Part shown: piece by piece, positions 1 through 64,000 of the stretch
How positions within the stretch are numbered: the first letter of the stretch is position 1
Layout: every line of letters begins with the position of its first letter
Assembly: GCF_008330945.1 (NCBI RefSeq)
Contig: NZ_CP043488.1
Location: 310,001 to 374,000 of the forward strand
Length of the DNA: 64,000 nucleotides
Reading direction: 5' to 3'
Source: Labrys sp. KNU-23
GTDB lineage: Bacteria; Pseudomonadota; Alphaproteobacteria; Rhizobiales; Labraceae
The notes under the pieces: generated by a model
Seen by the model: only the letters and a program-made list of their open reading frames with translations
What the model was told of the DNA's origin: nothing
Databases searched by the model: none
Program-made: the position numbers and the translations under genes

Positions 1-58
1 GTGAATACTGGGCTTGCGAATGCTGGGGTGATGCCATCGATGCCATGGCGCCGCTCCA

Positions 59-394
59 TCAGGAAGAAGGCATGCCAGTGACAAGTCCGATGGCGGTTTC
101 CCGCATCGAGAAGTCAGATGAGATTGCTCGCTGCACACGGATCAGAAGTGTCGGGGCTTCGTCTGCCATGGCCCGTTCCTCGTTGGTCGCCATCATCGGG
201 GGTGCATATTTCGCCGGTATCGGTTTTGATCCCGCGTGCCTTCTCGTCTTCGGCCTCGGAAGCGAGCCAGAGCCCAGCCAGGCCCCGTCTTCGACAGCCC
301 AACCCGATGGTAGGGGAATCAGGATTTCTTGCGCGTGATGAGGCAGCCTTGCACGTAGCATCAGTGGCAGATCATCGATTATCGGATGGGGCAT
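59..394 (-). pseudogene. possible decayed ChaB-family gene
   Basis: The minus-strand reading starts with a stretch (DDLPLMLRARLPHHAQEI) that resembles the N-terminus of the small ChaB family. The similarity then stops. A second minus-strand frame at about 114-302 contains an acidic stretch (ASEAEDEKAR) like the middle of ChaB proteins, so a frameshift is likely. The call rests on one short motif and could be chance. There is no clear ribosome-binding site and no neighbour that supports a function. Confidence 0.3.
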
Positions 395-423
395 GGTTCA
401 TTCCTGTCAATCAGGAGAGCACT

Positions 424-546
424 TCACCGCCGCCGCAAAGCCTTGTAGGCAACAAGGACGGTGAGACACACTCCGAGAAGGAGTACCGCCAGCCATGCCA
501 GCATTTTGAGATCATTGGTGAATTGGTCAACGAGGGCCTCGATCAT
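424..546 (-). CDS. 40-residue single-pass membrane protein
   Basis: This short gene starts at an ATG (544-546) preceded by a near-perfect ribosome-binding site (AGGAGG, six bases upstream), which decides the start over the longer open frame. The peptide begins MIEALVDQFTNDLK, then has one hydrophobic segment of about 20 residues (residues 15-34) and ends in a basic tail (KALRRR). That layout predicts a small inner-membrane protein with the basic end in the cytoplasm. I do not recognise a family. The ABC exporter gene lies just upstream on the same strand, but about 320 bp separate them. Confidence 0.55.
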   Translation of the reverse strand: MIEALVDQFTNDLKMLAWLAVLLLGVCLTVLVAYKALRRR

Positions 547-867
547 ACTGACCTCCTGGTTTCGAACGGCAGCTCTACGGAGTGCAGCGTCCAGCTCTCC
601 AGCGCGCACGACCTCGCCCGTGACCAGCATGTTGGCATTGACGGTGCCTCACTGGCAGAAGGCGGTACGCAATTGAGAGGCATGGCAGCGTATCGGGGAT
701 AGATGGCCAAGCCGACGATAGTGCTCTCAACGCCAGTTCTCACGTCTATCTCCCCCAAGGGATCTCCCTTGCACTCTGGGCGAACCGAAAGGAGTGGCAT
801 TGATCTGTCGCAAATAGAGGTCTCCGGTCCCGCAGCCTTGGTATACGCATGTGCCTGACTGGACTAT
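547..867. other. intergenic stretch, no supported gene
   Basis: I see no supported gene here. A minus-strand frame contains RTGVESTIVGL, which recalls the Sua5/YrdC motif, but the surrounding residues do not match, so I do not call a pseudogene. Confidence 0.5.
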
Positions 868-2646
868 TCAAGCCGGCGTGGTGTGCAGCTCTCCGGGTCG
901 CTTGCTTGTTCTTTTGGCCGGTACGAGATGAAGGACTCTTGCGAACAGATGGTCGTGCCCTTCGCTACGGCCAATGTGGATGACACCGCTCTGTTTCAGG
1001 TCTTCGTGGAGAATTTGCAGGAAGCGTCGATGTGTTTCTCCCGTCACGGAGTCGAGCACCTCGTCCATGACGATCCAGGTCGGCCTGTGCAGAATAAGGC
1101 GCGCGAAGGCGAGGGCCTGCTGCTCGTCTTCATTGAGCTGGCGATCCCAACGCCCCGGTTCGTCGAGTGTGGTCGCAAGCCCCGTCAGACCGACCTTGTC
1201 GAGAGCCATTTCATAAGAACTCGTCTCAAAAGATTGGGCTGGAGCGGGGTAGGCGAGGGCCTCGCGTAAATTCCCTGGAGGCAGATAAGGGGTACGAGGC
1301 ATAAACATCATCGCCTCTCCCTTCGGATGCACGATCTTGCCCGATCCCCATGACCAAAGCCCCGCCAAGGCACGGAAGAGCAGGGTCTTGCCGCTGCGCC
1401 GCTCTCCGATAATCGCTACCTTCTCGCCGGTCGCGACTGTAGCGCTTTCCTCCCGTAGCTGCGTGCTCCCGTCCGGAACGAAAACGCACAGGCGATCCAT
1501 GCTATAATGTCCTGGTTCGCCTTCGGCCAATTGAATCCGGTCGACGCCATCTCGCTCGGTGTCGTCTTGCGCTGCTGCCCGCCGAAAGGTTGAGACCCGT
1601 AGTAACGTCGCACGCCAATCCGCGATCACGCTGAAATTATCGACAAACCAGCGTAGCGATGATTGGACCTGGTTGAACGCGCCGACTGTCACCATCAGGC
1701 CACCGAATGACAGGGAGCCGGAAAAATACGCCGGTGCGGCCACCCCGACCGGGACTACCAGTGCAGTCCAGCCATAGCCTGCGGTGATCCAGGTGAGCCT
1801 CGTCTGGCTCCATGCCAATCTTTTCATGGCGGCCAGGACATTGGCCAGATCGATCGTTATCCGGCGTCTCTCGTCGGGCTCGCCATTCGCCAGGGTGATC
1901 GCATCGATGTGCTCGCTAACGCGCATCAGGCCATAGCGCAGATCCGCTTCTCGACTATAACGTTCGGCATTTAAGCCGACCAGCGGCCGCCCCACCAGAT
2001 AGCTTAGCAGGGAGGCTGAGCCGGCATAGAAAACCGCGGCCCATACGAGGTAGCCGGGTACGGCCAAGGTTGCCGTTCCCAGGTGGAAGACGAAGCCGCT
2101 CGACAAAGCCCACAAAACGCTGACGAAGCTGGAAAGCAGCACCGAAGCCTGCAGCAAACCGATGCCCAGGTCTGTCGAGAGTTCCGTCAGGTGGCGCGCA
2201 TCCTCATGCATGCGCTGGTCGGGGTTGATACCGATCGGGCGCGTGGAGAGTCGAAAAGCTTGTCCTGGTTTCAACCATTGCTCGACAAGGTCATGAACGA
2301 GGCCCTCGCGTAGTTTGATTTTTATCGATTGATTTAACCAGGCTTGTGTAACGTTCATCACAAGCAGAACAATGGCAATTTGAGAAAATCGAAAGAGTTG
2401 ACTGACGAATTCTTGCCAATCTTTTCGCGCCAGCGCATCATAGAATGGCTGGTTCCATTCGTTGAGCTTGATCTGGCCATAGGCGGTCAGGGCGATAACG
2501 GCTAAAATTGCAATAGCCGACACGGCGAAGTTTGTTCGGATCGGTGACGCCCAGAATGCACGTAACATCATTCCGAGCTCGGGCATCAAATCTGCCTCGG
2601 CGTCATCACCAGGCTTGAGGGTGGCTTTGCTGGTTGCGACGGGCAT
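868..2646 (-). CDS. SbmA/BacA- (YddA-) type ABC transporter, fused permease and ATPase
   Basis: This 592-residue protein has an N-terminal membrane domain of the SbmA/BacA type (about residues 30-360; the family motif around QIKLNEWNQPFYDAL is clear) fused to a C-terminal ATPase. The Walker A loop is GERRSGKT (about residue 414), and Walker B is TWIVMDE. Family members move peptides or vitamin-like compounds across the inner membrane. The start is the ATG at 2644-2646, because GGAGGT lies seven bases upstream; an in-frame ATG eight codons earlier lacks this. The ATPase is atypical: the signature reads LNEDE rather than LSGGE, the Q-loop Gln appears to be Arg, and the D-loop is degenerate. The membrane half is the firmer identification. 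Confidence 0.85.
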   Translation of the reverse strand: MPVATSKATLKPGDDAEADLMPELGMMLRAFWASPIRTNFAVSAIAILAVIALTAYGQIKLNEWNQPFYDALARKDWQEFVSQLFRFSQIAIVLLVMNVTQAWLNQSIKIKLREGLVHDLVEQWLKPGQAFRLSTRPIGINPDQRMHEDARHLTELSTDLGIGLLQASVLLSSFVSVLWALSSGFVFHLGTATLAVPGYLVWAAVFYAGSASLLSYLVGRPLVGLNAERYSREADLRYGLMRVSEHIDAITLANGEPDERRRITIDLANVLAAMKRLAWSQTRLTWITAGYGWTALVVPVGVAAPAYFSGSLSFGGLMVTVGAFNQVQSSLRWFVDNFSVIADWRATLLRVSTFRRAAAQDDTERDGVDRIQLAEGEPGHYSMDRLCVFVPDGSTQLREESATVATGEKVAIIGERRSGKTLLFRALAGLWSWGSGKIVHPKGEAMMFMPRTPYLPPGNLREALAYPAPAQSFETSSYEMALDKVGLTGLATTLDEPGRWDRQLNEDEQQALAFARLILHRPTWIVMDEVLDSVTGETHRRFLQILHEDLKQSGVIHIGRSEGHDHLFARVLHLVPAKRTSKRPGELHTTPA

Positions 2647-3031
2647 GTGCAGCACCTCCAGAACAGCCAAGAAATCGCCGGTTCACACTGTGCTGATGAT
2701 GGGAACACGATTTTTGCGGGACATCCCTTGATCTTGCTCAAGCAAGGCGGCCGTCGCGAGGGCCATATTGCAAGCTCTTCGCAACGCGGCTTTCCGTCCG
2801 AAGCCGGCTCCGCTTCTGGGAAGTGGATCTTGTCAAAGGCCAGTACTCCGAGCCCCCGGCGCTGCCGCTAATGGCGGTGCTGATATCTGGCCCATTGCCC
2901 GGGCCTGCGCAGCGTTTCAATCAACGGAAGCATGAATTCTTGGAACGGAATCCAGTCGACTGATCGCCAAAATCGTAATCCGTCGAGTGAAATCGTGGTT
3001 TCGGGCACTGTGGCGGCGAGCCGGTAAGGGA
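2647..3031. other. intergenic stretch upstream of the ABC exporter
   Basis: No supported gene. It should hold the promoter of the exporter gene on the minus strand and ends at the left inverted repeat of the IS5-family element. I cannot single out convincing -35/-10 boxes. Confidence 0.5.
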
Positions 3032-3053
3032 CTAGGTGGCGTGGACAAATTCG
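3032..3053 (+). repeat. left terminal inverted repeat, IS5 copy A
   Basis: Matches the inverse of 4188-4209 over about 22 bases with two mismatches, and matches the left end of copy B at 9173-9194. Confidence 0.85.
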
Positions 3054-3109
3054 GGTGTCGTTTGAACGCCTGCATTGCGGACTGTGCGGCGTAGGGCCAA
3101 TCTCCGCTC

Positions 3110-3400
3110 ATGGCTGAACACTCCTACATTCGCGTCCGCTGGCTTCATACATCTCCCGATGATCCGGTAGACCTGTGGAGTGAACTTGATGCGGATCGGG
3201 AGGAGGTTCGAAAGGTCGAAATCTGGTCTGACGGGCGCGTGGGCTATGCTTCCATCGCAGGAGAAGTGGGAGGAACTTGTCTCGGAGAGGTTCCGGTTCC
3301 TGCCTTGCATGAGATCAACCTAGTCCCGCAATTTCAAGCCGAGACGATCACCAACGCTGATTTTGAGATGTGCTGGATTGACGCCATCCGAAGGGATTGA
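3110..3400 (+). CDS. DUF6881 domain protein carried inside the IS5 element
   Basis: This 96-residue protein matches the DUF6881 family across its length (YIRVRWLHTSPDDPVDLWSE near the start, then VRKVEIWSDGRVGYAS). It has no signal peptide or membrane segment and is predicted cytoplasmic. The biochemical role is unknown; small acidic proteins of this kind often act as immunity or antitoxin proteins, but nothing here proves that. It lies between the left inverted repeat and the transposase, on the same strand, and its stop codon falls in the sequence both IS copies share (GGGATTGATTCAAG). It is therefore a passenger of the element. Confidence 0.75.
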   Translation: MAEHSYIRVRWLHTSPDDPVDLWSELDADREEVRKVEIWSDGRVGYASIAGEVGGTCLGEVPVPALHEINLVPQFQAETITNADFEMCWIDAIRRD

Positions 3401-3753
3401 TTCAAGCCTGCTTTTTGGAGGCGGGCTTGAGCCGAGGCGATCTCACCGAAGCGGAATGGCGCATCCTGAAGGACTTGCTCCCGATCGAGCCTGAGAACCG
3501 CGGGCGCGGCAGACGACTCGAGCAGAACCGTTCGATCGTCAACGGCATACTCTGGCGACTCCGGTGCGGAACGCCATGGCGGGACGTTCCACCCAAATAC
3601 GGTAGTTGGAATACAATCCATCGCCGCTTCTGGCGATGGAGCGAAGTTGGGGTCTGGGAGACCGTCGCGGTTACGCTCGCCGAGATCATGGCTGACAGTG
3701 GCCATTACAGCATCGACAGCACCACAGTCCGCACCCACGTATCGGCAGCCGGC

Positions 3754-3767
3754 GGAAAAGGGGGACT
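3754..3767 (+). other. candidate -1 ribosomal frameshift site in the IS5 transposase
   Basis: The codons GGA AAA GGG GGA at the end of the first frame are where the reading must move to -1 to continue into the second half of the transposase. The same A4G5 run is kept in copy B (9901-9910). Conservation at the exact frame junction in both copies supports programmed slippage rather than a sequencing error. Confidence 0.55.
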
Positions 3768-4187
3768 CATCGACGCGCTCTTGGCTGCTCGCGGGGCGGG
3801 TTCACCAGTAAGCTTCACCGCCTGGCGGGTGCCCTCGGAAGACCGCTCGCCTTCGATCTGACGGGCGGTGAAGCGGCAGACTGCAAGGCGTATGCTGCAT
3901 TGATCGACCTGCCCGATCGCGTGCCGGACGCCTTGTTGGCGGACAAGGGCTACGACGCAGATGCGATCCGCGCCGACCTTGCTCAGCGGAAAATCGAGGC
4001 CGTCATCCCCGGTCGATCAAACTGCCGTGTGAAGATTGATCATGACCGCCCCCCCGTACAAGCAGCGCAACCGCATCGAGCGCATGTTCGGCCACCTCAG
4101 GATCAACCGCGCCATCGCTACCCGCTACGATCAACTGGCCAACAGCTTCCTCGGCATGGTCCATCTCGCCACCGCCAGATACTGGTT

Positions 4188-4209
4188 CGAATTTGTCCAC
4201 CCCGCCTAG
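4188..4209 (-). repeat. right terminal inverted repeat, IS5 copy A
   Basis: Inverse of 3032-3053. Its last four bases (CTAG) are also the left copy of the target duplication made by the IS701-family element. Confidence 0.8.
4206..4209. repeat. CTAG target-site duplication, left copy
   Basis: CTAG directly precedes the left end of the IS701-family element, and the same four bases follow its right end at 5631-5634. A four-base YTAR duplication is characteristic of the IS701 family. Confidence 0.85.
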
Positions 4210-5630
4210 CACTACTTTGGCAGATTCAAGGAGACGCTCCGCTGAAGCGGATGCGGCAGTTGGGACATCGATGGAAGGATTTGATCGGGTATAGTGCTTT
4301 GATGACAGCGCGCCTGATGGCTGGGAGGGTTGGTTGGGGCGGTCCTTCCCTCGTTCGTTTTTTTCCCCGCGTCCTCTTGCTGTTGCAGACGCCGATGCTG
4401 CAGGAAGGCGTAGGCGATCATAGTCATGAGGGCGTGGCGGTGCAGGCCCTGCCAGGATCGTCCTTCAAAATGATCGAGACCGAGTTCTTCCTTCATCTGC
4501 TGATGAGCCTGTTCGCACACCCACCGCGCCTTGATGGCGCCCGCCAGGGCCTTGAGAGGCGTTTCGAGGGGTAGATTGGACAGGTAATATTTGCGCTCCC
4601 CTGAGGAGCGCCATTCCCCGACCAGCCAAGCCTCTTCGCCCGGCATATGTTGTTGTCCCTTGTCGAGGATGCGCTGGGGGTTGGCATCGGCGACGCGCAC
4701 GCGCAAGGCGGCGAAGCGGGCCGCCAGAGGCGCTTTCGTACCGCGCCGCCAGTTTACCCTCTTCCAATTCGTCTGCAGCAAAGCCTCCTCGGCTGCGATC
4801 GAGAGCGTGTCGGGGATGGGATGCTTGCGCGGCCGACCTTGGCCCGCGACCGGGAAGATCAAGGAGACATCGGCCGGATAGACCTTCTGGTGTTTGGGAA
4901 TGCCGACGGCCCAACTGAGCCCGCGGGCGCTCAGGCCCTGGCGGAAGGGAGCCGACAGTCCATAGCCGGCATCGGCAAGCACGGTGCCGAACCGCAGGCC
5001 CGCTGCGATCAGTCGGTCGACCTCATCCAGCGCTATCTCGGGCTTGGTGCGGGCGATGCGGTTGGGTTCGGGAACGCCGGCCCTGGCCATCCGTTCCAGG
5101 TCACTGGTCCAACTCTCTGGCAGAAACAGCCGCAGACCGACTGGAACGGGAACCTCCTCGCGAGCTAAGGTCAGCGAGACCAGAGTCTGGCAATTGGCAC
5201 GCTTGCCGAGCATCGAAGCATATTGCGGCGCCACCCCGACCGAATGCTCGCCCTTCTTCGGCAGGCTGGTGTCGTCGATCACCAGAAAGGCATCGCTCCC
5301 GCCCACCAGGCGGTCGCCCTGCACCGCCAGTTCTGCCTCCAGCGGCGCGCTATCCCACATCCCATCCGAGATAAAATGATGCAGCCGGTCGTACTGTGCC
5401 AGCGCCAGGCGTTCCGCCATCGGCTCCATGCTTTTGCGTTCACCCGGGCCGATCAAGCCGGAAATGTAGAGCGGGCACATCTGGCGACGCCTCTTATGCC
5501 CCAGCTCTTCAACGAACGGCTTTAGCCACTCCGTCAGCGTAACATCCGCCTCTGCCATCGCTCGGGACCCTCCTCAAGCGATCAGCATTGATCAGATAAC
5601 TTAACAAGCACTTAATCTGCCAAAGTAGTG
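4210..5630 (-). mobile_element. IS701-family insertion sequence, apparently complete
   Basis: The element is 1421 bp with perfect 17-base inverted repeats: CACTACTTTGGCAGATT at 4210 and its inverse ending at 5630. It is flanked by CTAG on both sides and holds one intact transposase gene. The insertion removed nothing: joining the flanks restores the right end of IS5 copy A followed by its original flank. It is the only IS in the window that looks capable of moving. Confidence 0.92.
4212..5558 (-). CDS. IS701-family transposase
   Basis: This is an intact 448-residue DDE transposase. The first catalytic block is FLVIDDTSLPKKGEHSVGVA (about residue 90), the second is GTVLADAGYG (about residue 195), and the Glu-containing third block lies in KARWVCEQAHQQMKEELGLD (about residue 345), followed by DHFEGRSW. 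All three acidic blocks are present. It cuts and joins the ends of its own element. The stop codon overlaps the left inverted repeat, so the gene fills the element almost entirely. The start ATG (5556-5558) is preceded by GAGGAGGGTC-type sequence, a good ribosome-binding site. Confidence 0.92.
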   Translation of the reverse strand: MAEADVTLTEWLKPFVEELGHKRRRQMCPLYISGLIGPGERKSMEPMAERLALAQYDRLHHFISDGMWDSAPLEAELAVQGDRLVGGSDAFLVIDDTSLPKKGEHSVGVAPQYASMLGKRANCQTLVSLTLAREEVPVPVGLRLFLPESWTSDLERMARAGVPEPNRIARTKPEIALDEVDRLIAAGLRFGTVLADAGYGLSAPFRQGLSARGLSWAVGIPKHQKVYPADVSLIFPVAGQGRPRKHPIPDTLSIAAEEALLQTNWKRVNWRRGTKAPLAARFAALRVRVADANPQRILDKGQQHMPGEEAWLVGEWRSSGERKYYLSNLPLETPLKALAGAIKARWVCEQAHQQMKEELGLDHFEGRSWQGLHRHALMTMIAYAFLQHRRLQQQEDAGKKTNEGRTAPTNPPSHQARCHQSTIPDQILPSMSQLPHPLQRSVSLNLPK

Positions 5631-5634
5631 CTAG
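5631..5634. repeat. CTAG target-site duplication, right copy
   Basis: Direct repeat of 4206-4209 flanking the IS701-family element. Confidence 0.85.
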
Positions 5635-6040
5635 CGAGGTAGTCCTGTTAATCAACCGGACCGGCGGCCGTTATACGCAGATCCGCGTGGCGAGAGCCAA
5701 GGCTGGTCAGTATTCAGGGAACTTGCGTTGTCAGCTCTACATTTCAAAGCCCAAGAAGAGCTCCAACTTTATGAAGGTTTGCCGGCTATGCCAGGCCGAG
5801 AGCTCGAAGCGCGGGTCCTTGGTTACTCGTAAAGCGCGGGATTTCGTCGGAAAACTATTTATCGATGCAGCGGAATATTGACGCATCGCCTGAAGTTCTT
5901 AAACGATTCTATAAAAATAGTAGTATAAAATTACCATTTTAATGTGACGATTCTGCAACACGTCATTTTTATATGTATTTCATCCTATTCACGAGAATGA
6001 TATCAGATTAAATCCCTTTAATTACAGAAGGGGATTAAAA
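5635..6040. other. intergenic stretch, becoming AT-rich before the porin gene
   Basis: No convincing gene. The last 150 bases before the porin are AT-rich, as expected for a promoter and leader; GAAGGGGA lies about ten bases before the porin ATG and is its ribosome-binding site. Confidence 0.5.
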
Positions 6041-6898
6041 ATGACTCTGCGTAAGATGATTTTGGCCGCCGTGCTTGCGATGGCATCGACGGCCTCTCTC
6101 GCGGCAGACCTTGCGCCACAAGAGGTAGAGCCCATTTCACCTCAACAAGCTTTCGACTGGTCCGGGTTTTACGCCGGTGCTTCCGTCGGTGGGCGCTTGC
6201 TCGACAGCACTTGGACGGCGACCGAGTTGCGCACACCCGGATCGCCCCAGGCTGGAGCGCAGGTTGCGATTGACCGTACCTCGCCACGCGACTATGCGCT
6301 GCGCGGGGTCCACTTCGGCGGCTTCGTGGGGTATAATTTCCTGATCGCACCACGTTGGCTGGCGGGTGTGGAAGCCGATGGCGGCTATGCCCATGACCGG
6401 AAGGGCCGAGGCGGCATTCCCGGCTGCATCATCGTCAATGGCTGCGTGACCGGGGCCTCGACACCGGTCCTCATTCCCTTCGGCGGCGATTCCGCTCGGG
6501 TCGGCATGGGCTGGGACGCCAGCCTGCGCGCTCGCGCCGGCTATCTGGTGACGCCGGACCTGCTAGTCTTCGGCACGGCGGGTGTCGCTTTGCAGCAGGT
6601 CAAGGTCGGCGCCACCTGTGGCGCCATCGTCTCCTCCAACTACTGCTTCGGCACGAGCGGCCAACCGGGCATCCGCCGCGACAAGACCAAGACACCGGTG
6701 GGCTGGACGCTCGGTGCCGGCGCCGAATGGCATGTTTGGGGCAACTGGCTACTGCGTGCCGAATACCGCTACGCCAATTATGGCAAGGTTGATGGCACAC
6801 TACCGCTCAATCTCACCGCGATCGACTACAATACCTACCGGATGAAGTTAAAGGTGCAGACACATACGCTCGCGCTAGGGCTGGCATACAAATTTTGA
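6041..6898 (+). CDS. Omp25/Omp31-type outer membrane beta-barrel porin
   Basis: This 285-residue protein starts with a signal peptide (MTLRKMILAAVLAMASTASLAA, cleaved after about residue 22). The mature part opens with the FDWSGFYAGASVGG block typical of the Rhizobiales Omp25/31 family. Further family blocks are VHFGGFVGYNFLIAPRWLAG, RARAGYLVTPDLLVFGTAGV and WLLRAEYRYANYG, and it ends LALGLAYKF with the C-terminal Phe that directs barrel insertion. It is predicted to be an eight-stranded barrel in the outer membrane. It is a single gene with its own AT-rich leader and a clear ribosome-binding site. Substrate specificity cannot be told from sequence. Confidence 0.88.
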   Translation: MTLRKMILAAVLAMASTASLAADLAPQEVEPISPQQAFDWSGFYAGASVGGRLLDSTWTATELRTPGSPQAGAQVAIDRTSPRDYALRGVHFGGFVGYNFLIAPRWLAGVEADGGYAHDRKGRGGIPGCIIVNGCVTGASTPVLIPFGGDSARVGMGWDASLRARAGYLVTPDLLVFGTAGVALQQVKVGATCGAIVSSNYCFGTSGQPGIRRDKTKTPVGWTLGAGAEWHVWGNWLLRAEYRYANYGKVDGTLPLNLTAIDYNTYRMKLKVQTHTLALGLAYKF

Positions 6899-7404
6899 GC
6901 ATACGACGTTAAATATAAGATGCCCTGCTCGGAAAAGCGTCTGTGAAAAAGCCGCAAAGCGTTATCTATATCTGGTTTTCCGAGATCTCGATGTATTGAG
7001 GCTCGTAAGATATCGCCGCTGCGGACTGCGATTTGTGGTAGTTTGTGTTGTGATCTGAGGCGTGCTTCGGCATCAACCGCGTTGTCCTTTACGAATTGGC
7101 AGGAATGGCTGCAGAGCCCTAATGGAGATCGACAACGATAAGAACCATAAGACGGCGGCCGTGAGACCGGCTTGTCTATTCATTGTCCGCCCGATTTGAG
7201 CAGCCGGCACGCACTGATCGTCAACTCGCGCTTTGCCTGGCACATCTGCCGGCAGGATAACGCGCGATCTTCGAAATTATTTGTCCATCGATCAAAAGTG
7301 AGGTCATTCATCATGCCCTTTTGCAGGAAATGAGAAACGGACATCACTGACATTCCCGATCGCTTCACAGGTCAAAATGTCAGGAGAATCTGCAACATGG
7401 TCAG
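6899..7404. other. intergenic stretch, no supported gene
   Basis: I find no open frame with family resemblance here and no clear terminator after the porin. Confidence 0.5.
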
Positions 7405-8000
7405 CTATTCCTCATTATCGCCGTTGTCCCGGATGTGGATGGCCAGGTTGAGTTCATCGGCACGCATCCTGACGGCTCGACGCAGTACCCTGGCAAACGC
7501 ATCGGTGGCCGGCGAACTTCTCTCGCTCGAGCGCGGGATCAGCCCAACCGACCGTCGTGCCGTGGGGGCGTCGAGCGCGACAAAGTGGATGCCGGTCTCG
7601 GAGGCTGGAATCGACAGGCGCGGCAGAACCGTGATGCCGACGCCGGCCCTGACCAGAGCGAGCAAGGGCAGGATGTTGTAGACTGTGATCGGGCCTTGCT
7701 GATCAACTCGGAAAACTCCGATGACGCGATCAGTGTGGTGATGCCGTTGCCGAGAAAGGTGCGGTTTCGCACCACGCTCCAAGTGACCGGAGCGGGGCTT
7801 GCGGCTAGCGGGTGCGTCCGCACGGCATACGATGCCAAGCGCATCTTCGAACAAGGGCCCGAATGGCCTCCGAACGCGATATGGTCGCCCCCTGATGCGG
7901 TCTCCAAGCATTTGCTTTGTCGATGATGGCCTGCTCGATGCGAGGGTCGAGATGTGCAATTTGGGGTCGTCATTGAGCCGCACATTCTTGTTTCATTAAT
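7405..8000 (-). pseudogene. LysR-family regulator remnant, effector-binding domain only
   Basis: The last 90 residues of the reading frame (YNILPLLALVRAGVGITVLP, then VALDAPTARRSVGLIPRSSE) are the C-terminal part of a LysR effector-binding domain. Upstream, pieces of the same domain appear in a second frame (PVTWSVVRNRTFLGNGITTLI). The DNA-binding N-terminus is missing. At least one frameshift and a 5' truncation make this a dead gene. It may be collateral damage of the nearby IS activity. Confidence 0.7.
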
Positions 8001-8332
8001 TGAACATCGTGGATTGCGCTGGCCGGTCGATGAGAGGCCCCAGTGTCGCACGCTGTCGTTCAAGCCTTGCCATACCCAGTTATCATGCCCTAAGGTGATC
8101 CCAGGCAGACTCACTCCTTCTGCTTGCTGACGATGTGATCGAATCGATCATACGGATGTTAGGAACCGCGGGCCGAAGCTTTGAGGGCCGGTGAATTTTA
8201 ATAGTTCCGTGGAGGTTGCCATTAACTAGCGCGGCGAGCTGATCATCAGCTGGATAAGCTTGCTTTTAATTTTCAACCAATCTTAGGTGAGACCTTGCAC
8301 GTCTGGGCGAGATCTCGCGCCTGGAGAGAGGC
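8001..8332. other. intergenic stretch upstream of the secreted protein gene
   Basis: No supported gene. GAGAGAGG lies directly before the ATG at 8333 and is the likely ribosome-binding site. Confidence 0.5.
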
Positions 8333-8980
8333 ATGAAGTTGTTATTCAAGGCATGGGGACCGCTGACCCTGGCTTTCGTTCTGGTTTTTTCGCCCATTCT
8401 GCTTACGCAAGTTCGAGCGCAGCTCATCACGAATACCGGCTTTGAGACTAACAACTCCGGTTGGACCTATGGTGGAGGTTCGGCACGCACAGCGGGCAAT
8501 GTCTTAGTGCCAGCGCATGGGGGGAGCTATTTTGGATCGCTTGCGGTCGGTGGCGGGACAATGTCCCAGTTCATTAGTATTCCCGGAGCTGGCACTTACC
8601 GTTTGAGCTTTTACCTTGCGCCGCAGATTTCCCTTTCGCTGGGAACGCTGAATTTCAGTGTACAAATTGGTGGAAACACTTATCTAGGTACTTATAATAT
8701 TACTGTGCTTGGATTAGGCGGTTACAATCTTTATACGCTTACGGTCAATCTTCCAGCCGGCATTACAAATCTGGTTTTTACAAATCTCCCAGGTCTGCTG
8801 ACAGCTCCGCTACGTGTTGATGATGTATCGCTAGTCCAAATTCCAGGGCCAGTCCCGGGTAGGAGTGTGATTTCCTACCTGGCGGTGGCTCTTCTGGTTC
8901 TGCTGTTGGGTAGAAGGCACCTGGAAGGCGGGTTCAGGGACCTGGCACGACGGTGGGCGGGCAAGGTAAAAGAGCACTGA
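8333..8980 (+). CDS. secreted protein with a variant CTERM-like sorting tail
   Basis: This 215-residue protein has a signal peptide (hydrophobic residues about 8-25, cleavage near VRAQ). A beta-sandwich-like domain follows, beginning ITNTGFETNNSGWTYGG, a start seen in galactose-binding-like exported domains. The C-terminus reads PGPVPGRSVISYLAVALLVL followed by an Arg-rich end. That order (Pro/Gly motif, one transmembrane helix, basic tail) is the architecture of PEP-CTERM-type sorting signals processed by exosortases, though the motif is not the canonical one. It is likely exported and held at the envelope. No exosortase gene is in the window. The function of the main domain is unknown. Confidence 0.6.
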   Translation: MKLLFKAWGPLTLAFVLVFSPILLTQVRAQLITNTGFETNNSGWTYGGGSARTAGNVLVPAHGGSYFGSLAVGGGTMSQFISIPGAGTYRLSFYLAPQISLSLGTLNFSVQIGGNTYLGTYNITVLGLGGYNLYTLTVNLPAGITNLVFTNLPGLLTAPLRVDDVSLVQIPGPVPGRSVISYLAVALLVLLLGRRHLEGGFRDLARRWAGKVKEH

Positions 8981-9172
8981 AAGGCCCGATAGTTGCATTG
9001 AAGCGGTTCGCATGACCCGTTACAGGGCGCTAGCTCTGGGGCTTCCGAGCCTGATACAGGGCTATCATAGCGAGTGGGGTCAGCTCGTAGTTCATTTTTT
9101 CTGGATGGTCTTCCATGTATTTTACGACCATTCGTGTTGCTTGAAGGTCATTGGCATCTAGTGGCGGACAGA

Positions 9173-9194
9173 TTAGGCGGCGTGGGCAAATTCA
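9173..9194 (+). repeat. left terminal inverted repeat, IS5 copy B
   Basis: Inverse of 10333-10354 with few mismatches; the same end as copy A. Confidence 0.8.
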
Positions 9195-9461
9195 GCGAAG
9201 TATTTCTACGCTCACCAGTTTGAGGGCGCCGTCGAAGGGCTCGACGTATGCGCAGATATTATCCGAGAACTCGTCCATCAGATTGAGCCCTTCGGGGTCA
9301 TAGTCGTTCTCGGCGATCAGCCGAAGCTTGCCGTCCACAAAGGCGCAGCTGACGTTGTGCTCGTGGGAATAGTGGAGCCGAAACGCTTCTGTGATGTCGC
9401 GCGCCGCTTCGTCTCCCGCTGCGGCGGGAACATCATAGCATTCCAAAGTGATGCGATACAT
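9192..9461 (-). CDS. 89-residue protein of unknown function carried by IS5 copy B
   Basis: The small acidic protein starts MYRITLECYDVP and contains an ENDYDPEGLNLMDEFSD block. It has no signal peptide, membrane segment or Cys motif, and I do not recognise a named family. CGGAG lies about ten bases before the ATG. The gene runs from just inside the left inverted repeat towards it, opposite to the transposase. Its place corresponds to that of the DUF6881 gene in copy A, so it is a passenger. An immunity- or antitoxin-type role is conceivable from size and acidity, but this is a guess. Confidence 0.6.
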   Translation of the reverse strand: MYRITLECYDVPAAAGDEAARDITEAFRLHYSHEHNVSCAFVDGKLRLIAENDYDPEGLNLMDEFSDNICAYVEPFDGALKLVSVEILR

Positions 9462-9543
9462 GTGTCGATGCTCCGGGTTTTGCGAACCTATCGGGAAACA
9501 GGGCTGACGGGGAAGCCGAAATGATTGACGAGGCGTGCGGGGA

Positions 9544-10354
9544 TTGATTCAAGGCTGCTTTTTGGAGGCAGGCTTGAGCGGGGCGATCTCACTGAAGCAG
9601 AATGGCGCGTTCTGAAGGGGGTGTTGCCCATCGAGCCTGAGAACCATGGTCGAGGCAGGCCGCCCGAGCAGAACCGCTCTATCATCAACGGCATCCTGTG
9701 GCGGCTCCGCTGCGGCGCTCCGTGACGGGACGTGCCGCCCAAATATGGCAGCTGGAACACCATCAATCGCCGGTTCCGGCGATTGAGTGAGGCCGGGGTC
9801 TGGGAGACCGTTGCCGTGACGCTGGCCGAGATCATGGCGGACAGCGGCCATTATCGCATCGACAGCACCACCGTTCGCGCCCACGTCTCGGCAGTGGGCG
9901 GAAAAGGGGGACTCATCGACGCGCTCTTGGCCGCTCGCGGGGCGGGTTCACCAGTAAGCTTCACTGCCTGGCTGATACCCTCGGATGACCGCTCGCTTTC
10001 CATCTGACGGTCGGAGAGGCGGCAGCTTGCAAAGCCTATTGCGCCCTGATCGGCCTGCCCGAGCGCGCACCTGACGCTTTGCTCGCCGACAAGGGCTATG
10101 ACGCCGACGCAATCCGTGCCGACCTTGCCGAACGGAATATCGAGGCCACCATTCCTGGCCGGTCAGACCGCCGCGTGAAGATCGAGCATAATCGGACGCT
10201 CTACAAGCAATGTAGTCGCATCGAGCGCATGTTCCGGCAGCTCAAGATCAAACGCGCCATCGCCACCCGATACGATCAACTGGCTAACGGCTTCCTCGGA
10301 ATGGTCCATCTCGCCACCGCCGGATACTGGCTCAAATTTGTCCACGCCGCCTAG
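9544..10354 (+). pseudogene. IS5-family transposase, copy B, with nonsense mutation
   Basis: This matches copy A: GDLTEAEWRVLKG and WRLRCGAP, then a TGA at 9723-9725 where copy A has TGG (Trp). The reading resumes at DVPPKYGSWNTINRRF. The A4G5 frameshift site is kept at 9901-9910. The second half, in the -1 frame, is intact to the end (ADKGYDADAIR, then RIERMFRQLKIKRAIATRYD, ending FVHAA). A one-base difference near 9578 also shifts the N-terminus relative to copy A. Confidence 0.8.
10333..10354 (-). repeat. right terminal inverted repeat, IS5 copy B
   Basis: Inverse of 9173-9194; also encodes the last residues of the transposase, as in copy A. Confidence 0.8.
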
Positions 10355-10474
10355 TGTAGGTATTATCTAACCGCAACCTCCCGATCCAATAGGTGCAAAG
10401 CCTAGATTGTCTTGCATATGCAACCGATGGACAGTGAAGAGGGCAAGACATCGATTTGGCCGTCTGGAACAAAC

Positions 10475-11206
10475 TTATTCGGCTAACGGCACGACAAGGG
10501 ATAAACTCGCAATCGTTCGATCGGGAATTGGGGGATTCAAAGTGAATGGAATATTATTAGGATTGAACCAGATGCCGGTAATTCCGAGCCGCTGCGGGGC
10601 CGATACATCCCATTCCAAATTATCTCCAACCATCCACACGTCGGTTGCCGCGAGACGGAGGTGATTGAGCGCACATCGGCATGCCTCAAGATCGGGTTTC
10701 CCAACACCTACCTCGCCCTCAATCTGGACGAGATGAAAAAATTTGGTCAACCCGAAACGATCCATTTTTGCTCTCTGCACGACAGAGGTACCGTTCGTGA
10801 TCACCCCGAGACGGATCCCCAATTCCGTGAGCTTTGCCAATACAGGAATGGCACTGTCGTTTATGCGGAGATTTGCATCTCTGTATGCCGAAAACCGGTC
10901 TGCAATTTCTCGACCGATCAATTCATCCAATGTTTTGGCTGCCTTTTTCTCGAATTCGAATCTGGCCAACCTCATTATTTCCCGCCTGGCTCCGATAATG
11001 TCGGCACGCCAAATTTGAGAAAGGCGTTCATCCTTCCAAAAACGCCGAGTCACATCACCGATGGTGTCGGACAATTCATCGATTTTGATACCGGCCAACG
11101 CATCTGCATTATCCTTTAGCACGGCATTCCATGCGTCCCGTGGGTTGCCATAGGCTTCGATTAAAGTGTCATCCAGATCGAAACAAATCGCCTTAGGCAG
11201 CTTCAT
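10475..11206 (-). CDS. HAD-superfamily hydrolase
   Basis: This 243-residue protein shows all four HAD motifs: FDLDDTL near residue 10 with the nucleophilic Asp, ITNGTS (motif II) near residue 136, a Lys in VGVGKPDLE (motif III), and MVGDNLEWDV (motif IV) near residue 193. An all-alpha cap lies between motifs I and II. It is a soluble phosphatase-type enzyme; the substrate is unknown. It stands alone, just beyond IS5 copy B. Confidence 0.85.
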   Translation of the reverse strand: MKLPKAICFDLDDTLIEAYGNPRDAWNAVLKDNADALAGIKIDELSDTIGDVTRRFWKDERLSQIWRADIIGARREIMRLARFEFEKKAAKTLDELIGREIADRFSAYRDANLRINDSAIPVLAKLTELGIRLGVITNGTSVVQRAKMDRFGLTKFFHLVQIEGEVGVGKPDLEACRCALNHLRLAATDVWMVGDNLEWDVSAPQRLGITGIWFNPNNIPFTLNPPIPDRTIASLSLVVPLAE

Positions 11207-11330
11207 TCATTGTCTCCTCAAGTAGCGAACGAGTTACTCGCGGTGCAAGGTCGGTTGTTTCATTTGCGGTAGAGAAGAATGAATACGATAAATTTTCTGC
11301 AAATCGTTCGATCAATTTACTATTGATGGC

Positions 11331-11702
11331 CTAAATATGCTTAGAGTTGAGAGTGAATTCTAAGAAATTCATCATTATATATAGATAAAATTTCGGATTT
11401 ACGATAAATAATTCGTATTTTATCTCAGACTTTCCAAAATAATTCTTCCCATGATTCCGAAATTCTATCCGTCTGTCGTTGGCGTGTTTTCGGTACGTCT
11501 CCTGACCTGTAGCCGTTGCCAAATCGATTTCTGGATGAGAGACAGTAAATTGCCGTGCGTAGTGTGACTGGGCCCAACGACCATTTGACAAAAAATTTCC
11601 GGCAAGCTGGGAAGTCAGAACCGCGTGGTCGATGTATCGTGTATCAGTGACTTTAATAGCCGTTAAGCCGATATTGTGGTCCCCCGCGGACGTTAAGGTC
11701 AT
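11331..11702 (-). CDS. hypothetical protein, doubtful
   Basis: The open frame of 123 codons has no recognisable domain, signal peptide or membrane helix, and no clear ribosome-binding site. Its C-terminal third is encoded by AT-rich DNA unlike the first part, so it may be a remnant running into intergenic sequence. Confidence 0.25.
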   Translation of the reverse strand: MTLTSAGDHNIGLTAIKVTDTRYIDHAVLTSQLAGNFLSNGRWAQSHYARQFTVSHPEIDLATATGQETYRKHANDRRIEFRNHGKNYFGKSEIKYELFIVNPKFYLYIMMNFLEFTLNSKHI

Positions 11703-11845
11703 AAACTTGCGGTCGGAGACGGATGTTCCGGCAGGCAGGCGGCTTCACGGAATCGATTGGTCCAGGCTTTTTCTTCGTATAAACTGACAGAAATCGAATT
11801 TCTTTTGAGATTCCTTACGTAAGGCCGCGTGGAGGGAGAGCGAGT

Positions 11846-12406
11846 ATGAGAAAAATTCTATTATTGGCCGCAGCCATTTTAATTTCAGTTCCGGCATTCG
11901 CGCAGCAACAGGGCAGTTCCCCTTGTCCCCCGGGGATGGTTCCGGGGGAGGGGGCATGTTTTGCACCCAACGACCCTGATCGCTTTGGTGGGGAGCCCGA
12001 TGGGCAGGCCGCTTCTCCTCGCGCTGGTCAGAAGCCGCCTGGCGTAGGTGACGGCTGGATTCCCTACGAATACGAGGAGTCCGAGGATCCGTTTCAGCAG
12101 TCGCGATATGGTGCGGTGGTAGACAGCCAGACCTCAAATGGAACCGTCGGGATCTCGGTCAATAAAAAAAGCGCTGAGGAGGCGCGCAAGGCAGCATTTC
12201 GCATGTGTGAAGGAGATCATTGCAAACTCGTCCTCGAGTTTGTGAATTCCTGCGTGGCTGTGATGGAAGCGAACGAGGGAATTTCATATGCAAGCGATGC
12301 GACCGTGAGCGCCGCAAAAAAGACCGCGGCAATTGACTGCAGGGCGAGCAAGTTCTCGGGATGCAAGCTTCTCTATAGTGGTTGCAGCCTGCGGGCGAAG
12401 GACTGA
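11846..12406 (+). CDS. exported DUF4189 protein
   Basis: This 186-residue protein has a signal peptide (MRKILLLAAAILISVPAFAQ), then a Pro/Gly-rich linker with two Cys (SSPCPPGMVPGEGACFAPND), and from about residue 90 a DUF4189 domain. That domain shows its usual features: YGAVVDS, a run of Ala/Lys helices, and paired Cys (CEGDHCKLV, NSCVAV). It is periplasmic or envelope-associated. DUF4189 has no settled function. The ribosome-binding site is GGAGGGAG, about nine bases before the ATG. The next gene begins 23 bases downstream, so the two probably form a transcript. Confidence 0.8.
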   Translation: MRKILLLAAAILISVPAFAQQQGSSPCPPGMVPGEGACFAPNDPDRFGGEPDGQAASPRAGQKPPGVGDGWIPYEYEESEDPFQQSRYGAVVDSQTSNGTVGISVNKKSAEEARKAAFRMCEGDHCKLVLEFVNSCVAVMEANEGISYASDATVSAAKKTAAIDCRASKFSGCKLLYSGCSLRAKD

Positions 12407-12429
12407 TCTTGAACAGGGGTCGGTAGGCC

Positions 12430-12705
12430 ATGGGGTTGGCTGACGAGATGCGTGGATTAATCGAGCGTGGCGAGTACGAGCGCGTGCTTGAGCTTGGTAA
12501 AGCCGCTGTGCTGGAAAACCGATTGGGGCCGGACGTGGTGCAAGCCCTCTATGGGATGACAGCTAAACTGCGATCCAAATGCATGGATTTGGCCACGAAG
12601 AAGGCGGATAGCGGGCCTGTATATCAAGGGCTCGAAGCAATCTTGATCACAGCAAACGAGCTAACCGGCGAAGATATGTATGGCTGTCGCGAATGTCACT
12701 TATGA
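12430..12705 (+). CDS. 91-residue cytoplasmic protein of unknown function
   Basis: The protein is mostly alpha-helical by composition (MGLADEMRGLIERGEYERVL at the start) and ends in a CRECHL motif that could bind a metal or form a disulfide. No signal peptide is present. It follows the DUF4189 gene with a short gap on the same strand. I do not recognise a family. Confidence 0.5.
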   Translation: MGLADEMRGLIERGEYERVLELGKAAVLENRLGPDVVQALYGMTAKLRSKCMDLATKKADSGPVYQGLEAILITANELTGEDMYGCRECHL

Positions 12706-13029
12706 GCAACGCGGCGAGACTTGATATCGGCCCCAATATTATGGCAGCCGGATCACCTATGTCGTGGTGGGCCGCGCTGAGCATACTTCCGATTGCAAGA
12801 GTGGCGCCTCGGATCCGGGGCCCGTAGCGCCAATCCGCAGAGCAAAAAGGGGGGAGAGGGAGCGGTTTGCTGGTAGACCTACGGTCGAGATAACCGGGGG
12901 AGCCTTGAAACATTCAGCACCAGCATACGAGGATGCTATGCCGCAGTACGAAATAACCCGCTTCTGTTATCTATGACTACCAGTTCTAGCAGACGTCGAT
13001 AGGCTGGAGAGAAACGCAATTTAAGAGCA

Positions 13030-13054
13030 AATCCTGACCCCGCAACCAAATCAA
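13030..13054 (+). other. tRNA 3'-end-like sequence, possible attachment-site remnant
   Basis: The plus strand reads CAAATCCTGACCCCGCAACC, which resembles the T-arm/acceptor 3' half of a tRNA. No matching 5' half is nearby. It lies at the end of the serine recombinase remnant, where integrative elements often leave a copy of a tRNA tail. Confidence 0.35.
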
Positions 13055-13064
13055 ATTGCGATTT

Positions 13065-13088
13065 GCCCGCCCTAAAGGTGGGCTTTTT
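13065..13088 (+). terminator. intrinsic terminator-like hairpin
   Basis: GCCCGCC pairs with GGTGGGC (one G-T pair) around a five-base loop and is followed by five T on the plus strand. No intact plus-strand gene ends close by, so it may be a relic of the lost element. Confidence 0.5.
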
Positions 13089-13777
13089 GCGTTCCAGGGT
13101 GTTGGCAAGGATTCCAGCCAGATCGCCCCGAACGTCGATCTGGAGTTGGTCGTGTTCGGGGGCAGCACGATCTTCTTCATTAGCGAGCGGATCTCCTCGG
13201 CCGCAGCCATTCGCTCTCCGCGGGAATCGTCTTGGAGTGCCGAGTACAAGCACCTCGACTTGAGTGCGGTAATGCGCCGCCATGTTCGGTTGAAGCTGGG
13301 GGAGGTGGCTCCTAGGCATCGCGCAAGAATCGCGTCTACTCGTCCTTGCGGGCCTCGAGCTTGTGGCTGCGCTGCTTCACTGTCTCGATCGACATCGCAT
13401 CCTTGAGATAGAGATCCATGATCTTGTCGAGCTCGCGCTCGATGCGCCTGAGTTCAGCGTCCGCTCCGTCGATGGAAGCCCGTCCCTCCATGCGCAGCCG
13501 GTTCATCTCGCGCGGGAACTCCTCGCTGAACTCCTTGAATAGGCTCGGTTCTATCAGGTAGTGGCGCAGAGCATCGAGGACGCGACCCTCGAGCCGATTG
13601 CGTCGAATATTGTTGCGCTTGTCGCAGGTGCCCTTGTTGCGGGTAGTAGAGCCACCGTGCAATCATGTTGCATGTATAATATGTATATTTTCCTCTTCGT
13701 TAGTAGTTTCTATATTAATTTAAAACAATAATTTTAATTTAAGTAAATTTAAAAATAGTAACAATTTGAATGTTATT

Positions 13778-14653
13778 TCATATATTCTTGAATATAATTC
13801 CGTTCCAAACAGCTGCCATGTGCAGCGCTGCAAATAAATGAATCTTATTTGTGTATCTATCACTTAATTCGATAACGCTGGAATAGGTATATATTAAATT
13901 TGACTCCTGAAGTTTACGTATTATTCGGTGAATCTGAATGCGCGGTATATTGAGTTCTCGGCTGGCTCGCCCATAATTAAATGCGCCCTTCCTTAGCGCG
14001 TGCGGTTGGTTGTAATTAAATTCCAACGTAATGAATAGCATAACTTCGTATCCTCCTGATATTTCAAGTATTTTTTCAATTTCTGGTACAAAAATTGAAA
14101 TATATTTGAATTCTAGTATGCATCTATAAGCGTAATCTACTATGGATTCAAGTAGTATGTCATTTTTATATAGATCAGAAAGTGACGTTGGATTGTCGGT
14201 GAGCAGTGATATAGGAATCAGGAGATTGCGATAAACGCCCTTTGCTTTTTCGATTGCCTTCGGGGTAACTTCATAGTGGGTGTAGCGGCGATCGTCAGCA
14301 TTCGTGACTTTCCTGAGATATCCTCCCAGCTGAAGCAGGCGCACCAACGTCGCTATTCTCGCACGCCCAGCGATGCCCGCTCGCTCGGCGAAGGATAAAG
14401 CTCCGGCCAATGTCGGTCCGCTTTCCTCCCTTGAGTTTCGGTGGGCGAGATGACTTCTTAGGAAATAGATACCCATTAGGTGCCGGACCTTTTCCGTTGC
14501 AAATTTAGATAGAAAGAAATTCTCAGAATGCATGGCGCAATATCTTTTGGCGAACATGCGAAATGCGGCCCTAAAATTATAATGCTCCATAAATATGGAC
14601 GCTGTGCTCATTATTTCTTTCGATAACGTGGTTAATACTTGAGTATTTCGCAT
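13778..14653 (-). CDS. double winged-helix DNA-binding protein in AT-rich DNA
   Basis: This 291-residue protein has two stretches that look like winged helices. Around residues 85-135, GRARIATLVRLLQLGGYL is followed by a wing containing DDRRYTHYEVT, as in MarR-type proteins. Around residues 225-260, YGRASRELNIPRIQIHRI is followed by KLQESNLIYTY. No membrane segment or signal peptide is seen. It is probably a transcription regulator. The gene and both flanks are strikingly AT-rich compared with the rest of the window and lie beside a recombinase remnant, which points to transfer. No partner gene is adjacent. Confidence 0.6.
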   Translation of the reverse strand: MRNTQVLTTLSKEIMSTASIFMEHYNFRAAFRMFAKRYCAMHSENFFLSKFATEKVRHLMGIYFLRSHLAHRNSREESGPTLAGALSFAERAGIAGRARIATLVRLLQLGGYLRKVTNADDRRYTHYEVTPKAIEKAKGVYRNLLIPISLLTDNPTSLSDLYKNDILLESIVDYAYRCILEFKYISIFVPEIEKILEISGGYEVMLFITLEFNYNQPHALRKGAFNYGRASRELNIPRIQIHRIIRKLQESNLIYTYSSVIELSDRYTNKIHLFAALHMAAVWNGIIFKNI

Positions 14654-15189
14654 CTGCGCGTGACCTCAGATATAAAAAGGTTAAAATAAACATCACTTGG
14701 AGATTTTGAGGTGTATATTCTGTTTTTCTAAAATCTATTCTAATGCTATGCTATATTTAAGCTTATATCAGAATTGATTTTGAATCATGGTAGGATTTTT
14801 TAAAATATATTTAGTATATTTTTTAAAAAATTACAGAAATTATTCTAATTTCCCCAAGGATGCGGTGGTTTTTTATCAATTTCATCGTTTTTTATGAATC
14901 TGATCTAGAATGCATCTTGTAATGAATGAAGCGACTGCGATGTGACAGGGGCGCTTCCGGGTCGCTTCAACATTTGCCTCACCAGAGAGGTTGATGATTG
15001 AAAGAGCATCGAGCAGGAAGCGAAGATCGGCGAACTAGCATCTTTCGGCGGCCGGAGCGGAGAAGCTCCTCAAGCCTCGATGTATATGAGATCGTCAACG
15101 TCGAGCCGATCAAGAGACACAAGGACGTCATACTCAACGAGATGGTGCAGTGGCTGGACACTGGCACTCGATGGGGATCAACTGCAGCG
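14654..15189. other. AT-rich intergenic stretch followed by decayed sequence
   Basis: The first 280 bases are very AT-rich and probably hold the promoter of the winged-helix gene. From about 14950 the composition turns GC-rich and open frames break up; no gene is supported. Confidence 0.5.
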
Positions 15190-15790
15190 CTCTGAGCGTG
15201 TGGCTTCATGGCCGCAGCCGGATGTTCAAGAAGAGTCCGCACATGCCTGGGAGCAGGATCGGCCCGACATCTTGAAGCGCTGTCGGGCCTGCTTCGACAG
15301 CCGATTCGATTTTGGCCCGGCAAGGCTCGTATTCATTGGCAGAGATGGCGCCTATATAGAAGCCGCCCTGCGGCTACCTGGCGGGTTGGCGTTCTGCATC
15401 GCCACTGGCAACGACGGCCTCCACCTGAGCGGTATGGTGGCGCCGTTCGTCTATGATGGCGCCATGAACAGCAATGTGTTCCCTGGCTATGTCGAGCGGG
15501 TGCTGGTCTCGACCCTTGAGCTTATGGCATTGCTGTGATGGATAATCTGCCAGCCCACAAGGTTGCGGGCATGCGCAATGCAATCGGCGCGGCAGGCGTG
15601 AACCTACTTTGCTTGCCGCACCGAATTCAGCCGGATCGAGATTGCATCCCTCAAACTCAAGACGTCGCTTCGGGAAGAGGCAGAAAGGACCGCTGATGCC
15701 CCTTAGGGTACAGTTCTTTCAGTGATCGACCTTTTTGTCCTGAACGAATGCGTGAACTACTTCCAAGCGGCTGGACATGTCCCAAACCGA
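15190..15790 (+). pseudogene. IS630-family transposase remnant
   Basis: Pieces of an IS630-type DDE transposase appear in order in different frames: LHGRSRMFKKSPHMPGS, MVAPFVYDGAMNSNVFPGYV, MDNLPAHKVAGMRNAIGAAG (the block around the second catalytic Asp) and NECVNYFQAAGH near the C-terminus. Internal stops and frame changes make it non-functional. Confidence 0.7.
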
Positions 15791-15899
15791 ATAAGGCGAG
15801 CCTTGGATCCTGAACGGACCAACTATACCGAGCTCTTGGTATTCGGCGGCAAGTTGCCGCCTGACGATGTAGCTCAAGTGGCATTGGCAATTTTTCCAT

Positions 15900-18800
15900 T
15901 CACCATCTGTAGCGCACGCCGGCGGTACCCTTGAGGGTGTAATTGTCGCCGCCCTTGCCGGAAAGAGCCATGGCGTAGTTGGCCTCGCCATAGGCGCTCC
16001 AGTTCTTGTTCCAGCTATAGGTGGCGCCGGCGCCGACTTCGCCCCACAGGCGACGGTTGCCCTGTACCAGCGAGGCGCCGGACACCTTCACGCTCCTGCC
16101 TTTCAGGAACTCATAGGTCAGGTTGGCGATGCCATAGAACTGCAGGCGCGCCGTCTGGCCAGTGGCATCCTGCCAGCTCGACAGATGCTCGAGCCGAAGA
16201 CCAGCGCGACCCTGCAGGCTGTCGCCCTGGCCGAGGGCGATGCGGTTGCCCAGATTGTCGGTGAAGCTGGAGAAGTCGACATGGGTCCAGGCGAGCTGGG
16301 CCTGCGGCACCACCGCCCAGCCCGAGCCGAGCTCATAGCGCTTGCCGACCTCCAGGCTCAGCGCGCTCGACCAGCCCTGGTTGTGGCCATTCTTGTTCGA
16401 CAGGCTCGAATCATACCAGGTGAACTGGCCGATGGCGTCGGCATAGAGGCCGTCATGGCCGAGCCAGGTCAGGTTGGCGCCGATGCCATAACCGCGCGTG
16501 GTGATCCGGCCCTTGGCCCGGGCCGCACCGGTGACCGGGTCGTTGCTGACATCGATGCGGGCGGTGGAGGTGCCGGTGATCGCATAGGCGCCGATGGTGA
16601 GATCGCCCGCCGCGGTTTCCCTGGCCACGCCTTCATAGCCGGCCTGCAGGAAGCCGATGCTCTGGTTGTAGGCCGAACCTGTCCGCGGACCGAAGGAGGA
16701 ATACTGCCCTCCCATCCGCCCCCAGGCGCCCTGGCCGATCAGCGCTGGCCCGCCTTTGGCATAGGCCATCGCCCCGGCAGGCGGCAGGTTGGCCGCGACC
16801 GCGGCGGTGCCGTCGGGCCAGATGCGGTTGCCGGTGCGCTGCTGCAGGGTGCCCAGTGTCGCCTGCGCGAAGTTCGAGAGCACGTCCGCATAGGGCAGAG
16901 CCGTTTGAGAAGAGGGGTTGAGCTTGCCGGTGGAGCGCAGATACCAGTTCTGGTCTGCTTGGCTCGGGCTCAAGCTCGAATAATACAGGGCGTAGTCGAA
17001 GGCGTTCACGGCAACTGCATGGGCGAGCGAGAACGCGGTCGATTCGGTGGTGGCGCCATTGATGGCGTTAACGACCATGATGCCATTGCCTGTGGTCGCG
17101 GCACCCGCGCCGCCGACATTCTCGATGTCGAGCTTGGTCGACCCGCTCGCCTTGCCGCCGTCGATTACCAACAGGTCCGAGGGGGAGCCATCCGAGCCCA
17201 AAGTCGTGTCCAGCGTGATAGTGCTGATCCCCTGACCCACATAAGCACCCGTGATCACCGTCCGATCGCCGACGACGCCGTTCTGCATGGCGATCTTGCC
17301 CGCATTGTTGAAGGTGCCCAAACCGTTGAAAGTCGTGGTCACCGGAGCCGCCGCGCCCGCTGCGGCCGCGACTATTGTCGCCCCAGACTGGTTGTCGATG
17401 CCATTGTTGGAGGCCATACCCCCGAAATTATTAGTACCGCCGGCCGTATTCCAGACGCCACCGCTCTGGTTGGTAAAATGGTTGGCGCCCGTTCCCGCCA
17501 GATTGACTGTGCCCTGCACCAGCCCGCTGTTCTTGATAGTGGTCGCAACAGTCTGCGCCGATGTAATGGCGAGTGCATCCGAAGCCGCGGAAAGGTTCTG
17601 GATCGTGCCAGCATTGTCGATAACGGCCTGCTGGTCGGTCGCCGAGTTGACCGACACGCCAGCAACGCCGCCCTGGACCAGGGCATTCGAGGCAGTCGTG
17701 ACGTTGAATCCGCCGGTGCTGTTGGTCGCCGCGTTGATACCGTATTGGCCCGTGCCGGTCACCATGCCCGAGACCTGGATATCGGTCTTGCCGGAGCCCG
17801 TGCCCTGATTGGTGGCGTTGATGCCCGTCTGGCCGCCGGTGACGCCGGCAGCATCGATGATCAGGTCCGTGGCGGTCCCCTCGTTCAAAGCATCGATGCC
17901 GTTGGCGGCGGTGCCCGTCACCTGACCGGTGGTGGTAATGCTGGTCGGTCCGACGCCCTGATTGGTGGCGCTGATGCCCGTCTGGCCACCGATGACGTCG
18001 ACTGCTTCGATGGCCAGGCTGGAGGACTGTCCGTAATTGCCTATCTCGATACCGGCATTCGTAACACCTTCCACGAGGCCCGTGGCGGTCACGGATGTGG
18101 GGCCGGTACCGATGGTAAAGAAGGAAATACCCTTAGTCCCGCCGGTAACGTTCGCCACGTTGATGGTTGAGCCATTGCCGGTGCTGCTGCCACTGATACC
18201 GACGGATCCAGTGCCGGTTACCTGACCAGTCGTGGTGATCGAGAATATCCCCGTGCCGGTATCTTGGGCATAGATGCCCGTTTGGGCGCCGGTAACGTTC
18301 GTCGCATGGATGGTCAGGTCTGTGCCGTCAAAATTCTGAACGATCATGCCACTCACACTTCCGACGACCTCGCCGGTTGTGGTGATGGATATGGTGGCCC
18401 CCGTACCGCTGCTCGATCCCCACAGGCCATACCACCCCGAGAGATCTCCATTCGTATTGACGATGACCGAACTCGGCGTGGCGCCACTGGCACCGGTTGA
18501 ACCTATATTGAGGCCTGATCCCGACGAACTGCCATTCAGGGCCGAGGCGTTGGTGTCGGTATAGCTGAGCGCGCCGGCTGCAACGATGCTCAGGCCTGCG
18601 TCGGAGCCGGCGGGCGCATTGACACTGAAGCCCGGAACGGTCGTAACGGTGGCATTATTGGCATTGATGGTCTGTGTACTGGTGTTGCTTCCCGAGCAGA
18701 CATACATGCCCGAAACCGGGGAGCACTGAGCGTACGCGGAAGGCGCTGCCAGCAGCAACACCGGGGGCGCGACAAGGCAGGCGACCAGCGCGAATATCGA

Positions 18801-19010
18801 AATCGAGGAAAGTGAACCCCTGAATGCAACCGGTGCAAGCAACCGGCCCGCGGCGATTTTGTTCTGGGAGGCTCTTTGCTCAAGGTGGGGTCTGTTCTTA
18901 AGTTCAGGGGGGCTCGTGTGCTGCATCGTCATTTTTGCTAGGATTTGACCGGTTGGTGCGAAGGCGCACATAGCGAGACAGGCGAGCTGCGCGTATGTGC
19001 GTTTTCGCAC
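15900..19010 (-). CDS. autotransporter (type Va) with repeated passenger domain
   Basis: This protein of about 1036 residues has a long N-terminal region ending in a hydrophobic segment and AYAQ (cleavage near residue 93), which fits an extended autotransporter signal peptide. In-frame ATGs at codons 27 and 29 could be the true start. Residues 100-640 are a Gly/Thr/Asn-rich passenger with a recurring unit (VTGGQTGI...TTTGQVTGT), predicted to form a beta-helix. Residues about 750-1036 form the autotransporter beta-barrel (GQGAWGRMGGQYSS, EVGKRYELGSGWAVVPQAQL) and end VRYRW. It should be displayed at the cell surface, perhaps in adhesion. A paralogue lies at 25413-27950. Confidence 0.85.
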   Translation of the reverse strand: MRKRTYAQLACLAMCAFAPTGQILAKMTMQHTSPPELKNRPHLEQRASQNKIAAGRLLAPVAFRGSLSSISIFALVACLVAPPVLLLAAPSAYAQCSPVSGMYVCSGSNTSTQTINANNATVTTVPGFSVNAPAGSDAGLSIVAAGALSYTDTNASALNGSSSGSGLNIGSTGASGATPSSVIVNTNGDLSGWYGLWGSSSGTGATISITTTGEVVGSVSGMIVQNFDGTDLTIHATNVTGAQTGIYAQDTGTGIFSITTTGQVTGTGSVGISGSSTGNGSTINVANVTGGTKGISFFTIGTGPTSVTATGLVEGVTNAGIEIGNYGQSSSLAIEAVDVIGGQTGISATNQGVGPTSITTTGQVTGTAANGIDALNEGTATDLIIDAAGVTGGQTGINATNQGTGSGKTDIQVSGMVTGTGQYGINAATNSTGGFNVTTASNALVQGGVAGVSVNSATDQQAVIDNAGTIQNLSAASDALAITSAQTVATTIKNSGLVQGTVNLAGTGANHFTNQSGGVWNTAGGTNNFGGMASNNGIDNQSGATIVAAAAGAAAPVTTTFNGLGTFNNAGKIAMQNGVVGDRTVITGAYVGQGISTITLDTTLGSDGSPSDLLVIDGGKASGSTKLDIENVGGAGAATTGNGIMVVNAINGATTESTAFSLAHAVAVNAFDYALYYSSLSPSQADQNWYLRSTGKLNPSSQTALPYADVLSNFAQATLGTLQQRTGNRIWPDGTAAVAANLPPAGAMAYAKGGPALIGQGAWGRMGGQYSSFGPRTGSAYNQSIGFLQAGYEGVARETAAGDLTIGAYAITGTSTARIDVSNDPVTGAARAKGRITTRGYGIGANLTWLGHDGLYADAIGQFTWYDSSLSNKNGHNQGWSSALSLEVGKRYELGSGWAVVPQAQLAWTHVDFSSFTDNLGNRIALGQGDSLQGRAGLRLEHLSSWQDATGQTARLQFYGIANLTYEFLKGRSVKVSGASLVQGNRRLWGEVGAGATYSWNKNWSAYGEANYAMALSGKGGDNYTLKGTAGVRYRW

Positions 19011-19119
19011 ATGTCAAAAATGCGCCTGGTTGGCTCCAGACAACAGACAATCTTCCCGGCCAGCAGGTTGATCGACAGCATATTCGCAATTTTTAACTTG
19101 TCTTACGCTAGGATACGTT

Positions 19120-19138
19120 TGACGTTTTCTAAACGTCA
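19120..19138. promoter_or_regulatory. perfect palindrome upstream of autotransporter 1
   Basis: TGACGTTT and AAACGTCA are separated by three bases. The site lies about 110 bp before the autotransporter start, where a regulator could act. The binding protein is not known. Confidence 0.45.
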
Positions 19139-19727
19139 CATGCGATTTTATCTGCTATGCCGCACGGTGAATCGCCTGTCAATCAAACTCCGGGTACATC
19201 AGAAATTGTACACCTGTCGGGCAAGTGTGATGCAGATTTGTAACACATGGATTGCGCTATGGGATTTATCCTTGGCGTCCACACTCATTCTATCTGTCAT
19301 GTCGTTATGACTGGGATGCATTCGCCCGCTGGCGCGAGCTGTCAGGGTATGCTGGTGTCATCACTGACCCGATCGCATCGTCATCGATAGTATCTTGCCG
19401 CTTCCCTATCCTCGCCCTTAAGTAGATAGGATCTCGCGATGGTGGGAGGCGATAGGGCGGCTGCCGACGTTTTCAGCACAAGTATTGTTCTTCCCTATCG
19501 GCACGGATCGTCGTCCTCGGTCCGTAGAATGGGCGAGCGCGCTGGACACGTGTTCGCGAAACTCTGGTGTCCCGCGTTATTGCGCTACGTATGTTTCTGA
19601 TTGAGTCCGGCACGGCCCTAGAATAGCGACGCGATGTTCGATTGGCTCCCCGGCAGAAGTTGGGAGTGAAGTCGAAGGCTGGTACCACCCGTCGGATAGG
19701 TACCTCTGGGCTCGGGACTGGTTGATC
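19139..19727. other. intergenic stretch, no supported gene
   Basis: Open frames here are short and show no family resemblance. Confidence 0.45.
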
Positions 19728-19866
19728 GGAGCCATAAGATGACGAACGTGCAGATGGCGGAGAAGAAGGGGGCGCGCATCCGTCGTATCGGGTGAAGGTG
19801 CGGCGCCAGTCTTTGAGCTTGTAGAAAAGGACTCTCAATCCTGTGGCGCCGGCGGTCGATGACCTT
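19728..19866 (-). pseudogene. IS5-family transposase fragment, C-terminal end
   Basis: Two minus-strand frames together give the conserved end of IS5-type transposases: DRRRHRIE, then KLKDWRRTFTRYDGCAP in one frame and RAPFFSAICTFVILWL in the other. Only about 45 codons survive. It differs from the transposase of copies A and B. Confidence 0.6.
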
Positions 19867-21329
19867 GCCATAGGGACACATGGTGAGCAAATGCCTAGTG
19901 CAGGAAGCGCTTGGGGGGGGGCGCGAGGTCTTGGTGTTTGGCGAAACCGAGCTCAGCCATGTCGCCGAAGGTTGCTGTTGGCGGGATCCAGGTACACCCA
20001 TTCACCACGACCTTCATGCGGGTCCTGCTGCTCCATACAACCCTCCGGGTCACCCACCTGCCGGTAGCCGCCCATTTCCGCTGGTTGAACCGTTGATGCG
20101 AGAATTGGCGAGAGCGATATGGCCTGGAGATGGACGGTAGAACAATCGACGTAGGTACCGCCCTCGGCGGTCCATCTCCTCCAGATTGCTCAAGCTGCGA
20201 TTCCAGGCCAGGTACCTGAGAACACAGGGAAGGCCATCGTGGAGGGGGAATGACGCCTTTGAACATAGACACGCTTCATGCGAGCCGAAAAGCTTACATG
20301 CCTTGGCTGTCGCTACCGTTTGCTTTGCGACAAACCAGCCCCAATCGCGAGATATCGAAAGCGACCGTCGGCGACGCCCCGTTTCGGTAACGTCAAGCAA
20401 TCCGAAAGGTTGGTCATGTTGCGCAACTGCATCATCTACTGGCGAAGTCCGCACATTTTCGAATGCGTTATGATGTCAGTTGACACGCAGTTATCTATGC
20501 GGCAAATCATTTGGTAGTGATGGTGTTTATTTCGTAATTTCTGTATATGACATTGCGTAATATAAATTAACACGACATCGGATATTGGTCGAGATTGAGG
20601 CAGATGGATGCTTTGCATCCCTGTCGGAGCAGTAATGCCGTTGTCTCTTCTGGCGTAGCATTACCCTCAAGGGAGCCGTTGGCCCGGGGGAGGCGGTAAT
20701 CGGCGTGATATGCAGGTCTGCTGCAGGGCCTGGCAATTCGGCAAAGCGACAAATTGATCCTTGAAATTAAGGACGCCACACCTCGGGAATGGTTGGCGGC
20801 GAGGGGAGTAAGGCGCCGAAGATATGAAAAGACCATGGCGATATCCATGCTCAGGAATTAGCTGGGCAGTTTGATCAAGCCAGATGAAGCGTGGAGAGGT
20901 GAGAGGGGATTTATCTCACCTAGTGTAGGGAAAATGCGGATCGCAGCGAATATTGCATCATTTTTAAATCCTTATATCGAGATGAGGGTAGGATTCATAC
21001 GTGCATATGACAAAAAGCGATCATATAATTACGATTATATCGATATATATTTGATACTATCGAGGTAGTAACTCCTTATATGACCATAAGTATTATATTT
21101 TTCCTATAAAAAATATTTTTAGGGGATTGATTATTTTGATTTACCGATCATAAATGCATTTTATTGGCGTTGTTCGCAGGTGACGCCGATTTAAGACCTA
21201 TCTTTCGTCGATGAGGTAGTCAAGAAACTAAGGAATTGTGCATGAATTCGGATCTATATCTCTTATTATACTTATGGTCTTCTATATTCTTGGCTTCTTT
21301 GGTTGGAAAGCGTTTAAGATAGATCTCGG
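19867..21329. other. long region without a supported gene
   Basis: I find no frame that I can tie to a family. The left two thirds are GC-rich and broken by stops, as in decayed coding DNA; from about 20900 the sequence is AT-rich and probably includes the promoter of the LuxR-type gene. Confidence 0.45.
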
Positions 21330-22088
21330 ATGAAACCTCTGTCATTCAGTATAGAAGCGAATCCTGCAATGTCCCCGCATGCATCGTCATTGACTCCCCC
21401 AAACCTAGATGGGCTTCTGCTGTATCGCGGTGGCGACGGGGGACGGAAACCGATTTCACGAGAATCGTTGGTTCGCATTGTTTCGATTTGCGAGCCTGCG
21501 CTGCTTCGCGATTGCCTCAACCATTGTCTCGTCGAGGCCGGAGTTGCAATCTCGGTCGAGGGGTATGCTACGCTTGATGATTGGCAGCCGGACATCAACG
21601 AAGGGTTCGCTATTGTTTTATTATATTGTTCGAAAGGAATAATTATCGAAATTGATCATATTATTTCAAAAATTTTTAATAAATCTCCACAATCAAGAAT
21701 CGTCATGATGGCTGATTTGGAAGATAGTTCGCTGATAGTTCGGTCGATTAAGCTCGGGGCTCGAGCTTTCATTGGGACAAACTCAAGCTTTGATCTTGTC
21801 TTGGCAGCGTTGCAGCTTGTCCGGGCGGGTGGTATCTATATGCCAGTGGAGATCCCGCGACAGGAGATTGGTGCAGCCGTTGGTGATACGCACAAGTCTC
21901 GATTGACGAGCCGACAGCTGGAAATTGTAGAATATTTACGTCGTGGCGAACCAAATGCCGTGATAGCGCGGGAACTAAATATCAAAAATAATACTGTAAA
22001 GGTTCATGTGCGTAATGTTATGCGTATTTTGGGGGCCAAAAGCCGATTTGATGCCGTCGTAAAGGCGGACCTTCGTGCGGAATTGTAG
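21330..22088 (+). CDS. LuxR-family regulator with an atypical receiver-like domain
   Basis: This 252-residue protein ends in a LuxR/NarL helix-turn-helix (about residues 190-248: LTSRQLEIVEYLRRGEPNAV, then NNTVKVHVRNVMRILGAKSR). The first 180 residues fold like a response-regulator receiver (VRIVSICEPALLRDCLN at its start, RIVMMADLEDSSLIVRSIKL later). The usual phosphorylated Asp after the third strand is not seen: the strand reads IVLLYCSKG. It may therefore act without phosphorylation. The gene lies in AT-rich DNA and has no adjacent histidine kinase. An in-frame ATG at codon 14 could also be the start. Confidence 0.75.
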   Translation: MKPLSFSIEANPAMSPHASSLTPPNLDGLLLYRGGDGGRKPISRESLVRIVSICEPALLRDCLNHCLVEAGVAISVEGYATLDDWQPDINEGFAIVLLYCSKGIIIEIDHIISKIFNKSPQSRIVMMADLEDSSLIVRSIKLGARAFIGTNSSFDLVLAALQLVRAGGIYMPVEIPRQEIGAAVGDTHKSRLTSRQLEIVEYLRRGEPNAVIARELNIKNNTVKVHVRNVMRILGAKSRFDAVVKADLRAEL

Positions 22089-22419
22089 AAATTATAATAA
22101 AAATTTCAATTACGAAGTAGAGGTATAAATTTAGGTCATCCTATTATTCGCCGAATGAGCGCCCTATGTAAACGCGCTGTGACCTACACAGAGAGTCATT
22201 TCGATAATGCGCTCGGCCTTTTCGACACGAAGCAAGGATGAAGCGGGACAGGGAGTTCCCCCTTGATAGACCTGACGGATGCGGGAGTTAGCGAGTGGCA
22301 CTTTGAAAACCACATCGCCTGACGATACAGCTAGGTGCGACCTTTCTCGAGTCGACGGTCCCGCATAATGTTGCATATTCAGCCGAGATCTCAAGCTCTC
22401 TCGGTTTGTGCGTTGCGAA
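22089..22419. other. intergenic stretch between convergent regulator genes
   Basis: No gene supported and no clear hairpin terminator. Confidence 0.45.
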
Positions 22420-23367
22420 TTACTTCAGCTGTACCTCACCTGGTAGTTCGACAGAGCTAAAATGCTGCATGGCGTGATCATAAAAGACCGCTGCCGCAAA
22501 TTGCTGGGTTGAGCGTGCTCGGACCATCAAGCCAAATCGATTGGTCGGCAGGTCTGGATCCTCGAGCGCCCGAAATCGCAAGGCCCCGCTCCTGATTTCG
22601 TTCTGGGCACCAATAGGCGTCATGATAGAAGCATGGCCTCCGATCAGTGCCAGCTCGACCAGCATGCGAATGGAATCTACCTCGACCAGGGAGGGTAGAT
22701 TGAGCGCTGAACTTTGCAGGAAAGGTTCAATTACATCCCTGATGGAAATCTCCGGCTTGGCGACGGCCACGGGAAAGGCGATGCAATCGGCCAGCGTTAA
22801 TGTTGGAGCCTTGAGGAGCGGATGGTTGGGAGACATGACGACGCCGATCCTCACATCGCGGCGGGCGGCGACCTCGACATGTTCCGAAGGCTTGGCGATG
22901 AACCCAAAGCCTACATCGGCACGCTCGTCAGCAAGCCGTGCGATTACCTCTGCGGAACTGACGACGGAGACGTCGACTTGCAGGCTTGGATAGACCTGCC
23001 TGAAGTCCGTGATCAATTGCGGTAGGAAGGATATCCCGACGCTTTCCACGGTTGCCACGTGCACCGTGCCGGTCTTCAGGCCCCGGAGCATGTCGAGTTC
23101 GGATACCGCGACCTCCAGCGGTATGCTCAATCGGCGTATATGGCGATGAAGTACTTGGCCCGCCGGCGTGAGCTTCAGTTCGCGCCTATCGCGCTCGAAT
23201 AGTTCCAGGCCCAGGGCATCCTCAAGTTGGGCTATCTGCCGCGTCACTGCCGATGACGCAATATTGAGCCGCCGTCCAGCGCCGCGGATGGACAGGCACT
23301 CTGCCGCTGCATTGAAATAGATGACGGACGGTTGATAAAAAATCCGAGCAAGGTTTGCGCGAGACAT
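22420..23367 (-). CDS. LysR-family transcriptional regulator
   Basis: The chosen start (ATG at 23365-23367) gives 315 residues, the normal LysR length; an open frame extends 58 codons upstream but that part has no homologous look. The DNA-binding domain is at residues 5-65 (FNAAAECLSIRGAGRRLNIA, then SAVTRQIAQLEDALGLELFE). The effector-binding domain follows from about residue 90 (TGTVHVATVESVGISFLPQL). It is divergent from an AraC-family gene. No obvious target enzyme is adjacent. Confidence 0.85.
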   Translation of the reverse strand: MSRANLARIFYQPSVIYFNAAAECLSIRGAGRRLNIASSAVTRQIAQLEDALGLELFERDRRELKLTPAGQVLHRHIRRLSIPLEVAVSELDMLRGLKTGTVHVATVESVGISFLPQLITDFRQVYPSLQVDVSVVSSAEVIARLADERADVGFGFIAKPSEHVEVAARRDVRIGVVMSPNHPLLKAPTLTLADCIAFPVAVAKPEISIRDVIEPFLQSSALNLPSLVEVDSIRMLVELALIGGHASIMTPIGAQNEIRSGALRFRALEDPDLPTNRFGLMVRARSTQQFAAAVFYDHAMQHFSSVELPGEVQLK

Positions 23368-23647
23368 CGCGTGGTTGCGTGGTCGGGATTCCGCGTTGCT
23401 GGCAGTTGTGTGGGCGCGTGGCCCGCTTTTGGACATCAAGCACCTGTCCGGTTCCGTTGCTGCCGATTTGGCAGCGATATGCTCCACAATCGGAAATTGC
23501 AAGAACGCATCAGATTCATAGAATTCCTTCGGAAATCGCAAGCTTGCCTGGTATCGGACAGGGCCTTTCCCCGTCGACGTCTACGCGTCGCGGCAGGTCT
23601 ATTCATGCTTGGGTAACGCATATCGTATCTCGATACTTTCATTTTCT

Positions 23648-23696
23648 CGATAGCGGGTTGGCGATAGCGGGAGTTAAATTGATGGGGGAGTTAAAT
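23648..23696. promoter_or_regulatory. direct repeats in the LysR/AraC intergenic region
   Basis: CGATAGCGGG occurs at 23648-23657 and 23662-23671, and GAGTTAAAT at 23671-23679 and 23688-23696. Paired direct repeats are typical of AraC-type operators. GGGGGAG just before the AraC start is its ribosome-binding site. Confidence 0.4.
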
Positions 23697-24555
23697 GTTA
23701 TACGGAAGGTCGGAAATGTGGGGGCCGCAGATCTTTCTGGATAACGCGGGTGTTGCTTACACACAGACCGGGCCGAATTCGATCCGCTATATCCAACAGG
23801 CGCATACGATACATGTCCATCTTGCAGCGGAGCCTCAATGGGAAGTTGCACTCAATTCGGATCGTAAGGCCATCGGTATGGCACCGTTAGGTGCGATCGA
23901 CATAGCGCCGGCGACGAGTGAGGTATTTGCCAGATGGACGCAACAAAAGCGCAGCATGCGCCTGGATATCGATCCCACCCGCCTCAAGCGACTGGCGTGC
24001 ACAGAATTCGAAAATGACACATTCGAATTGCGGCCGCCGAAGTTCGGCTTCATAGACAAGAAAGCATACACGTTGTCATTATGGATGCAGCGTGAGTTCG
24101 GAAGTGAAGGTGGCTACAACCTGGAGACGTTCGACGCACTTGTTACGATCTACTCCATTCATTTACTTCGAACCTATTCTTCCTTGCATAAACATCCATT
24201 TCCATTGGTGGTTGGTGGGCTGCCTCCGACGACATGGAACAGAGTGAGGGACTTTATCTACGGCAATATCGGAACGACTTTGACGATCGAACAGTTGGCG
24301 TCGGTCGCACAGCTCTCGCCGAGTCATTTCAACCGCGCCTTCAAGCAGACAGCTGGACAGTCGCCACACCAGTTCGTGATTTCTACCCGGCTTGAGCATG
24401 CCCGAAATTTGGTTGTCACAACCAAAGAACCCTTTAGCCAGATAGCCGAGGCGACAGGTTTTTCAAACAACAGTCATATGACCGCTCTGATGAAGCGTAT
24501 TTGGGGCATGACGCCCTCACAGATCAGAGGCGAGCACCGGCCCGAGCGCAATTGA
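23695..24555 (+). CDS. AraC-family transcriptional regulator
   Basis: This 286-residue protein has the AraC/XylS DNA-binding domain at about residues 185-280: TLTIEQLASVAQLSPSHFNR with the first helix-turn-helix, and EPFSQIAEATGFSNNSHMTA with the second, ending in MKRIWGMTPSQIR. The N-terminal 180 residues are a divergent sensing domain. The start has a strong ribosome-binding site. It is transcribed away from the LysR gene. The inducer is unknown. Confidence 0.85.
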   Translation: MLYGRSEMWGPQIFLDNAGVAYTQTGPNSIRYIQQAHTIHVHLAAEPQWEVALNSDRKAIGMAPLGAIDIAPATSEVFARWTQQKRSMRLDIDPTRLKRLACTEFENDTFELRPPKFGFIDKKAYTLSLWMQREFGSEGGYNLETFDALVTIYSIHLLRTYSSLHKHPFPLVVGGLPPTTWNRVRDFIYGNIGTTLTIEQLASVAQLSPSHFNRAFKQTAGQSPHQFVISTRLEHARNLVVTTKEPFSQIAEATGFSNNSHMTALMKRIWGMTPSQIRGEHRPERN

Positions 24556-24693
24556 ATCCGGGAGCAGCTGGCCCACACCAAACGCAATCCGAATGCCGAT
24601 ATCGTCACCATTGAGGGGATTCGGCGGCCATGATCGCTCATGAAACATGCCCTCGATCTGAAAAAGGCTGATCCTCTCCCTTCGAATGGCATT

Positions 24694-25323
24694 CTATTGC
24701 ACGATGACTTTAGCGTTTAGATCGACACGCGCATAGAGGTCAATCACATCCTCGTTGAACATGCGAATGCAACCTGAGGAGGCCGGGGTGCCGATGGTCC
24801 AGGGTTCACTGGTGCCGTGGATGCGATAGAGTGTATCCTTGCCATCAGCATAGAGATAGAGGGCGCGCGCGCCGAGCGGATTGTCGGGGCCGGGCGGGAT
24901 CTTCTGCGGCATGCTGGGTGCAGTGGAGAGCATTTCGTCGGTTGGATGCCAGGCCGGCCATTCGCTCCTGCGCTGGATGACCGCGCTACCCTTCCAGCCA
25001 TGGCCAGCCTTGCCGACTGCCACTGCGTAGCGCCGCGCCTTCCCCTTGCCCATGATGAAATAGAGCTTACTGTTCCATGTCTGCACGACGACCGTTCCGG
25101 CAGGCTCCTGGCTGGGGTAGTCTACTTCGGTGACGGCGAAGTCGGCTGGGAAACGCGCACGGTTTATCAGACGTACCGGAAAGCGCTCCTTGGTGGCGCG
25201 CGGCGACACTTCAGCCATCGGCGCAGCCGAACCGGATCCCGTCACGCAGCCACCCAGGATAAGGCTGACGACGACCATCGCACCGGCTGTTAGCAGACGT
25301 CCGTTCCTTGCATTATTTGACAT
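24694..25323 (-). CDS. L,D-transpeptidase (YkuD) lipoprotein
   Basis: This 209-residue protein starts with a lipoprotein signal ending in a lipobox (LILGGC; Cys26 would be lipidated). The YkuD catalytic domain spans about residues 75-209; His169 and Cys185 lie in YRIHGTSEPWTIGTPASSGC, and IRM follows the Cys. These enzymes form 3-3 peptidoglycan cross-links or attach proteins to peptidoglycan in the periplasm. The gene follows autotransporter 2 on the same strand, 89 bp downstream, but a functional link is not shown. Confidence 0.88.
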   Translation of the reverse strand: MSNNARNGRLLTAGAMVVVSLILGGCVTGSGSAAPMAEVSPRATKERFPVRLINRARFPADFAVTEVDYPSQEPAGTVVVQTWNSKLYFIMGKGKARRYAVAVGKAGHGWKGSAVIQRRSEWPAWHPTDEMLSTAPSMPQKIPPGPDNPLGARALYLYADGKDTLYRIHGTSEPWTIGTPASSGCIRMFNEDVIDLYARVDLNAKVIVQ

Positions 25324-25412
25324 GCCGATTGCCTTCGCTCAATCGATCATCGACGCGAGAAGGGGCGGGCCGAGGCCGGCTCGCCTCCCTTTTGATGTCG
25401 GTTGTAGCGTGT

Positions 25413-27950
25413 TTACCAGATGTATCTGAGGCCTGCGGTTCCCTTGACGGCATAGTTGTCGCCAGCGCCTGAGGAGAGGGCAGTGCCATATCCGGCCTCA
25501 CCATACGCACTCCATTTGTCGTTCCAGACATAGGTTCCGCCCAAGCCGACTTTGCCCCACAGACGCCTGTTTTGCTGTGTGAAGGAACTGGTGGCCACCT
25601 TCACCGAAGTGCCGTTGATGAATTGGTAGCTCAGATTGGCAATACCGTAGAGTTGGAGGCGATCGGTCTTGCCTTGGTCGTTCTTCCAGCTCGCCAGATT
25701 CTCCACCCTGACGCCGACCCGGCCCTTCAAGCCATCGCCATCGCCGATCGCGACACGGGCGCCGTTGATATCGGTGAAGCTGTCGAAGTCGACATGGCTC
25801 CAGGCGAGCTGTGCCTGCGGCACCACGGCCCAGCCGGAGCCGATCTCGAAGCGCTTGCCGACTTCCAGGCTCAGCACCGACGACCAGCCCGCATTGCCGC
25901 CGCCGGTCTTGTTGGAGAGGTCGGATTGATACCAGGTGAACTGGCCGACGGCATCGGCATAAAGGCCGCTGCGGCCGAGCCAGGTCAGGTTGCCGCCCAG
26001 GCCGTAGCCGGTCGAGGTAATCTTGCCGCTGCGTGCCGCGCGGGTGACCGGATCATTGCTGACATCGATGTCCGAACGCGAGGTACCGATGGTGGCGAAA
26101 GCACCGACGGTCATATCGCCGGCGCCGCTTTCGTAGGCCACGCCCTCATAGCCGGCCTGCAGGAAGCCGAGGGACTGCGTGTAGGCAGAGCCCGATTTCG
26201 GATCGTAGGAGGCATATTGCCCGCCGATGCGCCCCCAGGCGCCCTGACCGTAGATCACCGGTCCGCCATCGGCATAGCTGGCATTCTGCTCGCCTGTGGG
26301 GGTGCAGCGATAGTTGCGTGCCGGGTCCTTGCACCAGATCGTCTCCGGCGGGGCGCCATTCGGCCAGGTGCGATTGCCGGTACGCTGCTGCATCGTCCCC
26401 AATGTCGCCTCGGCGAAGTTCGTCAGCGTGTCGGCATAGGGCAGCGCGGTCTGCGTCGAGCCGGAAAGGCCGACCGAGCGCAGATACCAGTCCTGGTCGT
26501 TGGGATCGGCGACGCCGCCATAGAACAGGTTATAGTCATAGGCGCCGGCCGTCAGCGTCTGGATCAGGTGGAAAGCATCCGAGGTCGATGTGCCATCCAC
26601 CTTCACGACCTTGATGCCGTCGCCCGTCGTCAGGGCGCCGGGGCCGCCGGCATTGCTGATGGCCAGGGCAGTGGAGCCGGAGGCATTGCCCCCGATCACG
26701 AACAGATCGGTCGGCGAGTCGTCGGCGCCGAGATAGGTGTCCATCGTCACGGTACCGATAGAGCCGACATAGTCGCCCGAGGTGCGCGTCACGTCCTGGG
26801 TGCCGCCATCGCCCATGGCGAGGAGCCCGCGATTGGTGAAGGTCTCCAGGCCGTTGAAGGAGGTCGTTTCCGCCAGACTGGACGAAGAGGCCGCAATCAC
26901 CGTGCCGCGATTGTCGACCTTGTCGGCGCCTGCCCCGAAATCGTTTGCTCCGTTCGCCGTGTTCCAGGTGCCCCTGTTGTCGAAGGTGTCCGCGAGATCA
27001 CCGAGTTCGACGGTGCCGAGTATCAGGTTGCGGTTGGTGATCGCCACGCGGCCGCTTTCATAACCATAGATTGCGCGCGTATTCGACGTCGCCGCCAGAT
27101 TACGAATGACGCCGTCATTGTTGATGAGCGTCTGATTGTCGACATGGAGCGGGTTATTGAGTGGGCGCCCGCCTACGCTGATCGCTCCGCTCCCTCCCTC
27201 GACCACGGAAGTTGCCGCGACATTGATGATATTGAGAACGTTGGGCGCCATGCCTCCATTCCCACCACTCGTTCCGGTGTTAATACCAAAGCCGGTACGT
27301 CCCTGCACCAGACCATTGGTGTTGAGAACCATGTTCTGAAGCACCGGAGCTTCGTTGGTGCCGTTGCTGCCGACGCTGTAGGCGATGCCGTTCGTCTGGC
27401 CGCTGACATTGTTGACGGTCACGGTACCGCCCTGCCCGGGGGCGAAGAACGCAAGGCCCTCGCGTTTGGTCGAACGCAAGGTTCCAGTGAGTTCGACGTC
27501 GAGGAACCCACTCTCCGGCGCGCCGCCCAGTCCCGTGAGGGAGAGGGCGGTACTGCTGGTATAGAAGTCGCCATTCGAGCGCAGGTAAACCGACGCTGGA
27601 TTTCCCGGCAGATCACGCCCCATGACGATTTGGAGGCCGCCGATGGTATTGGACGTACCGCTGGTGTCGATCATCGAGGCATTGGTGTCGATATAGGTCT
27701 TGAGGCCATCGCCCCAGATTACAAGGGCAGCTATGCCTGTTGGAGCACCCGTCACCGTGACGCCATAGCCTGGCGATGTCTGAACCGTGGTGGAGGCCGG
27801 ACCGAGAATCTGCTGCGTGGTGGTGGTCGCACCCTGGCAGGTATACTGGTTTGGCTGCGCAGAGAGTGTGCAACTTGCCTCGGCCGGTACAAGGGCTATC
27901 GCTTGGCCAAGTGCACAAAGCGCCGTGGTGGTCAAAAATGTTCTTGTCAC
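25413..27950 (-). CDS. autotransporter (type Va), paralogue of the 15.9-19.0 kb gene
   Basis: This 845-residue protein has a short signal peptide (MTRTFLTTTALCALGQAIAL, cleavage near EASC). A beta-helical passenger of about 500 residues follows, and a C-terminal autotransporter barrel of about 280 residues (GQGAWGRIGGQYASYDPKSG, EVGKRFEIGSGWAVVPQAQL) ends LRYIW. The barrel is closely similar to that of the first autotransporter over its whole length, while the passengers differ and this one lacks the regular repeats. The passenger-barrel linker (QTALPYADTLTNFAEATLGT) is also shared. Predicted surface display; role unknown. Confidence 0.85.
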   Translation of the reverse strand: MTRTFLTTTALCALGQAIALVPAEASCTLSAQPNQYTCQGATTTTQQILGPASTTVQTSPGYGVTVTGAPTGIAALVIWGDGLKTYIDTNASMIDTSGTSNTIGGLQIVMGRDLPGNPASVYLRSNGDFYTSSTALSLTGLGGAPESGFLDVELTGTLRSTKREGLAFFAPGQGGTVTVNNVSGQTNGIAYSVGSNGTNEAPVLQNMVLNTNGLVQGRTGFGINTGTSGGNGGMAPNVLNIINVAATSVVEGGSGAISVGGRPLNNPLHVDNQTLINNDGVIRNLAATSNTRAIYGYESGRVAITNRNLILGTVELGDLADTFDNRGTWNTANGANDFGAGADKVDNRGTVIAASSSSLAETTSFNGLETFTNRGLLAMGDGGTQDVTRTSGDYVGSIGTVTMDTYLGADDSPTDLFVIGGNASGSTALAISNAGGPGALTTGDGIKVVKVDGTSTSDAFHLIQTLTAGAYDYNLFYGGVADPNDQDWYLRSVGLSGSTQTALPYADTLTNFAEATLGTMQQRTGNRTWPNGAPPETIWCKDPARNYRCTPTGEQNASYADGGPVIYGQGAWGRIGGQYASYDPKSGSAYTQSLGFLQAGYEGVAYESGAGDMTVGAFATIGTSRSDIDVSNDPVTRAARSGKITSTGYGLGGNLTWLGRSGLYADAVGQFTWYQSDLSNKTGGGNAGWSSVLSLEVGKRFEIGSGWAVVPQAQLAWSHVDFDSFTDINGARVAIGDGDGLKGRVGVRVENLASWKNDQGKTDRLQLYGIANLSYQFINGTSVKVATSSFTQQNRRLWGKVGLGGTYVWNDKWSAYGEAGYGTALSSGAGDNYAVKGTAGLRYIW

Positions 27951-29386
27951 GATATCCTCTTCGTATCCAACATCCCTTTAGGGAATGTCGACCCAAGATC
28001 GTAGTCATGATCAAAGTAGAGAGGCAAATGTGCTTGCGTGGTCAACATATAAAGAAGTACAATATGGTCGCTTTATATTAAATCATGGCTTTCTGTGAAT
28101 TTTTTTTGGTAAAGTAAAATGATTGGAGGTGCTATAATACCTGATATGCAATCGCCTTCCGGAAGTCGGGTTTAAGCGAGCTCTGCGCTGGTCGTGAATG
28201 GCGGTTGAACCGCGGGATGCCGAAATGATGTGGCGCAAAAGCCTTGAACTGCAGCTTAACCCGTCCTTCGAAGCTCGTTGGAACGACCTACACCGCTAGT
28301 TCTGCGGCTTTTGGTGGATGAGCTTGTCGATAACGAGTTGCGAGCAACGAAACCGTGCAAGTGGAGCGTTGTTTCAGGGGAGGTATCGGTAGCGTATACC
28401 GGATCGACCATTAGGATTGCACTGTGGTACTCTGCTTTCTTTAAAGGCAATCTCTTGCGACGCCGGTATCCCACGATCGCGCCAATCCAATAAAGCAAGC
28501 GGCTCATTTTGGTCGGATCTCGTTATTTCCTGCTATATAATACCGTATATATGAAGGTCGGTTACCTTTAGGGAATGCCAGGTTGCCCGGGAACACTTCA
28601 GAGGGGGCAACTTCGATTGCGGGAACAGTGGAGGTGCTCTGGCGAGTATCTTGGCGCGAACCTTCACCAAACGCAGTTGGCCTTACGGCATCAGCAGCCT
28701 GCGGTGCGAGCGGGATTGCCGCTGGCTGAAGCCTAATATGGATTGGTATGGTATTACTACCTCACTTGTCCGAAAGGGCAGCTTTATATCAAAGCTCAAA
28801 GCAATAAGCTGGCCCTCCTCAACTGTCGGGTTTGTAACCAGGAAACACCGCATGATCGATCATTGAAACAGGGTGGGAGCGGCGTTGATTGTCGGGGATT
28901 CCAGGAAGCCGGACAAGGCTCCGGCGCGATCCATTGTGGCAAAGGGCACCGCGGTGGTTGCTCTCCCCCGCATGTTGCCGCCAGCCCCGGGGCGGCGTTG
29001 AGCGAATGCTTAAAGGCGACCCGACGGCTCGATATAGCGTCAAGGGTGTCGGCAAGCGGGCAGAAAACGCTCGGCCGGGACTGAACACGAAGAAATGACC
29101 GCGGTCAATTCCAGCTCCTTGTTTTGATACCGCTTAGCGAATGCGGATGTCTTGACGGGGGGCAGTCTACGTGTGTGGCCCAGAGTATCCGACGAGGGGA
29201 CGTATTTCAGGCTAGTCCCACTGCTCGCAGGCATTCATTTCGAATATGTGCGGCCTGTCGACCTGGCGCAGTAACTGCTTGCCAAGAGAACCTTAGCCGA
29301 ACGGAGAGAGGTTGAGGTCGCGTAAATGAGACCACGCAATTTCTATCCATTCTCAAACGAACAATAGTCTGATTGGGGCACGACAA
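27951..29386. other. long region without a supported gene
   Basis: Short overlapping frames on both strands have no family resemblance. The 100 bases before autotransporter 2 should hold its promoter; a 13-base sequence there (CCTTTAGGGAATG, 27975-27987) recurs at 28565-28577. Confidence 0.45.
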
Positions 29387-29590
29387 ATGGTAATCAAACG
29401 GGGACAGGATGGCACGTGGTTCATGGAACACGAAGGTGCGCGTACCCCATATGAGGTCGTCTATGCTGGCGGTGGGATTTTCTCGATCTTCTACATCGTT
29501 GACGAGACAAAAAAAACTCCAGTTGCGCTCTTGCAGGATGCAAAGTCGTGCGAGCGCATGGCGCTTATTTATCACTACACCCGTCGGTGA
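29387..29590 (+). CDS. 67-residue hypothetical protein
   Basis: The peptide MVIKRGQDGTWFMEHEGART continues with a hydrophobic middle (GGGIFSIFYIV) and a basic end. Codon use looks like real coding sequence, but the ribosome-binding site is weak and no family is recognised. It stands alone among remnants. Confidence 0.4.
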   Translation: MVIKRGQDGTWFMEHEGARTPYEVVYAGGGIFSIFYIVDETKKTPVALLQDAKSCERMALIYHYTRR

Positions 29591-29996
29591 GTCTGACGGG
29601 GGAATGATCGCATTAGCTGGTGATATGTGATTGGCTGCCTTATTTTATCGCGAAGTAAATATAGAGATATTAAAGCGAGTAAGAATTATTTTTAGTAATT
29701 CTGATTATAAAATGAAAATTCCATGATTTTAGGTTTTTTCGGAAAATATAGGTATTAATTTCTCTCTAATCTGGAGGGCTTGAGTGCGCCTTGGCCCGCT
29801 ATGGTCTCGTTCTTTGGTCCGTCAATATCCTAAGGGAAAAAGATACCTTCATGGGCTGAACGGGTGGCGGGGGCCTCGAATACGTCATCAAGACGAACCG
29901 GCCCGTTACAGCCGGGATTATCGACCGCACTGGCAAGAGTCGTGAGGTGCTCTCCGAATTTGGACCGCCCGGCCGGCAGATTTTCCGGGCTGAGGC
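29591..29996. other. intergenic stretch, AT-rich then decayed
   Basis: Nothing supported. It ends at the IS3-type transposase tail. Confidence 0.45.
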
Positions 29997-30134
29997 TCAT
30001 GGCGGATGGGGGGCACCAGAGCCGTTTGTGAGCGCCATCGGCACCTTGTTGCCGATGGCGCTATGAGGGAGAACCTCACTGTAGTCCCTACGCCATTGCT
30101 CCATCTTCTGGCGGGCATCGTCAAGCGTCAGGAA
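29997..30134 (-). pseudogene. IS3-family OrfB tail
   Basis: The minus strand reads NAHWFLTLDDARQKMEQWRR, then PHSAIGNKVPMALTNGSG, the conserved C-terminal end of IS3-family (IS407-like) integrase-type transposases. Only the last 45 or so codons remain, directly joined to IS630 sequence. Confidence 0.75.
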
Positions 30135-30538
30135 CCAGTGGGCGTTCCCGCTTGCGGGCAATATCAGGCCGTCTCTGTTCCGCCGGCAGGACGGTTTTTT
30201 GAGGCTCAGCCCCTCGGCATGCAGGAAAAGCCAGACGGTTCTGCGATCTGTCTTGATGCCCCGTGCGAGCAACTCCGCCGCCAGACCTCGCGTTGTGAAT
30301 GGCTCCTATCGACAGCGCTCGCGCAGCCACACGGCCGTCTCGCCCGACAAACGTGGCTTCTTGTGTGCCCGCCGATCTTGCCATGGCCGAGGGAGCTCGT
30401 CTCGGCGTTGAGTTTGTGCCACTTAGAGACGCAGGACGGGCTAATCTTCAGCGCCAATCCACCAGAGCGGATCGTCTCCCCCGCCTCAAAACGAGCCAGT
30501 GCACGCGCGTCGAGATCTTCGGAATAAGGTCGCGTCAT
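30135..30538 (-). pseudogene. IS630-family transposase N-terminal remnant
   Basis: The reading MTRPYSEDLDARALARFEAG, then LALKISPSCVSKWHKL, is the helix-turn-helix start of an IS630 transposase. It continues through a frame change (ARGIKTDRRTVWLFLHAEGL) to about 30135, where it stops abruptly at the IS3 tail. The catalytic part is missing. Confidence 0.75.
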
Positions 30539-30624
30539 CCTTGCCGGCCGCCTTCTCCGGCAGAGATCTCGAATCACGATCTACCTGACCTGCGAATCCC
30601 GATTCCTCTAAAAATCAGCATGCT

Positions 30625-31050
30625 CTAGCCCATCATCAGATCGCGCAGTAACCCTTTGAGAATTTCCGCTTTGTCACCCCGCAGGCGATCGATGATATGA
30701 CGCTGTTGGTCACCGACGATCTCGTCGAGCTTGATGTGCAGAGCCGTGCCCCTGCTTGCGAGATAAATGAGAACCTTGCGGCGGTCGTTCGGATCCGGCC
30801 CCCGATATACCAGCGCGTCGGCCACCATTCGATCGATGATCTTTGTCAGGGTGGTCGCATCGACCAGCACCAGCTCGGCGAGATGGCCCATCGACAGGCC
30901 GCTCCGCGCCGCCAAGGCAGTCAGGATGCGGAACTGCTCGATCGGAATGCCCTCGGGCCTCAGCCTGTCCTCTAGATCCTCCTCAAGCTGGCGGTTCACG
31001 CTCGCAATGAGATAGGCTAGTTGATCTTCCATCTTGTCGGAGCGTGCCAA
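30625..31050 (-). CDS. MarR-family transcriptional regulator
   Basis: This 141-residue protein has the MarR winged helix (about residues 45-105: GLSMGHLAELVLVDATTLTK, IIDRMVADALVYRG, then the wing DPNDRRKVLIYLASRG). MarR proteins are dimeric repressors that release DNA on binding a ligand. It is transcribed away from the amide/urea cluster and is its likely local regulator, because a shared AT-rich motif lies before both marR and the transporter operon. An in-frame ATG at codon 7 is an alternative start. Confidence 0.85.
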   Translation of the reverse strand: MARSDKMEDQLAYLIASVNRQLEEDLEDRLRPEGIPIEQFRILTALAARSGLSMGHLAELVLVDATTLTKIIDRMVADALVYRGPDPNDRRKVLIYLASRGTALHIKLDEIVGDQQRHIIDRLRGDKAEILKGLLRDLMMG

Positions 31051-31379
31051 GCCGAACTTCTCATCTTCAATATTCGCAATTTCAGATAATTACCCTACTC
31101 GGTCCGTGCCGTTCAAGCGTCCAAACCAAAATTGTCGTCATGATGGTTCGGTCATACCGCGCATAGCCTTCGCAGCTGTTTCTGCGATGAGAAATCCGCC
31201 AATTGCCCAAGAATACGGCGTTGGACCAGCGCGCTCGACAGCATCCTGCTTTTGCACATCGCGGCTCTCGGCAGCTTGGGGACGAAAACACGGTCCGCTA
31301 CCGCTGGCATGGTTTGTGCTTGCGGATCCGGTGACTTGGATGGACCTCAGACGGCTGTAATGTCCGAACGTCGACCGAG
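31051..31379. other. intergenic region between marR and the amide/urea cluster
   Basis: No gene is supported. It should hold two divergent promoters and includes the MarR-operator candidate described separately. Confidence 0.5.
31074..31090. promoter_or_regulatory. candidate MarR operator near the marR start
   Basis: GCAATTTCAGATAATT lies 25 bases before the marR start codon. The core GCAATTTCA is shared with the tandem repeat before the transporter operon (32452-32481), suggesting autoregulation plus control of the operon. Confidence 0.4.
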
Positions 31380-32423
31380 ATGATCAAGATTGGCTTGCTC
31401 ACGCCGCGGCAGGGCCCCGCCGGCATTTGGTCTGCGTCCGCCGAAGCGAGCGCAATTCTTGCGGTTGCCGAAATCAATGTCGCGGGAGGCCTGATCGGTC
31501 AGGAACTCGAACTGGTTCTCGCCGATGCCGGCACGACCGGGCGCTCGGCCGCGCTGGCGGCGGCAGACATCGTCGATATCGATGAAGTCGATGCCGTCGT
31601 CGCCCTTGTGCCCAGTTATGCACGCAGGGCCATCTCCCATGCCGTCGCCGGTCGCGTGCCCTATATCTACACGCCGCAATTCGAAGGCCATGAAAGCGAT
31701 CGCGGCGTGGTCACGGTCGGTGAGACCTCGAAGGAATTGTTGCATCCGGGCATTGCATGGCTGGCAAACAAGAAGGCAGTGCGACGCTATTACCTGGTCG
31801 GCAACGACTATGTCTGGCCGCGCGCCACCTTCGAAGAGGCGCGGCACATCATCCAGGCGGCAGGCGGCATCGTCGTGGGTGAAACGATCTTGCCTTTCGG
31901 CTTTGACGACTATGAACCGCTGCTCGACAAGATACGTCGCGCGCAGCCGGATGTGGTCATGCCCTACCTGCTCGGCTATGAGGCAATCGGCTTTAACCGC
32001 GCCTTTTCAGAGGCCGGTCTGGCGAGGAAGATCCTGCGCTTCTCCTCGGCGATCGACGAGACCATCCTTTATGGCCTGGGTGCCGACTGCACCGAGAACC
32101 TTTTTGTGACCTCGGCCTATTTCTCGGCTCTGCGCTCTCGCAACAACGATGCGTTCCTCGAGCGCTATCACAGCTGCTTCGGTGAGACGCCGCCGCCGAT
32201 GAACGGGTTCGGCCAGTCCTGCTACGAAGGGATTCACTGCCTCGCCTGCCTTGTCGCGTCGGCTGGGGGGCTGCGTCCGGGAGATCTGCGCCGCAGGGTG
32301 GGCCGCGCCATGCAGGTGCGGACAGCACGCGGCTTCGCGGCACGGATCGTTGCCGGGGGCAGCCAGCCCGTCCATTTCGCCGAGGTCGACGGCCATGAGT
32401 TTCGTGTCAGGGACCCGTGGTGA
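31380..32423 (+). CDS. AmiC-like amide-binding protein, probably a cytoplasmic sensor
   Basis: This 347-residue protein is a type I periplasmic-binding-protein fold of the amide/urea group (IKIGLLTPRQGPAGIWSASA at the start, AAEINVAGGLIGQELEL-like block, RYYLVGNDYVWPRATFEEAR in the middle). It has no signal peptide, unlike the transporter binding protein encoded next. AmiC of Pseudomonas aeruginosa has the same fold and lack of export and senses amides in the cytoplasm; an AmiR-like antiterminator is not present here, so the partner is unknown. It is the first gene of the amide/urea cluster and likely reports substrate availability. Confidence 0.75.
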   Translation: MIKIGLLTPRQGPAGIWSASAEASAILAVAEINVAGGLIGQELELVLADAGTTGRSAALAAADIVDIDEVDAVVALVPSYARRAISHAVAGRVPYIYTPQFEGHESDRGVVTVGETSKELLHPGIAWLANKKAVRRYYLVGNDYVWPRATFEEARHIIQAAGGIVVGETILPFGFDDYEPLLDKIRRAQPDVVMPYLLGYEAIGFNRAFSEAGLARKILRFSSAIDETILYGLGADCTENLFVTSAYFSALRSRNNDAFLERYHSCFGETPPPMNGFGQSCYEGIHCLACLVASAGGLRPGDLRRRVGRAMQVRTARGFAARIVAGGSQPVHFAEVDGHEFRVRDPW

Positions 32424-32451
32424 AGTCTTCCATATTGCGGTGCAAAAAGTT

Positions 32452-32481
32452 ATTGCAATTTCATATATTGTAATTTCATAT
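32452..32481. promoter_or_regulatory. tandem 15-bp repeat, candidate operator of the transporter operon
   Basis: ATTGCAATTTCATAT (32452-32466) is followed at once by ATTGTAATTTCATAT (32467-32481), one mismatch. It also contains an inverted pair, TTGCAAT and ATTGTAA. The core recurs before marR. Confidence 0.5.
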
Positions 32482-32485
32482 AACT

Positions 32486-32513
32486 CTCATGGGCGGCCGA
32501 ACACGCCCTTGAG
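32486..32513 (+). promoter_or_regulatory. leader hairpin overlapping the ribosome-binding site
   Basis: CTCA-T-GGGCG pairs with CGCCC-T-TGAG around an eight-base loop. The 3' arm overlaps the first bases of the ribosome-binding site GAGGGG (32511-32516) of the binding-protein gene starting at 32525. It could hold the site closed. It does not resemble a riboswitch class known to me. Confidence 0.4.
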
Positions 32514-32524
32514 GGGACCAATCT

Positions 32525-33763
32525 ATGCCGACGTCGCGCCGTAGCTTTCTCAAGACAACCCTTGCTGCTTCCGTTGCCGCCATTGCCGCACCGGCCCTGA
32601 TTTCCAGAAGTGCTTTCGGCGCGGACGCGCCGATCCTGGTTGGTAGCCTGCACGACCAGTCGGGGCCTATCGCCGCTTCGGGCGTTCCGATGGTCGACAG
32701 CCTCAACGTCGCCATCGACGAGGTGAACGCCACCGGCGGACTGCTCGGCCGGCCGCTGAAGCTGGTGCATTACGACACCCAGTCCAATATCCAGATGTAT
32801 TCACAATATGCCCAGGCTTTGGCGCTCAAGGACAAGGTTGCGGTCGTCCATGGCGGGATTACCTCTGCCTCGCGCGAGGCGATCCGGCCGACCTTCGATC
32901 GCTTCAAGATCCTTTACTTCTACAACACGCTTTATGAGGGGGGTGTCTGCGATCGCAATACCTTCTGCACCGGCACGACTCCGGCGCAAACGGTGGAGAA
33001 ACTCGTCCCCTATGCGATGAAGAAATGGGGCAAGAAGGCCTACATCATCGCCGCCGACTATAATTACGGCCAGATCACCGCAAAGTGGATGACGAAATAC
33101 GTCAAGGACAATGGCGGAGAAGTCCTGTCGATCGATTTCTTCCCGCTGGACGTCACCAATTTCGGTCCAACCATCAGCAAGATCCAGGCCGCCAAGCCGG
33201 ACATCGTGCTGTCGGCACTCGTTGGCGGCAACCACACCTCCTTCTACCGGCAATGGACCTCGTCCGGCATGAAGGGGCAGATCCCGATCGCTTCCACCAC
33301 GTTCGGCCTGGTCAACGAGCCGACGACACTGGATGCAACCGAAAGCGAGGGAGTGCTGGGAGCTTATGGCTATTTCGAGGAGCTGACGACGCCCGCCAGC
33401 ACGACCTACGTCAAGAAACTCAAGGATAAGTATGCTGATATTCCCTATATCAGCGAACTCGCGGCGGCGACCTATGAGGGTTTCTATTTGTGGATCGCGG
33501 GGGTCAAGGCCGCCGGTTCGATCGATCGCATGAAGGTGATCGCTGCGCTCGAAAGCGGCGTGTCCTTCGACGGCCCGAGCGGCAAGGTCGTTCTCGACCA
33601 CGCCACCCATCATGCGATGCGCAACGCCTATCTGGCCGATGTGAAGGCTAAGAAATGGTCTGTACTCGAAACCTACGAGCAGCAAAAACCGCTGGATACG
33701 GCCGGCGTCTGTGATCTGATCAAAACCCCGGCCGACAACCAGCAATACGTCATCAAGATCTGA
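32525..33763 (+). CDS. amide/urea ABC transporter, periplasmic binding protein
   Basis: This 412-residue protein starts with a Tat-type signal (SRRSFLKTTLAASVAAIAAP, cleavage near FGA). The mature part is a Peripla_BP_5-type fold similar to FmdD/UrtA proteins: PILVGSLHDQSGPIAASGVP, ATGGLLGRPLKLVHYDTQSN and LYFYNTLYEGGVCDRNTFCT, with Cys residues that may pair. It would capture a short amide or urea in the periplasm for the permeases encoded next. Upstream lie the tandem repeat and leader hairpin. The amidase and urease in the same cluster support an amide/urea substrate over branched-chain amino acids. Confidence 0.82.
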   Translation: MPTSRRSFLKTTLAASVAAIAAPALISRSAFGADAPILVGSLHDQSGPIAASGVPMVDSLNVAIDEVNATGGLLGRPLKLVHYDTQSNIQMYSQYAQALALKDKVAVVHGGITSASREAIRPTFDRFKILYFYNTLYEGGVCDRNTFCTGTTPAQTVEKLVPYAMKKWGKKAYIIAADYNYGQITAKWMTKYVKDNGGEVLSIDFFPLDVTNFGPTISKIQAAKPDIVLSALVGGNHTSFYRQWTSSGMKGQIPIASTTFGLVNEPTTLDATESEGVLGAYGYFEELTTPASTTYVKKLKDKYADIPYISELAAATYEGFYLWIAGVKAAGSIDRMKVIAALESGVSFDGPSGKVVLDHATHHAMRNAYLADVKAKKWSVLETYEQQKPLDTAGVCDLIKTPADNQQYVIKI

Positions 33764-33845
33764 AGACGGCGCCATTGCCTCGGTGCCGCGACCTGGCGTG
33801 GCACCACCTTTCCGTTTGACGAACCCGGCGGAGCCTGCCCCATTC

Positions 33846-34712
33846 ATGGAACTTGTAATCATTCTCGCACTCGATGTGCTGAACGGAGCGGCGTCCCTCG
33901 TCCTGCTCTGCCTCGGGCTGGCGATCATCTTCGGGATGATGAAGATCATCAACCTCGCTCATGGCGAGTTCGTGATGCTCGGTGCCTATGCCACCGTCAT
34001 CTCCGCCAATGCCGGTGTGAACATCTGGATTGCCATGCTGATCGTCGCGCCGGTTTTCGTCGGCCTGGTCGGCATCATCGTCGAACGTTGTCTGATCCGC
34101 TTCCTCTATGGTCGCCTGGTGGACACGATGCTGGCGACCTGGGGATTGAGCCTGTTCATTGTCGGCCTGGTCACCACGATCTACGGCAATACCATCAAGG
34201 GGGTTCCAACTCCCCTCGGCGGCTTTTCGATCGGGGAGTACAAGTCGAGCTACTATACGTTGTTCCTGGTTGCCGTGGCGCTGATCATGCTGGCGCTGAT
34301 CTTCGGCATGCTGCGCTACACGCGTTTTGGCCTGGTTTCCCGTGCCACGATGCAGAATCCCGGCATGGCTGCGGCGCTCGGTGTCAATCCGAGCCGGATC
34401 TACATGACGACCTTCGGCATCGGCGCAGCCATTACGGGCCTGGCAGGCGGCGTATTGGCTCCGGTCTCCGGCGTGGTGCCGACCATGGGCGCGGCCTATG
34501 TTGCCAAGGCCTTCATCACGGTGGTCGGCGGGGGGAGTGCCATTCTGGCGGGGACTGCCTCGGCCTCGGGGCTCTTCGGCCTGATCAACCAGATGGGTTC
34601 CTACCTGACCACGCCGGTCTTCGGTGAAGTCATCCTGTTCGTATCGGCCATCATCCTCATCCGCCTGCTGCCTCAGGGCATCTCCGGCCGCTTCTTCAAG
34701 GGAAGGCTGTGA
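33846..34712 (+). CDS. amide/urea ABC transporter permease 1 (LivH/UrtB type)
   Basis: The protein of about 288 residues has some eight to nine membrane helices and the family blocks LCLGLAIIFGMMKIINLAHG and GEFVMLGAY. It forms the inner-membrane channel with the next permease. I chose the ATG at 33846 because the hydrophobic family N-terminus starts there; the open frame extends 21 codons further up. The stop overlaps the start of the next gene (TGATG), so the two are translationally coupled. Confidence 0.85.
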   Translation: MELVIILALDVLNGAASLVLLCLGLAIIFGMMKIINLAHGEFVMLGAYATVISANAGVNIWIAMLIVAPVFVGLVGIIVERCLIRFLYGRLVDTMLATWGLSLFIVGLVTTIYGNTIKGVPTPLGGFSIGEYKSSYYTLFLVAVALIMLALIFGMLRYTRFGLVSRATMQNPGMAAALGVNPSRIYMTTFGIGAAITGLAGGVLAPVSGVVPTMGAAYVAKAFITVVGGGSAILAGTASASGLFGLINQMGSYLTTPVFGEVILFVSAIILIRLLPQGISGRFFKGRL

Positions 34713-35755
34713 TGTCGGCAAAAGCCAAGCTATTCCTCCAATTCATCGCCTTGGCCGCCGCCATTGCAGCAACGGCGATGGCGCCGCAGATATTCGAGGT
34801 CTTCGATCTCATGCAGCTGACGCTGTTCGCGGCGATGGGTGTCCTGGCACTCAGCCTCGGTTTCATCTGGGGCTTCGGCGGTATCCTGTCCTTCGGGCAG
34901 ACCGCCTTCTTCGGCCTTGGTGGTTATGCCTATGCGGTTGCTGCAATCAACTATGGCGACTCCACCGGTGCCATCCTGCTGGCCATGATCGTGCCGGCAA
35001 TCTTTGCCACGGTCCTGGGCTATTTCGTTTTCTATGGGCGCATCAGCGACGTCTATCTGGGCGTCATTACGCTGACCGTCACGCTGATCCTGTTCAACGT
35101 CGTCAATTCGACGGCCGGTGACGAATACCGCATCGGCACGGCTCCACTTGGCGGCTTCAACGGCATGCCGTCGGTACCGACCTTCAACATGCCATTCGAT
35201 CCCGAGACAGTGCTCGATCCGGTCCAGGGCTGGTATGCCACGGGTGGGGGGCTCATCCTGGTCTACATGTTGCTGCGTCTGCTGCTGTGGAGCCCGTTCG
35301 GGCGTGTCGCCGTCGCTGTCCGGGAAAACGAGGTTCGCGCCTCGCTGCTGGGCGACGATCCGCGCCTGATCAAGCTCGGCGTCTTTGTCGTCGGCAGTGC
35401 CATTGCCGGTCTCGCCGGTGCTCTTTACGTCAACTGGGGTGCGTTCGTCAGCCCGACGATCTTCGCCCTGTCCCTTTCAGCCGAGATCATCATCTGGGTG
35501 ACGGTCGGTGGCCTTGGCACATTGATCGGGCCGGTGGTCGGCTGCTTCCTGATTCAGTATCTCGTGGCACAGATCGGATCGCAGCAGACATTCAACTCCA
35601 ACCTCATCCTCGGCGTGATCCTGATCGCCTTCGTGCTGCTGCTCCCCAAGGGGCTGATCCCGGCGGTGCGCGATCTCCTGCTTCAGGTGCTGCGAGCCTT
35701 GCCACGCCGTGCGCCGTCTATCGGTGACGCCGATCAACCCGTGGAGGCCGAATGA
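34712..35755 (+). CDS. amide/urea ABC transporter permease 2 (LivM/UrtC type)
   Basis: This 347-residue membrane protein carries the LivM/UrtC block LSLGFIWGFGGILSFGQTAF and about ten membrane segments. The loop before residue 210 (FGRVAVAVRENEVRASLLGD) contains the EAA-type contact with the ATPase subunits. It partners permease 1. Its start ATG lies within the stop codon of permease 1, and its stop overlaps the next start. Confidence 0.85.
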   Translation: MSAKAKLFLQFIALAAAIAATAMAPQIFEVFDLMQLTLFAAMGVLALSLGFIWGFGGILSFGQTAFFGLGGYAYAVAAINYGDSTGAILLAMIVPAIFATVLGYFVFYGRISDVYLGVITLTVTLILFNVVNSTAGDEYRIGTAPLGGFNGMPSVPTFNMPFDPETVLDPVQGWYATGGGLILVYMLLRLLLWSPFGRVAVAVRENEVRASLLGDDPRLIKLGVFVVGSAIAGLAGALYVNWGAFVSPTIFALSLSAEIIIWVTVGGLGTLIGPVVGCFLIQYLVAQIGSQQTFNSNLILGVILIAFVLLLPKGLIPAVRDLLLQVLRALPRRAPSIGDADQPVEAE

Positions 35756-36483
35756 TGGCAGATCTCGTTCCGCTGCTGCGCACACAAGGCCTGACCATGC
35801 GCTTCGGCGGTGTGGTGGCCGTCAACACGGTCGACTTCACCCTCGGGGAGGTGGAGCTGCGCTGCCTGATCGGACCCAACGGTGCCGGCAAGAGCACATT
35901 CTTCAAGATGCTGACCGGCCAGCTGACGCCCACGTCCGGTCGTATAGCGTTTCGCGGCGGTCCCATTGCCGGCGCGCCCTCGCATGAAATCGCGCGCCTC
36001 GGCGTCGGCATCAAGACACAGGTCCCGAACGTGTTCAACGGACTGTCCGTGCGGGAGAACATCTGGCTGGCGGCACGTCGGCGCAACCCGCCAATGCGTA
36101 CCAAGGCACTGGTGGAGGAAGTGTTGGACAAGATTCATCTTGCCAGGCGCGCTGATGACATCGTGGGCCAGCTCTCGCATGGCCAGCGGCAATGGGTTGA
36201 AATCGGCACGGTTCTGGCGAACGAACCCGAGCTGATCCTGCTCGATGAGCCGGCAGCCGGCATGACGGACGAGGAAACTGTCCGCACAGCCGAGATCATC
36301 CGCGAAATCAACCTCACGCGTGCGCTCATCGTGGTGGAGCATGACATGCAGTTCATCAAGATGATCGCCAAGACCGTCACGGTCTTTCATCAAGGCCAGA
36401 TCCTGATGGAGGACACAATCGATGTCGTCATGCGAGACCCGCGTGTACGCGACGTCTATCTCGGCAAGAAGGTGGCCGCCTGA
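35752..36483 (+). CDS. amide/urea ABC transporter ATPase 1 (LivG/UrtD type)
   Basis: This 243-residue ATPase has Walker A GPNGAGKST (about residue 42), the signature LSHGQRQWVEIG (about residue 141) and Walker B LILLDEPAAGM with the H-loop in VVEHDMQFIK. The LSHGQ signature and the Thr-Asp-Glu-Glu pattern after AAGM are typical of UrtD rather than LivG. The gene overlaps both neighbours by a few bases, as in a tight operon. It hydrolyses ATP on the cytoplasmic side to drive import. Confidence 0.88.
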   Translation: MMADLVPLLRTQGLTMRFGGVVAVNTVDFTLGEVELRCLIGPNGAGKSTFFKMLTGQLTPTSGRIAFRGGPIAGAPSHEIARLGVGIKTQVPNVFNGLSVRENIWLAARRRNPPMRTKALVEEVLDKIHLARRADDIVGQLSHGQRQWVEIGTVLANEPELILLDEPAAGMTDEETVRTAEIIREINLTRALIVVEHDMQFIKMIAKTVTVFHQGQILMEDTIDVVMRDPRVRDVYLGKKVAA

Positions 36484-37190
36484 TGCTCGTCGTCAAGAAC
36501 CTGCACGCCGCCTATGGCCGCATTCCCATCCTGACAGGCGTCAGCTTCGCGCTCGAGCCCGGCGAATATCTCGGCATCCTCGGTCACAACGGCATGGGCA
36601 AGACGACGTTGATGCGCGCTCTCATGGGCTCACTGCCGACCACCGCCGGCTCCGTCACCTTCGACAATCGCGATGTGACGCGACTGGCGGCCCATGCCCG
36701 CTCACGGCTCGGAATCGGCCTGGTACCGCAGGGGCGCGAGATCTTTCCCAGCCTCACGGTCATGGAAAACCTGCGGATGGGCCTGGCCAGCGCCAAGCGG
36801 GAAGATCCAGCCGTCATCGACGACGTTCTGAGTGAATTTCCAAGGCTGGTACGCCTGCTCGACCGGCGCGGTGGCGCACTGTCCGGGGGCGAGCAGCAAT
36901 TGCTCGCCCTTGCCCGCTGCCTGTGCACACGCCCGCGCCTTGTTTTGCTCGATGAACCGACCGAAGGCATTCAGCCCTCGATCATCGAGGAGATCATCGA
37001 GACGCTGCTCCGTCTCAAGCACAAGCACAGCATCGCCATGATCCTGGTCGAGCAGAATCTCGACTTCATTACTTCGCTTTCGCAGCGCGTCCTCACCATC
37101 CAGAAAGGGCGGATTACTGGAGAGATCAATCCCAATGATCTCAAGGACAGCGAGGCCGTCGCCAGTTACGTCGGTATGACCATGAGCTAG
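36483..37190 (+). CDS. amide/urea ABC transporter ATPase 2 (LivF/UrtE type)
   Basis: This 235-residue ATPase has Walker [10 protein letters not shown] (about residue 37), the LivF/UrtE-type block [20 protein letters not shown], the signature [16 protein letters not shown] (about residue 135) and Walker [16 protein letters not shown]. It pairs with ATPase 1. The spacing to the amidase gene (92 bp) is the first gap in the operon, but all genes point the same way. Confidence 0.88.
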
Positions 37191-37282
37191 CGACCGCGGT
37201 CTTGCGAGGCCACCGTCGGCGGCCTCTCCCCCAATACACTCCAAACTTCTTGATTTCCCTTGCTTGCGAGAAAGGAAAGACG

Positions 37283-38797
37283 ATGGCTATTACCCGACCG
37301 ACCGCCCTGCAGATTGTCGAGGTTGCTGCAGAGCTCGGCATGACCCTGTCGGCAGAACAGGCGGCCGGCTATCTGACATTGATGCAGCCCAATTTCGACG
37401 CGTACGATATCATCGACGCCATGCCCGACAACGTGCCGGCTGTGAAATATCCGCGCACCCCCGGCTATCGCCCCGGTCCGGACGAAAACACCTATGGCGC
37501 CTGGTACTACAAGAGCGTGGTCAAGGGGGCCGCACGAGGCAAGCTTGCCGGTAAAACGGTCGTGCTGAAGGACAATGTCAGCCTGGCTGGCGTACCAATG
37601 ATGAATGGCGCATCCACGCTCGAAGGCTTCGTGCCGAGTGTCGATGCTACCATCGTGACCCGCATGCTCGATGCCGGCGCTACCATTCTCGGCAAGGCCA
37701 CCTGTGAGCATTTCTGCCTGTCCGGAGGCAGTCACACCTCGGATCCGGCTCCCGTCCACAACCCCCATAAGCCCGGCTATTCGGCCGGCGGCTCATCGTC
37801 GGGCAGTGCCGCGCTGGTTGCAGCCGGCGAAGTCGACATGGCGATCGGTGGCGACCAGGGCGGATCGATCCGTATTCCCGCATCCTATTGCGGCATCTAT
37901 GGCATGAAACCGACACACGGGCTGGTGCCCTACACCGGTGTCATGCCGATCGAGACCACAATCGATCACACCGGCCCAATGACGGCGAACGTCAAGGACA
38001 ACGCCTTGCTGCTCGAAGTTCTGGCCGGGGCGGACGGGCTCGATCCACGCCAATACGCGCCCAAGAAAGCGCCCTATACCAAGGCTCTCGACAGGGGCGT
38101 AAAGGGCCTGAAGATTGGGGTCCTGAAGGAGGGCTTCTCCACCGCCGGCATGCAGGCCGATGTCGTCGACAAGGTCAAGGCGGGGGCCGAGCGGTTCCGC
38201 GAACTTGGCGCTACGGTGGAGGAAATCTCCATTCCCGAGCATCCTCTCACGGCGGCGGTATGGCAACCGATCGGCCTGGAAGGCCTGACCGCCCAGATGA
38301 TGTTGGGCAATGGCATGGGCTTCAACTGGAAGGGACTGTACGATGTCAGTCTGATCGACGCCCATTCGGCCTGGCGCGAACGTGCAGACGATCTGTCCCC
38401 AACCCTCAAACTGTCCATGATCGTCGGCCAGTATTTCCTCACGCATTATCGTGGGCGTTACTATGGCAAGGCCCAGAATATCGCCCGCCGCATGAAAGCG
38501 GCCTATGACAGCGCCTTCGCCTCCTACGACTTGCTGCTGATGCCCACGCTGCCGATGAAGGCCACCCCTCTTCCTGGCTCCGATGCTCCGCTGGCCGAGA
38601 TCGTCGCGCGTGCCTTCGAAATGATCGGGACGACCTCCCAGTTTGACGTAACCGGGCATCCGGCAATGTCGATCCCGTGCGGCTTGAGCGAAGGGCTGCC
38701 GATCGGCCTGATGTTGGTGGCCGGAGACTATGGCGAGAGCACCATCTATCAGGCAGCGAGCGCCTTCGAATCGCTTGGCGACTGGAAGACGATGTGA
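37283..38797 (+). CDS. amidase-signature enzyme, enantioselective/aryl amidase type
   Basis: This 504-residue enzyme cleaves an amide to acid plus ammonia. The amidase-signature triad is complete: Lys96 in VVLKDN, the cis-Ser near 171 in [11 protein letters not shown], and the nucleophile Ser195 in [12 protein letters not shown]. The [12 protein letters not shown] block with [19 protein letters not shown] is the pattern of the Rhodococcus enantioselective amidases that follow nitrile hydratases. The start is the ATG at 37283, preceded by GAAAGGAAAG. No signal peptide. It follows the transporter genes, so the imported compound is probably its substrate. No nitrile hydratase gene is present. 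Confidence 0.85.
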
Positions 38798-38806
38798 GGT
38801 ATCGCC

Positions 38807-39148
38807 ATGGTAACGATCACGGCGATCATTCGGGTCCGCAAGGGCTCGGAAGCAGTGATGCGGCAGGCACTTCTGGAGGTTGCCGCCCATGTCGAGGCGC
38901 ACGAGCCGCGAACCGTCAGCTTTTTCGTCTCACAAGATAGCAGCGATCCCGCCCTGTTCACGACCTATGAGCGTTTCGTTGACCGGGCCGCGATGGACAC
39001 CCACAACGGTTCCGCGGTCGTTGCCCGCTTCTTCGCCATTGCCGATCCCCTTCTGGAGGGAAAGGTCATGCTCGTCACCGCAGACGAAATCTCGGCAAAG
39101 GCCTGCGGTGGTGCAAGTGGCATCACCGGTGGTCCTGGCTTGCTCTGA
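38807..39148 (+). CDS. ABM-fold (antibiotic biosynthesis monooxygenase-like) protein
   Basis: This 113-residue protein starts MVTITAIIRVRKGSEAVMRQ and contains FVSQDSSDPALFTTYERFVD and the MDTHNGSAVVARFF block with a conserved His, as in the dimeric alpha+beta barrel of the ABM family. Such proteins are cofactor-free monooxygenases or lyases, or have no known activity. It sits nine bases after the amidase and before ureE, an unusual place, and may process an organic by-product of the amidase. Confidence 0.7.
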   Translation: MVTITAIIRVRKGSEAVMRQALLEVAAHVEAHEPRTVSFFVSQDSSDPALFTTYERFVDRAAMDTHNGSAVVARFFAIADPLLEGKVMLVTADEISAKACGGASGITGGPGLL

Positions 39149-39197
39149 GGCGGCCTCCAATTTCCAAGACGTCCATTCCCGGCAGAGGAGACCGGCA

Positions 39198-39659
39198 TTG
39201 AGCCAGGACAGGATCGGTCGCGTCGTCATTGGCGCCATCTTGGGTGATCGCGCCGAGGCTGCCATGGCAGCCCAGCTACATGACATCAGTCATGACGGAG
39301 GTCTGGAAACCTTGATGCTCGCCTCTGTCGACCTGCCGCGCCGCCGCTTCCATGCGGTGACACAGGCCGGGACGCAGTGTTTCATTCAACTTCCTCGGGA
39401 CAGCGTGCTGTTCGATGGCGCCGTGATCTACCTGGAGAACAGGCGGGCAATCGTGGTGCATGTCGGCGAGCAGCGATGGCTGAGACTGCGCCCCGCCACT
39501 GGTGCCGAGCTGGAACTGGGTTATCTCGCCGGCAATCTGCATTGGCGCGTTCGGTTCGAAGGCGGGGTCCTCTTGGTGGCACTCGATGGCCCGATCGAAT
39601 CCTACCAAGCGCGGCTGCGGGATTTTTTGGATCGAGGCAGGGTGGCTATCCTTGAGTGA
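39198..39659 (+). CDS. ureE: urease accessory protein UreE (nickel carrier)
   Basis: This 153-residue protein has the UreE N-terminal strand domain and the C-terminal metal-binding domain (VIYLENRRAIVVHVGEQRWL, then ELGYLAGNLHWRVRFEGGVL with the bridging His of the family). UreE dimers deliver nickel to the urease maturation complex. It lacks the His-rich tail found in some species and ends RVAILE. The start is a TTG at 39198 preceded by AGAGGAG; the reading frame is open further up inside the ABM gene, but that part is not UreE-like. It overlaps ureF. Confidence 0.85.
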   Translation: MSQDRIGRVVIGAILGDRAEAAMAAQLHDISHDGGLETLMLASVDLPRRRFHAVTQAGTQCFIQLPRDSVLFDGAVIYLENRRAIVVHVGEQRWLRLRPATGAELELGYLAGNLHWRVRFEGGVLLVALDGPIESYQARLRDFLDRGRVAILE

Positions 39660-40329
39660 AATCGAGAGACTTCTGACGGCTCTCCAGTTCGGGGACGGGC
39701 AATTCCCCGCGGGCGCTTTTGCCTTTTCCTGGGGACTCGAATCCCTGATCGCCGACGGAGCGGTCGCCCGTGCCGATTTTCCTGCCTTTCTGCTGGCCCA
39801 ATTGGCGTACCGATGGGCCTCGTTCGATCGGATCGTCGTCCTCCAGGCCCATGAGGCGGTCCGGGACGTCGACCAATTATGCAAGCTCGATGACTTCGTC
39901 GATGCGGCGACCACGGTGGATGCCGCCCGCCTCGGTTCGAAGCGCGCAGGCAGCGCCCTTCTGAGTACCCACCACCGGTTGGGCATCCCCGGTGCCGCTG
40001 CCTTCAGACAGGCTGTCACGGCAGGCCGGGCTGCAGGTCATCTGGCGGTGGTTCAGGGTTGCGTGCTGGCCGGACTCGGATTGGACCGCATGACGGCGTT
40101 GACGGTTAGCGCCTACTCGACCGCGTCGGCTCTCTCCACCGCGGCCATCCGGCTCGGATTGATTGGCCATCTCGATGCTCAGCGGGCCCTGCTTGCGGCC
40201 CACCCCTATCTGTCCGGCGCCATCAAGCGGGACGACGTGGATCTTGATGGCGCCTCGAGCTTTGTACCAACCGCCGACATCGCCATGATGAGGCATGCCA
40301 TCCAGACCCAGCGGCTCTTTTCCAACTGA
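39652..40329 (+). CDS. ureF: urease accessory protein UreF
   Basis: This protein of about 225 residues carries the UreF blocks LQFGDGQFPAGAFAFSWGLE at the N-terminus and STASALSTAAIRLGLIGHLD near residue 160. UreF joins UreD and UreG on apo-urease and controls the fidelity of nickel insertion. The likely start is the TTG at 39652, inside the last codons of ureE; the frame is open further upstream, but only across the ureE sequence. All-helical, cytoplasmic. Confidence 0.85.
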   Translation: MSEIERLLTALQFGDGQFPAGAFAFSWGLESLIADGAVARADFPAFLLAQLAYRWASFDRIVVLQAHEAVRDVDQLCKLDDFVDAATTVDAARLGSKRAGSALLSTHHRLGIPGAAAFRQAVTAGRAAGHLAVVQGCVLAGLGLDRMTALTVSAYSTASALSTAAIRLGLIGHLDAQRALLAAHPYLSGAIKRDDVDLDGASSFVPTADIAMMRHAIQTQRLFSN

Positions 40330-40341
40330 CAAGGCAGCGCC

Positions 40342-41037
40342 ATGAATCTGTCCCCGACCGAGATCGAGCGCCTGACCATTTTCATGGCGGCCGAACATGC
40401 CCGCAAGCTGCGCACAGCCGGCATAGCTTTGTCGCACCCGGAAGCCGTGGCCCTGATCGCGGACGAGATGCTGTTTTCAGCCCGGCGAGGCCTGACTTAC
40501 GAGGTCATCGTCGACACGGCGTCCCGGCTCCTCACCACCGACGACGTCGAACCGGGTGTCGCCTCCATGGTGGAATTCGTGGCGGTCGAAGCGAGTTTTT
40601 CAGAAGGCACCAAGATGGTGATCGTTTTTCGGCCGATCGAGCAAGGACAGAAGCCGGTTGCCGATCAGCTCGAGCCCGGCGAACTCATCGTGCCGGACGG
40701 CGATATCGAACTCAATGCAGGTCGGGCTGCCATCACGATCGAGGTCCTCAACACTGGCGACCGCGATATCCAGGTCCGAAGCCACAGCCATTTTTTCGAA
40801 ACCAACAGGGCATTGGACTTCGACCGCGCCGCGGCTTTCGGTTACCGGCTCGATGTCCGATCGGGAGGCGGGGAGCGGTTCGAGCCGGGCCTGCGCAAGA
40901 CCGTCACGCTCGTCCCCATGGCAGGTGCCCGCATTGTGCGTGGCCAAGCCGGATTGACCAATGGCCCGCTGGACGATCCGGACGTGCGGCGGCGTGCTTT
41001 CGCAGCGGCAAGCAGTTTCGGCTATCGCGGCATCTAG
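40342..41037 (+). CDS. fused urease gamma-beta subunit (UreA-UreB)
   Basis: The 231-residue protein joins two subunits usually made separately. Residues 1-100 are the gamma subunit ([37 protein letters not shown]). Residues about 112-225 are the beta subunit ([37 protein letters not shown], then [14 protein letters not shown]). Such fusions occur in Helicobacter and in some alphaproteobacteria. It builds the urease core with UreC. The stop codon overlaps the left arm of an inverted repeat between this gene and ureC. Confidence 0.92.
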
Positions 41038-41073
41038 AGCAAACCGCGTTCAAGCGAAAACGCGGTTTGCTCT
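41036..41073. repeat. perfect 15-bp inverted repeat between ureAB and ureC
   Basis: AGAGCAAACCGCGTT (41036-41050) pairs with its exact inverse (41059-41073) around an eight-base loop. No T run follows, so a terminator is unlikely. It could be a dispersed palindromic element or an mRNA-stabilising hairpin that sets the ureAB:ureC ratio. Confidence 0.8.
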
Positions 41074-41162
41074 GGCTCGTTGTTCAGACGCGTCTTTGCG
41101 CTTCTCGCGGGTTCGGCAAAGCGCAAGATGCTTCGGGCTTCAACCCACCAGGCGGGACCACC

Positions 41163-42869
41163 ATGGCAAGAATTTCACGGCGTGACTATGCAGATGCCTA
41201 TGGCCCCACCACGGGCGATATGGTTCGTCTCGGCGACACCACATTGCTGGCCGAGATCGAGCATGACTACACCATCTATGGTGAGGAACTCACCACCGGC
41301 GCCGGCAAGGCGATGCGCGACGGCGAGGGCCTGCAGACCACCGGCACCGCGGCCTCCGGTGCTCTCGATTCCGTCATCCACAACGCAACCATCATCGATG
41401 CCGTCCTCGGCATCGTGAAGGCGGATATCGGTATTCGCAACGGTCGTATCGCCGGTGTCGGCAAGGCGGGCAATCCGGACATCATGGCGGGCGTCGATCC
41501 TGCCTTGCGCACCGGTCCCAACACGACGATGTACCATGGCGAGCATGTGATCGTGACCGCCGGCGCCATCGAGGCCCATGCGCATTTCCTGTCGCCGCAG
41601 CAATGCGAGCATGCACTGGCCGGCGGAACCACGACCATGATCGGCATGTCGCCGGGACCGCATTTCGACACCAGCTGCGCGGGCCCCAATGTTGTAGGGC
41701 AGCTTATCCAGGCGGTCGACCATTCCTGTCTGAATTTCGGTTTCCTGGGACGCGGGGCTTCTGACCCAGGCGCAGTGGAGGAATCGGTGGCGGGCGGCGC
41801 TCTGGGTGTGAAGATCCATGAAGATCTGGGTGCCTCGGGCGCCGTGATCGACGGATCGCTGGTCGCGGCCGAACGAAACGATTTCTCGGTCAACGTCCAT
41901 ACCGACACCATCAACGAATTCGGCTTTTGCGAGGATACCCTGCGGGCAATCGCCGGCCGCACGGTGCACATGTTCCATACCGAGGGCGCAGGTGGTGGCC
42001 ATGCGCCCGATCTGCTCGTGGTCAACGGCCAGCCCAACGTGTTGCCCTCCTCCACCAATCCCACCAATCCTTTCACCGCCTATGCCCTCAACGAGGGCGT
42101 TCCCATGACCATGCTGGCCCACGCGATGAACTGGCGGCTGGCCGAGGATCTTGCCTTCGCCGAATCCCGTATCCGGCCGCAAAGCATGGCGGCTGAAGAT
42201 TTCCTGCACGACATGGGTGCGATCTCGATCTTCGCAACCGACAGCCAGGGAATGGGAAGGCTTGCAGAGAATGTCGCAAAATGCTGGCAGCTCGCCTGCG
42301 TGATGAAACGGCGGGCCGGACGCTTGCCGGAAGAAACCACGGCCCGCGCCGACAATGAGCGGATCAAGCGCTACATCGCCAAGCTGACCATCAACCCGGC
42401 GATCGCCGCAGGCATAGATCCCCATGTCGGTTCGATCGAACCGGGCAAGATGGCCGATCTCGTCTTCTGGTCTCGCGCTTCCTTCGGCATCAAGCCGCGC
42501 ATGGTGATGAAGAGCGGCTTCGTGGCCTGGGCCGCGATGGGAGACGCCAATGCAAGCCAGATCGACAGCGAACCGATCATACAGCGCCCCATGTGGGGGA
42601 GCACCGGCGTGTCACCTCAGCATCTCGGGGTGACCTTCGTGTCCCGCCTCGCTTTGGAAGCGGATGTCCATCGCAAGCTGAAGGTCACCAAGGCATTCGT
42701 GCCGATCCGCTCGGTGCGGGCCCTCACAAAGCGCAACCTTGTGCGCAATGATGCGTTGCCTCGCATCGAGGTGGATCCGAATACATTCGAGGTCCGGGCG
42801 GACGGGAAACTCCTGACCTGCGAGCCAACCTCGATCGTGCCGCTCAACCGGAGATACATGCTGCGATGA
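41163..42869 (+). CDS. ureC: urease alpha subunit UreC, divergent type
   Basis: This 568-residue catalytic subunit hydrolyses urea to ammonia and carbamate at a dinuclear nickel site. Metal ligands are all present: His139 and His141 (AHAHF), the carbamylated Lys217 in GVKIHEDLG, His246 (NVHTD), His272 (MFHTEG) and Asp360 (ATDSQ). The mobile flap reads LAHAMNW at 318-324, where classical ureases have VCHHL: the flap Cys319 is Ala and the residue after the catalytic His320 is also Ala. Substitution of that Cys in known ureases lowers but does not abolish activity. The ATG at 41163 is preceded by GGCGGGACCACC. Substrate could be urea or a relative. Confidence 0.9.
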
Positions 42870-43486
42870 GTATCAGGGGCGCCGCGAGAGTCGGCATCGG
42901 CGGGCCGGTCGGCTCGGGCAAGACGGCGCTGCTGGAGCGCCTGGTTCCTACATTGCTCCGGCGTGGGCTCGAGGTGGCCGTGATCACGAACGATCTCGTC
43001 ACCCAAGAGGATGCCGAGCGCTTGCGTCGCACGGGTATTTTGGCGCGGGAACGGATCCTGGCCGTGGAGGCCGGGGCTTGTCCGCATACCGTGATCCGCG
43101 AGGATCCGACACTGAACATGGAAGCAGCCGATAGTCTCGATCGCGCCTTTCCCGGTCTCGATCTCATTTTGATCGAAAGTGGCGGCGACAACCTCGCCTC
43201 CACATTTTCACTCGATCTCGTCGATTATTGGCTGTTTGTCATCGACGTCGCCGGGGGCGACGACATCCCGCGCAAACGCGGTCCCGGGGTGGTGCAATCC
43301 GATCTTCTGATCGTCAACAAGATCGATCTCCTCCCCTATGTCGGAGTCGATCTGCCGCGCATGATCGCAGAAGCGGGCACCGTGCGCGGTAATCGCCCGG
43401 TCCTGTGCACCAACTGCCGCACCGGGGAAGGCATAGATGCCGTTGCCGATGCGGTCGGCAACGCTGTGTTGAGCCGCGAGCCTTGA
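42866..43486 (+). CDS. ureG: urease accessory GTPase UreG
   Basis: This 206-residue GTPase has the P-loop [17 protein letters not shown] near residue 10, the nickel-binding CPH motif in [14 protein letters not shown] near residue 70, [12 protein letters not shown], and the guanine-specificity motif VNKIDL near residue 150. It powers nickel transfer to urease. The family usually has ETGGCPH; here Thr-Gly is Ala-Gly/Ala. It starts inside the ureC stop (ATGA) and overlaps ureD at its end. Confidence 0.92.
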
Positions 43487-44313
43487 ACATCCCCGAACGT
43501 CGACCGGTTCAGCTCAATCTTGCCTTCGTGCGGGCGATCGACGGGCGCACGGTTCTCGCATCCCGGGCTGTGTCCTATCCATATTGCGTCACAGCCCCGC
43601 TACGCGCCGCGACGACGAAGACGGCGGCTCGCCTCATCCTGCAGTCATCCTCCGGCGGTCTCTATGCCGGGGAGCGCCTAGCCCAGACGATAACAGCTGG
43701 CCCACAGGCTCGTGTCGTCATCGAATGCCCGGCCGCGACCGTCGTACATGGGATGAAACCGCCGACATTGGCCAAGCAGGTCCTAAGCATTGCCGTGAGC
43801 CGCGATGGTCAATTGCGCTACCTGTCCCGTCCGCTGATCTTTTTTCCCGATGCCGCGCTGGAGCAACGGGTGGTGTTGCGCGCGTCAGCCGATGCGACGA
43901 TCCTCTATCGCGAGGGCTTTTGCCTGCATGATGCCCGCGGGGGTGATCGGGCATTCCGCCAATTCCGAGGCTCTACACAGGTGCTGGATGAAAATGGCGC
44001 CTTGCTGGCGCTCGACCGGACCGTGGTTGAGGGAGCGCAGATTATCGCCGGCATTCCCGGCATGGGCGGAGCTTTTCGTGCCTTCGGATCGATATACCTC
44101 ATCCGGTCCGTGGACGAGGCCGAAGTCCTGCAATTCAAGGGCGCGCTCATGGCTCGTTTCGCCGGTTCGCCCTTGATCTATGCGTCGGCCGGCGTGCTAC
44201 GTCGTGGGTGCGGGCTCCTGGTCCGTGTGGCGGCTCGTGACGGCGGCGCACTCGCCGATGCTCTGGAAGAGATCACGGATCGCCTGGCAAATGTCTTCCT
44301 GGAGCCCGATTGA
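43483..44313 (+). CDS. ureD: urease accessory protein UreD (UreH)
   Basis: This protein of about 276 residues carries the UreD blocks [20 protein letters not shown] and [16 protein letters not shown]-like ([20 protein letters not shown]), then [19 protein letters not shown]. UreD binds apo-urease and recruits UreF and UreG. The likely start is the TTG at 43483, overlapping the ureG stop; the upstream open part is not UreD-like. In most operons ureD comes first; here it is last. It closes the cluster. Confidence 0.85.
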
Positions 44314-44397
44314 CTGGGCGAAGCCCAGCTTTCAGATCTGAGCCATGGGTGGGGTGGGGCGACTCTATTCAATCGCGCGGTTTCCCACTCAAAGCTC

Positions 44398-44670
44398 AAG
44401 CAGATCCAGAGCAGCCAATCGCCCTGTGTCGTGGCGATGCAAGCATGCGCCGCGAGCATTCTCTCTTTGCCGGCGGGTGGGATTTGCTTCGGCGATACCG
44501 TCGCACTCGGTGACCTGCCCGCTGACATCGATACGATTGTCGTCGCCGGTGGTAGCGAGAGCGGACTGCGGAAGGCCGTCTTCCAAACCGATCCGTTTGA
44601 ATGGTTGAAGTCGCGCGCCGACGCGTTGGAACTGGCTGTCTCTGCTCAATATCTTGAACATTGTGAGGCC
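44398..44670 (+). pseudogene. remnant of a GlxA-type (DJ-1/PfpI-AraC) regulator
   Basis: The frame around SILSLPAGGICFGDTVALGD and LPADIDTIVVAGGSESGLRK, then WLKSRADALELAV, is the middle of the DJ-1/PfpI domain of GlxA-family regulators. Both the N-terminal strand and the AraC DNA-binding half are missing. Confidence 0.6.
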
Positions 44671-44737
44671 GGCACCCATGCCGCTGTGGCTTATTCTCGG
44701 CCGCATGGTGCCGGACCTGATGCTAGGGAACGCTGGC

Positions 44738-45030
44738 TTAGGCCTTGTGCTTTGTGATGATGTCGTAGAGGGCCTTGGCGCCGCGCGCCTTCTCGAGAAT
44801 CACGATGGCGATCACATCTTCATCGAAGAAGGCAGGCTTGCGATAGGTGATCTCATGGCGGAGAGCCACTCAGGCATGCTTTTGCAGAGCCTCCGCGATG
44901 GGGCTGAATGCCGCCTCCATCCATTTCAGATAGCTGGCAAAGTTGACATGGCCCGCGAAGTCGATCTCCGAGTGATCGATGTCGACGGCAAATTGATACG
45001 GAGGAACGTCTCGAAACATCGCTTCCGCGT
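44738..45030 (-). pseudogene. hotdog-fold thioesterase remnant with internal stop
   Basis: The minus strand reads AVDIDHSEIDFAGHVNFASY, then LKWMEAAFSPIAEALQKHA, a TGA stop, and in the same frame LRHEITYRKPAFFDEDV ending ITKHKA. The D-x-x-GHVN pattern is that of 4-hydroxybenzoyl-CoA-type thioesterases. The internal stop and missing start make it a dead gene. Confidence 0.65.
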
Positions 45031-45099
45031 CTCCGCGCCCGTCTCAGAGACGTCAGGATGCCATCAGCCACGCCGATCACCATACGACTCGTCAAAGGA

Positions 45100-45303
45100 T
45101 TAGGGTACCCGGCGCTCGTCCTTCTTCACAAGAAGGCCATTGGGGAGCTTATCGCCATCCTTCAGTGCCCAAAGCACGGCGATGGCTTCGTCGCGATATG
45201 CTTCCCACACGGGCTTGCCATCGAACCGACTGCTGCCAGAGTGACCATGGTGACGGCACAAAGCCCGGCAGACACGCTCGATGGGGTCTTTTCGAAATAT
45301 CAC
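45100..45303 (-). CDS. 67-residue hypothetical protein, third gene of a small XRE operon
   Basis: The peptide starts MIFRKDPIERVCRALCRHHG and contains a FDGKPVWEAYRDEAIAVLWA helix. It overlaps the upstream gene by four bases (ATGA), so it is translated with it. No family with known function is recognised; the two Cys near the start might bind metal. Confidence 0.5.
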   Translation of the reverse strand: MIFRKDPIERVCRALCRHHGHSGSSRFDGKPVWEAYRDEAIAVLWALKDGDKLPNGLLVKKDERRVP

Positions 45304-45596
45304 AGGATGCCGCTCAGATTGGCTGGGGTCTGGCCATAACGCGCCAGGACCACCGCACCTTCAAAACCACCGGCGTCCCGATTCACCGTGCGGGACAGGG
45401 CCATGGCCCCGACATAGGTGACCGCATCGAATCCCGGCCCCACGCCCCTCGCGATCGTGGCTGACGTCCCGACCATCGTTGAGGCCATCTCCCTTGCCTT
45501 CGGCTCATCGGGCATGTCGATGGCAGATTGGGCGAGAAGATCTCCATCAAGAGTGCGGATAAAGGGAAGCGCGAGATAGCGTGTGATCCTGGGCAT
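45300..45596 (-). CDS. 98-residue hypothetical protein, second gene of a small XRE operon
   Basis: The peptide starts MPRITRYLALPFIRTLDGDL and is Ala/Gly-rich in its second half. No signal peptide. It follows the XRE regulator with a two-base gap and overlaps the next gene, so the three form an operon. I do not recognise it. Its content of alternating charged and small residues fits a small soluble protein. Confidence 0.5.
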   Translation of the reverse strand: MPRITRYLALPFIRTLDGDLLAQSAIDMPDEPKAREMASTMVGTSATIARGVGPGFDAVTYVGAMALSRTVNRDAGGFEGAVVLARYGQTPANLSGIL

Positions 45597-45598
45597 TG

Positions 45599-45940
45599 TC
45601 AGTTTGCCTCTCCAAGAAACTTGATGAAATTGATGGCCTGCCGATATTTGTCTGCCGGTAGCCGACGCAAAAGCTCCAGCATCTCATTTTCGCTGTTCGG
45701 GTCGACACTGATGAGTTCAGCCGGCGAGCAATCAAGAGCTGCCGCCAAGGCCTCCAGAACCTCCTGGCTATAGGGTTGCTTGCTCATCTCGATCCGGTTG
45801 ATCGAGACATGCGTGATCATGGGTTTGCCGTCCGGCAGTGTTTCAAGACGATCCTCGAGTCTGCGCAAAGACAGCCCTCGCTTCAGTCGCCACTCCTTGA
45901 TGTAGGTCTTGCCAAGGCTACGGTGCCGTATGCTGCCCAT
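45599..45940 (-). CDS. XRE-family helix-turn-helix regulator
   Basis: This 113-residue protein has an XRE helix-turn-helix in its first 75 residues (YIKEWRLKRGLSLRRLEDRL, then THVSINRIEMSKQPYSQEVL and LAAALDCSPAELISVDP). The C-terminal helix (LLRRLPADKYRQAINFIKFL) probably mediates dimer formation. It heads a three-gene operon and may regulate it. A perfect FNR/FixK box lies 110 bp upstream and could serve this operon or the divergent peptide gene. Confidence 0.8.
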   Translation of the reverse strand: MGSIRHRSLGKTYIKEWRLKRGLSLRRLEDRLETLPDGKPMITHVSINRIEMSKQPYSQEVLEALAAALDCSPAELISVDPNSENEMLELLRRLPADKYRQAINFIKFLGEAN

Positions 45941-46049
45941 ATTGCTCTTTTTCGCTACGCGGGAAGTTGCATCGTTCGGACTCTATAGCCGTTTTGCTAA
46001 GGCTAAACAACTCAGATGTAACGCATGGCGGAACACTCATTGACGGGCA

Positions 46050-46063
46050 TTGATCTGGATCAA
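46050..46063. promoter_or_regulatory. perfect FNR/FixK box
   Basis: TTGATCTGGATCAA fits the consensus TTGAT-N4-ATCAA exactly. It lies between the XRE operon (minus) and the 30-residue peptide gene (plus) at activating distance for either; the peptide gene starts 105 bp away. Confidence 0.75.
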
Positions 46064-46167
46064 TGCGAATGCCGACGCCCTGTGTCTTCCTGTTTCAGGC
46101 GCGATTGCTGCACATATTCAGCGGGAATGGCGCCTGTTCCATCCGATCCATTCAGTAGGGAAGATCC

Positions 46168-46260
46168 ATGTCAGGCGGTGAAGTTCTCATGCTCACGATG
46201 ATCATTGCAGGCACCTCGATCTTGGGTATTGCCCTCGCGATTGCCGGCTGGCGTAATTGA
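46168..46260 (+). CDS. 30-residue membrane peptide downstream of an FNR box
   Basis: A short gene encodes MSGGEVLMLTMIIAGTSILG followed by IALAIAGWRN: one hydrophobic helix with a short charged end. GTAGGGAAG lies six or more bases before the ATG. The size and layout recall small subunits of respiratory or transport complexes, but I do not recognise a specific one. The FNR box upstream suggests expression at low oxygen. Confidence 0.55.
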   Translation: MSGGEVLMLTMIIAGTSILGIALAIAGWRN

Positions 46261-46448
46261 TCGAATGAAATCTGGGTGGTGCTGACGCTCGGCTCGGTTC
46301 TAAAATCTTCGCTGTCGCAATTGGCTGGCCGACTGCATGATGGCGGTTGACTTGCCGCCTCTCCTAGGGGGCGATTCAATCGCCAGCCTTCTTGTCCTTC
46401 CGGGATGGAGAACCGACTGGAGATTTCGCCAATAGTCCGCCAGGCCCT

Positions 46449-47246
46449 TCAGGGTGCATATTTGTCAGCGCTTTCCAGGTGCGAACGCCTGACAAGCCAT
46501 CGCGCTGCATCGGTGGCAACCGTGTCCGGCAAAATCTGCCATTGAATGTCTAGATGGCCTTCTGGAACACAGGCGATCACCGCATTGCGGTCCGGCTCCC
46601 TGACGACTTCGTCGATGATCCAGGTCCGCAAACCCGGGCCGGCAAGTCGCTTCCCGGCGATGTCCGGAAGCAGATCCATCCCGTATTCGATCAGAACATT
46701 CATGGCGATCCGGCCACTGTGGCCCAAACGGCCGTGGAGAATGCGACAGGTCATTTCGTCGAATTCGGTGGCGTAGTCGAATCCGGGGCCACCGACGTCG
46801 ATGGCAATCGCATCGAAACAATTCCGATTGTAAGTGATGAAATCCTTGAAATCGGCGGCGATGCATCGAACGTCCGGGGGCATCCAGAAATATTCGCGCG
46901 CAAGCATGAAGCTCAGCGGGTTTCTGTCGACGACTGTGACGGACTTGCCTTGCCGATGCAGCATCGTGGCCAGGGTGCCGCCGGCACAACCAAGCACGAG
47001 AACGTCCCTGGCCGGCTGCAGGAGAGCGTTCATCAGGTGAACATAGGTGAAGCAGCTCTCTCCGGACCGCCAGGCATGGCTCTGGAAGGAGCCTCCCTCA
47101 TAGTACCGACGCGCGCCCGTGGCTTTCTCCTCGATGACGAAGATCCTGCCATGGATGCCCTCGAAACGGGCTAGCAACTGCACGGTGCCTCCCTCCATAT
47201 GCGGATAATGTGCCGAATGCTGCGTGGGACACTCAACCGCGTCCAT
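46449..47246 (-). CDS. spermidine-synthase-like protein 1, catalytic motif altered
   Basis: This 265-residue protein has the Rossmann core of the spermidine synthase family: a beta N-terminal part (RIFVIEEKATGARRYYEGG), the SAM-binding loop VLVLGCAGGTLATMLHRQGK, the acidic VTVVDRNPLSF, and AADFKDF. The catalytic segment DSTDP of true spermidine synthases is DVGGP here, so aminopropyl transfer is unlikely. It is 78 bp downstream of the 72-residue gene that follows an FNR box, probably on one transcript. A paralogue is encoded at 48058-48888. An in-frame ATG at codon 17 is an alternative start. Substrate unknown. Confidence 0.7.
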   Translation of the reverse strand: MDAVECPTQHSAHYPHMEGGTVQLLARFEGIHGRIFVIEEKATGARRYYEGGSFQSHAWRSGESCFTYVHLMNALLQPARDVLVLGCAGGTLATMLHRQGKSVTVVDRNPLSFMLAREYFWMPPDVRCIAADFKDFITYNRNCFDAIAIDVGGPGFDYATEFDEMTCRILHGRLGHSGRIAMNVLIEYGMDLLPDIAGKRLAGPGLRTWIIDEVVREPDRNAVIACVPEGHLDIQWQILPDTVATDAARWLVRRSHLESADKYAP

Positions 47247-47323
47247 CCAGCATCACCAGCTTCTCGGCGACCGCCCTGCCGTGCATCGACCAGACAAGCG
47301 TTCGAAGATGACTCTGCGGCCTT

Positions 47324-47542
47324 TCACTCGATCACGAACCGGCCGTTCGTTGAAAGAAAGACCAATGTCTGTCGATAAAACAGGGGGATGGTCAGAATGG
47401 GCTCATTATCCCGATAGCCTTGGATCGGCGGGCCGATCACGGCAGCGTGGCGCCTCAGATATGCTTCCCATATCGTCGGGAAATCCAGACCGTCCGCGAT
47501 CATGTCGTTGCATTTTCGAACCAGATTATCGGTTTTTCCCAT
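47324..47542 (-). CDS. 72-residue protein under an FNR/FixK box
   Basis: The acidic N-terminal half (NDMIADGLDFPTIWEAYLRR) is followed by HAAVIGPPIQGYRDNEPILT and a strand-rich end. Similar small proteins are familiar from Rhizobiales next to oxygen-regulated genes, but without known function. The FNR box at 47603-47616 lies 60 bp before the start, a good position for activation. The spermidine-synthase-like gene 1 follows in the same direction. Confidence 0.65.
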   Translation of the reverse strand: MGKTDNLVRKCNDMIADGLDFPTIWEAYLRRHAAVIGPPIQGYRDNEPILTIPLFYRQTLVFLSTNGRFVIE

Positions 47543-47602
47543 GTGGCAGCGCCATCATTGAGTTCCTGCATAGAGATCGGGCATGAACTCATTGGCGCGG
47601 CA

Positions 47603-47616
47603 TTGATTTGGATCAA
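47603..47616. promoter_or_regulatory. perfect FNR/FixK box
   Basis: TTGATTTGGATCAA fits TTGAT-N4-ATCAA exactly and is centred about 67 bp before the 72-residue gene on the minus strand, leaving a short leader if the box is centred at -41.5. Confidence 0.75.
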
Positions 47617-47721
47617 TGCCGCAGCATGCCTGGGCCAGATCAGCATTGCGATAATGGCCGCCTTCCAGGCTACGTGCGGAAATTGAGATGCGGCTGCCCT
47701 CAAAGATGACGCCGCGACCCA

Positions 47722-48033
47722 TCAACGCTTGCGCACGAACTCCGTGCGCAGAACCAGGCCCTTGATTCCTTCATAGCGGCAGTCGATCTCCTCATCGTTG
47801 TCAGTGAGGCGGATCGACCGGACCACCGTCCCCTGCTTCAAGGTGAGACTGGTTCCCTTGACCTTGAGATCCTTGATGAGGGTGACCGCGTCGCCATCGG
47901 CAAGGACATTGCCAGCCGAGTCACGAACCGTTTTTTGGCTGGCTTCAGCGGCGGCCTTCACTTGCGAAGCGGGCAGCCATTCGCCGCTCGCCTCATCATA
48001 GATATAATCTTCATTGTCGTTGGCCATGGCCAC
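47722..48033 (-). CDS. PhnA/YjdM-family protein
   Basis: This 103-residue protein matches the PhnA (YjdM) C-terminal domain: RDSAGNVLADGDAVTLIKDL, KVKGTSLTLKQGTVVRSIRL, then DCRYEGIKGLVLRTEFVRK. The usual N-terminal zinc ribbon is missing; the first 30 residues are acidic. Despite the family name a role in phosphonate use is not established. It is 24 bp behind spermidine-synthase-like gene 2 and shares its operator. The second in-frame ATG (48027) is an equally good start. Confidence 0.82.
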   Translation of the reverse strand: MAMANDNEDYIYDEASGEWLPASQVKAAAEASQKTVRDSAGNVLADGDAVTLIKDLKVKGTSLTLKQGTVVRSIRLTDNDEEIDCRYEGIKGLVLRTEFVRKR

Positions 48034-48057
48034 TCCATCTAATGTTGGTCGAGCAGA

Positions 48058-48888
48058 CTATCGCGCAGCGAGAGGCCGTTCATCCGAGGCTGGTCCGATG
48101 TCGAACATGCGCTGCATGAACAATTCGGCCAGTTGCCGCTCCAACCCGCTCACGGGTGTTTTTTGTCTGTGATGATAGGGGGCCAAGGGGCTGCGCGGAG
48201 GCCTTTTCGTCCAAGGAACATTGTCCAAGGCAGTCCCGTATACCTCATCTCGCAGGTTGTGATGCTCAGTGGGCGGGAGGCGAACAAGCACGGCGTTGAA
48301 GTCCCGCTCTCCGATCTGGTCGTAGATCCACAGGCCGGCACCTTCGGCCATGAGCCCTGAGGCGATATGATCGGCGAGCGTATCGGCGGCCTCGGGAATG
48401 ATCAGGTTCATGGCCAGGCGGCCGGCTGGGCTTAGCCTCTTGCAGATTGCCTCGCAGGTCGGAGCATCGAACAGATCCTGGAAGGCAACGGTCGGCCCAC
48501 CGATGTCGACCGCGATGCCGTCAAATTGGGCGCTCTCCGTTTCCAGGTAATCTCGAAAATCCGCTGCCACACATCGTATGGCTGGCGCCATGCCAAAATA
48601 GTGGCGTGCGATGCGAAAACTTTCCGGATTGTTGTCGATAACGGTCACGCGCTTGCCGGATCGGTGGAGCATCGTCGCCAGTGAACCGCCGGCACAGCCC
48701 AGCACCAGGACCTCTTTGCAGGGAGCGAGGACATCCGCCATCAGGCGAATATAGGACAACAGGCTGGTTCCATCCGGGTCGGCATAGGTCTGAATGGCGC
48801 TACCTTCCAGATAGACACGGCCGCCCCGGCGGTCCTCGTAAATCGCCACCACGCCCGATTTTGAGTCGATGAGATCGATCTGACGCAT
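48058..48888 (-). CDS. spermidine-synthase-like protein 2, catalytic motif altered
   Basis: With the ATG at 48886-48888 (GGGG five bases upstream) the protein has 276 residues. It has the same core as protein 1: SGVVAIYEDRRGGRVYLEGS, the SAM loop VLVLGCAGGSLATMLHRSGK, VTVIDNNPESFRIARHYFGM, AADFRDYL, and DIGGP in place of the catalytic DSTDP. An extra 40-residue C-terminal extension is present. It is the first gene of an operon with the PhnA-type gene. A perfect 19-bp palindrome lies 81 bp before its start, identical in plan to one before the hyf-like operon. The reaction is unknown. Confidence 0.7.
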   Translation of the reverse strand: MRQIDLIDSKSGVVAIYEDRRGGRVYLEGSAIQTYADPDGTSLLSYIRLMADVLAPCKEVLVLGCAGGSLATMLHRSGKRVTVIDNNPESFRIARHYFGMAPAIRCVAADFRDYLETESAQFDGIAVDIGGPTVAFQDLFDAPTCEAICKRLSPAGRLAMNLIIPEAADTLADHIASGLMAEGAGLWIYDQIGERDFNAVLVRLPPTEHHNLRDEVYGTALDNVPWTKRPPRSPLAPYHHRQKTPVSGLERQLAELFMQRMFDIGPASDERPLAAR

Positions 48889-48968
48889 TGAACCCCGATT
48901 TGACGTGATGCCGATCGGCAGGCCCGTCGCCTTCGCCCTGCCCAAACCGATGCGATATGAGCATCGAT

Positions 48969-48987
48969 TTGATGTTTTAAACATCAA
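48969..48987. promoter_or_regulatory. 19-bp palindromic operator (site 1)
   Basis: TTGATGTTTTAAACATCAA is a perfect 9-1-9 palindrome, 81 bp before the start of spermidine-synthase-like gene 2. A near-identical site is at 56614-56632 before the XRE gene heading the hyf-like operon, also 81 bp before its start. Confidence 0.7.
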
Positions 48988-49112
48988 TGATAAAGCAATA
49001 TATAGCAATAAGAAGGTTCGGACCGCAAGAGGAGTGAATGGCCCGAGGCCGTTCTCAATCATTCGGCGGGCTGGTGAAGCGCACGCAACGGCCCTTCACG
49101 TGACTGTGACGA

Positions 49113-49631
49113 TTACATCTGCGTTCGGCTCAAAAGCGCCAGAAGGCCTTTGAGAAGCGCGGTGGGTGTGGGCGGACAGCCGGGAATATGGAGATCGACG
49201 GGTATGACGTCGGATACCCCCTTCGCGCAGGCATAGCTACCCGCGAACAGGCCGCCATCCAGCGCACATCGTCCGGCAGCAACGACCCATTTGGGCGAGG
49301 GCATGGCCTCATAGGTCCTTTGCAACGCCTCGCGCATGTTCAGCGTCACAGGTCCTGTAACCAGCAGCACGTCGGCGTGCCGTGGCGAGGCCACGAGATG
49401 CAGGCCGAAGCGCTCGAAATCGTAGAAGGCGTTGCCAAGAGCGTTGATCTCAAGCTCGCAGCCATTGCAGGAGCCGGCGTCGACCTCGCGGATGGCGAGG
49501 CTCCGGCCCAGGCGCGCCTGGGCAGACCGGCCCAATTGGGCAATGAGGCCGGCGATTTCCGGATCATGGGGGGAGGGAGCCGGTTCGGTGAGTGGCGCTT
49601 TGCGCAATGTATCGAACAGCAAACGTCTCAT
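49113..49631 (-). CDS. hyfI: HyfI/NuoB-like iron-sulfur subunit of a Hyf-type complex
   Basis: The 172-residue protein has the four Cys of the NuoB family: DAGSCNGCELE (two), AGRCALDGG and HIPGCPPTP, which hold a 4Fe-4S cluster. In hydrogenases this is the cluster closest to the active site; in complex I it passes electrons to quinone. The start is the ATG at 49629-49631, just after the large-subunit gene; the frame is open further up but only across that gene. It is the last gene of the six-gene operon. Confidence 0.88.
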   Translation of the reverse strand: MRRLLFDTLRKAPLTEPAPSPHDPEIAGLIAQLGRSAQARLGRSLAIREVDAGSCNGCELEINALGNAFYDFERFGLHLVASPRHADVLLVTGPVTLNMREALQRTYEAMPSPKWVVAAGRCALDGGLFAGSYACAKGVSDVIPVDLHIPGCPPTPTALLKGLLALLSRTQM

Positions 49632-49641
49632 GACCGGAACC

Positions 49642-51165
49642 TCACAGGTCGTGTCCGGAATAGGAACAGTTGAAGGATTTGTTGCAGAGCGGAAAATCGG
49701 CCACGATATTGCCGTCGATTGCCGCTTCGAGCAGGGGCCATTGGAACCAGGACGGATCACGCAGATGGCAGCGGCGGATTCGTCCGTGCTCATCGAGGCT
49801 GACCCAGACGAGGATATCGCCGCGAAAACCCTCCACCAAGGCCATCGCCTCGCCGGCTCTTGCCTGGGATAGATCGGCGTGGACGGGGCCTGGGGGGAGG
49901 CGCTCGAGGATCTGGTCGATCAGCGAAAGGCTCTGCTCGACCTCCCTGATCCGGATCCAGACCCGGGCATTGACGTCGCCGTCGGTCAGGACCGGTATTT
50001 CGAACCGCAGATCGTCATAGGGGGGATAGGGCAGGACGCGACGCGTGTCGAAACGCCGACCCGACGCCCGGCCGATGAACCCGCCGCATCCGTATTGGCG
50101 TGCCAATGCGGGATCGACGATTCCGGTTCCTACCGTCCGGTCCTGCAGCGAGGCCGTATTGTCGTAGAGCTCCACAAGCGCCGGAAAGACGCGGCGAATT
50201 TCAGTCAGGAGGTCCTTTAGCGCGACCTCCCCGTCCGCGACCAGATCGTTGCTGATGCCGCCGGGAATGATGCGATCCATCATCAGGCGGTGCCCGAAGC
50301 AAGTCATGGCAGTGCGCAGGACGCGTTCGCGCAGTACACTGCAATGCGCGTGCATCAAGGCGAAGGCTGCATCGTTGCAGATGGCGCCGATATCGCCGAA
50401 ATGATTGGCGAGCCGCTCGAGTTCGGCCATCAGGCCCCGCAGCCATACAGCACGCGCCGGCACTGTGGCGTCGTGGACAGATTCAACAGCATTCGCAAAG
50501 GCCAAGGCATAAGCGACGGTGCTGTCGCCGGACACGCGACCGGCCAGCTTGGCAGCATGCCCGATATCGGTACCGATCATCAGCCCTTCCACGCCCTTGT
50601 GGGTGTAACCGAGCCGTTCCTCGAGCCGGACAACCGTCTCCCCGCCGGCCGTGAATCGGAAATGTCCCGGCTCGATCACGCCGGCATGGACAGGACCAAC
50701 AGGAATCTGGTGCAGGCCTTCGCCTTGTGCGCCGAGGAAGGGATAAGGCACGGCCAATGCGGGGGAAGGAGTCTGATCGCCGAGCGGATGCCGCACCGGC
50801 CACATTCCGTGATCGAGCCATGGCCTCGTGTCAGCCAGGCCGATCGGCAGCAACCCGAAGAGATCGCGCACGGTGCGTTCCAGGCGCATCGCCGGCGGGT
50901 GAGACTTGCTCAAGGAGGGGTATTGCCCACCGGGGCAATCATGGGTGACCATCGCCCCCGTCCGCTGCGCTTCATCGACCACCGCGACGCGAACGACGCC
51001 ACCACTCTGCCGATTTTCCCCCCATAGACCCAGCAGCGTGACGGCACCCTGTTGCAGTTGTTCCGCCAGGTCGTGCCACAGGGCATCGTCGGCACTGACA
51101 TGAGGCCAGGAAAGATGCTCCCCAGGCGTAGGATTGGCGGTCAGCAGCTCTTGGAGCGTTGCCAT
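49642..51165 (-). CDS. hyfG: HyfG-like large subunit (NuoC-NuoD fusion) without Ni ligands
   Basis: About 507 residues: the first 150 are NuoC-like, the rest NuoD/hydrogenase-large-subunit-like (PVHAGVIEPGHFRFTAGGE, ERLGYTHKGVEGLMIG). Energy-converting NiFe hydrogenases carry RVCGIC and DPCxxC. Here the first reads RVSGDS (residues 211-216) and the second DPSWFQW near the C-terminus, so all four Ni-binding Cys are lost. The end, NIVADFPLCNKSFNCSYSG, is the pattern of Ehr-type (energy-converting hydrogenase-related) subunits. It cannot be a hydrogenase; it may handle quinone or another donor. The start could be the ATG at 51165 or 51174. Confidence 0.85.
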   Translation of the reverse strand: MATLQELLTANPTPGEHLSWPHVSADDALWHDLAEQLQQGAVTLLGLWGENRQSGGVVRVAVVDEAQRTGAMVTHDCPGGQYPSLSKSHPPAMRLERTVRDLFGLLPIGLADTRPWLDHGMWPVRHPLGDQTPSPALAVPYPFLGAQGEGLHQIPVGPVHAGVIEPGHFRFTAGGETVVRLEERLGYTHKGVEGLMIGTDIGHAAKLAGRVSGDSTVAYALAFANAVESVHDATVPARAVWLRGLMAELERLANHFGDIGAICNDAAFALMHAHCSVLRERVLRTAMTCFGHRLMMDRIIPGGISNDLVADGEVALKDLLTEIRRVFPALVELYDNTASLQDRTVGTGIVDPALARQYGCGGFIGRASGRRFDTRRVLPYPPYDDLRFEIPVLTDGDVNARVWIRIREVEQSLSLIDQILERLPPGPVHADLSQARAGEAMALVEGFRGDILVWVSLDEHGRIRRCHLRDPSWFQWPLLEAAIDGNIVADFPLCNKSFNCSYSGHDL

Positions 51166-51175
51166 GGCGTGCATC

Positions 51176-52624
51176 CTAACCAAGCATGTTCGCGACGTGC
51201 TGGAACCAGGCAACCAGCGGTGCAGGCAGATAGAAGCCTGCGATCAAGACCAGGGCCAGATGGAGGGCCAGGGGAACATAGGATGCCTTGACCGGCGCCA
51301 TCGTTCCTTTCGGGGCGCCGAAGGCAAGCCCTTGCATGCGCAGGATCAGGGCTCCGAAGGCGACCAGCAATCCCATCACCAGCGCTAAGGCCAGCAGGGG
51401 TTGCCGCCCAAACGTGGCGCTCACGATCAGGAATTCGCTCATGAATACCCCGAACGGCGGCAGGCCGGCGATGGCGAGCACACCAAAAACCAGCCCCCAG
51501 CCGAGCGGTGGGTGGCTCTGGGTCAGGCCGCCGATCTCGGCCATCTTCTGGGTGCTTTTGGCTTGGGCGACATGACCGACGGCAAAGAAGATCGCCGATT
51601 TCGTCAGGCTGTGCATGGTCATGTGCAAGAGGCCGGCAAAATTGGCGAGCGGGCCCCCCATGCCAAAAGCAAAGGCGATGATGCCCATGTGCTCGATGGA
51701 GGAGAAGGCGAACATGCGCTTCATGTCGCGGCGCCGATAGAGCATGAAGCCGGCGAAGATGAGCGAGACGAGGCCCATCGTCACCAGCATCGGACCGGGC
51801 GCGATGGCCGCGGGGTTGGCGGCGAGCAGGAGCTTGAAACGCAGCACCGCATAGAGGGCGACATTGAGCAGCAGGCCGGAGAGCACGGCCGAGATCGGTG
51901 TCGGCCCTTCGGCGTGCGCGTCGGGCAACCACGCGTGCAGGGGCACCAGGCCCGCTTTGGTGCCGTAACCCAGCAGCAGGAAGATGAAGGCGAGATTGAG
52001 CAGCGAGGGATCGAAGTCGGCGGCGTGCCGCAGCAGGACCGTCCAGACCATGCCGTCCACGCCTTCGCCCACGATGGGGCGGGCTGCCATATAGACCAGG
52101 ATGGTGCCAAAAAGGGCCAGTGCAATACCGACACTGCCGAGAATGAAGTATTTCCAGGCCGCCTCGATGGCCTCCTGGGTCTGGTAGATCCCCACCATCA
52201 GGACGGTGGTCAGCGTGGCAACCTCGATGGCGACCCAGATCAGGCCGATATTGTTGGCCAGCAGAGCAAGGTTCATCGCAAAAAGCAGGACCTGGTACAT
52301 CGCGTGATAGAAGCGCAGATGCGAGGGCGTCAGCCTGCCGATTTCCAGCTCATGGCCGATATAGCTGGCGCTGAACACGCTGGTGGTGAAAGCCACGAAG
52401 GTGTTGAGGAGAAGGAAGACGATATTGAGATCGTCGACCACGATGAAGGAACCTGGGTCCGGTCTGTAGAACAAGAGAGAGAATGCGGCCGCCAGGGTCA
52501 GGAAGGCGGAAAGCGCGTTCAGCCTAGCCGACAGCCGGAAATCCGGCATGACCGCCATGAGGATGGCGGCCAATATCGGAATGATCAGGATCAATGTCGA
52601 ACCGTCCAGGGCAAGGCCGCTCAT
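51176..52624 (-). CDS. hyfF: HyfF-like proton-pumping membrane subunit
   Basis: This 482-residue membrane protein belongs to the NuoL/M/N-Mrp antiporter family with about 14 helices. The conserved channel parts are visible: IGLIWVAIEVATLTTVLMVG with its Glu on helix 5, GTKAGLVPLHAWLPDAHAEG with the helix-7 Lys, and FSSIEHMGIIAFAFGMGGPL with the TM8 His. It is the HyfF type by length and by the PLHAWLPDAHAEGPTPISA block. It overlaps the hyfE-like start by four bases. Confidence 0.9.
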   Translation of the reverse strand: MSGLALDGSTLILIIPILAAILMAVMPDFRLSARLNALSAFLTLAAAFSLLFYRPDPGSFIVVDDLNIVFLLLNTFVAFTTSVFSASYIGHELEIGRLTPSHLRFYHAMYQVLLFAMNLALLANNIGLIWVAIEVATLTTVLMVGIYQTQEAIEAAWKYFILGSVGIALALFGTILVYMAARPIVGEGVDGMVWTVLLRHAADFDPSLLNLAFIFLLLGYGTKAGLVPLHAWLPDAHAEGPTPISAVLSGLLLNVALYAVLRFKLLLAANPAAIAPGPMLVTMGLVSLIFAGFMLYRRRDMKRMFAFSSIEHMGIIAFAFGMGGPLANFAGLLHMTMHSLTKSAIFFAVGHVAQAKSTQKMAEIGGLTQSHPPLGWGLVFGVLAIAGLPPFGVFMSEFLIVSATFGRQPLLALALVMGLLVAFGALILRMQGLAFGAPKGTMAPVKASYVPLALHLALVLIAGFYLPAPLVAWFQHVANMLG

Positions 52625-53283
52625 TGACGTTCTCCCTGAAAACGGTCGAGAGCCTTGGAATCCACGGTGTCGAAGCGCTCGCTGATGCGAAACAGGAAGA
52701 TGCCGATGACGAAAAGGGCAATCAGCACCGAAAAGGCGACACTGATCTCGACCACCAGGGGCATGCCCTTTGCCCCGGTGCCTGCGAGGATCAGGCCGTT
52801 CTCGATCGACATGAAGCCCACCACCTGGCTGACGGCGTTGCGGCGTGTCACCATCATGAGAAAACCGAGCAGGACGACCGAGAGAGCGAAGGAAAGGTCC
52901 TCACGTGCCAGGGGATCGGCGCCGGCCGTGACGCGCAGCATGATCACCATGGACAGGGCCACGAGGCCGATGCCCGCGAGCATGGTCAATCCCACGCCCA
53001 CGACCGTCTCCACCTCCCGGTGAATCCCGAGGCGGGCGATGATGCGATGCAAGGCGACGGGAATGATGATCGCCTTGAAGATGAGGGCGATCACCGCGGT
53101 GACGTAAAGGTGTGTCGCGCCTTGAACCCAGGCTTGCCAGGCCACGGACAGCGACAGCACCACGGCCTGAAGCGCAAAGATGTTGAGCAGCGCGTAGAGG
53201 CGGTTCTGGTAGAGCATCATGAAGCTCACCAGCACCAGGCCGCCGGCCAGGACATGGGCTATGTCGAAGGTGAGCCCGTTCAT
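52621..53283 (-). CDS. hyfE: HyfE-like membrane subunit (NuoK-related)
   Basis: This 220-residue protein has about seven membrane helices. The C-terminal half resembles NuoK (SQVVGFMSIENGLILAGTG with the conserved Glu in the membrane), and the N-terminal part is the extra HyfE segment (ALLNIFALQAVVLSLSVAWQ, YVTAVIALIFKAIIIPVALH). It bridges the antiporter-like subunits and the peripheral arm. It overlaps hyfF and is separated from hyfC by one base. Confidence 0.88.
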   Translation of the reverse strand: MNGLTFDIAHVLAGGLVLVSFMMLYQNRLYALLNIFALQAVVLSLSVAWQAWVQGATHLYVTAVIALIFKAIIIPVALHRIIARLGIHREVETVVGVGLTMLAGIGLVALSMVIMLRVTAGADPLAREDLSFALSVVLLGFLMMVTRRNAVSQVVGFMSIENGLILAGTGAKGMPLVVEISVAFSVLIALFVIGIFLFRISERFDTVDSKALDRFQGERQ

Positions 53284-53284
53284 G

Positions 53285-54235
53285 TCACAAACTCCTCGAC
53301 ACGAAGAGAAGCAGTGCCCCCAGCAGGCTGAGCATCAAGGCTGCGCCAAGAAAATCGGGGACACGGAAGACGCGCATCTTGGCCACCATCGTCTCGAAAA
53401 CGGCGAGGAGGGCAGCGGCAAGCAGGAGCTTGATGAAGTAGACGATGGCGCCGATCAAATAGGCGCCGGCGGGCGCACCGGCAGGGGCAAGCCACCAGGG
53501 AGCGAAGACGCAGCCGATCAGCGAGATATAGAGCACGAGCTTGAGCGAGGCCGACAGCTCGATCAGCGCGAGGTGGCGTCCGGAATATTCCAGCACCATC
53601 GCCTCATGCACCATTGTGAGTTCGAGATGCGTGGCCGGATTGTCGATGGGGATCCGCCCGTTCTCGGCAATGGCCACCATCACCAATGCGATCAGGGCGA
53701 GCGCGAGCGATACCCTCAGCCCGACCGAGACCATGAAGCCGGCGAGATAGGAAAGCTGGGTCGAGCCGGCGAGGAGCGCGACGGAGAAGACGATCATGAT
53801 CATCGCCGGCTCCGCCAGCGTGGCGATCATCATTTCCCGGCTGGCGCCGATACCGCCGAAACTCGTGCCGATATCCATGCCGGCCAGGGCCAGGAAGAAG
53901 CGGGCACTGCCCAGGAGAGCGATCACGACGATGAGGTCGGCCGACCAGCTGAACTGCAGTCCGGTGGCAAAGGTCGGCACGAGAGCGGCGGCCACCCATG
54001 TCGCGGCGAAGATCGCATAGGGCGTGACGCGAAAGAGCCAGGAAGCATTGTTGGCCAACACCACCTCCTTGCGCAGGAGGCGCAGAAGGTCGCGGTATGG
54101 CTGGAATGGGGAGGGCCCGCGCCGGCGCAACAGATGAGCCTTGATCCGCCGCACCAGGCCGGTGACGAGCGGTGCCAGGCAGAGCACGAGAAACATCTGC
54201 AGGGCCTGGATGGCCAGGCTTTCGATCACGGCCAT
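53285..54235 (-). CDS. hyfC: HyfC/NuoH-like membrane subunit
   Basis: This 316-residue membrane protein has eight to nine helices and the NuoH-like loop (RRIKAHLLRRRGPSPFQPYR, DLLRLLRKEVV), which in complex I shapes the quinone pocket, plus the Glu-containing HEAMVLEYSGRHLALIELSA near residue 217. It anchors the peripheral arm to the membrane. It overlaps the hyfB-like gene by ten bases. Confidence 0.88.
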   Translation of the reverse strand: MAVIESLAIQALQMFLVLCLAPLVTGLVRRIKAHLLRRRGPSPFQPYRDLLRLLRKEVVLANNASWLFRVTPYAIFAATWVAAALVPTFATGLQFSWSADLIVVIALLGSARFFLALAGMDIGTSFGGIGASREMMIATLAEPAMIMIVFSVALLAGSTQLSYLAGFMVSVGLRVSLALALIALVMVAIAENGRIPIDNPATHLELTMVHEAMVLEYSGRHLALIELSASLKLVLYISLIGCVFAPWWLAPAGAPAGAYLIGAIVYFIKLLLAAALLAVFETMVAKMRVFRVPDFLGAALMLSLLGALLLFVSRSL

Positions 54236-56235
54236 GACGCCAGCACCACGAGCAAGAAAACAAGCAGCAGGAAGACCAGACTCAGATATTGCCGGATGGT
54301 GAGATATTGCAGGCGGTCGAGCCGCTCAGCGGCAAGCAGGACGGCCTTGACCAACGGTCCGTAGATCCCATCCCAGACGAGGTCCCGCAAACTCACCAGA
54401 AGACGAGCGGGCCGCTGGTCGCCAGGCCTGGGCATGTCAACGCTTTCGCGGGCGCGGAACAGGGTGGCGCCGTAGACGCGCCGGATCGGCTGGGAAAAGC
54501 TGGTGGCGCTGTATTGCGTGATCGGACTGGTGTCTGGAAAGCCGCAATCCCAGGCAGGACCTCGTCTTACGGCCCGCGACGCCAGACGGTGGATGGCGTA
54601 GGCGGACAATGACGCCGAAAAGGTGATGAAGACGAAGACGAGCAGGCCGTTGTAGGAACTGCGGCTCGCGGCAACCGGTATGATGGTGAGCCAATCCACA
54701 CCGGCCTGTGCCGGCATGCGCGCCTGAACCGCGTAGGACACCGCCGGTGCGATGCCATCGATGATGAAGCCCGGAAGAATTCCCGCCAGCAGGCACAGGC
54801 TGGCAAGTGCGATCATCGCGCTTTGTGACCAGCGATCAACCTCGCGTGCTTCCTGGGCTGCGAGCGTGCGGGGGCGCCCCAGGAAAATCGTGCCAAAGGC
54901 GCGAACGAAGCAGGCCGCCGCCAGGGCTGCGGACAAGGCGAGCAGGGCGCCGATGGCCGGCACCAGCAGCTTGAGGCCCCATTGGGGAATCTGCGGGCTC
55001 AGCAGGATGGCCTGAAACGTCAGCCATTCGGATGCGAAGCCGTTCAACGGAGGCAGAGCCGAGATGGCGACACAGGCGACCAGTACGACGGCGCTCGTCA
55101 CGGGCATGCGGTGAATGAGCCCGCCCAGCGCGTTGAGGTCACGTTGCCCGGTCGCCGTCAGGATGGCGCCGGCTCCGAAGAACAGCACGCTCTTGAACAG
55201 GGTATGATTGAGGATGTGGAACAAGGCAGCCGTCATGGCCAGCGCGGCAGCTGCACTGAAACCATTCGCCTGAAAAGCCAGTGCCAGGCCGAGGCCGGCG
55301 AATATGAGCCCGACATTCTCGATCGTGCTGTAGGCGAGCAGCCGCTTGAGATCGGTCTGCATCAGGGCCTGGAGAATGCCGAGAACCGCCGAGGCACCGG
55401 CCGCGACCAGGATCGGGACGCTCCACCACCATTCCGGCGAACCGAGCAGGTCGAAGACGATGCGGATGAAGGCATAGATCGCAACCTTGGTCATCACCCC
55501 GCTCATGAGGGCCGAGACATGGCTCGGTGCTGCCGGGTGAGCCAGGGGCAGCCAGACATGGAGAGGCACCAGGCCAGCCTTGGAGCCGGTACCGAGCGTG
55601 ACCAGGGCGAGCACTGCGGCGATCGCCGTTTCCGTCGGGACTTGATGGCGAATTTGATCGAAGGCGTAAGCACCCTGGCTACCAGCCAGAAGGCCGAAGG
55701 CCAGCAGCAGTGCCAGCGAACCGAAACTCGCCATCACGATATAGACATAGCCGGCCTTGAGGTTGTCCTCCTCGCGATGATGCGCGAGCACCAGCGCCCA
55801 GGACGCCAGCGACATCAATTCCCAGGAAAAAAGGAAGGCGAAGGCATCCGCGGCGAGGACGACAGCGTTCATTCCCGCAAGGAAGGCGGGATAAAATGGC
55901 AATACGCGCAAAGGCTCGTGCTCATGCTTTCCGTAACCGAGCGCGTAGAGGCTCGCAGCGGAAGCACCGAGGTTGACGATGGCCAGGAAGAAGGCGCTCA
56001 ACGCATCGATATGGAAATTTGCACCAATCCAGGGCAGGCCGAGGGGCAATTTCAGATCCGCCTCGGGAAGGCGGACGAGCAGATGCGTGAGCGCGGTCGC
56101 CACGAGCACGAACGAAGCGCATAGACTTGCTGAATAGATGAACGTGGTTGCAGACGAGTGGCGTCTTGCTACGAGCGCCGCGAGTGCAATGGCCAGCAAG
56201 ACCGCGATACACCCCAAAGCGACGGCAAGCGTCAT
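54226..56235 (-). CDS. hyfB: HyfB-like antiporter-type membrane subunit
   Basis: This 669-residue membrane protein of the NuoL/HyfB type has about 16 helices. Key parts are FLFSWELMSLASWALVLAHH with the helix-5 Glu, GTGSKAGLVPLHVWLPLAHP with the helix-7 Lys, and YSTIENVGLIFAGLGLALAF. A long C-terminal part includes the HyfB-type segment WDCGFPDTSPITQYSATSFS. It is the first structural gene of the operon, four bases after the XRE regulator gene. Confidence 0.9.
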   Translation of the reverse strand: MTLAVALGCIAVLLAIALAALVARRHSSATTFIYSASLCASFVLVATALTHLLVRLPEADLKLPLGLPWIGANFHIDALSAFFLAIVNLGASAASLYALGYGKHEHEPLRVLPFYPAFLAGMNAVVLAADAFAFLFSWELMSLASWALVLAHHREEDNLKAGYVYIVMASFGSLALLLAFGLLAGSQGAYAFDQIRHQVPTETAIAAVLALVTLGTGSKAGLVPLHVWLPLAHPAAPSHVSALMSGVMTKVAIYAFIRIVFDLLGSPEWWWSVPILVAAGASAVLGILQALMQTDLKRLLAYSTIENVGLIFAGLGLALAFQANGFSAAAALAMTAALFHILNHTLFKSVLFFGAGAILTATGQRDLNALGGLIHRMPVTSAVVLVACVAISALPPLNGFASEWLTFQAILLSPQIPQWGLKLLVPAIGALLALSAALAAACFVRAFGTIFLGRPRTLAAQEAREVDRWSQSAMIALASLCLLAGILPGFIIDGIAPAVSYAVQARMPAQAGVDWLTIIPVAASRSSYNGLLVFVFITFSASLSAYAIHRLASRAVRRGPAWDCGFPDTSPITQYSATSFSQPIRRVYGATLFRARESVDMPRPGDQRPARLLVSLRDLVWDGIYGPLVKAVLLAAERLDRLQYLTIRQYLSLVFLLLVFLLVVLASWP

Positions 56236-56239
56236 GGCC

Positions 56240-56533
56240 TCATTCCTCCATTCCGTCCATGTCGACGGTGTGTGGGGCCTTTGGCGCGGATTGCCTGAGG
56301 CGAACCCCCCGCCCGCCTGACGAACTGATGTTGCCCTCGCCGATCAGTTCGACACCGGCCGCGGCGAGGGCCTCCACAAGCTTCATCAGAGAGTCGACAT
56401 TGCCCCGGATAAGGCCCGTTCGTGCCTCCATGCGCTGGATCGTCGGCACAGAAAGGCCCGATAGTGCGGCCAGCTTTTTCTGGTCGATACCGAGAAGGGC
56501 ACGGGCTGCCCGCAATTGCGCTGCAGTGATCAT
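56240..56533 (-). CDS. XRE-family regulator heading the hyf-like operon
   Basis: With the ATG at 56531-56533 (GGGA upstream) the protein has 97 residues: an XRE helix-turn-helix at residues 3-55 (AQLRAARALLGIDQKKLAAL, SGLSVPTIQRMEARTGLIRG) and a short basic tail. An ATG eight codons earlier is possible. The choice of 56533 is supported by the operator 81 bp upstream, the same distance as for the operator before spermidine-synthase-like gene 2. Only four bases separate it from hyfB, so it is cotranscribed with, and probably regulates, the operon. Confidence 0.82.
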   Translation of the reverse strand: MITAAQLRAARALLGIDQKKLAALSGLSVPTIQRMEARTGLIRGNVDSLMKLVEALAAAGVELIGEGNISSSGGRGVRLRQSAPKAPHTVDMDGMEE

Positions 56534-56613
56534 CGTCCCAAGCTCACTGAGTGCCATAATTTATATGCAATTTAGAGCTTAATATCCCTATATAACAATC
56601 TCAACACTTATTA

Positions 56614-56632
56614 TTGATGTTTCACGCATCAA
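56614..56632. promoter_or_regulatory. 19-bp palindromic operator (site 2)
   Basis: TTGATGTTTCACGCATCAA matches site 1 (48969-48987) at all but three or four positions and keeps both outer arms (TTGATG, CATCAA). It is 81 bp before the chosen XRE start. Confidence 0.65.
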
Positions 56633-56869
56633 TGGCGCCAATGATGTGTGGCGGGAGACGATACCCAGATTGGCAATGCGCTTGCGACGCGTTGGCGGGA
56701 GTTTTTGAAGATGTGTTATTGGAAAATATTTTGAGCGTAATTGGTGAAATAAGCTATGTATGTTTTTCAAATATATATATAAATATACCGATAATACTTT
56801 ACTAGGTGTTTTTCATTAAAAGTAAAAATATGGGTTCGAATAAACTTTAGATTTAGTGTCAGGTGCGTA

Positions 56870-57661
56870 ATGAGCGAGTTTTCTGATCATTCGAAAAGGC
56901 GCACTTTAGCAGTCCAGTTTGTCGATAGTCTGGAAGGTGCGGTTGGTGTCGAGCGCAACGAAATCGCAGATACCCGACTCGGCGTCGCCCTATGCTTCAT
57001 CGCCGGTGGCGTGAATGCAGGAGGGTTCCTCGCTGTCGGGCAGTACACCTCCCATATGTCCGGGGTGATCTCGTCGCTGGCTGACAACCTCGCGCTTGGG
57101 GCTACACATCTGGTGCTGGGCGGCTTGGGGGCGTTGACGGCATTCCTTCTGGGCGCCGCCTGTTCGGCTTTCCTGATCCATTGGGGGCGGCGGCATCGTG
57201 CCTATGGTCAATATGCCTTTCCGCTGGTCGTAGAGGCGATTCTATTGCTCCTCTTTGGTCTGATCGGTGGCCTCTACAATCACCGGGTCTTCTTCGTGCC
57301 GGTGGCCATTCCATTGCTGTGCTTTATCATGGGCCTGCAAAACGCAATCATCACCAAGATTTCCCGGGCTCGAATCCGGACCACCCATCTGACCGGCATG
57401 GTGACGGATCTTGGAATTGAACTGGGCAAGCTTTTCTATTGGAACAGGACAGCAAATACTCCCGGTGCCAGGGTTGTTGCAGATCGAACGAAGCTCTCCT
57501 TGCTGTGTTCTTTGCTTGGTGCCTTTCTGACAGGCGGATTGGCGGGCGCTTACGGGTTTCATTTGATTGGCTTTGCAGCCGTGCTTCCATTGGCCACCCT
57601 CTTGTTGATCTTAGCGGGTGTGCCATTGGCCTTGCGACATCCGAGGCAGCGATACCCTTAG
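56870..57661 (+). CDS. YoaK/DUF1275-family membrane protein
   Basis: This 263-residue protein has six predicted membrane helices and the DUF1275 pattern: AGGVNAGGFLAVGQYTSHMS at about residue 45, FIMGLQNAIITKISRARIRT near residue 165, and THLTGMVTDLGIELGK. The first 35 residues are cytoplasmic. The family is widespread and without proven function; transport is suspected. It is a single gene, transcribed away from the hyf-like operon. Confidence 0.85.
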   Translation: MSEFSDHSKRRTLAVQFVDSLEGAVGVERNEIADTRLGVALCFIAGGVNAGGFLAVGQYTSHMSGVISSLADNLALGATHLVLGGLGALTAFLLGAACSAFLIHWGRRHRAYGQYAFPLVVEAILLLLFGLIGGLYNHRVFFVPVAIPLLCFIMGLQNAIITKISRARIRTTHLTGMVTDLGIELGKLFYWNRTANTPGARVVADRTKLSLLCSLLGAFLTGGLAGAYGFHLIGFAAVLPLATLLLILAGVPLALRHPRQRYP

Positions 57662-58060
57662 GCTCAGGACGTTGGTATTGGGACTGTCCCACTCGAGCAG
57701 TAAATGACAATCCGAACATTGCCGTCACACTGCTCGTGCGATCAATTTGCTGTCGCATGGATCGGCTCCGCGCCACCTGCGCCCTGTCCTTCGCTTGAAG
57801 GCGTATCGAGGGCATGTTTCCTGCTGCCGGCCTGCCGGTGTCGAGGCTTCGACGCGTTCCTCTGATAATACGATCGCGACGTTTAAACAGGGGCCCGGAT
57901 ACATCCGCGCTGGGCAGCATGGGATTTATGCGATTCACGCATTAATTCCATGCCCATAACTCGTTTGTATTGGCCCATCCGCTCAGCGTACTCTCATTCT
58001 GGAACTAAAATAAAGTCAGCATCCACAATAAGCTGGCGAACACCGGAACGGGGATAGTGC
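57662..58060. other. intergenic region upstream of the amino-acid ABC operon
   Basis: No gene is supported. The right half carries the dyad described separately and must hold the operon promoter. Confidence 0.5.
57924..57946. promoter_or_regulatory. inverted repeat upstream of the amino-acid ABC operon
   Basis: ATTTATGCG and CGCATTAAT flank ATTCA (9-5-9, one mismatch), with weaker symmetry extending to about 57912 and 57955. It lies about 115 bp before the first gene and is a likely operator; no regulator gene is adjacent. Confidence 0.45.
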
Positions 58061-58948
58061 ATGAATGGTGCGCCCTTGCAGGGTAGTGGTGGGTTGACGA
58101 TCGTCAAGCCAAGGAAGTACGGCACGACTTTGCTGGCATTCCTTTGTATCCTGACGCTCGTTTTTATTGGGAATGCATTTAGAACCGGCGACATTGCTTG
58201 GTCTTATGTTGCGGAATATCTGTTCTCCCGACCCGTCATGCTCGGTGTGGTCGGCACAATCGTCATGACATTCTGTGCCATGGCGCTTGGCGTTGCGCTC
58301 GGCATCGCCGCCGCGATCATGCGGATGTCCGACAACAAGGTGCTGCGGGCGATCTCCAGTGGCTATGTCTGGCTTTTCCGTGGAACGCCGACGCTTCTTC
58401 AGTTGCTTTTGTGGTTCAATCTCGCGCTGATCTTCCCCACCATCAGTTTCTTCGGCCTCTATTCGGTCAATACGGTCGATGTGATGACGCCGTTCATGGC
58501 GGCTTTGCTCGGGCTCGGCATTCAGCAAGGCGCCTATACGGCCGAAGTGGTGCGCGCCGGCCTGCTCTCCGTTGATCGCGGCCAAACCGAAGCCGCTCTC
58601 TCGATCGGGATGACCAAGTTCCGCGCCATGGTCGGCATCGTCTTGCCGCAGGCCATGCGCGTGATCGTGCCGCCTATCGGCAACGAGACCATCGGCATGG
58701 TGAAGCTGACGTCGCTCGCCAGCGTCATCCAGTATTCGGAAGTGCTGCGCAGCGTGGAAGACGTCTATTACGCCAATTCGCGCGTGATCGAACTGCTGAT
58801 CGTCGCAACCATCTGGTACATGGTCGTCGTCACCGTACTCAGCGGCATCCAGATTTATATCGAGCGCTATTTCTCGCGTGGCTGGGGCCGTCGCGACCAA
58901 GCCAAGGGGTCGATGCCGAACCTGCCGGCGGAAGAGGTGGCGAAATGA
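58061..58948 (+). CDS. polar amino-acid ABC transporter permease
   Basis: This 295-residue protein has a long N-terminal part and five membrane helices of the HisM/GlnP type. The motif [16 protein letters not shown] and the ATPase-contact loop [20 protein letters not shown], then [15 protein letters not shown], are clear. It works with the ATPase and binding protein encoded next; a single permease gene suggests a homodimer. Its stop overlaps the ATPase start (ATGA). Confidence 0.88.
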
Positions 58949-59706
58949 CCCCGGTGATCTCCATCAAGGGCGTACAGAAGTCCTTCGGACAATTCCAGGT
59001 CCTCAAAGATATCGACTTCGAGATCGCAAAGGGCGAGGTCGTCTGCGTGATCGGCCCGTCCGGTTCCGGCAAGAGCACGTTCCTGCGCTGCATCAACCAG
59101 CTCGAGAGCGTCGATGAAGGCATCATCATCGTCAATGGCGAGATTGCCGGCTATCGCCGCAAGGATGACAAGCTCTATCCCCTCGGCGACCGGGCCGTCG
59201 CGCGCCAGCGCCAAACCGTCGGCATGGTGTTCCAGCGCTTCCATTTGTTTCCCAACAAGACGGTCCTCGAAAACATTACCGAAGGCCCGATCAAGGTGCA
59301 AAGGCGCAATGGCGAAGCCTGTCGGGAGGAGGCGCGCGCTTTGTTGCGGCGCGTCGGCCTAGCCGACAAGGCCGGCTCCTATCCCTCGGAACTCTCGGGC
59401 GGCCAGCAGCAGCGCGTGGCGATCGCGCGGGCCCTCGCCATGAAGCCGGAGGCGATGCTGTTCGACGAGCCGACTTCGGCGCTCGATCCCGAGCTGGTGG
59501 GCGAGGTGCTCGGCGTCATGAAGGAACTGGCCAAGTCGGGCACCACCATGATCGTGGTCACCCATGAAATCGGCTTCTGCCGTGAGGTCGCCGACCGCGT
59601 GCTGTTCATGGATCGAGGCACCATCGTGGCCTGCGGCACGCCTGCCGAGATCCTGGAAAACCCGCAGAACCCTCGCGTGAAGAGCTTCGTTTCCGCGGTC
59701 CTATGA
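58945..59706 (+). CDS. polar amino-acid ABC transporter ATPase
   Basis: This 253-residue ATPase has Walker [10 protein letters not shown] (about residue 38), the signature [20 protein letters not shown] (about residue 150), Walker [13 protein letters not shown] and the H-loop VVTHEIGF. It belongs to the GlnQ/HisP group. An insertion after the Q-loop region ([19 protein letters not shown]) is seen in a subset of these proteins. It overlaps both neighbours. Confidence 0.92.
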
Positions 59707-59732
59707 CAACAAACATGAAAGAGGAGAACACA

Positions 59733-60560
59733 ATGAAGGGTTTGTCGCTCTTGGCGGCTACCGTGGCGATACTCGCCGCAACCAGCGCTTTCGCGGACAA
59801 CAAGCTCAATCTGAAGACCGAGGGAGAGCTGCGTGTCCTGATCAACCCGATCTATCCGCCCATGGAGTTCGTGAACCAGAAGAGCGGCGTGCAGGATGGC
59901 TTCGACGTCGATCTGGCCAACGCCATCGGAAAGAAGCTGGGCCTGGAGGTCATCTTCATCAATTCCGCCTTTGCCGAGCTGCAAAGCGGCCTGCAGACGG
60001 GGCGGGGCGATGTGATCATTTCCGGCATGAGCGACAACCCCAAGCGCCAGGAAGTCATGGATTTCGTGGACTACATCACCAGCGGCCCGATCTTCTTCAC
60101 CACCAAGGCCAATGCCGATAAATACAAGACCAGTACGGATCTGTGCGGCCAGAAGATCGCCGGAAGCCGCACCGGCACGTTTCCCGACAATGTGAAGGCT
60201 TGGAGCGAGAGCAATTGCGTCGGCAAGGGCAAGCCGGCCGTCCAGTTCGACGGCACGGCGGATTCCAACGCGGCTCGCCTCGGCATGCGCCAGGGACGCT
60301 ATGATGCCGTCGTTCAGGGCGTCGAGACCATCGCCTATCAGATGAGCGTCGAGCCTGATACCTATGTCATGGTCGGTGAGCCGATCCTCACCAACGACGT
60401 CTTTGGCATGGGCTTCAAGAAATCGAACACGGCCCTGCGCGATGCCGTCGCCCAGACCTTGGATGGTCTGATCAAGGACGGCACCTATGCCGACCTCCTG
60501 AAGAAATGGGGCTTGAACCACAATGCCGTGGAGAAAGCCGTCATCAATGGTGTGAAATAG
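59733..60560 (+). CDS. polar amino-acid ABC transporter binding protein
   Basis: This protein of about 275 residues has a signal peptide (MKGLSLLAATVAILAATSAF, cleavage near AD) and the SBP_bac_3 fold: LRVLINPIYPPMEFVNQKSG, DGFDVDLANAIGKKLGLEVI, RGDVIISGMSDNPKRQEVMD. The start ATG at 59733 has GAGGAG before it; an ATG at 59703 overlapping the ATPase stop would add ten non-signal residues. The ligand is probably a polar or acidic amino-acid-like compound. A strong hairpin follows the gene. Confidence 0.88.
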   Translation: MKGLSLLAATVAILAATSAFADNKLNLKTEGELRVLINPIYPPMEFVNQKSGVQDGFDVDLANAIGKKLGLEVIFINSAFAELQSGLQTGRGDVIISGMSDNPKRQEVMDFVDYITSGPIFFTTKANADKYKTSTDLCGQKIAGSRTGTFPDNVKAWSESNCVGKGKPAVQFDGTADSNAARLGMRQGRYDAVVQGVETIAYQMSVEPDTYVMVGEPILTNDVFGMGFKKSNTALRDAVAQTLDGLIKDGTYADLLKKWGLNHNAVEKAVINGVK

Positions 60561-60570
60561 CGGCCGGGCA

Positions 60571-60618
60571 GGCGGGCAGCGACCCCAAGGCGACAATGCG
60601 CTGGGGTCGCTGCCCGCC
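60571..60618 (+). terminator. strong hairpin after the amino-acid ABC operon
   Basis: GGCGGGCAGCGACCCCA (60571-60587) pairs perfectly with its inverse (60602-60618) around a 14-base loop. No long T run follows, so it may slow or end transcription or protect the 3' end, lowering expression of the genes behind it. Confidence 0.65.
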
Positions 60619-60644
60619 TCGCACCGCTCGTCGGTCATATTCAA

Positions 60645-61523
60645 ATGTTGGACTCTCCTTATGACAGCCGCAGGCGCCCTTCCTGGCCCTCCGGAAAACG
60701 ATCTGCCGTCGCCCTGGCCTTCGATGTCGACGGACCGACGGGCGATGCCATGCTCGACGGCAGCCTGCGCGACAATCTGCGCTACTTTACCGAGGGCGCC
60801 TACGGCCCCTGGCGGGCTGTGCCGCGCCTGCTGGGACTGCTTGAAGAATACAGTCTCGTCGCCACCTTCTTCGTCCCCACCTGGGTGGTCGAGCATTGGC
60901 CGGCCCGATGCGAGGCGATCCTGCGGGCAGGGCACGAAATCGCCTATCACGGCCATCGCCACGAAGTCTTCATCGACTGCACGCCCGACCAGCAGCTCGA
61001 GATCATGCACCGCTCGGCGGCCGTGTTCAGACAGAAGCTCGGGATCGGGCCGGTCGGCTTTCGCACGCCGTCGGGGGACTGGAGCCTGCAGACAGCGGCG
61101 CTGCTGCGCGATTTCGGCATTGTCTATTCAAGTTCGATGCGTGGGGACGATCGCCCCTATTTCCATCCTTCCTCGGATGGCAAGCCGGGGCTGGTCGAAA
61201 TACCCGGCCGATGGGATATCGACGACTATACGGCGCTTGCCTATTTCGAGGATCCGGATTTTCCCGTGGGCCTCGATCGCATTCCCGATTTCCGGGCGGT
61301 GGAACGCAATTGGCGGGCCGAATTCGAGGGCTTTCACCGCGACGGATTGTGCTGGACCACGATTTTCCATCCCAAAGTGTCCGCCAAGCCTGGCCGCCTC
61401 GCCATTCTGCGCGGCCTGTTCGAGGCAATCCGCGCCCATGACGATGTCTGGGTCGCCTGCTGCCGCGACGTCGCACAGTGGTGGCTCGATCTGCACGGCT
61501 TTTCCGACGAAGTGATTGCGTGA
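60645..61523 (+). CDS. polysaccharide-deacetylase-fold hydrolase, metal site intact
   Basis: This 292-residue protein belongs to the NodB-homology fold of the PuuE/HpPgdA kind. The metal site can be read: Asp in ALAFDVDGPTG (about residue 30) and the two His of EIAYHGHRHEVF (about residues 107-111). FRTPSGDWSLQTAALLRDFG is the next family block. No signal peptide, so it acts in the cytoplasm, more like allantoinase-type amidohydrolases than cell-wall enzymes. It heads a set of four adjacent genes after the amino-acid transporter. The substrate may be the imported compound or an N-acyl or cyclic derivative. Confidence 0.8.
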   Translation: MLDSPYDSRRRPSWPSGKRSAVALAFDVDGPTGDAMLDGSLRDNLRYFTEGAYGPWRAVPRLLGLLEEYSLVATFFVPTWVVEHWPARCEAILRAGHEIAYHGHRHEVFIDCTPDQQLEIMHRSAAVFRQKLGIGPVGFRTPSGDWSLQTAALLRDFGIVYSSSMRGDDRPYFHPSSDGKPGLVEIPGRWDIDDYTALAYFEDPDFPVGLDRIPDFRAVERNWRAEFEGFHRDGLCWTTIFHPKVSAKPGRLAILRGLFEAIRAHDDVWVACCRDVAQWWLDLHGFSDEVIA

Positions 61524-61524
61524 C

Positions 61525-62433
61525 ATGACCGTTTTAGAAAACGTCGATGCGCCCGAAAGGTTTTCCTGGCCGGCGGGCAAATCCTGCGCCGTGGTGGTGA
61601 GCGTGCTGTTCGACGATGGCCTGGATGCCATCGCTCGGGCACCCGATCTCAAGAACCGGAGCAAGAGTTTCTCGGTGTGGGAATATGGTGCCAGGCGCGG
61701 CGTCGATCGCCTCCTGGAACTGTTCGATGAGCTGGCGCTGCGGACCAGCTGGTTCGTGCCGGGGCTCGTCGCTCAAAAACATGCCGATCTCGTGAGGCGG
61801 ATCAGCAGCAGCCATGAGATCGCCTGCCGCGGCCTGGCCTTTGAGGATTTCGGGGGGCTTCCGCCCGAAGAGCGCAAGGAAATCCTGCTGCGCTCGCGTG
61901 CCATCATCGAAGACATCGCAGGCCGCCCGGCCGATGGCTTTCGTCTGCCGCAAGGAAGATGGCCGCGGCATTTCGACCAGTGTTTGGTCGAGGCCGGCTT
62001 CAAATGGTCGGCCTCGCTCAACGGTGATGATCTGCCCTATCTGCACCGCTCTTCGCTGGTCGAGATCCCCGTCCATATCGAGCTGGAGGATCGACCCTAT
62101 TTTCAGTTCAATTTCACGCCTCCCTTCCCGAAGGGCCTTGGGCGTATCGCGTCCTACGACGGCGTCCTGCACAATTGGATCACCGAATTCGACGCCTATC
62201 GGCGCTATGGCCTGTGCTACGTGCTCCAGGTCCGCCCCGAAATGCTGGGTACGCCCGGCCGTATCTTCATTCTCCAGGACCTGCTGCATCACATACTCGG
62301 CCATGACGATGTCTGGTTGACGACGGGCGGAGACCTGGCGGCGTGGGCAGCGCAGCGGGCATCCCCCGCACCTGCCGACCATCCGCTGGAGGTCTTCGAG
62401 GCCTACTGCAGGGAAGAGGCCTGCGATGAGTGA
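61525..62433 (+). CDS. polysaccharide-deacetylase-fold protein, metal ligands lost
   Basis: This protein of about 302 residues is a paralogue of the preceding one, aligned from WPAGKSCAVVVSVLFDDGLD through SFSVWEYGARRGVDRLLELF to the end. Where the first has YHGHRHE it reads CRGLAFED, so both metal-binding His are gone although an Asp is still present. It is probably inactive on its own and may pair with the first protein. It starts one base after the previous stop and overlaps the next gene. Confidence 0.75.
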   Translation: MTVLENVDAPERFSWPAGKSCAVVVSVLFDDGLDAIARAPDLKNRSKSFSVWEYGARRGVDRLLELFDELALRTSWFVPGLVAQKHADLVRRISSSHEIACRGLAFEDFGGLPPEERKEILLRSRAIIEDIAGRPADGFRLPQGRWPRHFDQCLVEAGFKWSASLNGDDLPYLHRSSLVEIPVHIELEDRPYFQFNFTPPFPKGLGRIASYDGVLHNWITEFDAYRRYGLCYVLQVRPEMLGTPGRIFILQDLLHHILGHDDVWLTTGGDLAAWAAQRASPAPADHPLEVFEAYCREEACDE

Positions 62434-63826
62434 ATCTCTGGCCACGGACCTGGCGCGCAAGATCGGGCAGGTCCGGTTTTCGGACTTTCCCATCGCCACC
62501 ATCCACAAGGCGAAACTTCATATCCTCGACACGCTCGGCGCGGCTCTGGCCGGATCGACCTCGCCGGAAACAAGCGCGGTGATCCATGGCCTCGGCCTGG
62601 GGCGGGACACCGGCGACACGCCCGTCTGGGGTACCGGCCTCATGCTCAACAGCCGGACCGCGAGCTTCGTCAACGGTGTGTCGGCCCACGCCTTCGAGCT
62701 CGACGACAGCGGCGGCTGCGATCATTCCGGCGCAGTCGTCCTGCCGACTGTTCTTGCCGCCTTGACCGATGTCGGGGCTCCCGTCGACGGGGCTCGTTTC
62801 CTGGAGAGCATCCTGATCGGCTACGAGGTCGGTCGCCGCGTGCTGGAAGCCTCCGGTGGCTATGAAGCCCATAACGGGCTGGGCTGGCATTCGACCGGTA
62901 CCTGCGGCGTCTTCGGCGCTGCGGCGGCAGCCGGCGTGCTGCTTGGCCTGGATACGCCGCAATTGACTTCCGCACTGGGCTTGGCCTGTTCCTATGCCGG
63001 GGGGACCTGGGCCTTCATCCAGGATGGGAGCCAGGCCAAGAAACTCCACGCCGGGCGCGCAGCCGAGGGCGGCTTGATCGCTGCAAAACTGGCTCGCGCT
63101 TCGCTGACCGGTCCGGCGGCACTCTTCGATGCGCAATGCTGGGGAGGTTTCTTTTCGACCTTCGCACGCCACACCGGCGATGCCGGCCTGCTGGTCTCGG
63201 ATTTCGGCCAGAACTGGCGTTTGAACCGCTGCTCGATCAAGCCCTATGCCACCTGCCGCGGAACGCATTCGGCCATCGACGCCATCGGGCTCGTTCTCGG
63301 TCGGGAGGAGCTTATGCCGGAAGACGTCGCGGCGATCGAGGTGCGCATGAGTGCCTTTCAGATCGGCATGTGCGGCGGAAAATCGGTATCAAGCCGGGCC
63401 GATGCCCAGATGAGCTTGCCCTACGCCCTGGCTGCAAGGCTCCAATACGGACAGGTAACCTTGGCGGAACTCGTGGAGACGGCTCGCATGCATCCCCAGA
63501 TCGCGCACTGGTTGTCGTTCATCCGGACAGAAGCCGATCCAGACATGAGCGACGATGCCGAGCCCGTGATTGCCGTCACCACCGGGGACGGTCGCCGCTT
63601 CGTCGAGATGGTGGAACAGCCATTGGGCAGCCCGGCAAACCCGATGGCCGATGAAGCCGTGATCGCCAAGTTCACCGGCCTGGCATCCGGCGTCGTCGGG
63701 CTCGAGCGCAGCGACGCCATCCGGGACTTCGTGCTGAATCTGGAGCGCCAGCCGGCAGTTCATTGCCTGTCCGCCTTGCTCCGGCATCCATCCCCCGCAA
63801 TTCCAATGTCAGGAGCAAAGGCATGA
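62426..63826 (+). CDS. MmgE/PrpD-family protein
   Basis: This 466-residue protein matches MmgE/PrpD along its length: HKAKLHILDTLGAALAGSTS, NSRTASFVNGVSAHAFELDD, GYEVGRRVLEAS, GLGWHSTGTCGVFGAAAAAG and LLGLDTPQLTSALGLACSYA, and the lid part KPYATCRGTHSAIDA. Known members are 2-methylcitrate dehydratase, cis-aconitate decarboxylase and iminodisuccinate epimerase. No prpB/prpC genes are near, which speaks against propionate catabolism. The argininosuccinate-lyase-like gene overlaps its end (ATGA). Confidence 0.85.
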   Translation: MSESLATDLARKIGQVRFSDFPIATIHKAKLHILDTLGAALAGSTSPETSAVIHGLGLGRDTGDTPVWGTGLMLNSRTASFVNGVSAHAFELDDSGGCDHSGAVVLPTVLAALTDVGAPVDGARFLESILIGYEVGRRVLEASGGYEAHNGLGWHSTGTCGVFGAAAAAGVLLGLDTPQLTSALGLACSYAGGTWAFIQDGSQAKKLHAGRAAEGGLIAAKLARASLTGPAALFDAQCWGGFFSTFARHTGDAGLLVSDFGQNWRLNRCSIKPYATCRGTHSAIDAIGLVLGREELMPEDVAAIEVRMSAFQIGMCGGKSVSSRADAQMSLPYALAARLQYGQVTLAELVETARMHPQIAHWLSFIRTEADPDMSDDAEPVIAVTTGDGRRFVEMVEQPLGSPANPMADEAVIAKFTGLASGVVGLERSDAIRDFVLNLERQPAVHCLSALLRHPSPAIPMSGAKA

Positions 63827-64000
63827 CGATGCCCACCGACAAGACCTGGTCTCCCTTGTTCAAGCAACCAGTGTCCGCCGACTTCCGGGATTTCCACGAA
63901 TGCCTGGATCAGGACAAGCGCATTGCCCTGCACGATGTGGCCGGATCGCGGGTCCATGCCGACATGCTCGCGCGTGCCGGGATTATCTCGCCAGCCGACA
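63823..64000 (+). CDS. argininosuccinate-lyase-like enzyme, cut by the window end
   Basis: The first 59 residues are present: KTWSPLFKQPVSADFRDFHE, then CLDQDKRIALHDVAGSRVHA, DMLARAGIIS. The LxxxDI/VAGSRxHAxML pattern is that of the ArgH/fumarase superfamily N-terminus. Its place in a catabolic operon rather than with arginine genes suggests a lyase on a related C-N bond (as in iminodisuccinate or EDDS lyase). The active-site part lies outside the window. Confidence 0.7.
   Translation, partial: MTMPTDKTWSPLFKQPVSADFRDFHECLDQDKRIALHDVAGSRVHADMLARAGIISPAD

Follow-up and report, generated by a model that had tools for sequence, protein, structure and literature searches.

Gene content of the locus and its two proposed operators

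The window (i.e., the whole stretch of DNA analyzed; 64,000 nt) originates from the soil bacterium Labrys sp. KNU-23 and carries a hyf-like (Ehr-type) operon on its minus strand. The first gene encodes a small XRE-family regulator of 97 aa (56240 to 56533; HTH_3, 28.4 bits against PF01381 at a cutoff of 23). It is followed by genes for a hyfB-like membrane subunit (54226 to 56235; NF005086, hydrogenase 4 subunit B), a hyfC-like (NuoH-type) subunit (53285 to 54235; PF00146), a hyfE-like subunit (52621 to 53283; NF008556, under the curated cutoff), a hyfF-like subunit (51176 to 52624; NF005043), a hyfG-like large subunit (49642 to 51165), and a hyfI/NuoB-like small subunit (49113 to 49793; PF01058), whose start codon is unsettled and whose listed open reading frame overlaps hyfG. 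Formate hydrogenlyase subunit 5 carries a CGIC motif near its N terminus; in the hyfG-like protein, other residues stand there (VCGICG of 7z0s aligns to VSGDST), and the C-terminal cysteine pair is out of register. Ehr complexes are understood here as defined in the accessible part of PMC6349859; the window operon resembles them in its hyfBCEFGI-like subunits and in having a large subunit whose N-terminal nickel-ligand motif is replaced. That part of the paper deals with other phyla and with formate dehydrogenases as possible partners.

Directly behind the hyf operon, on the same strand, lies a gene for a spermidine-synthase-like protein of the class I methyltransferase fold (SpdA; 48058 to 48888; PF13649), which matched the aminopropyltransferase model NF003380 weakly and far under its cutoff. 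Directly downstream of SpdA is a gene for a PhnA/YjdM-domain protein (47722 to 48033, minus strand; PF03831). On the plus strand, a gene for a DUF1275 (YoaK-type) membrane protein (56870 to 57661; PF06912) diverges from XRE-hyf across the operator region and is a candidate additional member of the regulon.

When TTGATGTTTNAMRCATCAA was searched for with up to three mismatches, the window gave hits at two positions only, each of which matches on both strands; 100 dinucleotide shuffles predict 0.08 matches. Operator O1 of the XRE-hyf operon (56614 to 56632, minus strand) reads TTGATGTTTCACGCATCAA on the plus strand and TTGATGCGTGAAACATCAA on the minus strand, and scores 23.3 bits on the matrix derived de novo below. 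Operator O2, upstream of SpdA-PhnA (48969 to 48987, minus strand; TTGATGTTTTAAACATCAA), is a perfect palindrome scoring 27.2 bits. By subtraction (48969 - 48888 and 56614 - 56533), both end 81 bp before the chosen ATG, exactly where the first-pass annotation had placed a 19-mer in front of SpdA/PhnA and XRE-hyf. Other places in the window (11629, 14056, 14991, and 49604) score 9.9 to 13.3 bits. An inverted repeat beside O2 (48948 to 48966), centered 21 bp from it, was considered as a second operator; it does not score on the matrix and is therefore not called one.

Genome-wide, the core TTGATGN7CATCAA occurs at three places in 7,546,354 bases (reversed control, 0; about 0.09 to 0.19 expected from independent-base composition). 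These places precede XRE-hyf, the SpdA/PhnA pair, and the sole other same-family XRE found (E value, 1e-8). Allowing one mismatch yielded 15 places versus 1 in the reversed control, per strand; a relaxed pattern added only two further places (5 versus 3 in the reversed control, per strand).

Conservation of the palindrome and its association with XRE genes

A de novo palindrome search of 86 XRE upstream regions recovered TTGATGTtTNAaACATCAA, i.e., the same motif as the operator, with a log-likelihood of 533 compared with 57 to 67 in six shuffled sets. These regions were dereplicated from 99 by a shared-8-mer filter, the only reduction of kinship applied, and the XRE starts in relatives were placed via alignment to the window XRE protein. 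The 99% shuffle threshold was exceeded in 68 of the 86 regions, the same regions from which both matrix and threshold were derived. Two tests are free of this shared derivation: a class-wide count that used the consensus of the first-pass annotation and involved no training, and a scan of 1.51 Mb as far as positions distant from XRE genes are concerned. In the class-wide sample (i.e., the best 29 of 43 XRE matches outside the window's genome), that consensus was matched at 13 or more of 18 positions in 21 of the 29 loci (0.14 in shuffles). One of these loci (L127) duplicates training locus L067; leaving it out gives 21 of 28, none of these 28 having been used to define the motif, and two of the loci (L145 and L146) are closely related.

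The scan around 80 hyf operons found 47 sites above 16 bits, and for 46 of them an XRE gene starts no more than 160 bp downstream (shuffled control, 0); these loci lean to close relatives because they are the best 80 of at least 574. The genome search for the 19-mer proposed in the first-pass annotation thus revealed few places (three cores, none in the reversed control) rather than random abundance, and the motif proved conserved before orthologous operons. When sites overlapping the start codon are included, a strong site is present in 106 of 126 XRE upstream regions (L011 to L090, nine other loci, and L118 to L146; training loci and genus relatives included) and absent from 20; two same-genus XREs are among those without one (L096, 9.2 bits; L099, 2.4 bits). 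In a search by pattern alone across 199 genomes, nine outside the genus have a site with at most one mismatch (reversed control, 0): five directly before a same-family XRE and four (L102 to L105) with no such XRE nearby. One same-genus genome (G003) has two exact core places with no same-family XRE in the surrounding 3 kb (L092 and L093). In hyfB loci lacking the XRE (L012, L025, and L037), the 450 bp upstream contained no site above 6 bits.

The XRE protein itself is predicted by an AlphaFold model of moderate confidence (pLDDT, 75; residues 82 to 97 unreliable) to have helices at residues 4 to 14, 18 to 25, 29 to 37, and 46 to 59. The recognition-helix segment PTIQRME is nearly invariant among the XREs, and the subfamily has a conserved extra C-terminal segment, GGRGVRL. 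A paralogue on another contig (C1:2995974-2996231) is 67% identical, with nearly the same recognition segment, and has its own TTGATGN7CATCAA site plus a weaker neighbor 21 bp away. Among the best 29 of 43 class-wide matches, the next gene encodes a SulP permease in 18 and hyfB in 10. Sites above the threshold lie upstream of the start in 5 of these 10 hyf heads (4 of 9 without L127), compared with 16 of 18 SulP heads; the hyf figure reaches 8 of 10 only when start-codon-overlapping sites are admitted.

Because the same site precedes many XRE relatives across the Alphaproteobacteria, the 19-bp palindrome is very probably the DNA address of the XRE, i.e., the operator of this subfamily. On sequence grounds, the subfamily to which the site belongs also heads SulP-permease and DUF1275 genes, and for this reason the hyf-heading XRE, named in the first-pass annotation as the obvious reader, is not uniquely so: the motif does track hyf-heading XREs widely, but the second XRE has a site of its own, and either paralogue could read the site before SpdA.

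Candidate members of the regulon

Homologues of SpdA are divergent from an XRE in 17 of 17 loci. In five Mesorhizobium loci (L016, L018, L023, L029, and L055), this is the hyf-heading XRE; in 12 Bradyrhizobium-type loci, it is a second XRE and not the hyf-heading one. Ten of these 12 have a further site of at least 7.5 bits, starting 37 to 56 bp before the SpdA homologue and reaching at least 12 bits in eight. The Bradyrhizobium-type homologues are slightly nearer to SpdB (46 to 52%) than to SpdA (41 to 44%), and a matrix scan of the vicinity of SpdB found no site above 9 bits. Homologues of DUF1275 are divergent from XRE-hyf in L053, L079, and L084 and follow a second XRE in L016, L018, L046, L055, and L073. 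For PhnA, three of the eight entries have a divergent site, all of them Mesorhizobium loci, and its membership beyond Mesorhizobium and the window is weakly indicated. Of the regulon proposed in the first-pass annotation (an Ehr-type complex, a methyltransferase-fold protein, and a PhnA-type protein), the methyltransferase-fold part is thus supported by sites at spermidine-synthase-like genes in other genera, while PhnA is linked only by its position here and by those Mesorhizobium entries.

Operator and XRE together very probably mark an uncharacterized set of co-controlled genes. Ehr-type complexes are widespread among bacteria but little understood in function; once their operator and regulator are defined, genes switched together with the complex could be found, which would give clues to its task. 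Here, the clue genes encode SulP permeases, the spermidine-synthase-like protein, DUF1275, and PhnA-domain proteins. If SulP permeases and the Ehr-type complex do belong to one unit, their pairing would hint at anion transport, perhaps of bicarbonate, working jointly with ion pumping. Open-literature searches on the motif TTGATGTTT, XRE, SulP, hyf, DUF1275, and Ehr found no account of the XRE regulator and no paper on a regulator of an Ehr-type operon.

Operator placement, mode of regulation, and known regulators

Strong sites start 88 to 103 bp before the XRE start in 39 of 68 dereplicated regions (most commonly at -96 [10 regions], -100 [7], and -95 [6]), and the window distance is near that usual at hyf heads. 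The exact spacing of the window is shared by 5 of the 68 regions, its own and L011 included, and the distance at the second XRE of the genome is 38 bp (L003; site, 1501 to 1519; XRE start, 1463). We therefore reject as a design rule the identical 81-bp distance that the first-pass annotation pointed out; it is probably a coincidence.

Reading of the sequence suggests a candidate XRE-hyf promoter (56576 to 56604, minus strand) with TTGAGA at 56604 to 56599, a 17-bp spacer, and TAAGCT at 56581 to 56576. It begins 28 bp from the first base of O1, an interval repeated in L011, L013, and L014. A generic promoter scan did not report this candidate at O1 and found no sigma-70 promoter at O2. By a best-pair search run with no shuffle control, 20 of 41 hyf-position regions have the likely -35 box at +22, a TTGA-type box that begins 3 bp past the end of the operator and is left uncovered by it; the box lies at +7 in 14 of 26 non-hyf-position regions, where the operator covers it. 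A second-best site at exactly 21 bp on either side is found in 16 of 27 non-hyf-position regions and in 9 of 41 hyf-position regions; in the latter, the second-best site lies at +38 in 13 of 41. Beside O1, no second site rises above noise.

We infer that a homodimer of the XRE (56533 to 56240) would bind O1 before its own operon and also O2 before SpdA-PhnA. At many hyf promoters, an operator just upstream of the likely -35 box (22 bp from its first base to the box in about half of the hyf-position relatives; 28 bp in the window) would be the place for an activator touching RNA polymerase. At many paralogue promoters, where the operator covers the likely -35 box and a weaker copy often lies exactly 21 bp away, the position would be that of a repressor. 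From this placement, the XRE may activate many hyf promoters and act as a repressor elsewhere; for activation at hyf promoters, we see about an even chance. Repression of SpdA is a guess, since its promoter position is not fixed. Such control would amount to a self-adjusting circuit in which the amount of the Ehr-type complex is set jointly with that of SpdA, PhnA, and perhaps DUF1275. More broadly, and tentatively, a controller-like XRE circuit may unite the Ehr-type complex, SulP permeases, and a few unknown proteins as a single physiological unit, activating hyf and repressing the paralogue operons. Such a circuit, with an upstream site at hyf and a -35 site at the paralogue operons, would span the Alphaproteobacteria and some Gammaproteobacteria, and its Ehr-type complex would probably be proton pumping.

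Other readings deserve consideration. The XRE may be a plain autorepressor that blocks its own, SpdA, and paralogue promoters and activates nowhere. We place this only somewhat below an even chance: the covered -35 boxes at non-hyf positions and the six XRE genes whose site lies over the start codon (L026, L051, L090, L121, L133, and L142), a roadblock position, agree with it, whereas the 20 hyf-position operators ending 3 bp before the box would be unusual for simple occlusion. Another reading, plausible but less likely than not, has O2 recognized by the paralogue on the other contig, or by both paralogues; O1 and O2 would then not belong to a single regulon run by the hyf-heading XRE alone. 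The identity of the paralogues, their nearly common recognition segment, the paralogue's own site with its 21-bp neighbor, and the arrangement in the 12 Bradyrhizobium-type loci fit such a division; the position of SpdA directly behind the window hyf operon and the five Mesorhizobium loci argue against it, and a shared operator predicts cross-binding over exclusive reading.

Two further explanations concern the palindrome itself. Its outer letters, TTGAT...ATCAA, resemble the half-sites of FNR/FixK-type global redox regulators, whose box could be expected before a hydrogenase-like operon. FNR boxes have 4 bases between half-sites, compared with 9 between TTGAT and ATCAA, and 46 of the 47 strong sites go with XRE genes; we reject this identity on the spacing mismatch and consider it very improbable. 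That the two palindromes arose by chance within A+T-rich stretches is more improbable still: the surroundings of O1 are visibly A+T rich, but the window and genome expectations (0.08, and 0.09 to 0.19 against three cores found) and the retention of the palindrome across genera before orthologous genes speak against it.

Returning to the controller-like circuit, the XRE subfamily (about 90 to 100 aa) resembles the controller (C) proteins of restriction-modification systems, as judged from sequence and predicted fold. The nearest solved protein to the window XRE is C.Kpn2I (4yba), the best match in both sequence (E value, 2e-6) and Foldseek (E value, 1.9e-4) searches; the relation is remote (29% identity), and the fold comparison uses the model with a pLDDT of 75. 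Like C.Kpn2I, C.AhdI, C.BclI, and C.Esp1396I, the window XRE is a small protein encoded by the first gene of the operon that it would control. According to the accessible part of PMC6237814, dimer sites of a C protein lie upstream of and partly over its own promoter, with activation from the distal one and inhibition from the second in the EcoRV system; the window hyf promoter has one clear site, not two. The window subfamily also differs in the GGRGVRL segment and in preceding hyf-like, SulP, and DUF1275 genes instead of restriction or methylase genes: the next gene is hyfB here and hyfB or SulP in 28 of 29 relatives (best 29 of 43). With regard to type II antitoxins (HigA/MqsA/HipB-like), NCBIfam antitoxin models scored far below their cutoffs, and the XRE neighbors are hyf, SulP, or DUF1275 genes.

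A further parallel is RptR, described in the accessible part of PMC12255303 as a small autorepressor at the head of a defense island. Both are encoded by operon-first genes, RptR being a small homodimer and the window XRE a predicted one, and both have conserved palindromic sites at their own promoters in many genomes. As far as that part of the paper goes, the RptR sites are directly repeated copies of a 6-bp palindrome that lie over the -10 box, the protein is likened to bZIP proteins and not to XRE, and it controls restriction-modification and toxin-antitoxin genes.

Copies of a probable operator in Labrys sp. KNU-23 and its genus

The two 19-mers reported by the first-pass annotation are correctly placed: O1 (56614 to 56632, minus strand) lies before the hyf-like operon headed by a small XRE regulator gene (56240 to 56533, minus strand; 97 aa), and O2 (48969 to 48987, minus strand) lies before the spermidine-synthase-like gene SpdA (48058 to 48888, minus strand) and PhnA (47722 to 48033, minus strand). 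With up to three mismatches allowed, the window holds no third place, and the two copies are far above chance (0.08 matches expected). An inverted repeat with 6-bp arms (48948 to 48966) adjoins O2, with its centre 21 bp away and a half-site spacing that differs from that of the operator.

Across the genome (7.55 Mb, two contigs), the core TTGATGN7CATCAA occurs at three places, while the reversed control occurs at none. The third copy, carried by the other contig, precedes a second small XRE gene. A protein search (E 1e-8) returned two XREs of the O1-linked family, both with the site; thus, the three genomic sites correspond to two XRE genes and SpdA. The second XRE (L110, contig C1 around 2996000) has its own operator and no SulP permease gene downstream, where a genus relative (L111) carries one, and it may be an orphan remaining after gene loss. 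Among four further genomes of the genus, the exact core was found once in G002, ahead of its XRE-hyf operon, and was absent from the whole genomes of G001 and G004. In G003, it occurs at two places (L092 and L093) with unrelated centres and without an XRE of the family nearby.

The products of the operon resemble the subunits hyfB, C, E, F, G, and I. In a comparison with formate hydrogenlyase subunit 5, the N-terminal cysteine motif is missing from the large subunit, whose C-terminal cysteines are out of register, the same loss as in Ehr complexes (PMC6349859); the label "Ehr-type" is sound. A scan of ten proteins revealed no NuoI-like ferredoxin protein.

Conservation and specificity of the motif

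Using HyfG as a query, we gathered 80 loci from named genomes (the best 80 of at least 574), among which the closest named relative is Labrys okinawensis. An XRE of the family is present in 70 of them, and 67 XREs lie directly ahead of hyfB. When 86 dereplicated upstream regions were searched de novo for any palindrome of 19 bp, the result was TTGATGTtTNAaACATCAA (log-likelihood of 533, versus 57 to 67 in six shuffled sets). The site is thus conserved before orthologous operons, scoring above the 99% shuffle threshold in 68 of the 86 regions, from Bradyrhizobium and Mesorhizobium through to Competibacter-type Gammaproteobacteria. It starts 88 to 103 bp ahead of the XRE start in 39 of the 68 regions and at position -77 in Rhizobium-type loci; the 81-bp distance proposed as a rule is wrong or unproven. 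At six XRE genes (L026, L051, L090, L121, L133, and L142), the operator starts at -14 and overlaps the start codon, which suggests a roadblock or a translation-level variant of the same control.

In the hyf loci, strong sites are largely confined to XRE genes. Of 47 sites above 16 bits in the 80 loci (1.51 Mb), 46 are found no more than 160 bp ahead of an XRE start (0 sites after shuffling), as are 73 of 82 sites at a 12-bit cutoff (1 after shuffling). The sole exception above 16 bits is in Sphingopyxis (L089, 637 to 655; 23.2 bits). No site above 6 bits was found at the hyfB loci without an XRE match that had enough upstream DNA (L012, L025, and L037). A pattern-only search (up to one mismatch) matched 11 of 199 genomes of the order; besides Labrys sp. 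KNU-23 and one genus relative, nine remained, with the site directly ahead of a family XRE in five (L101 and L106 to L109) and without an adjoining one in four (L102 to L105).

A sample across the class contained the family in 41 of 385 genomes. Excluding the window's genome, there were 43 matches, the best 29 of which (L118 to L146) formed a held-out set; within it, L127 duplicates training locus L067, and L145 and L146 are near relatives. The untrained first-pass consensus reached at least 13 of 18 matches in 21 of 29 loci (21 of 28 without L127; shuffles, 0.14); matrix scoring placed 22 of 29 above the threshold upstream of the start, or 25 counting start-codon overlaps. The XRE is followed by a hyfB-like gene in 10 loci, by a SulP permease gene in 18, and by an unassigned gene in 1. 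Judging from these sites and next genes, the motif is a property of the XRE subfamily, with hyf as one of several predicted clients. The interpretation first proposed was right in kind but too narrow.

Predicted readers, promoter geometry, and proposed control

Family members differ very little in the helix segment PTIQRME, and this near-invariance would account for the retention of one operator among paralogues. It also means that O1, O2, and the site of the paralogue may each be read by both the hyf-XRE and the paralogue. The earlier assignment of a single reader is incorrect or unproven. The top match to the XRE, by sequence and by fold search, is the restriction-modification controller protein C.Kpn2I. 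In the EcoRV system, binding at the distal site activates and a weaker second site inhibits (PMC6237814).

In 20 of the 41 regions with the site placement typical of hyf-heading XREs, the -35 box of the best promoter-like pair starts at +22 relative to the first base of the operator, and in 5 it starts at +28; in 14 of 26 other upstream regions, it starts within the operator, at +7 (both without a shuffle control). The interval at O1 is 28. The second-best site is separated by exactly two helical turns (21 bp) in 16 of 27 regions without hyf-type placement; with it, the corresponding numbers are 9 of 41 at 21 bp and 13 of 41 at +38. By analogy with controller proteins, we infer that the XRE would activate hyf promoters and repress those of the paralogues and SpdA. 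Plain autorepression by the XRE is a serious rival to this dual scheme. The XRE and palindrome are predicted to be a new regulator-operator pair of an already known kind, and the predicted regulon is useful and testable.

Candidate regulon members

SpdA homologues are divergent from a family XRE in all 17 further loci, which represent essentially two lineages (i.e., Bradyrhizobium-type and Mesorhizobium). Of the 12 Bradyrhizobium-type loci, 10 carry an additional site of at least 7.5 bits (at least 12 bits in 8) that starts 37 to 56 bp before the homologue. The second paralogue, SpdB (46449 to 47246, minus strand), is slightly nearer to Bradyrhizobium-type homologues than SpdA is, and the matrix scan found no operator above 9 bits nearby. 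Membership of PhnA is backed in three Mesorhizobium loci (L018, L046, and L055) by a strong site 144 to 156 bp away in a region that PhnA shares with an XRE; it is wrong or unsubstantiated outside Mesorhizobium, the five other entries (L008 and L011 being the same region) having no 7.5-bit site within 400 bp.

The DUF1275 gene is divergent from XRE-hyf in the window, as are its homologues in L053, L079, and L084; other homologues lie downstream of a second XRE (L016, L018, L046, L055, and L073, and L040, where the gene is split over two frames). L018 and L055 combine the window's gene set (PhnA, DUF1275, SpdA, XRE, and hyf) in one island. SulP permease genes occur inside the hyf locus in 7 of 80 loci (L015, L044, L048, L072, L077, L080, and L081). 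Taken with the XRE-SulP pairs seen elsewhere, this co-occurrence may reflect a functional tie of the permease to the Ehr-type complex. In L015, the SulP gene is upstream of the hyfG match. A guanylate/adenylate-cyclase-type protein is encoded near the hyf locus in L011 (12975 to 13865; from sequence only) and L029 (17266 to 18255), the latter also with an FHA domain.
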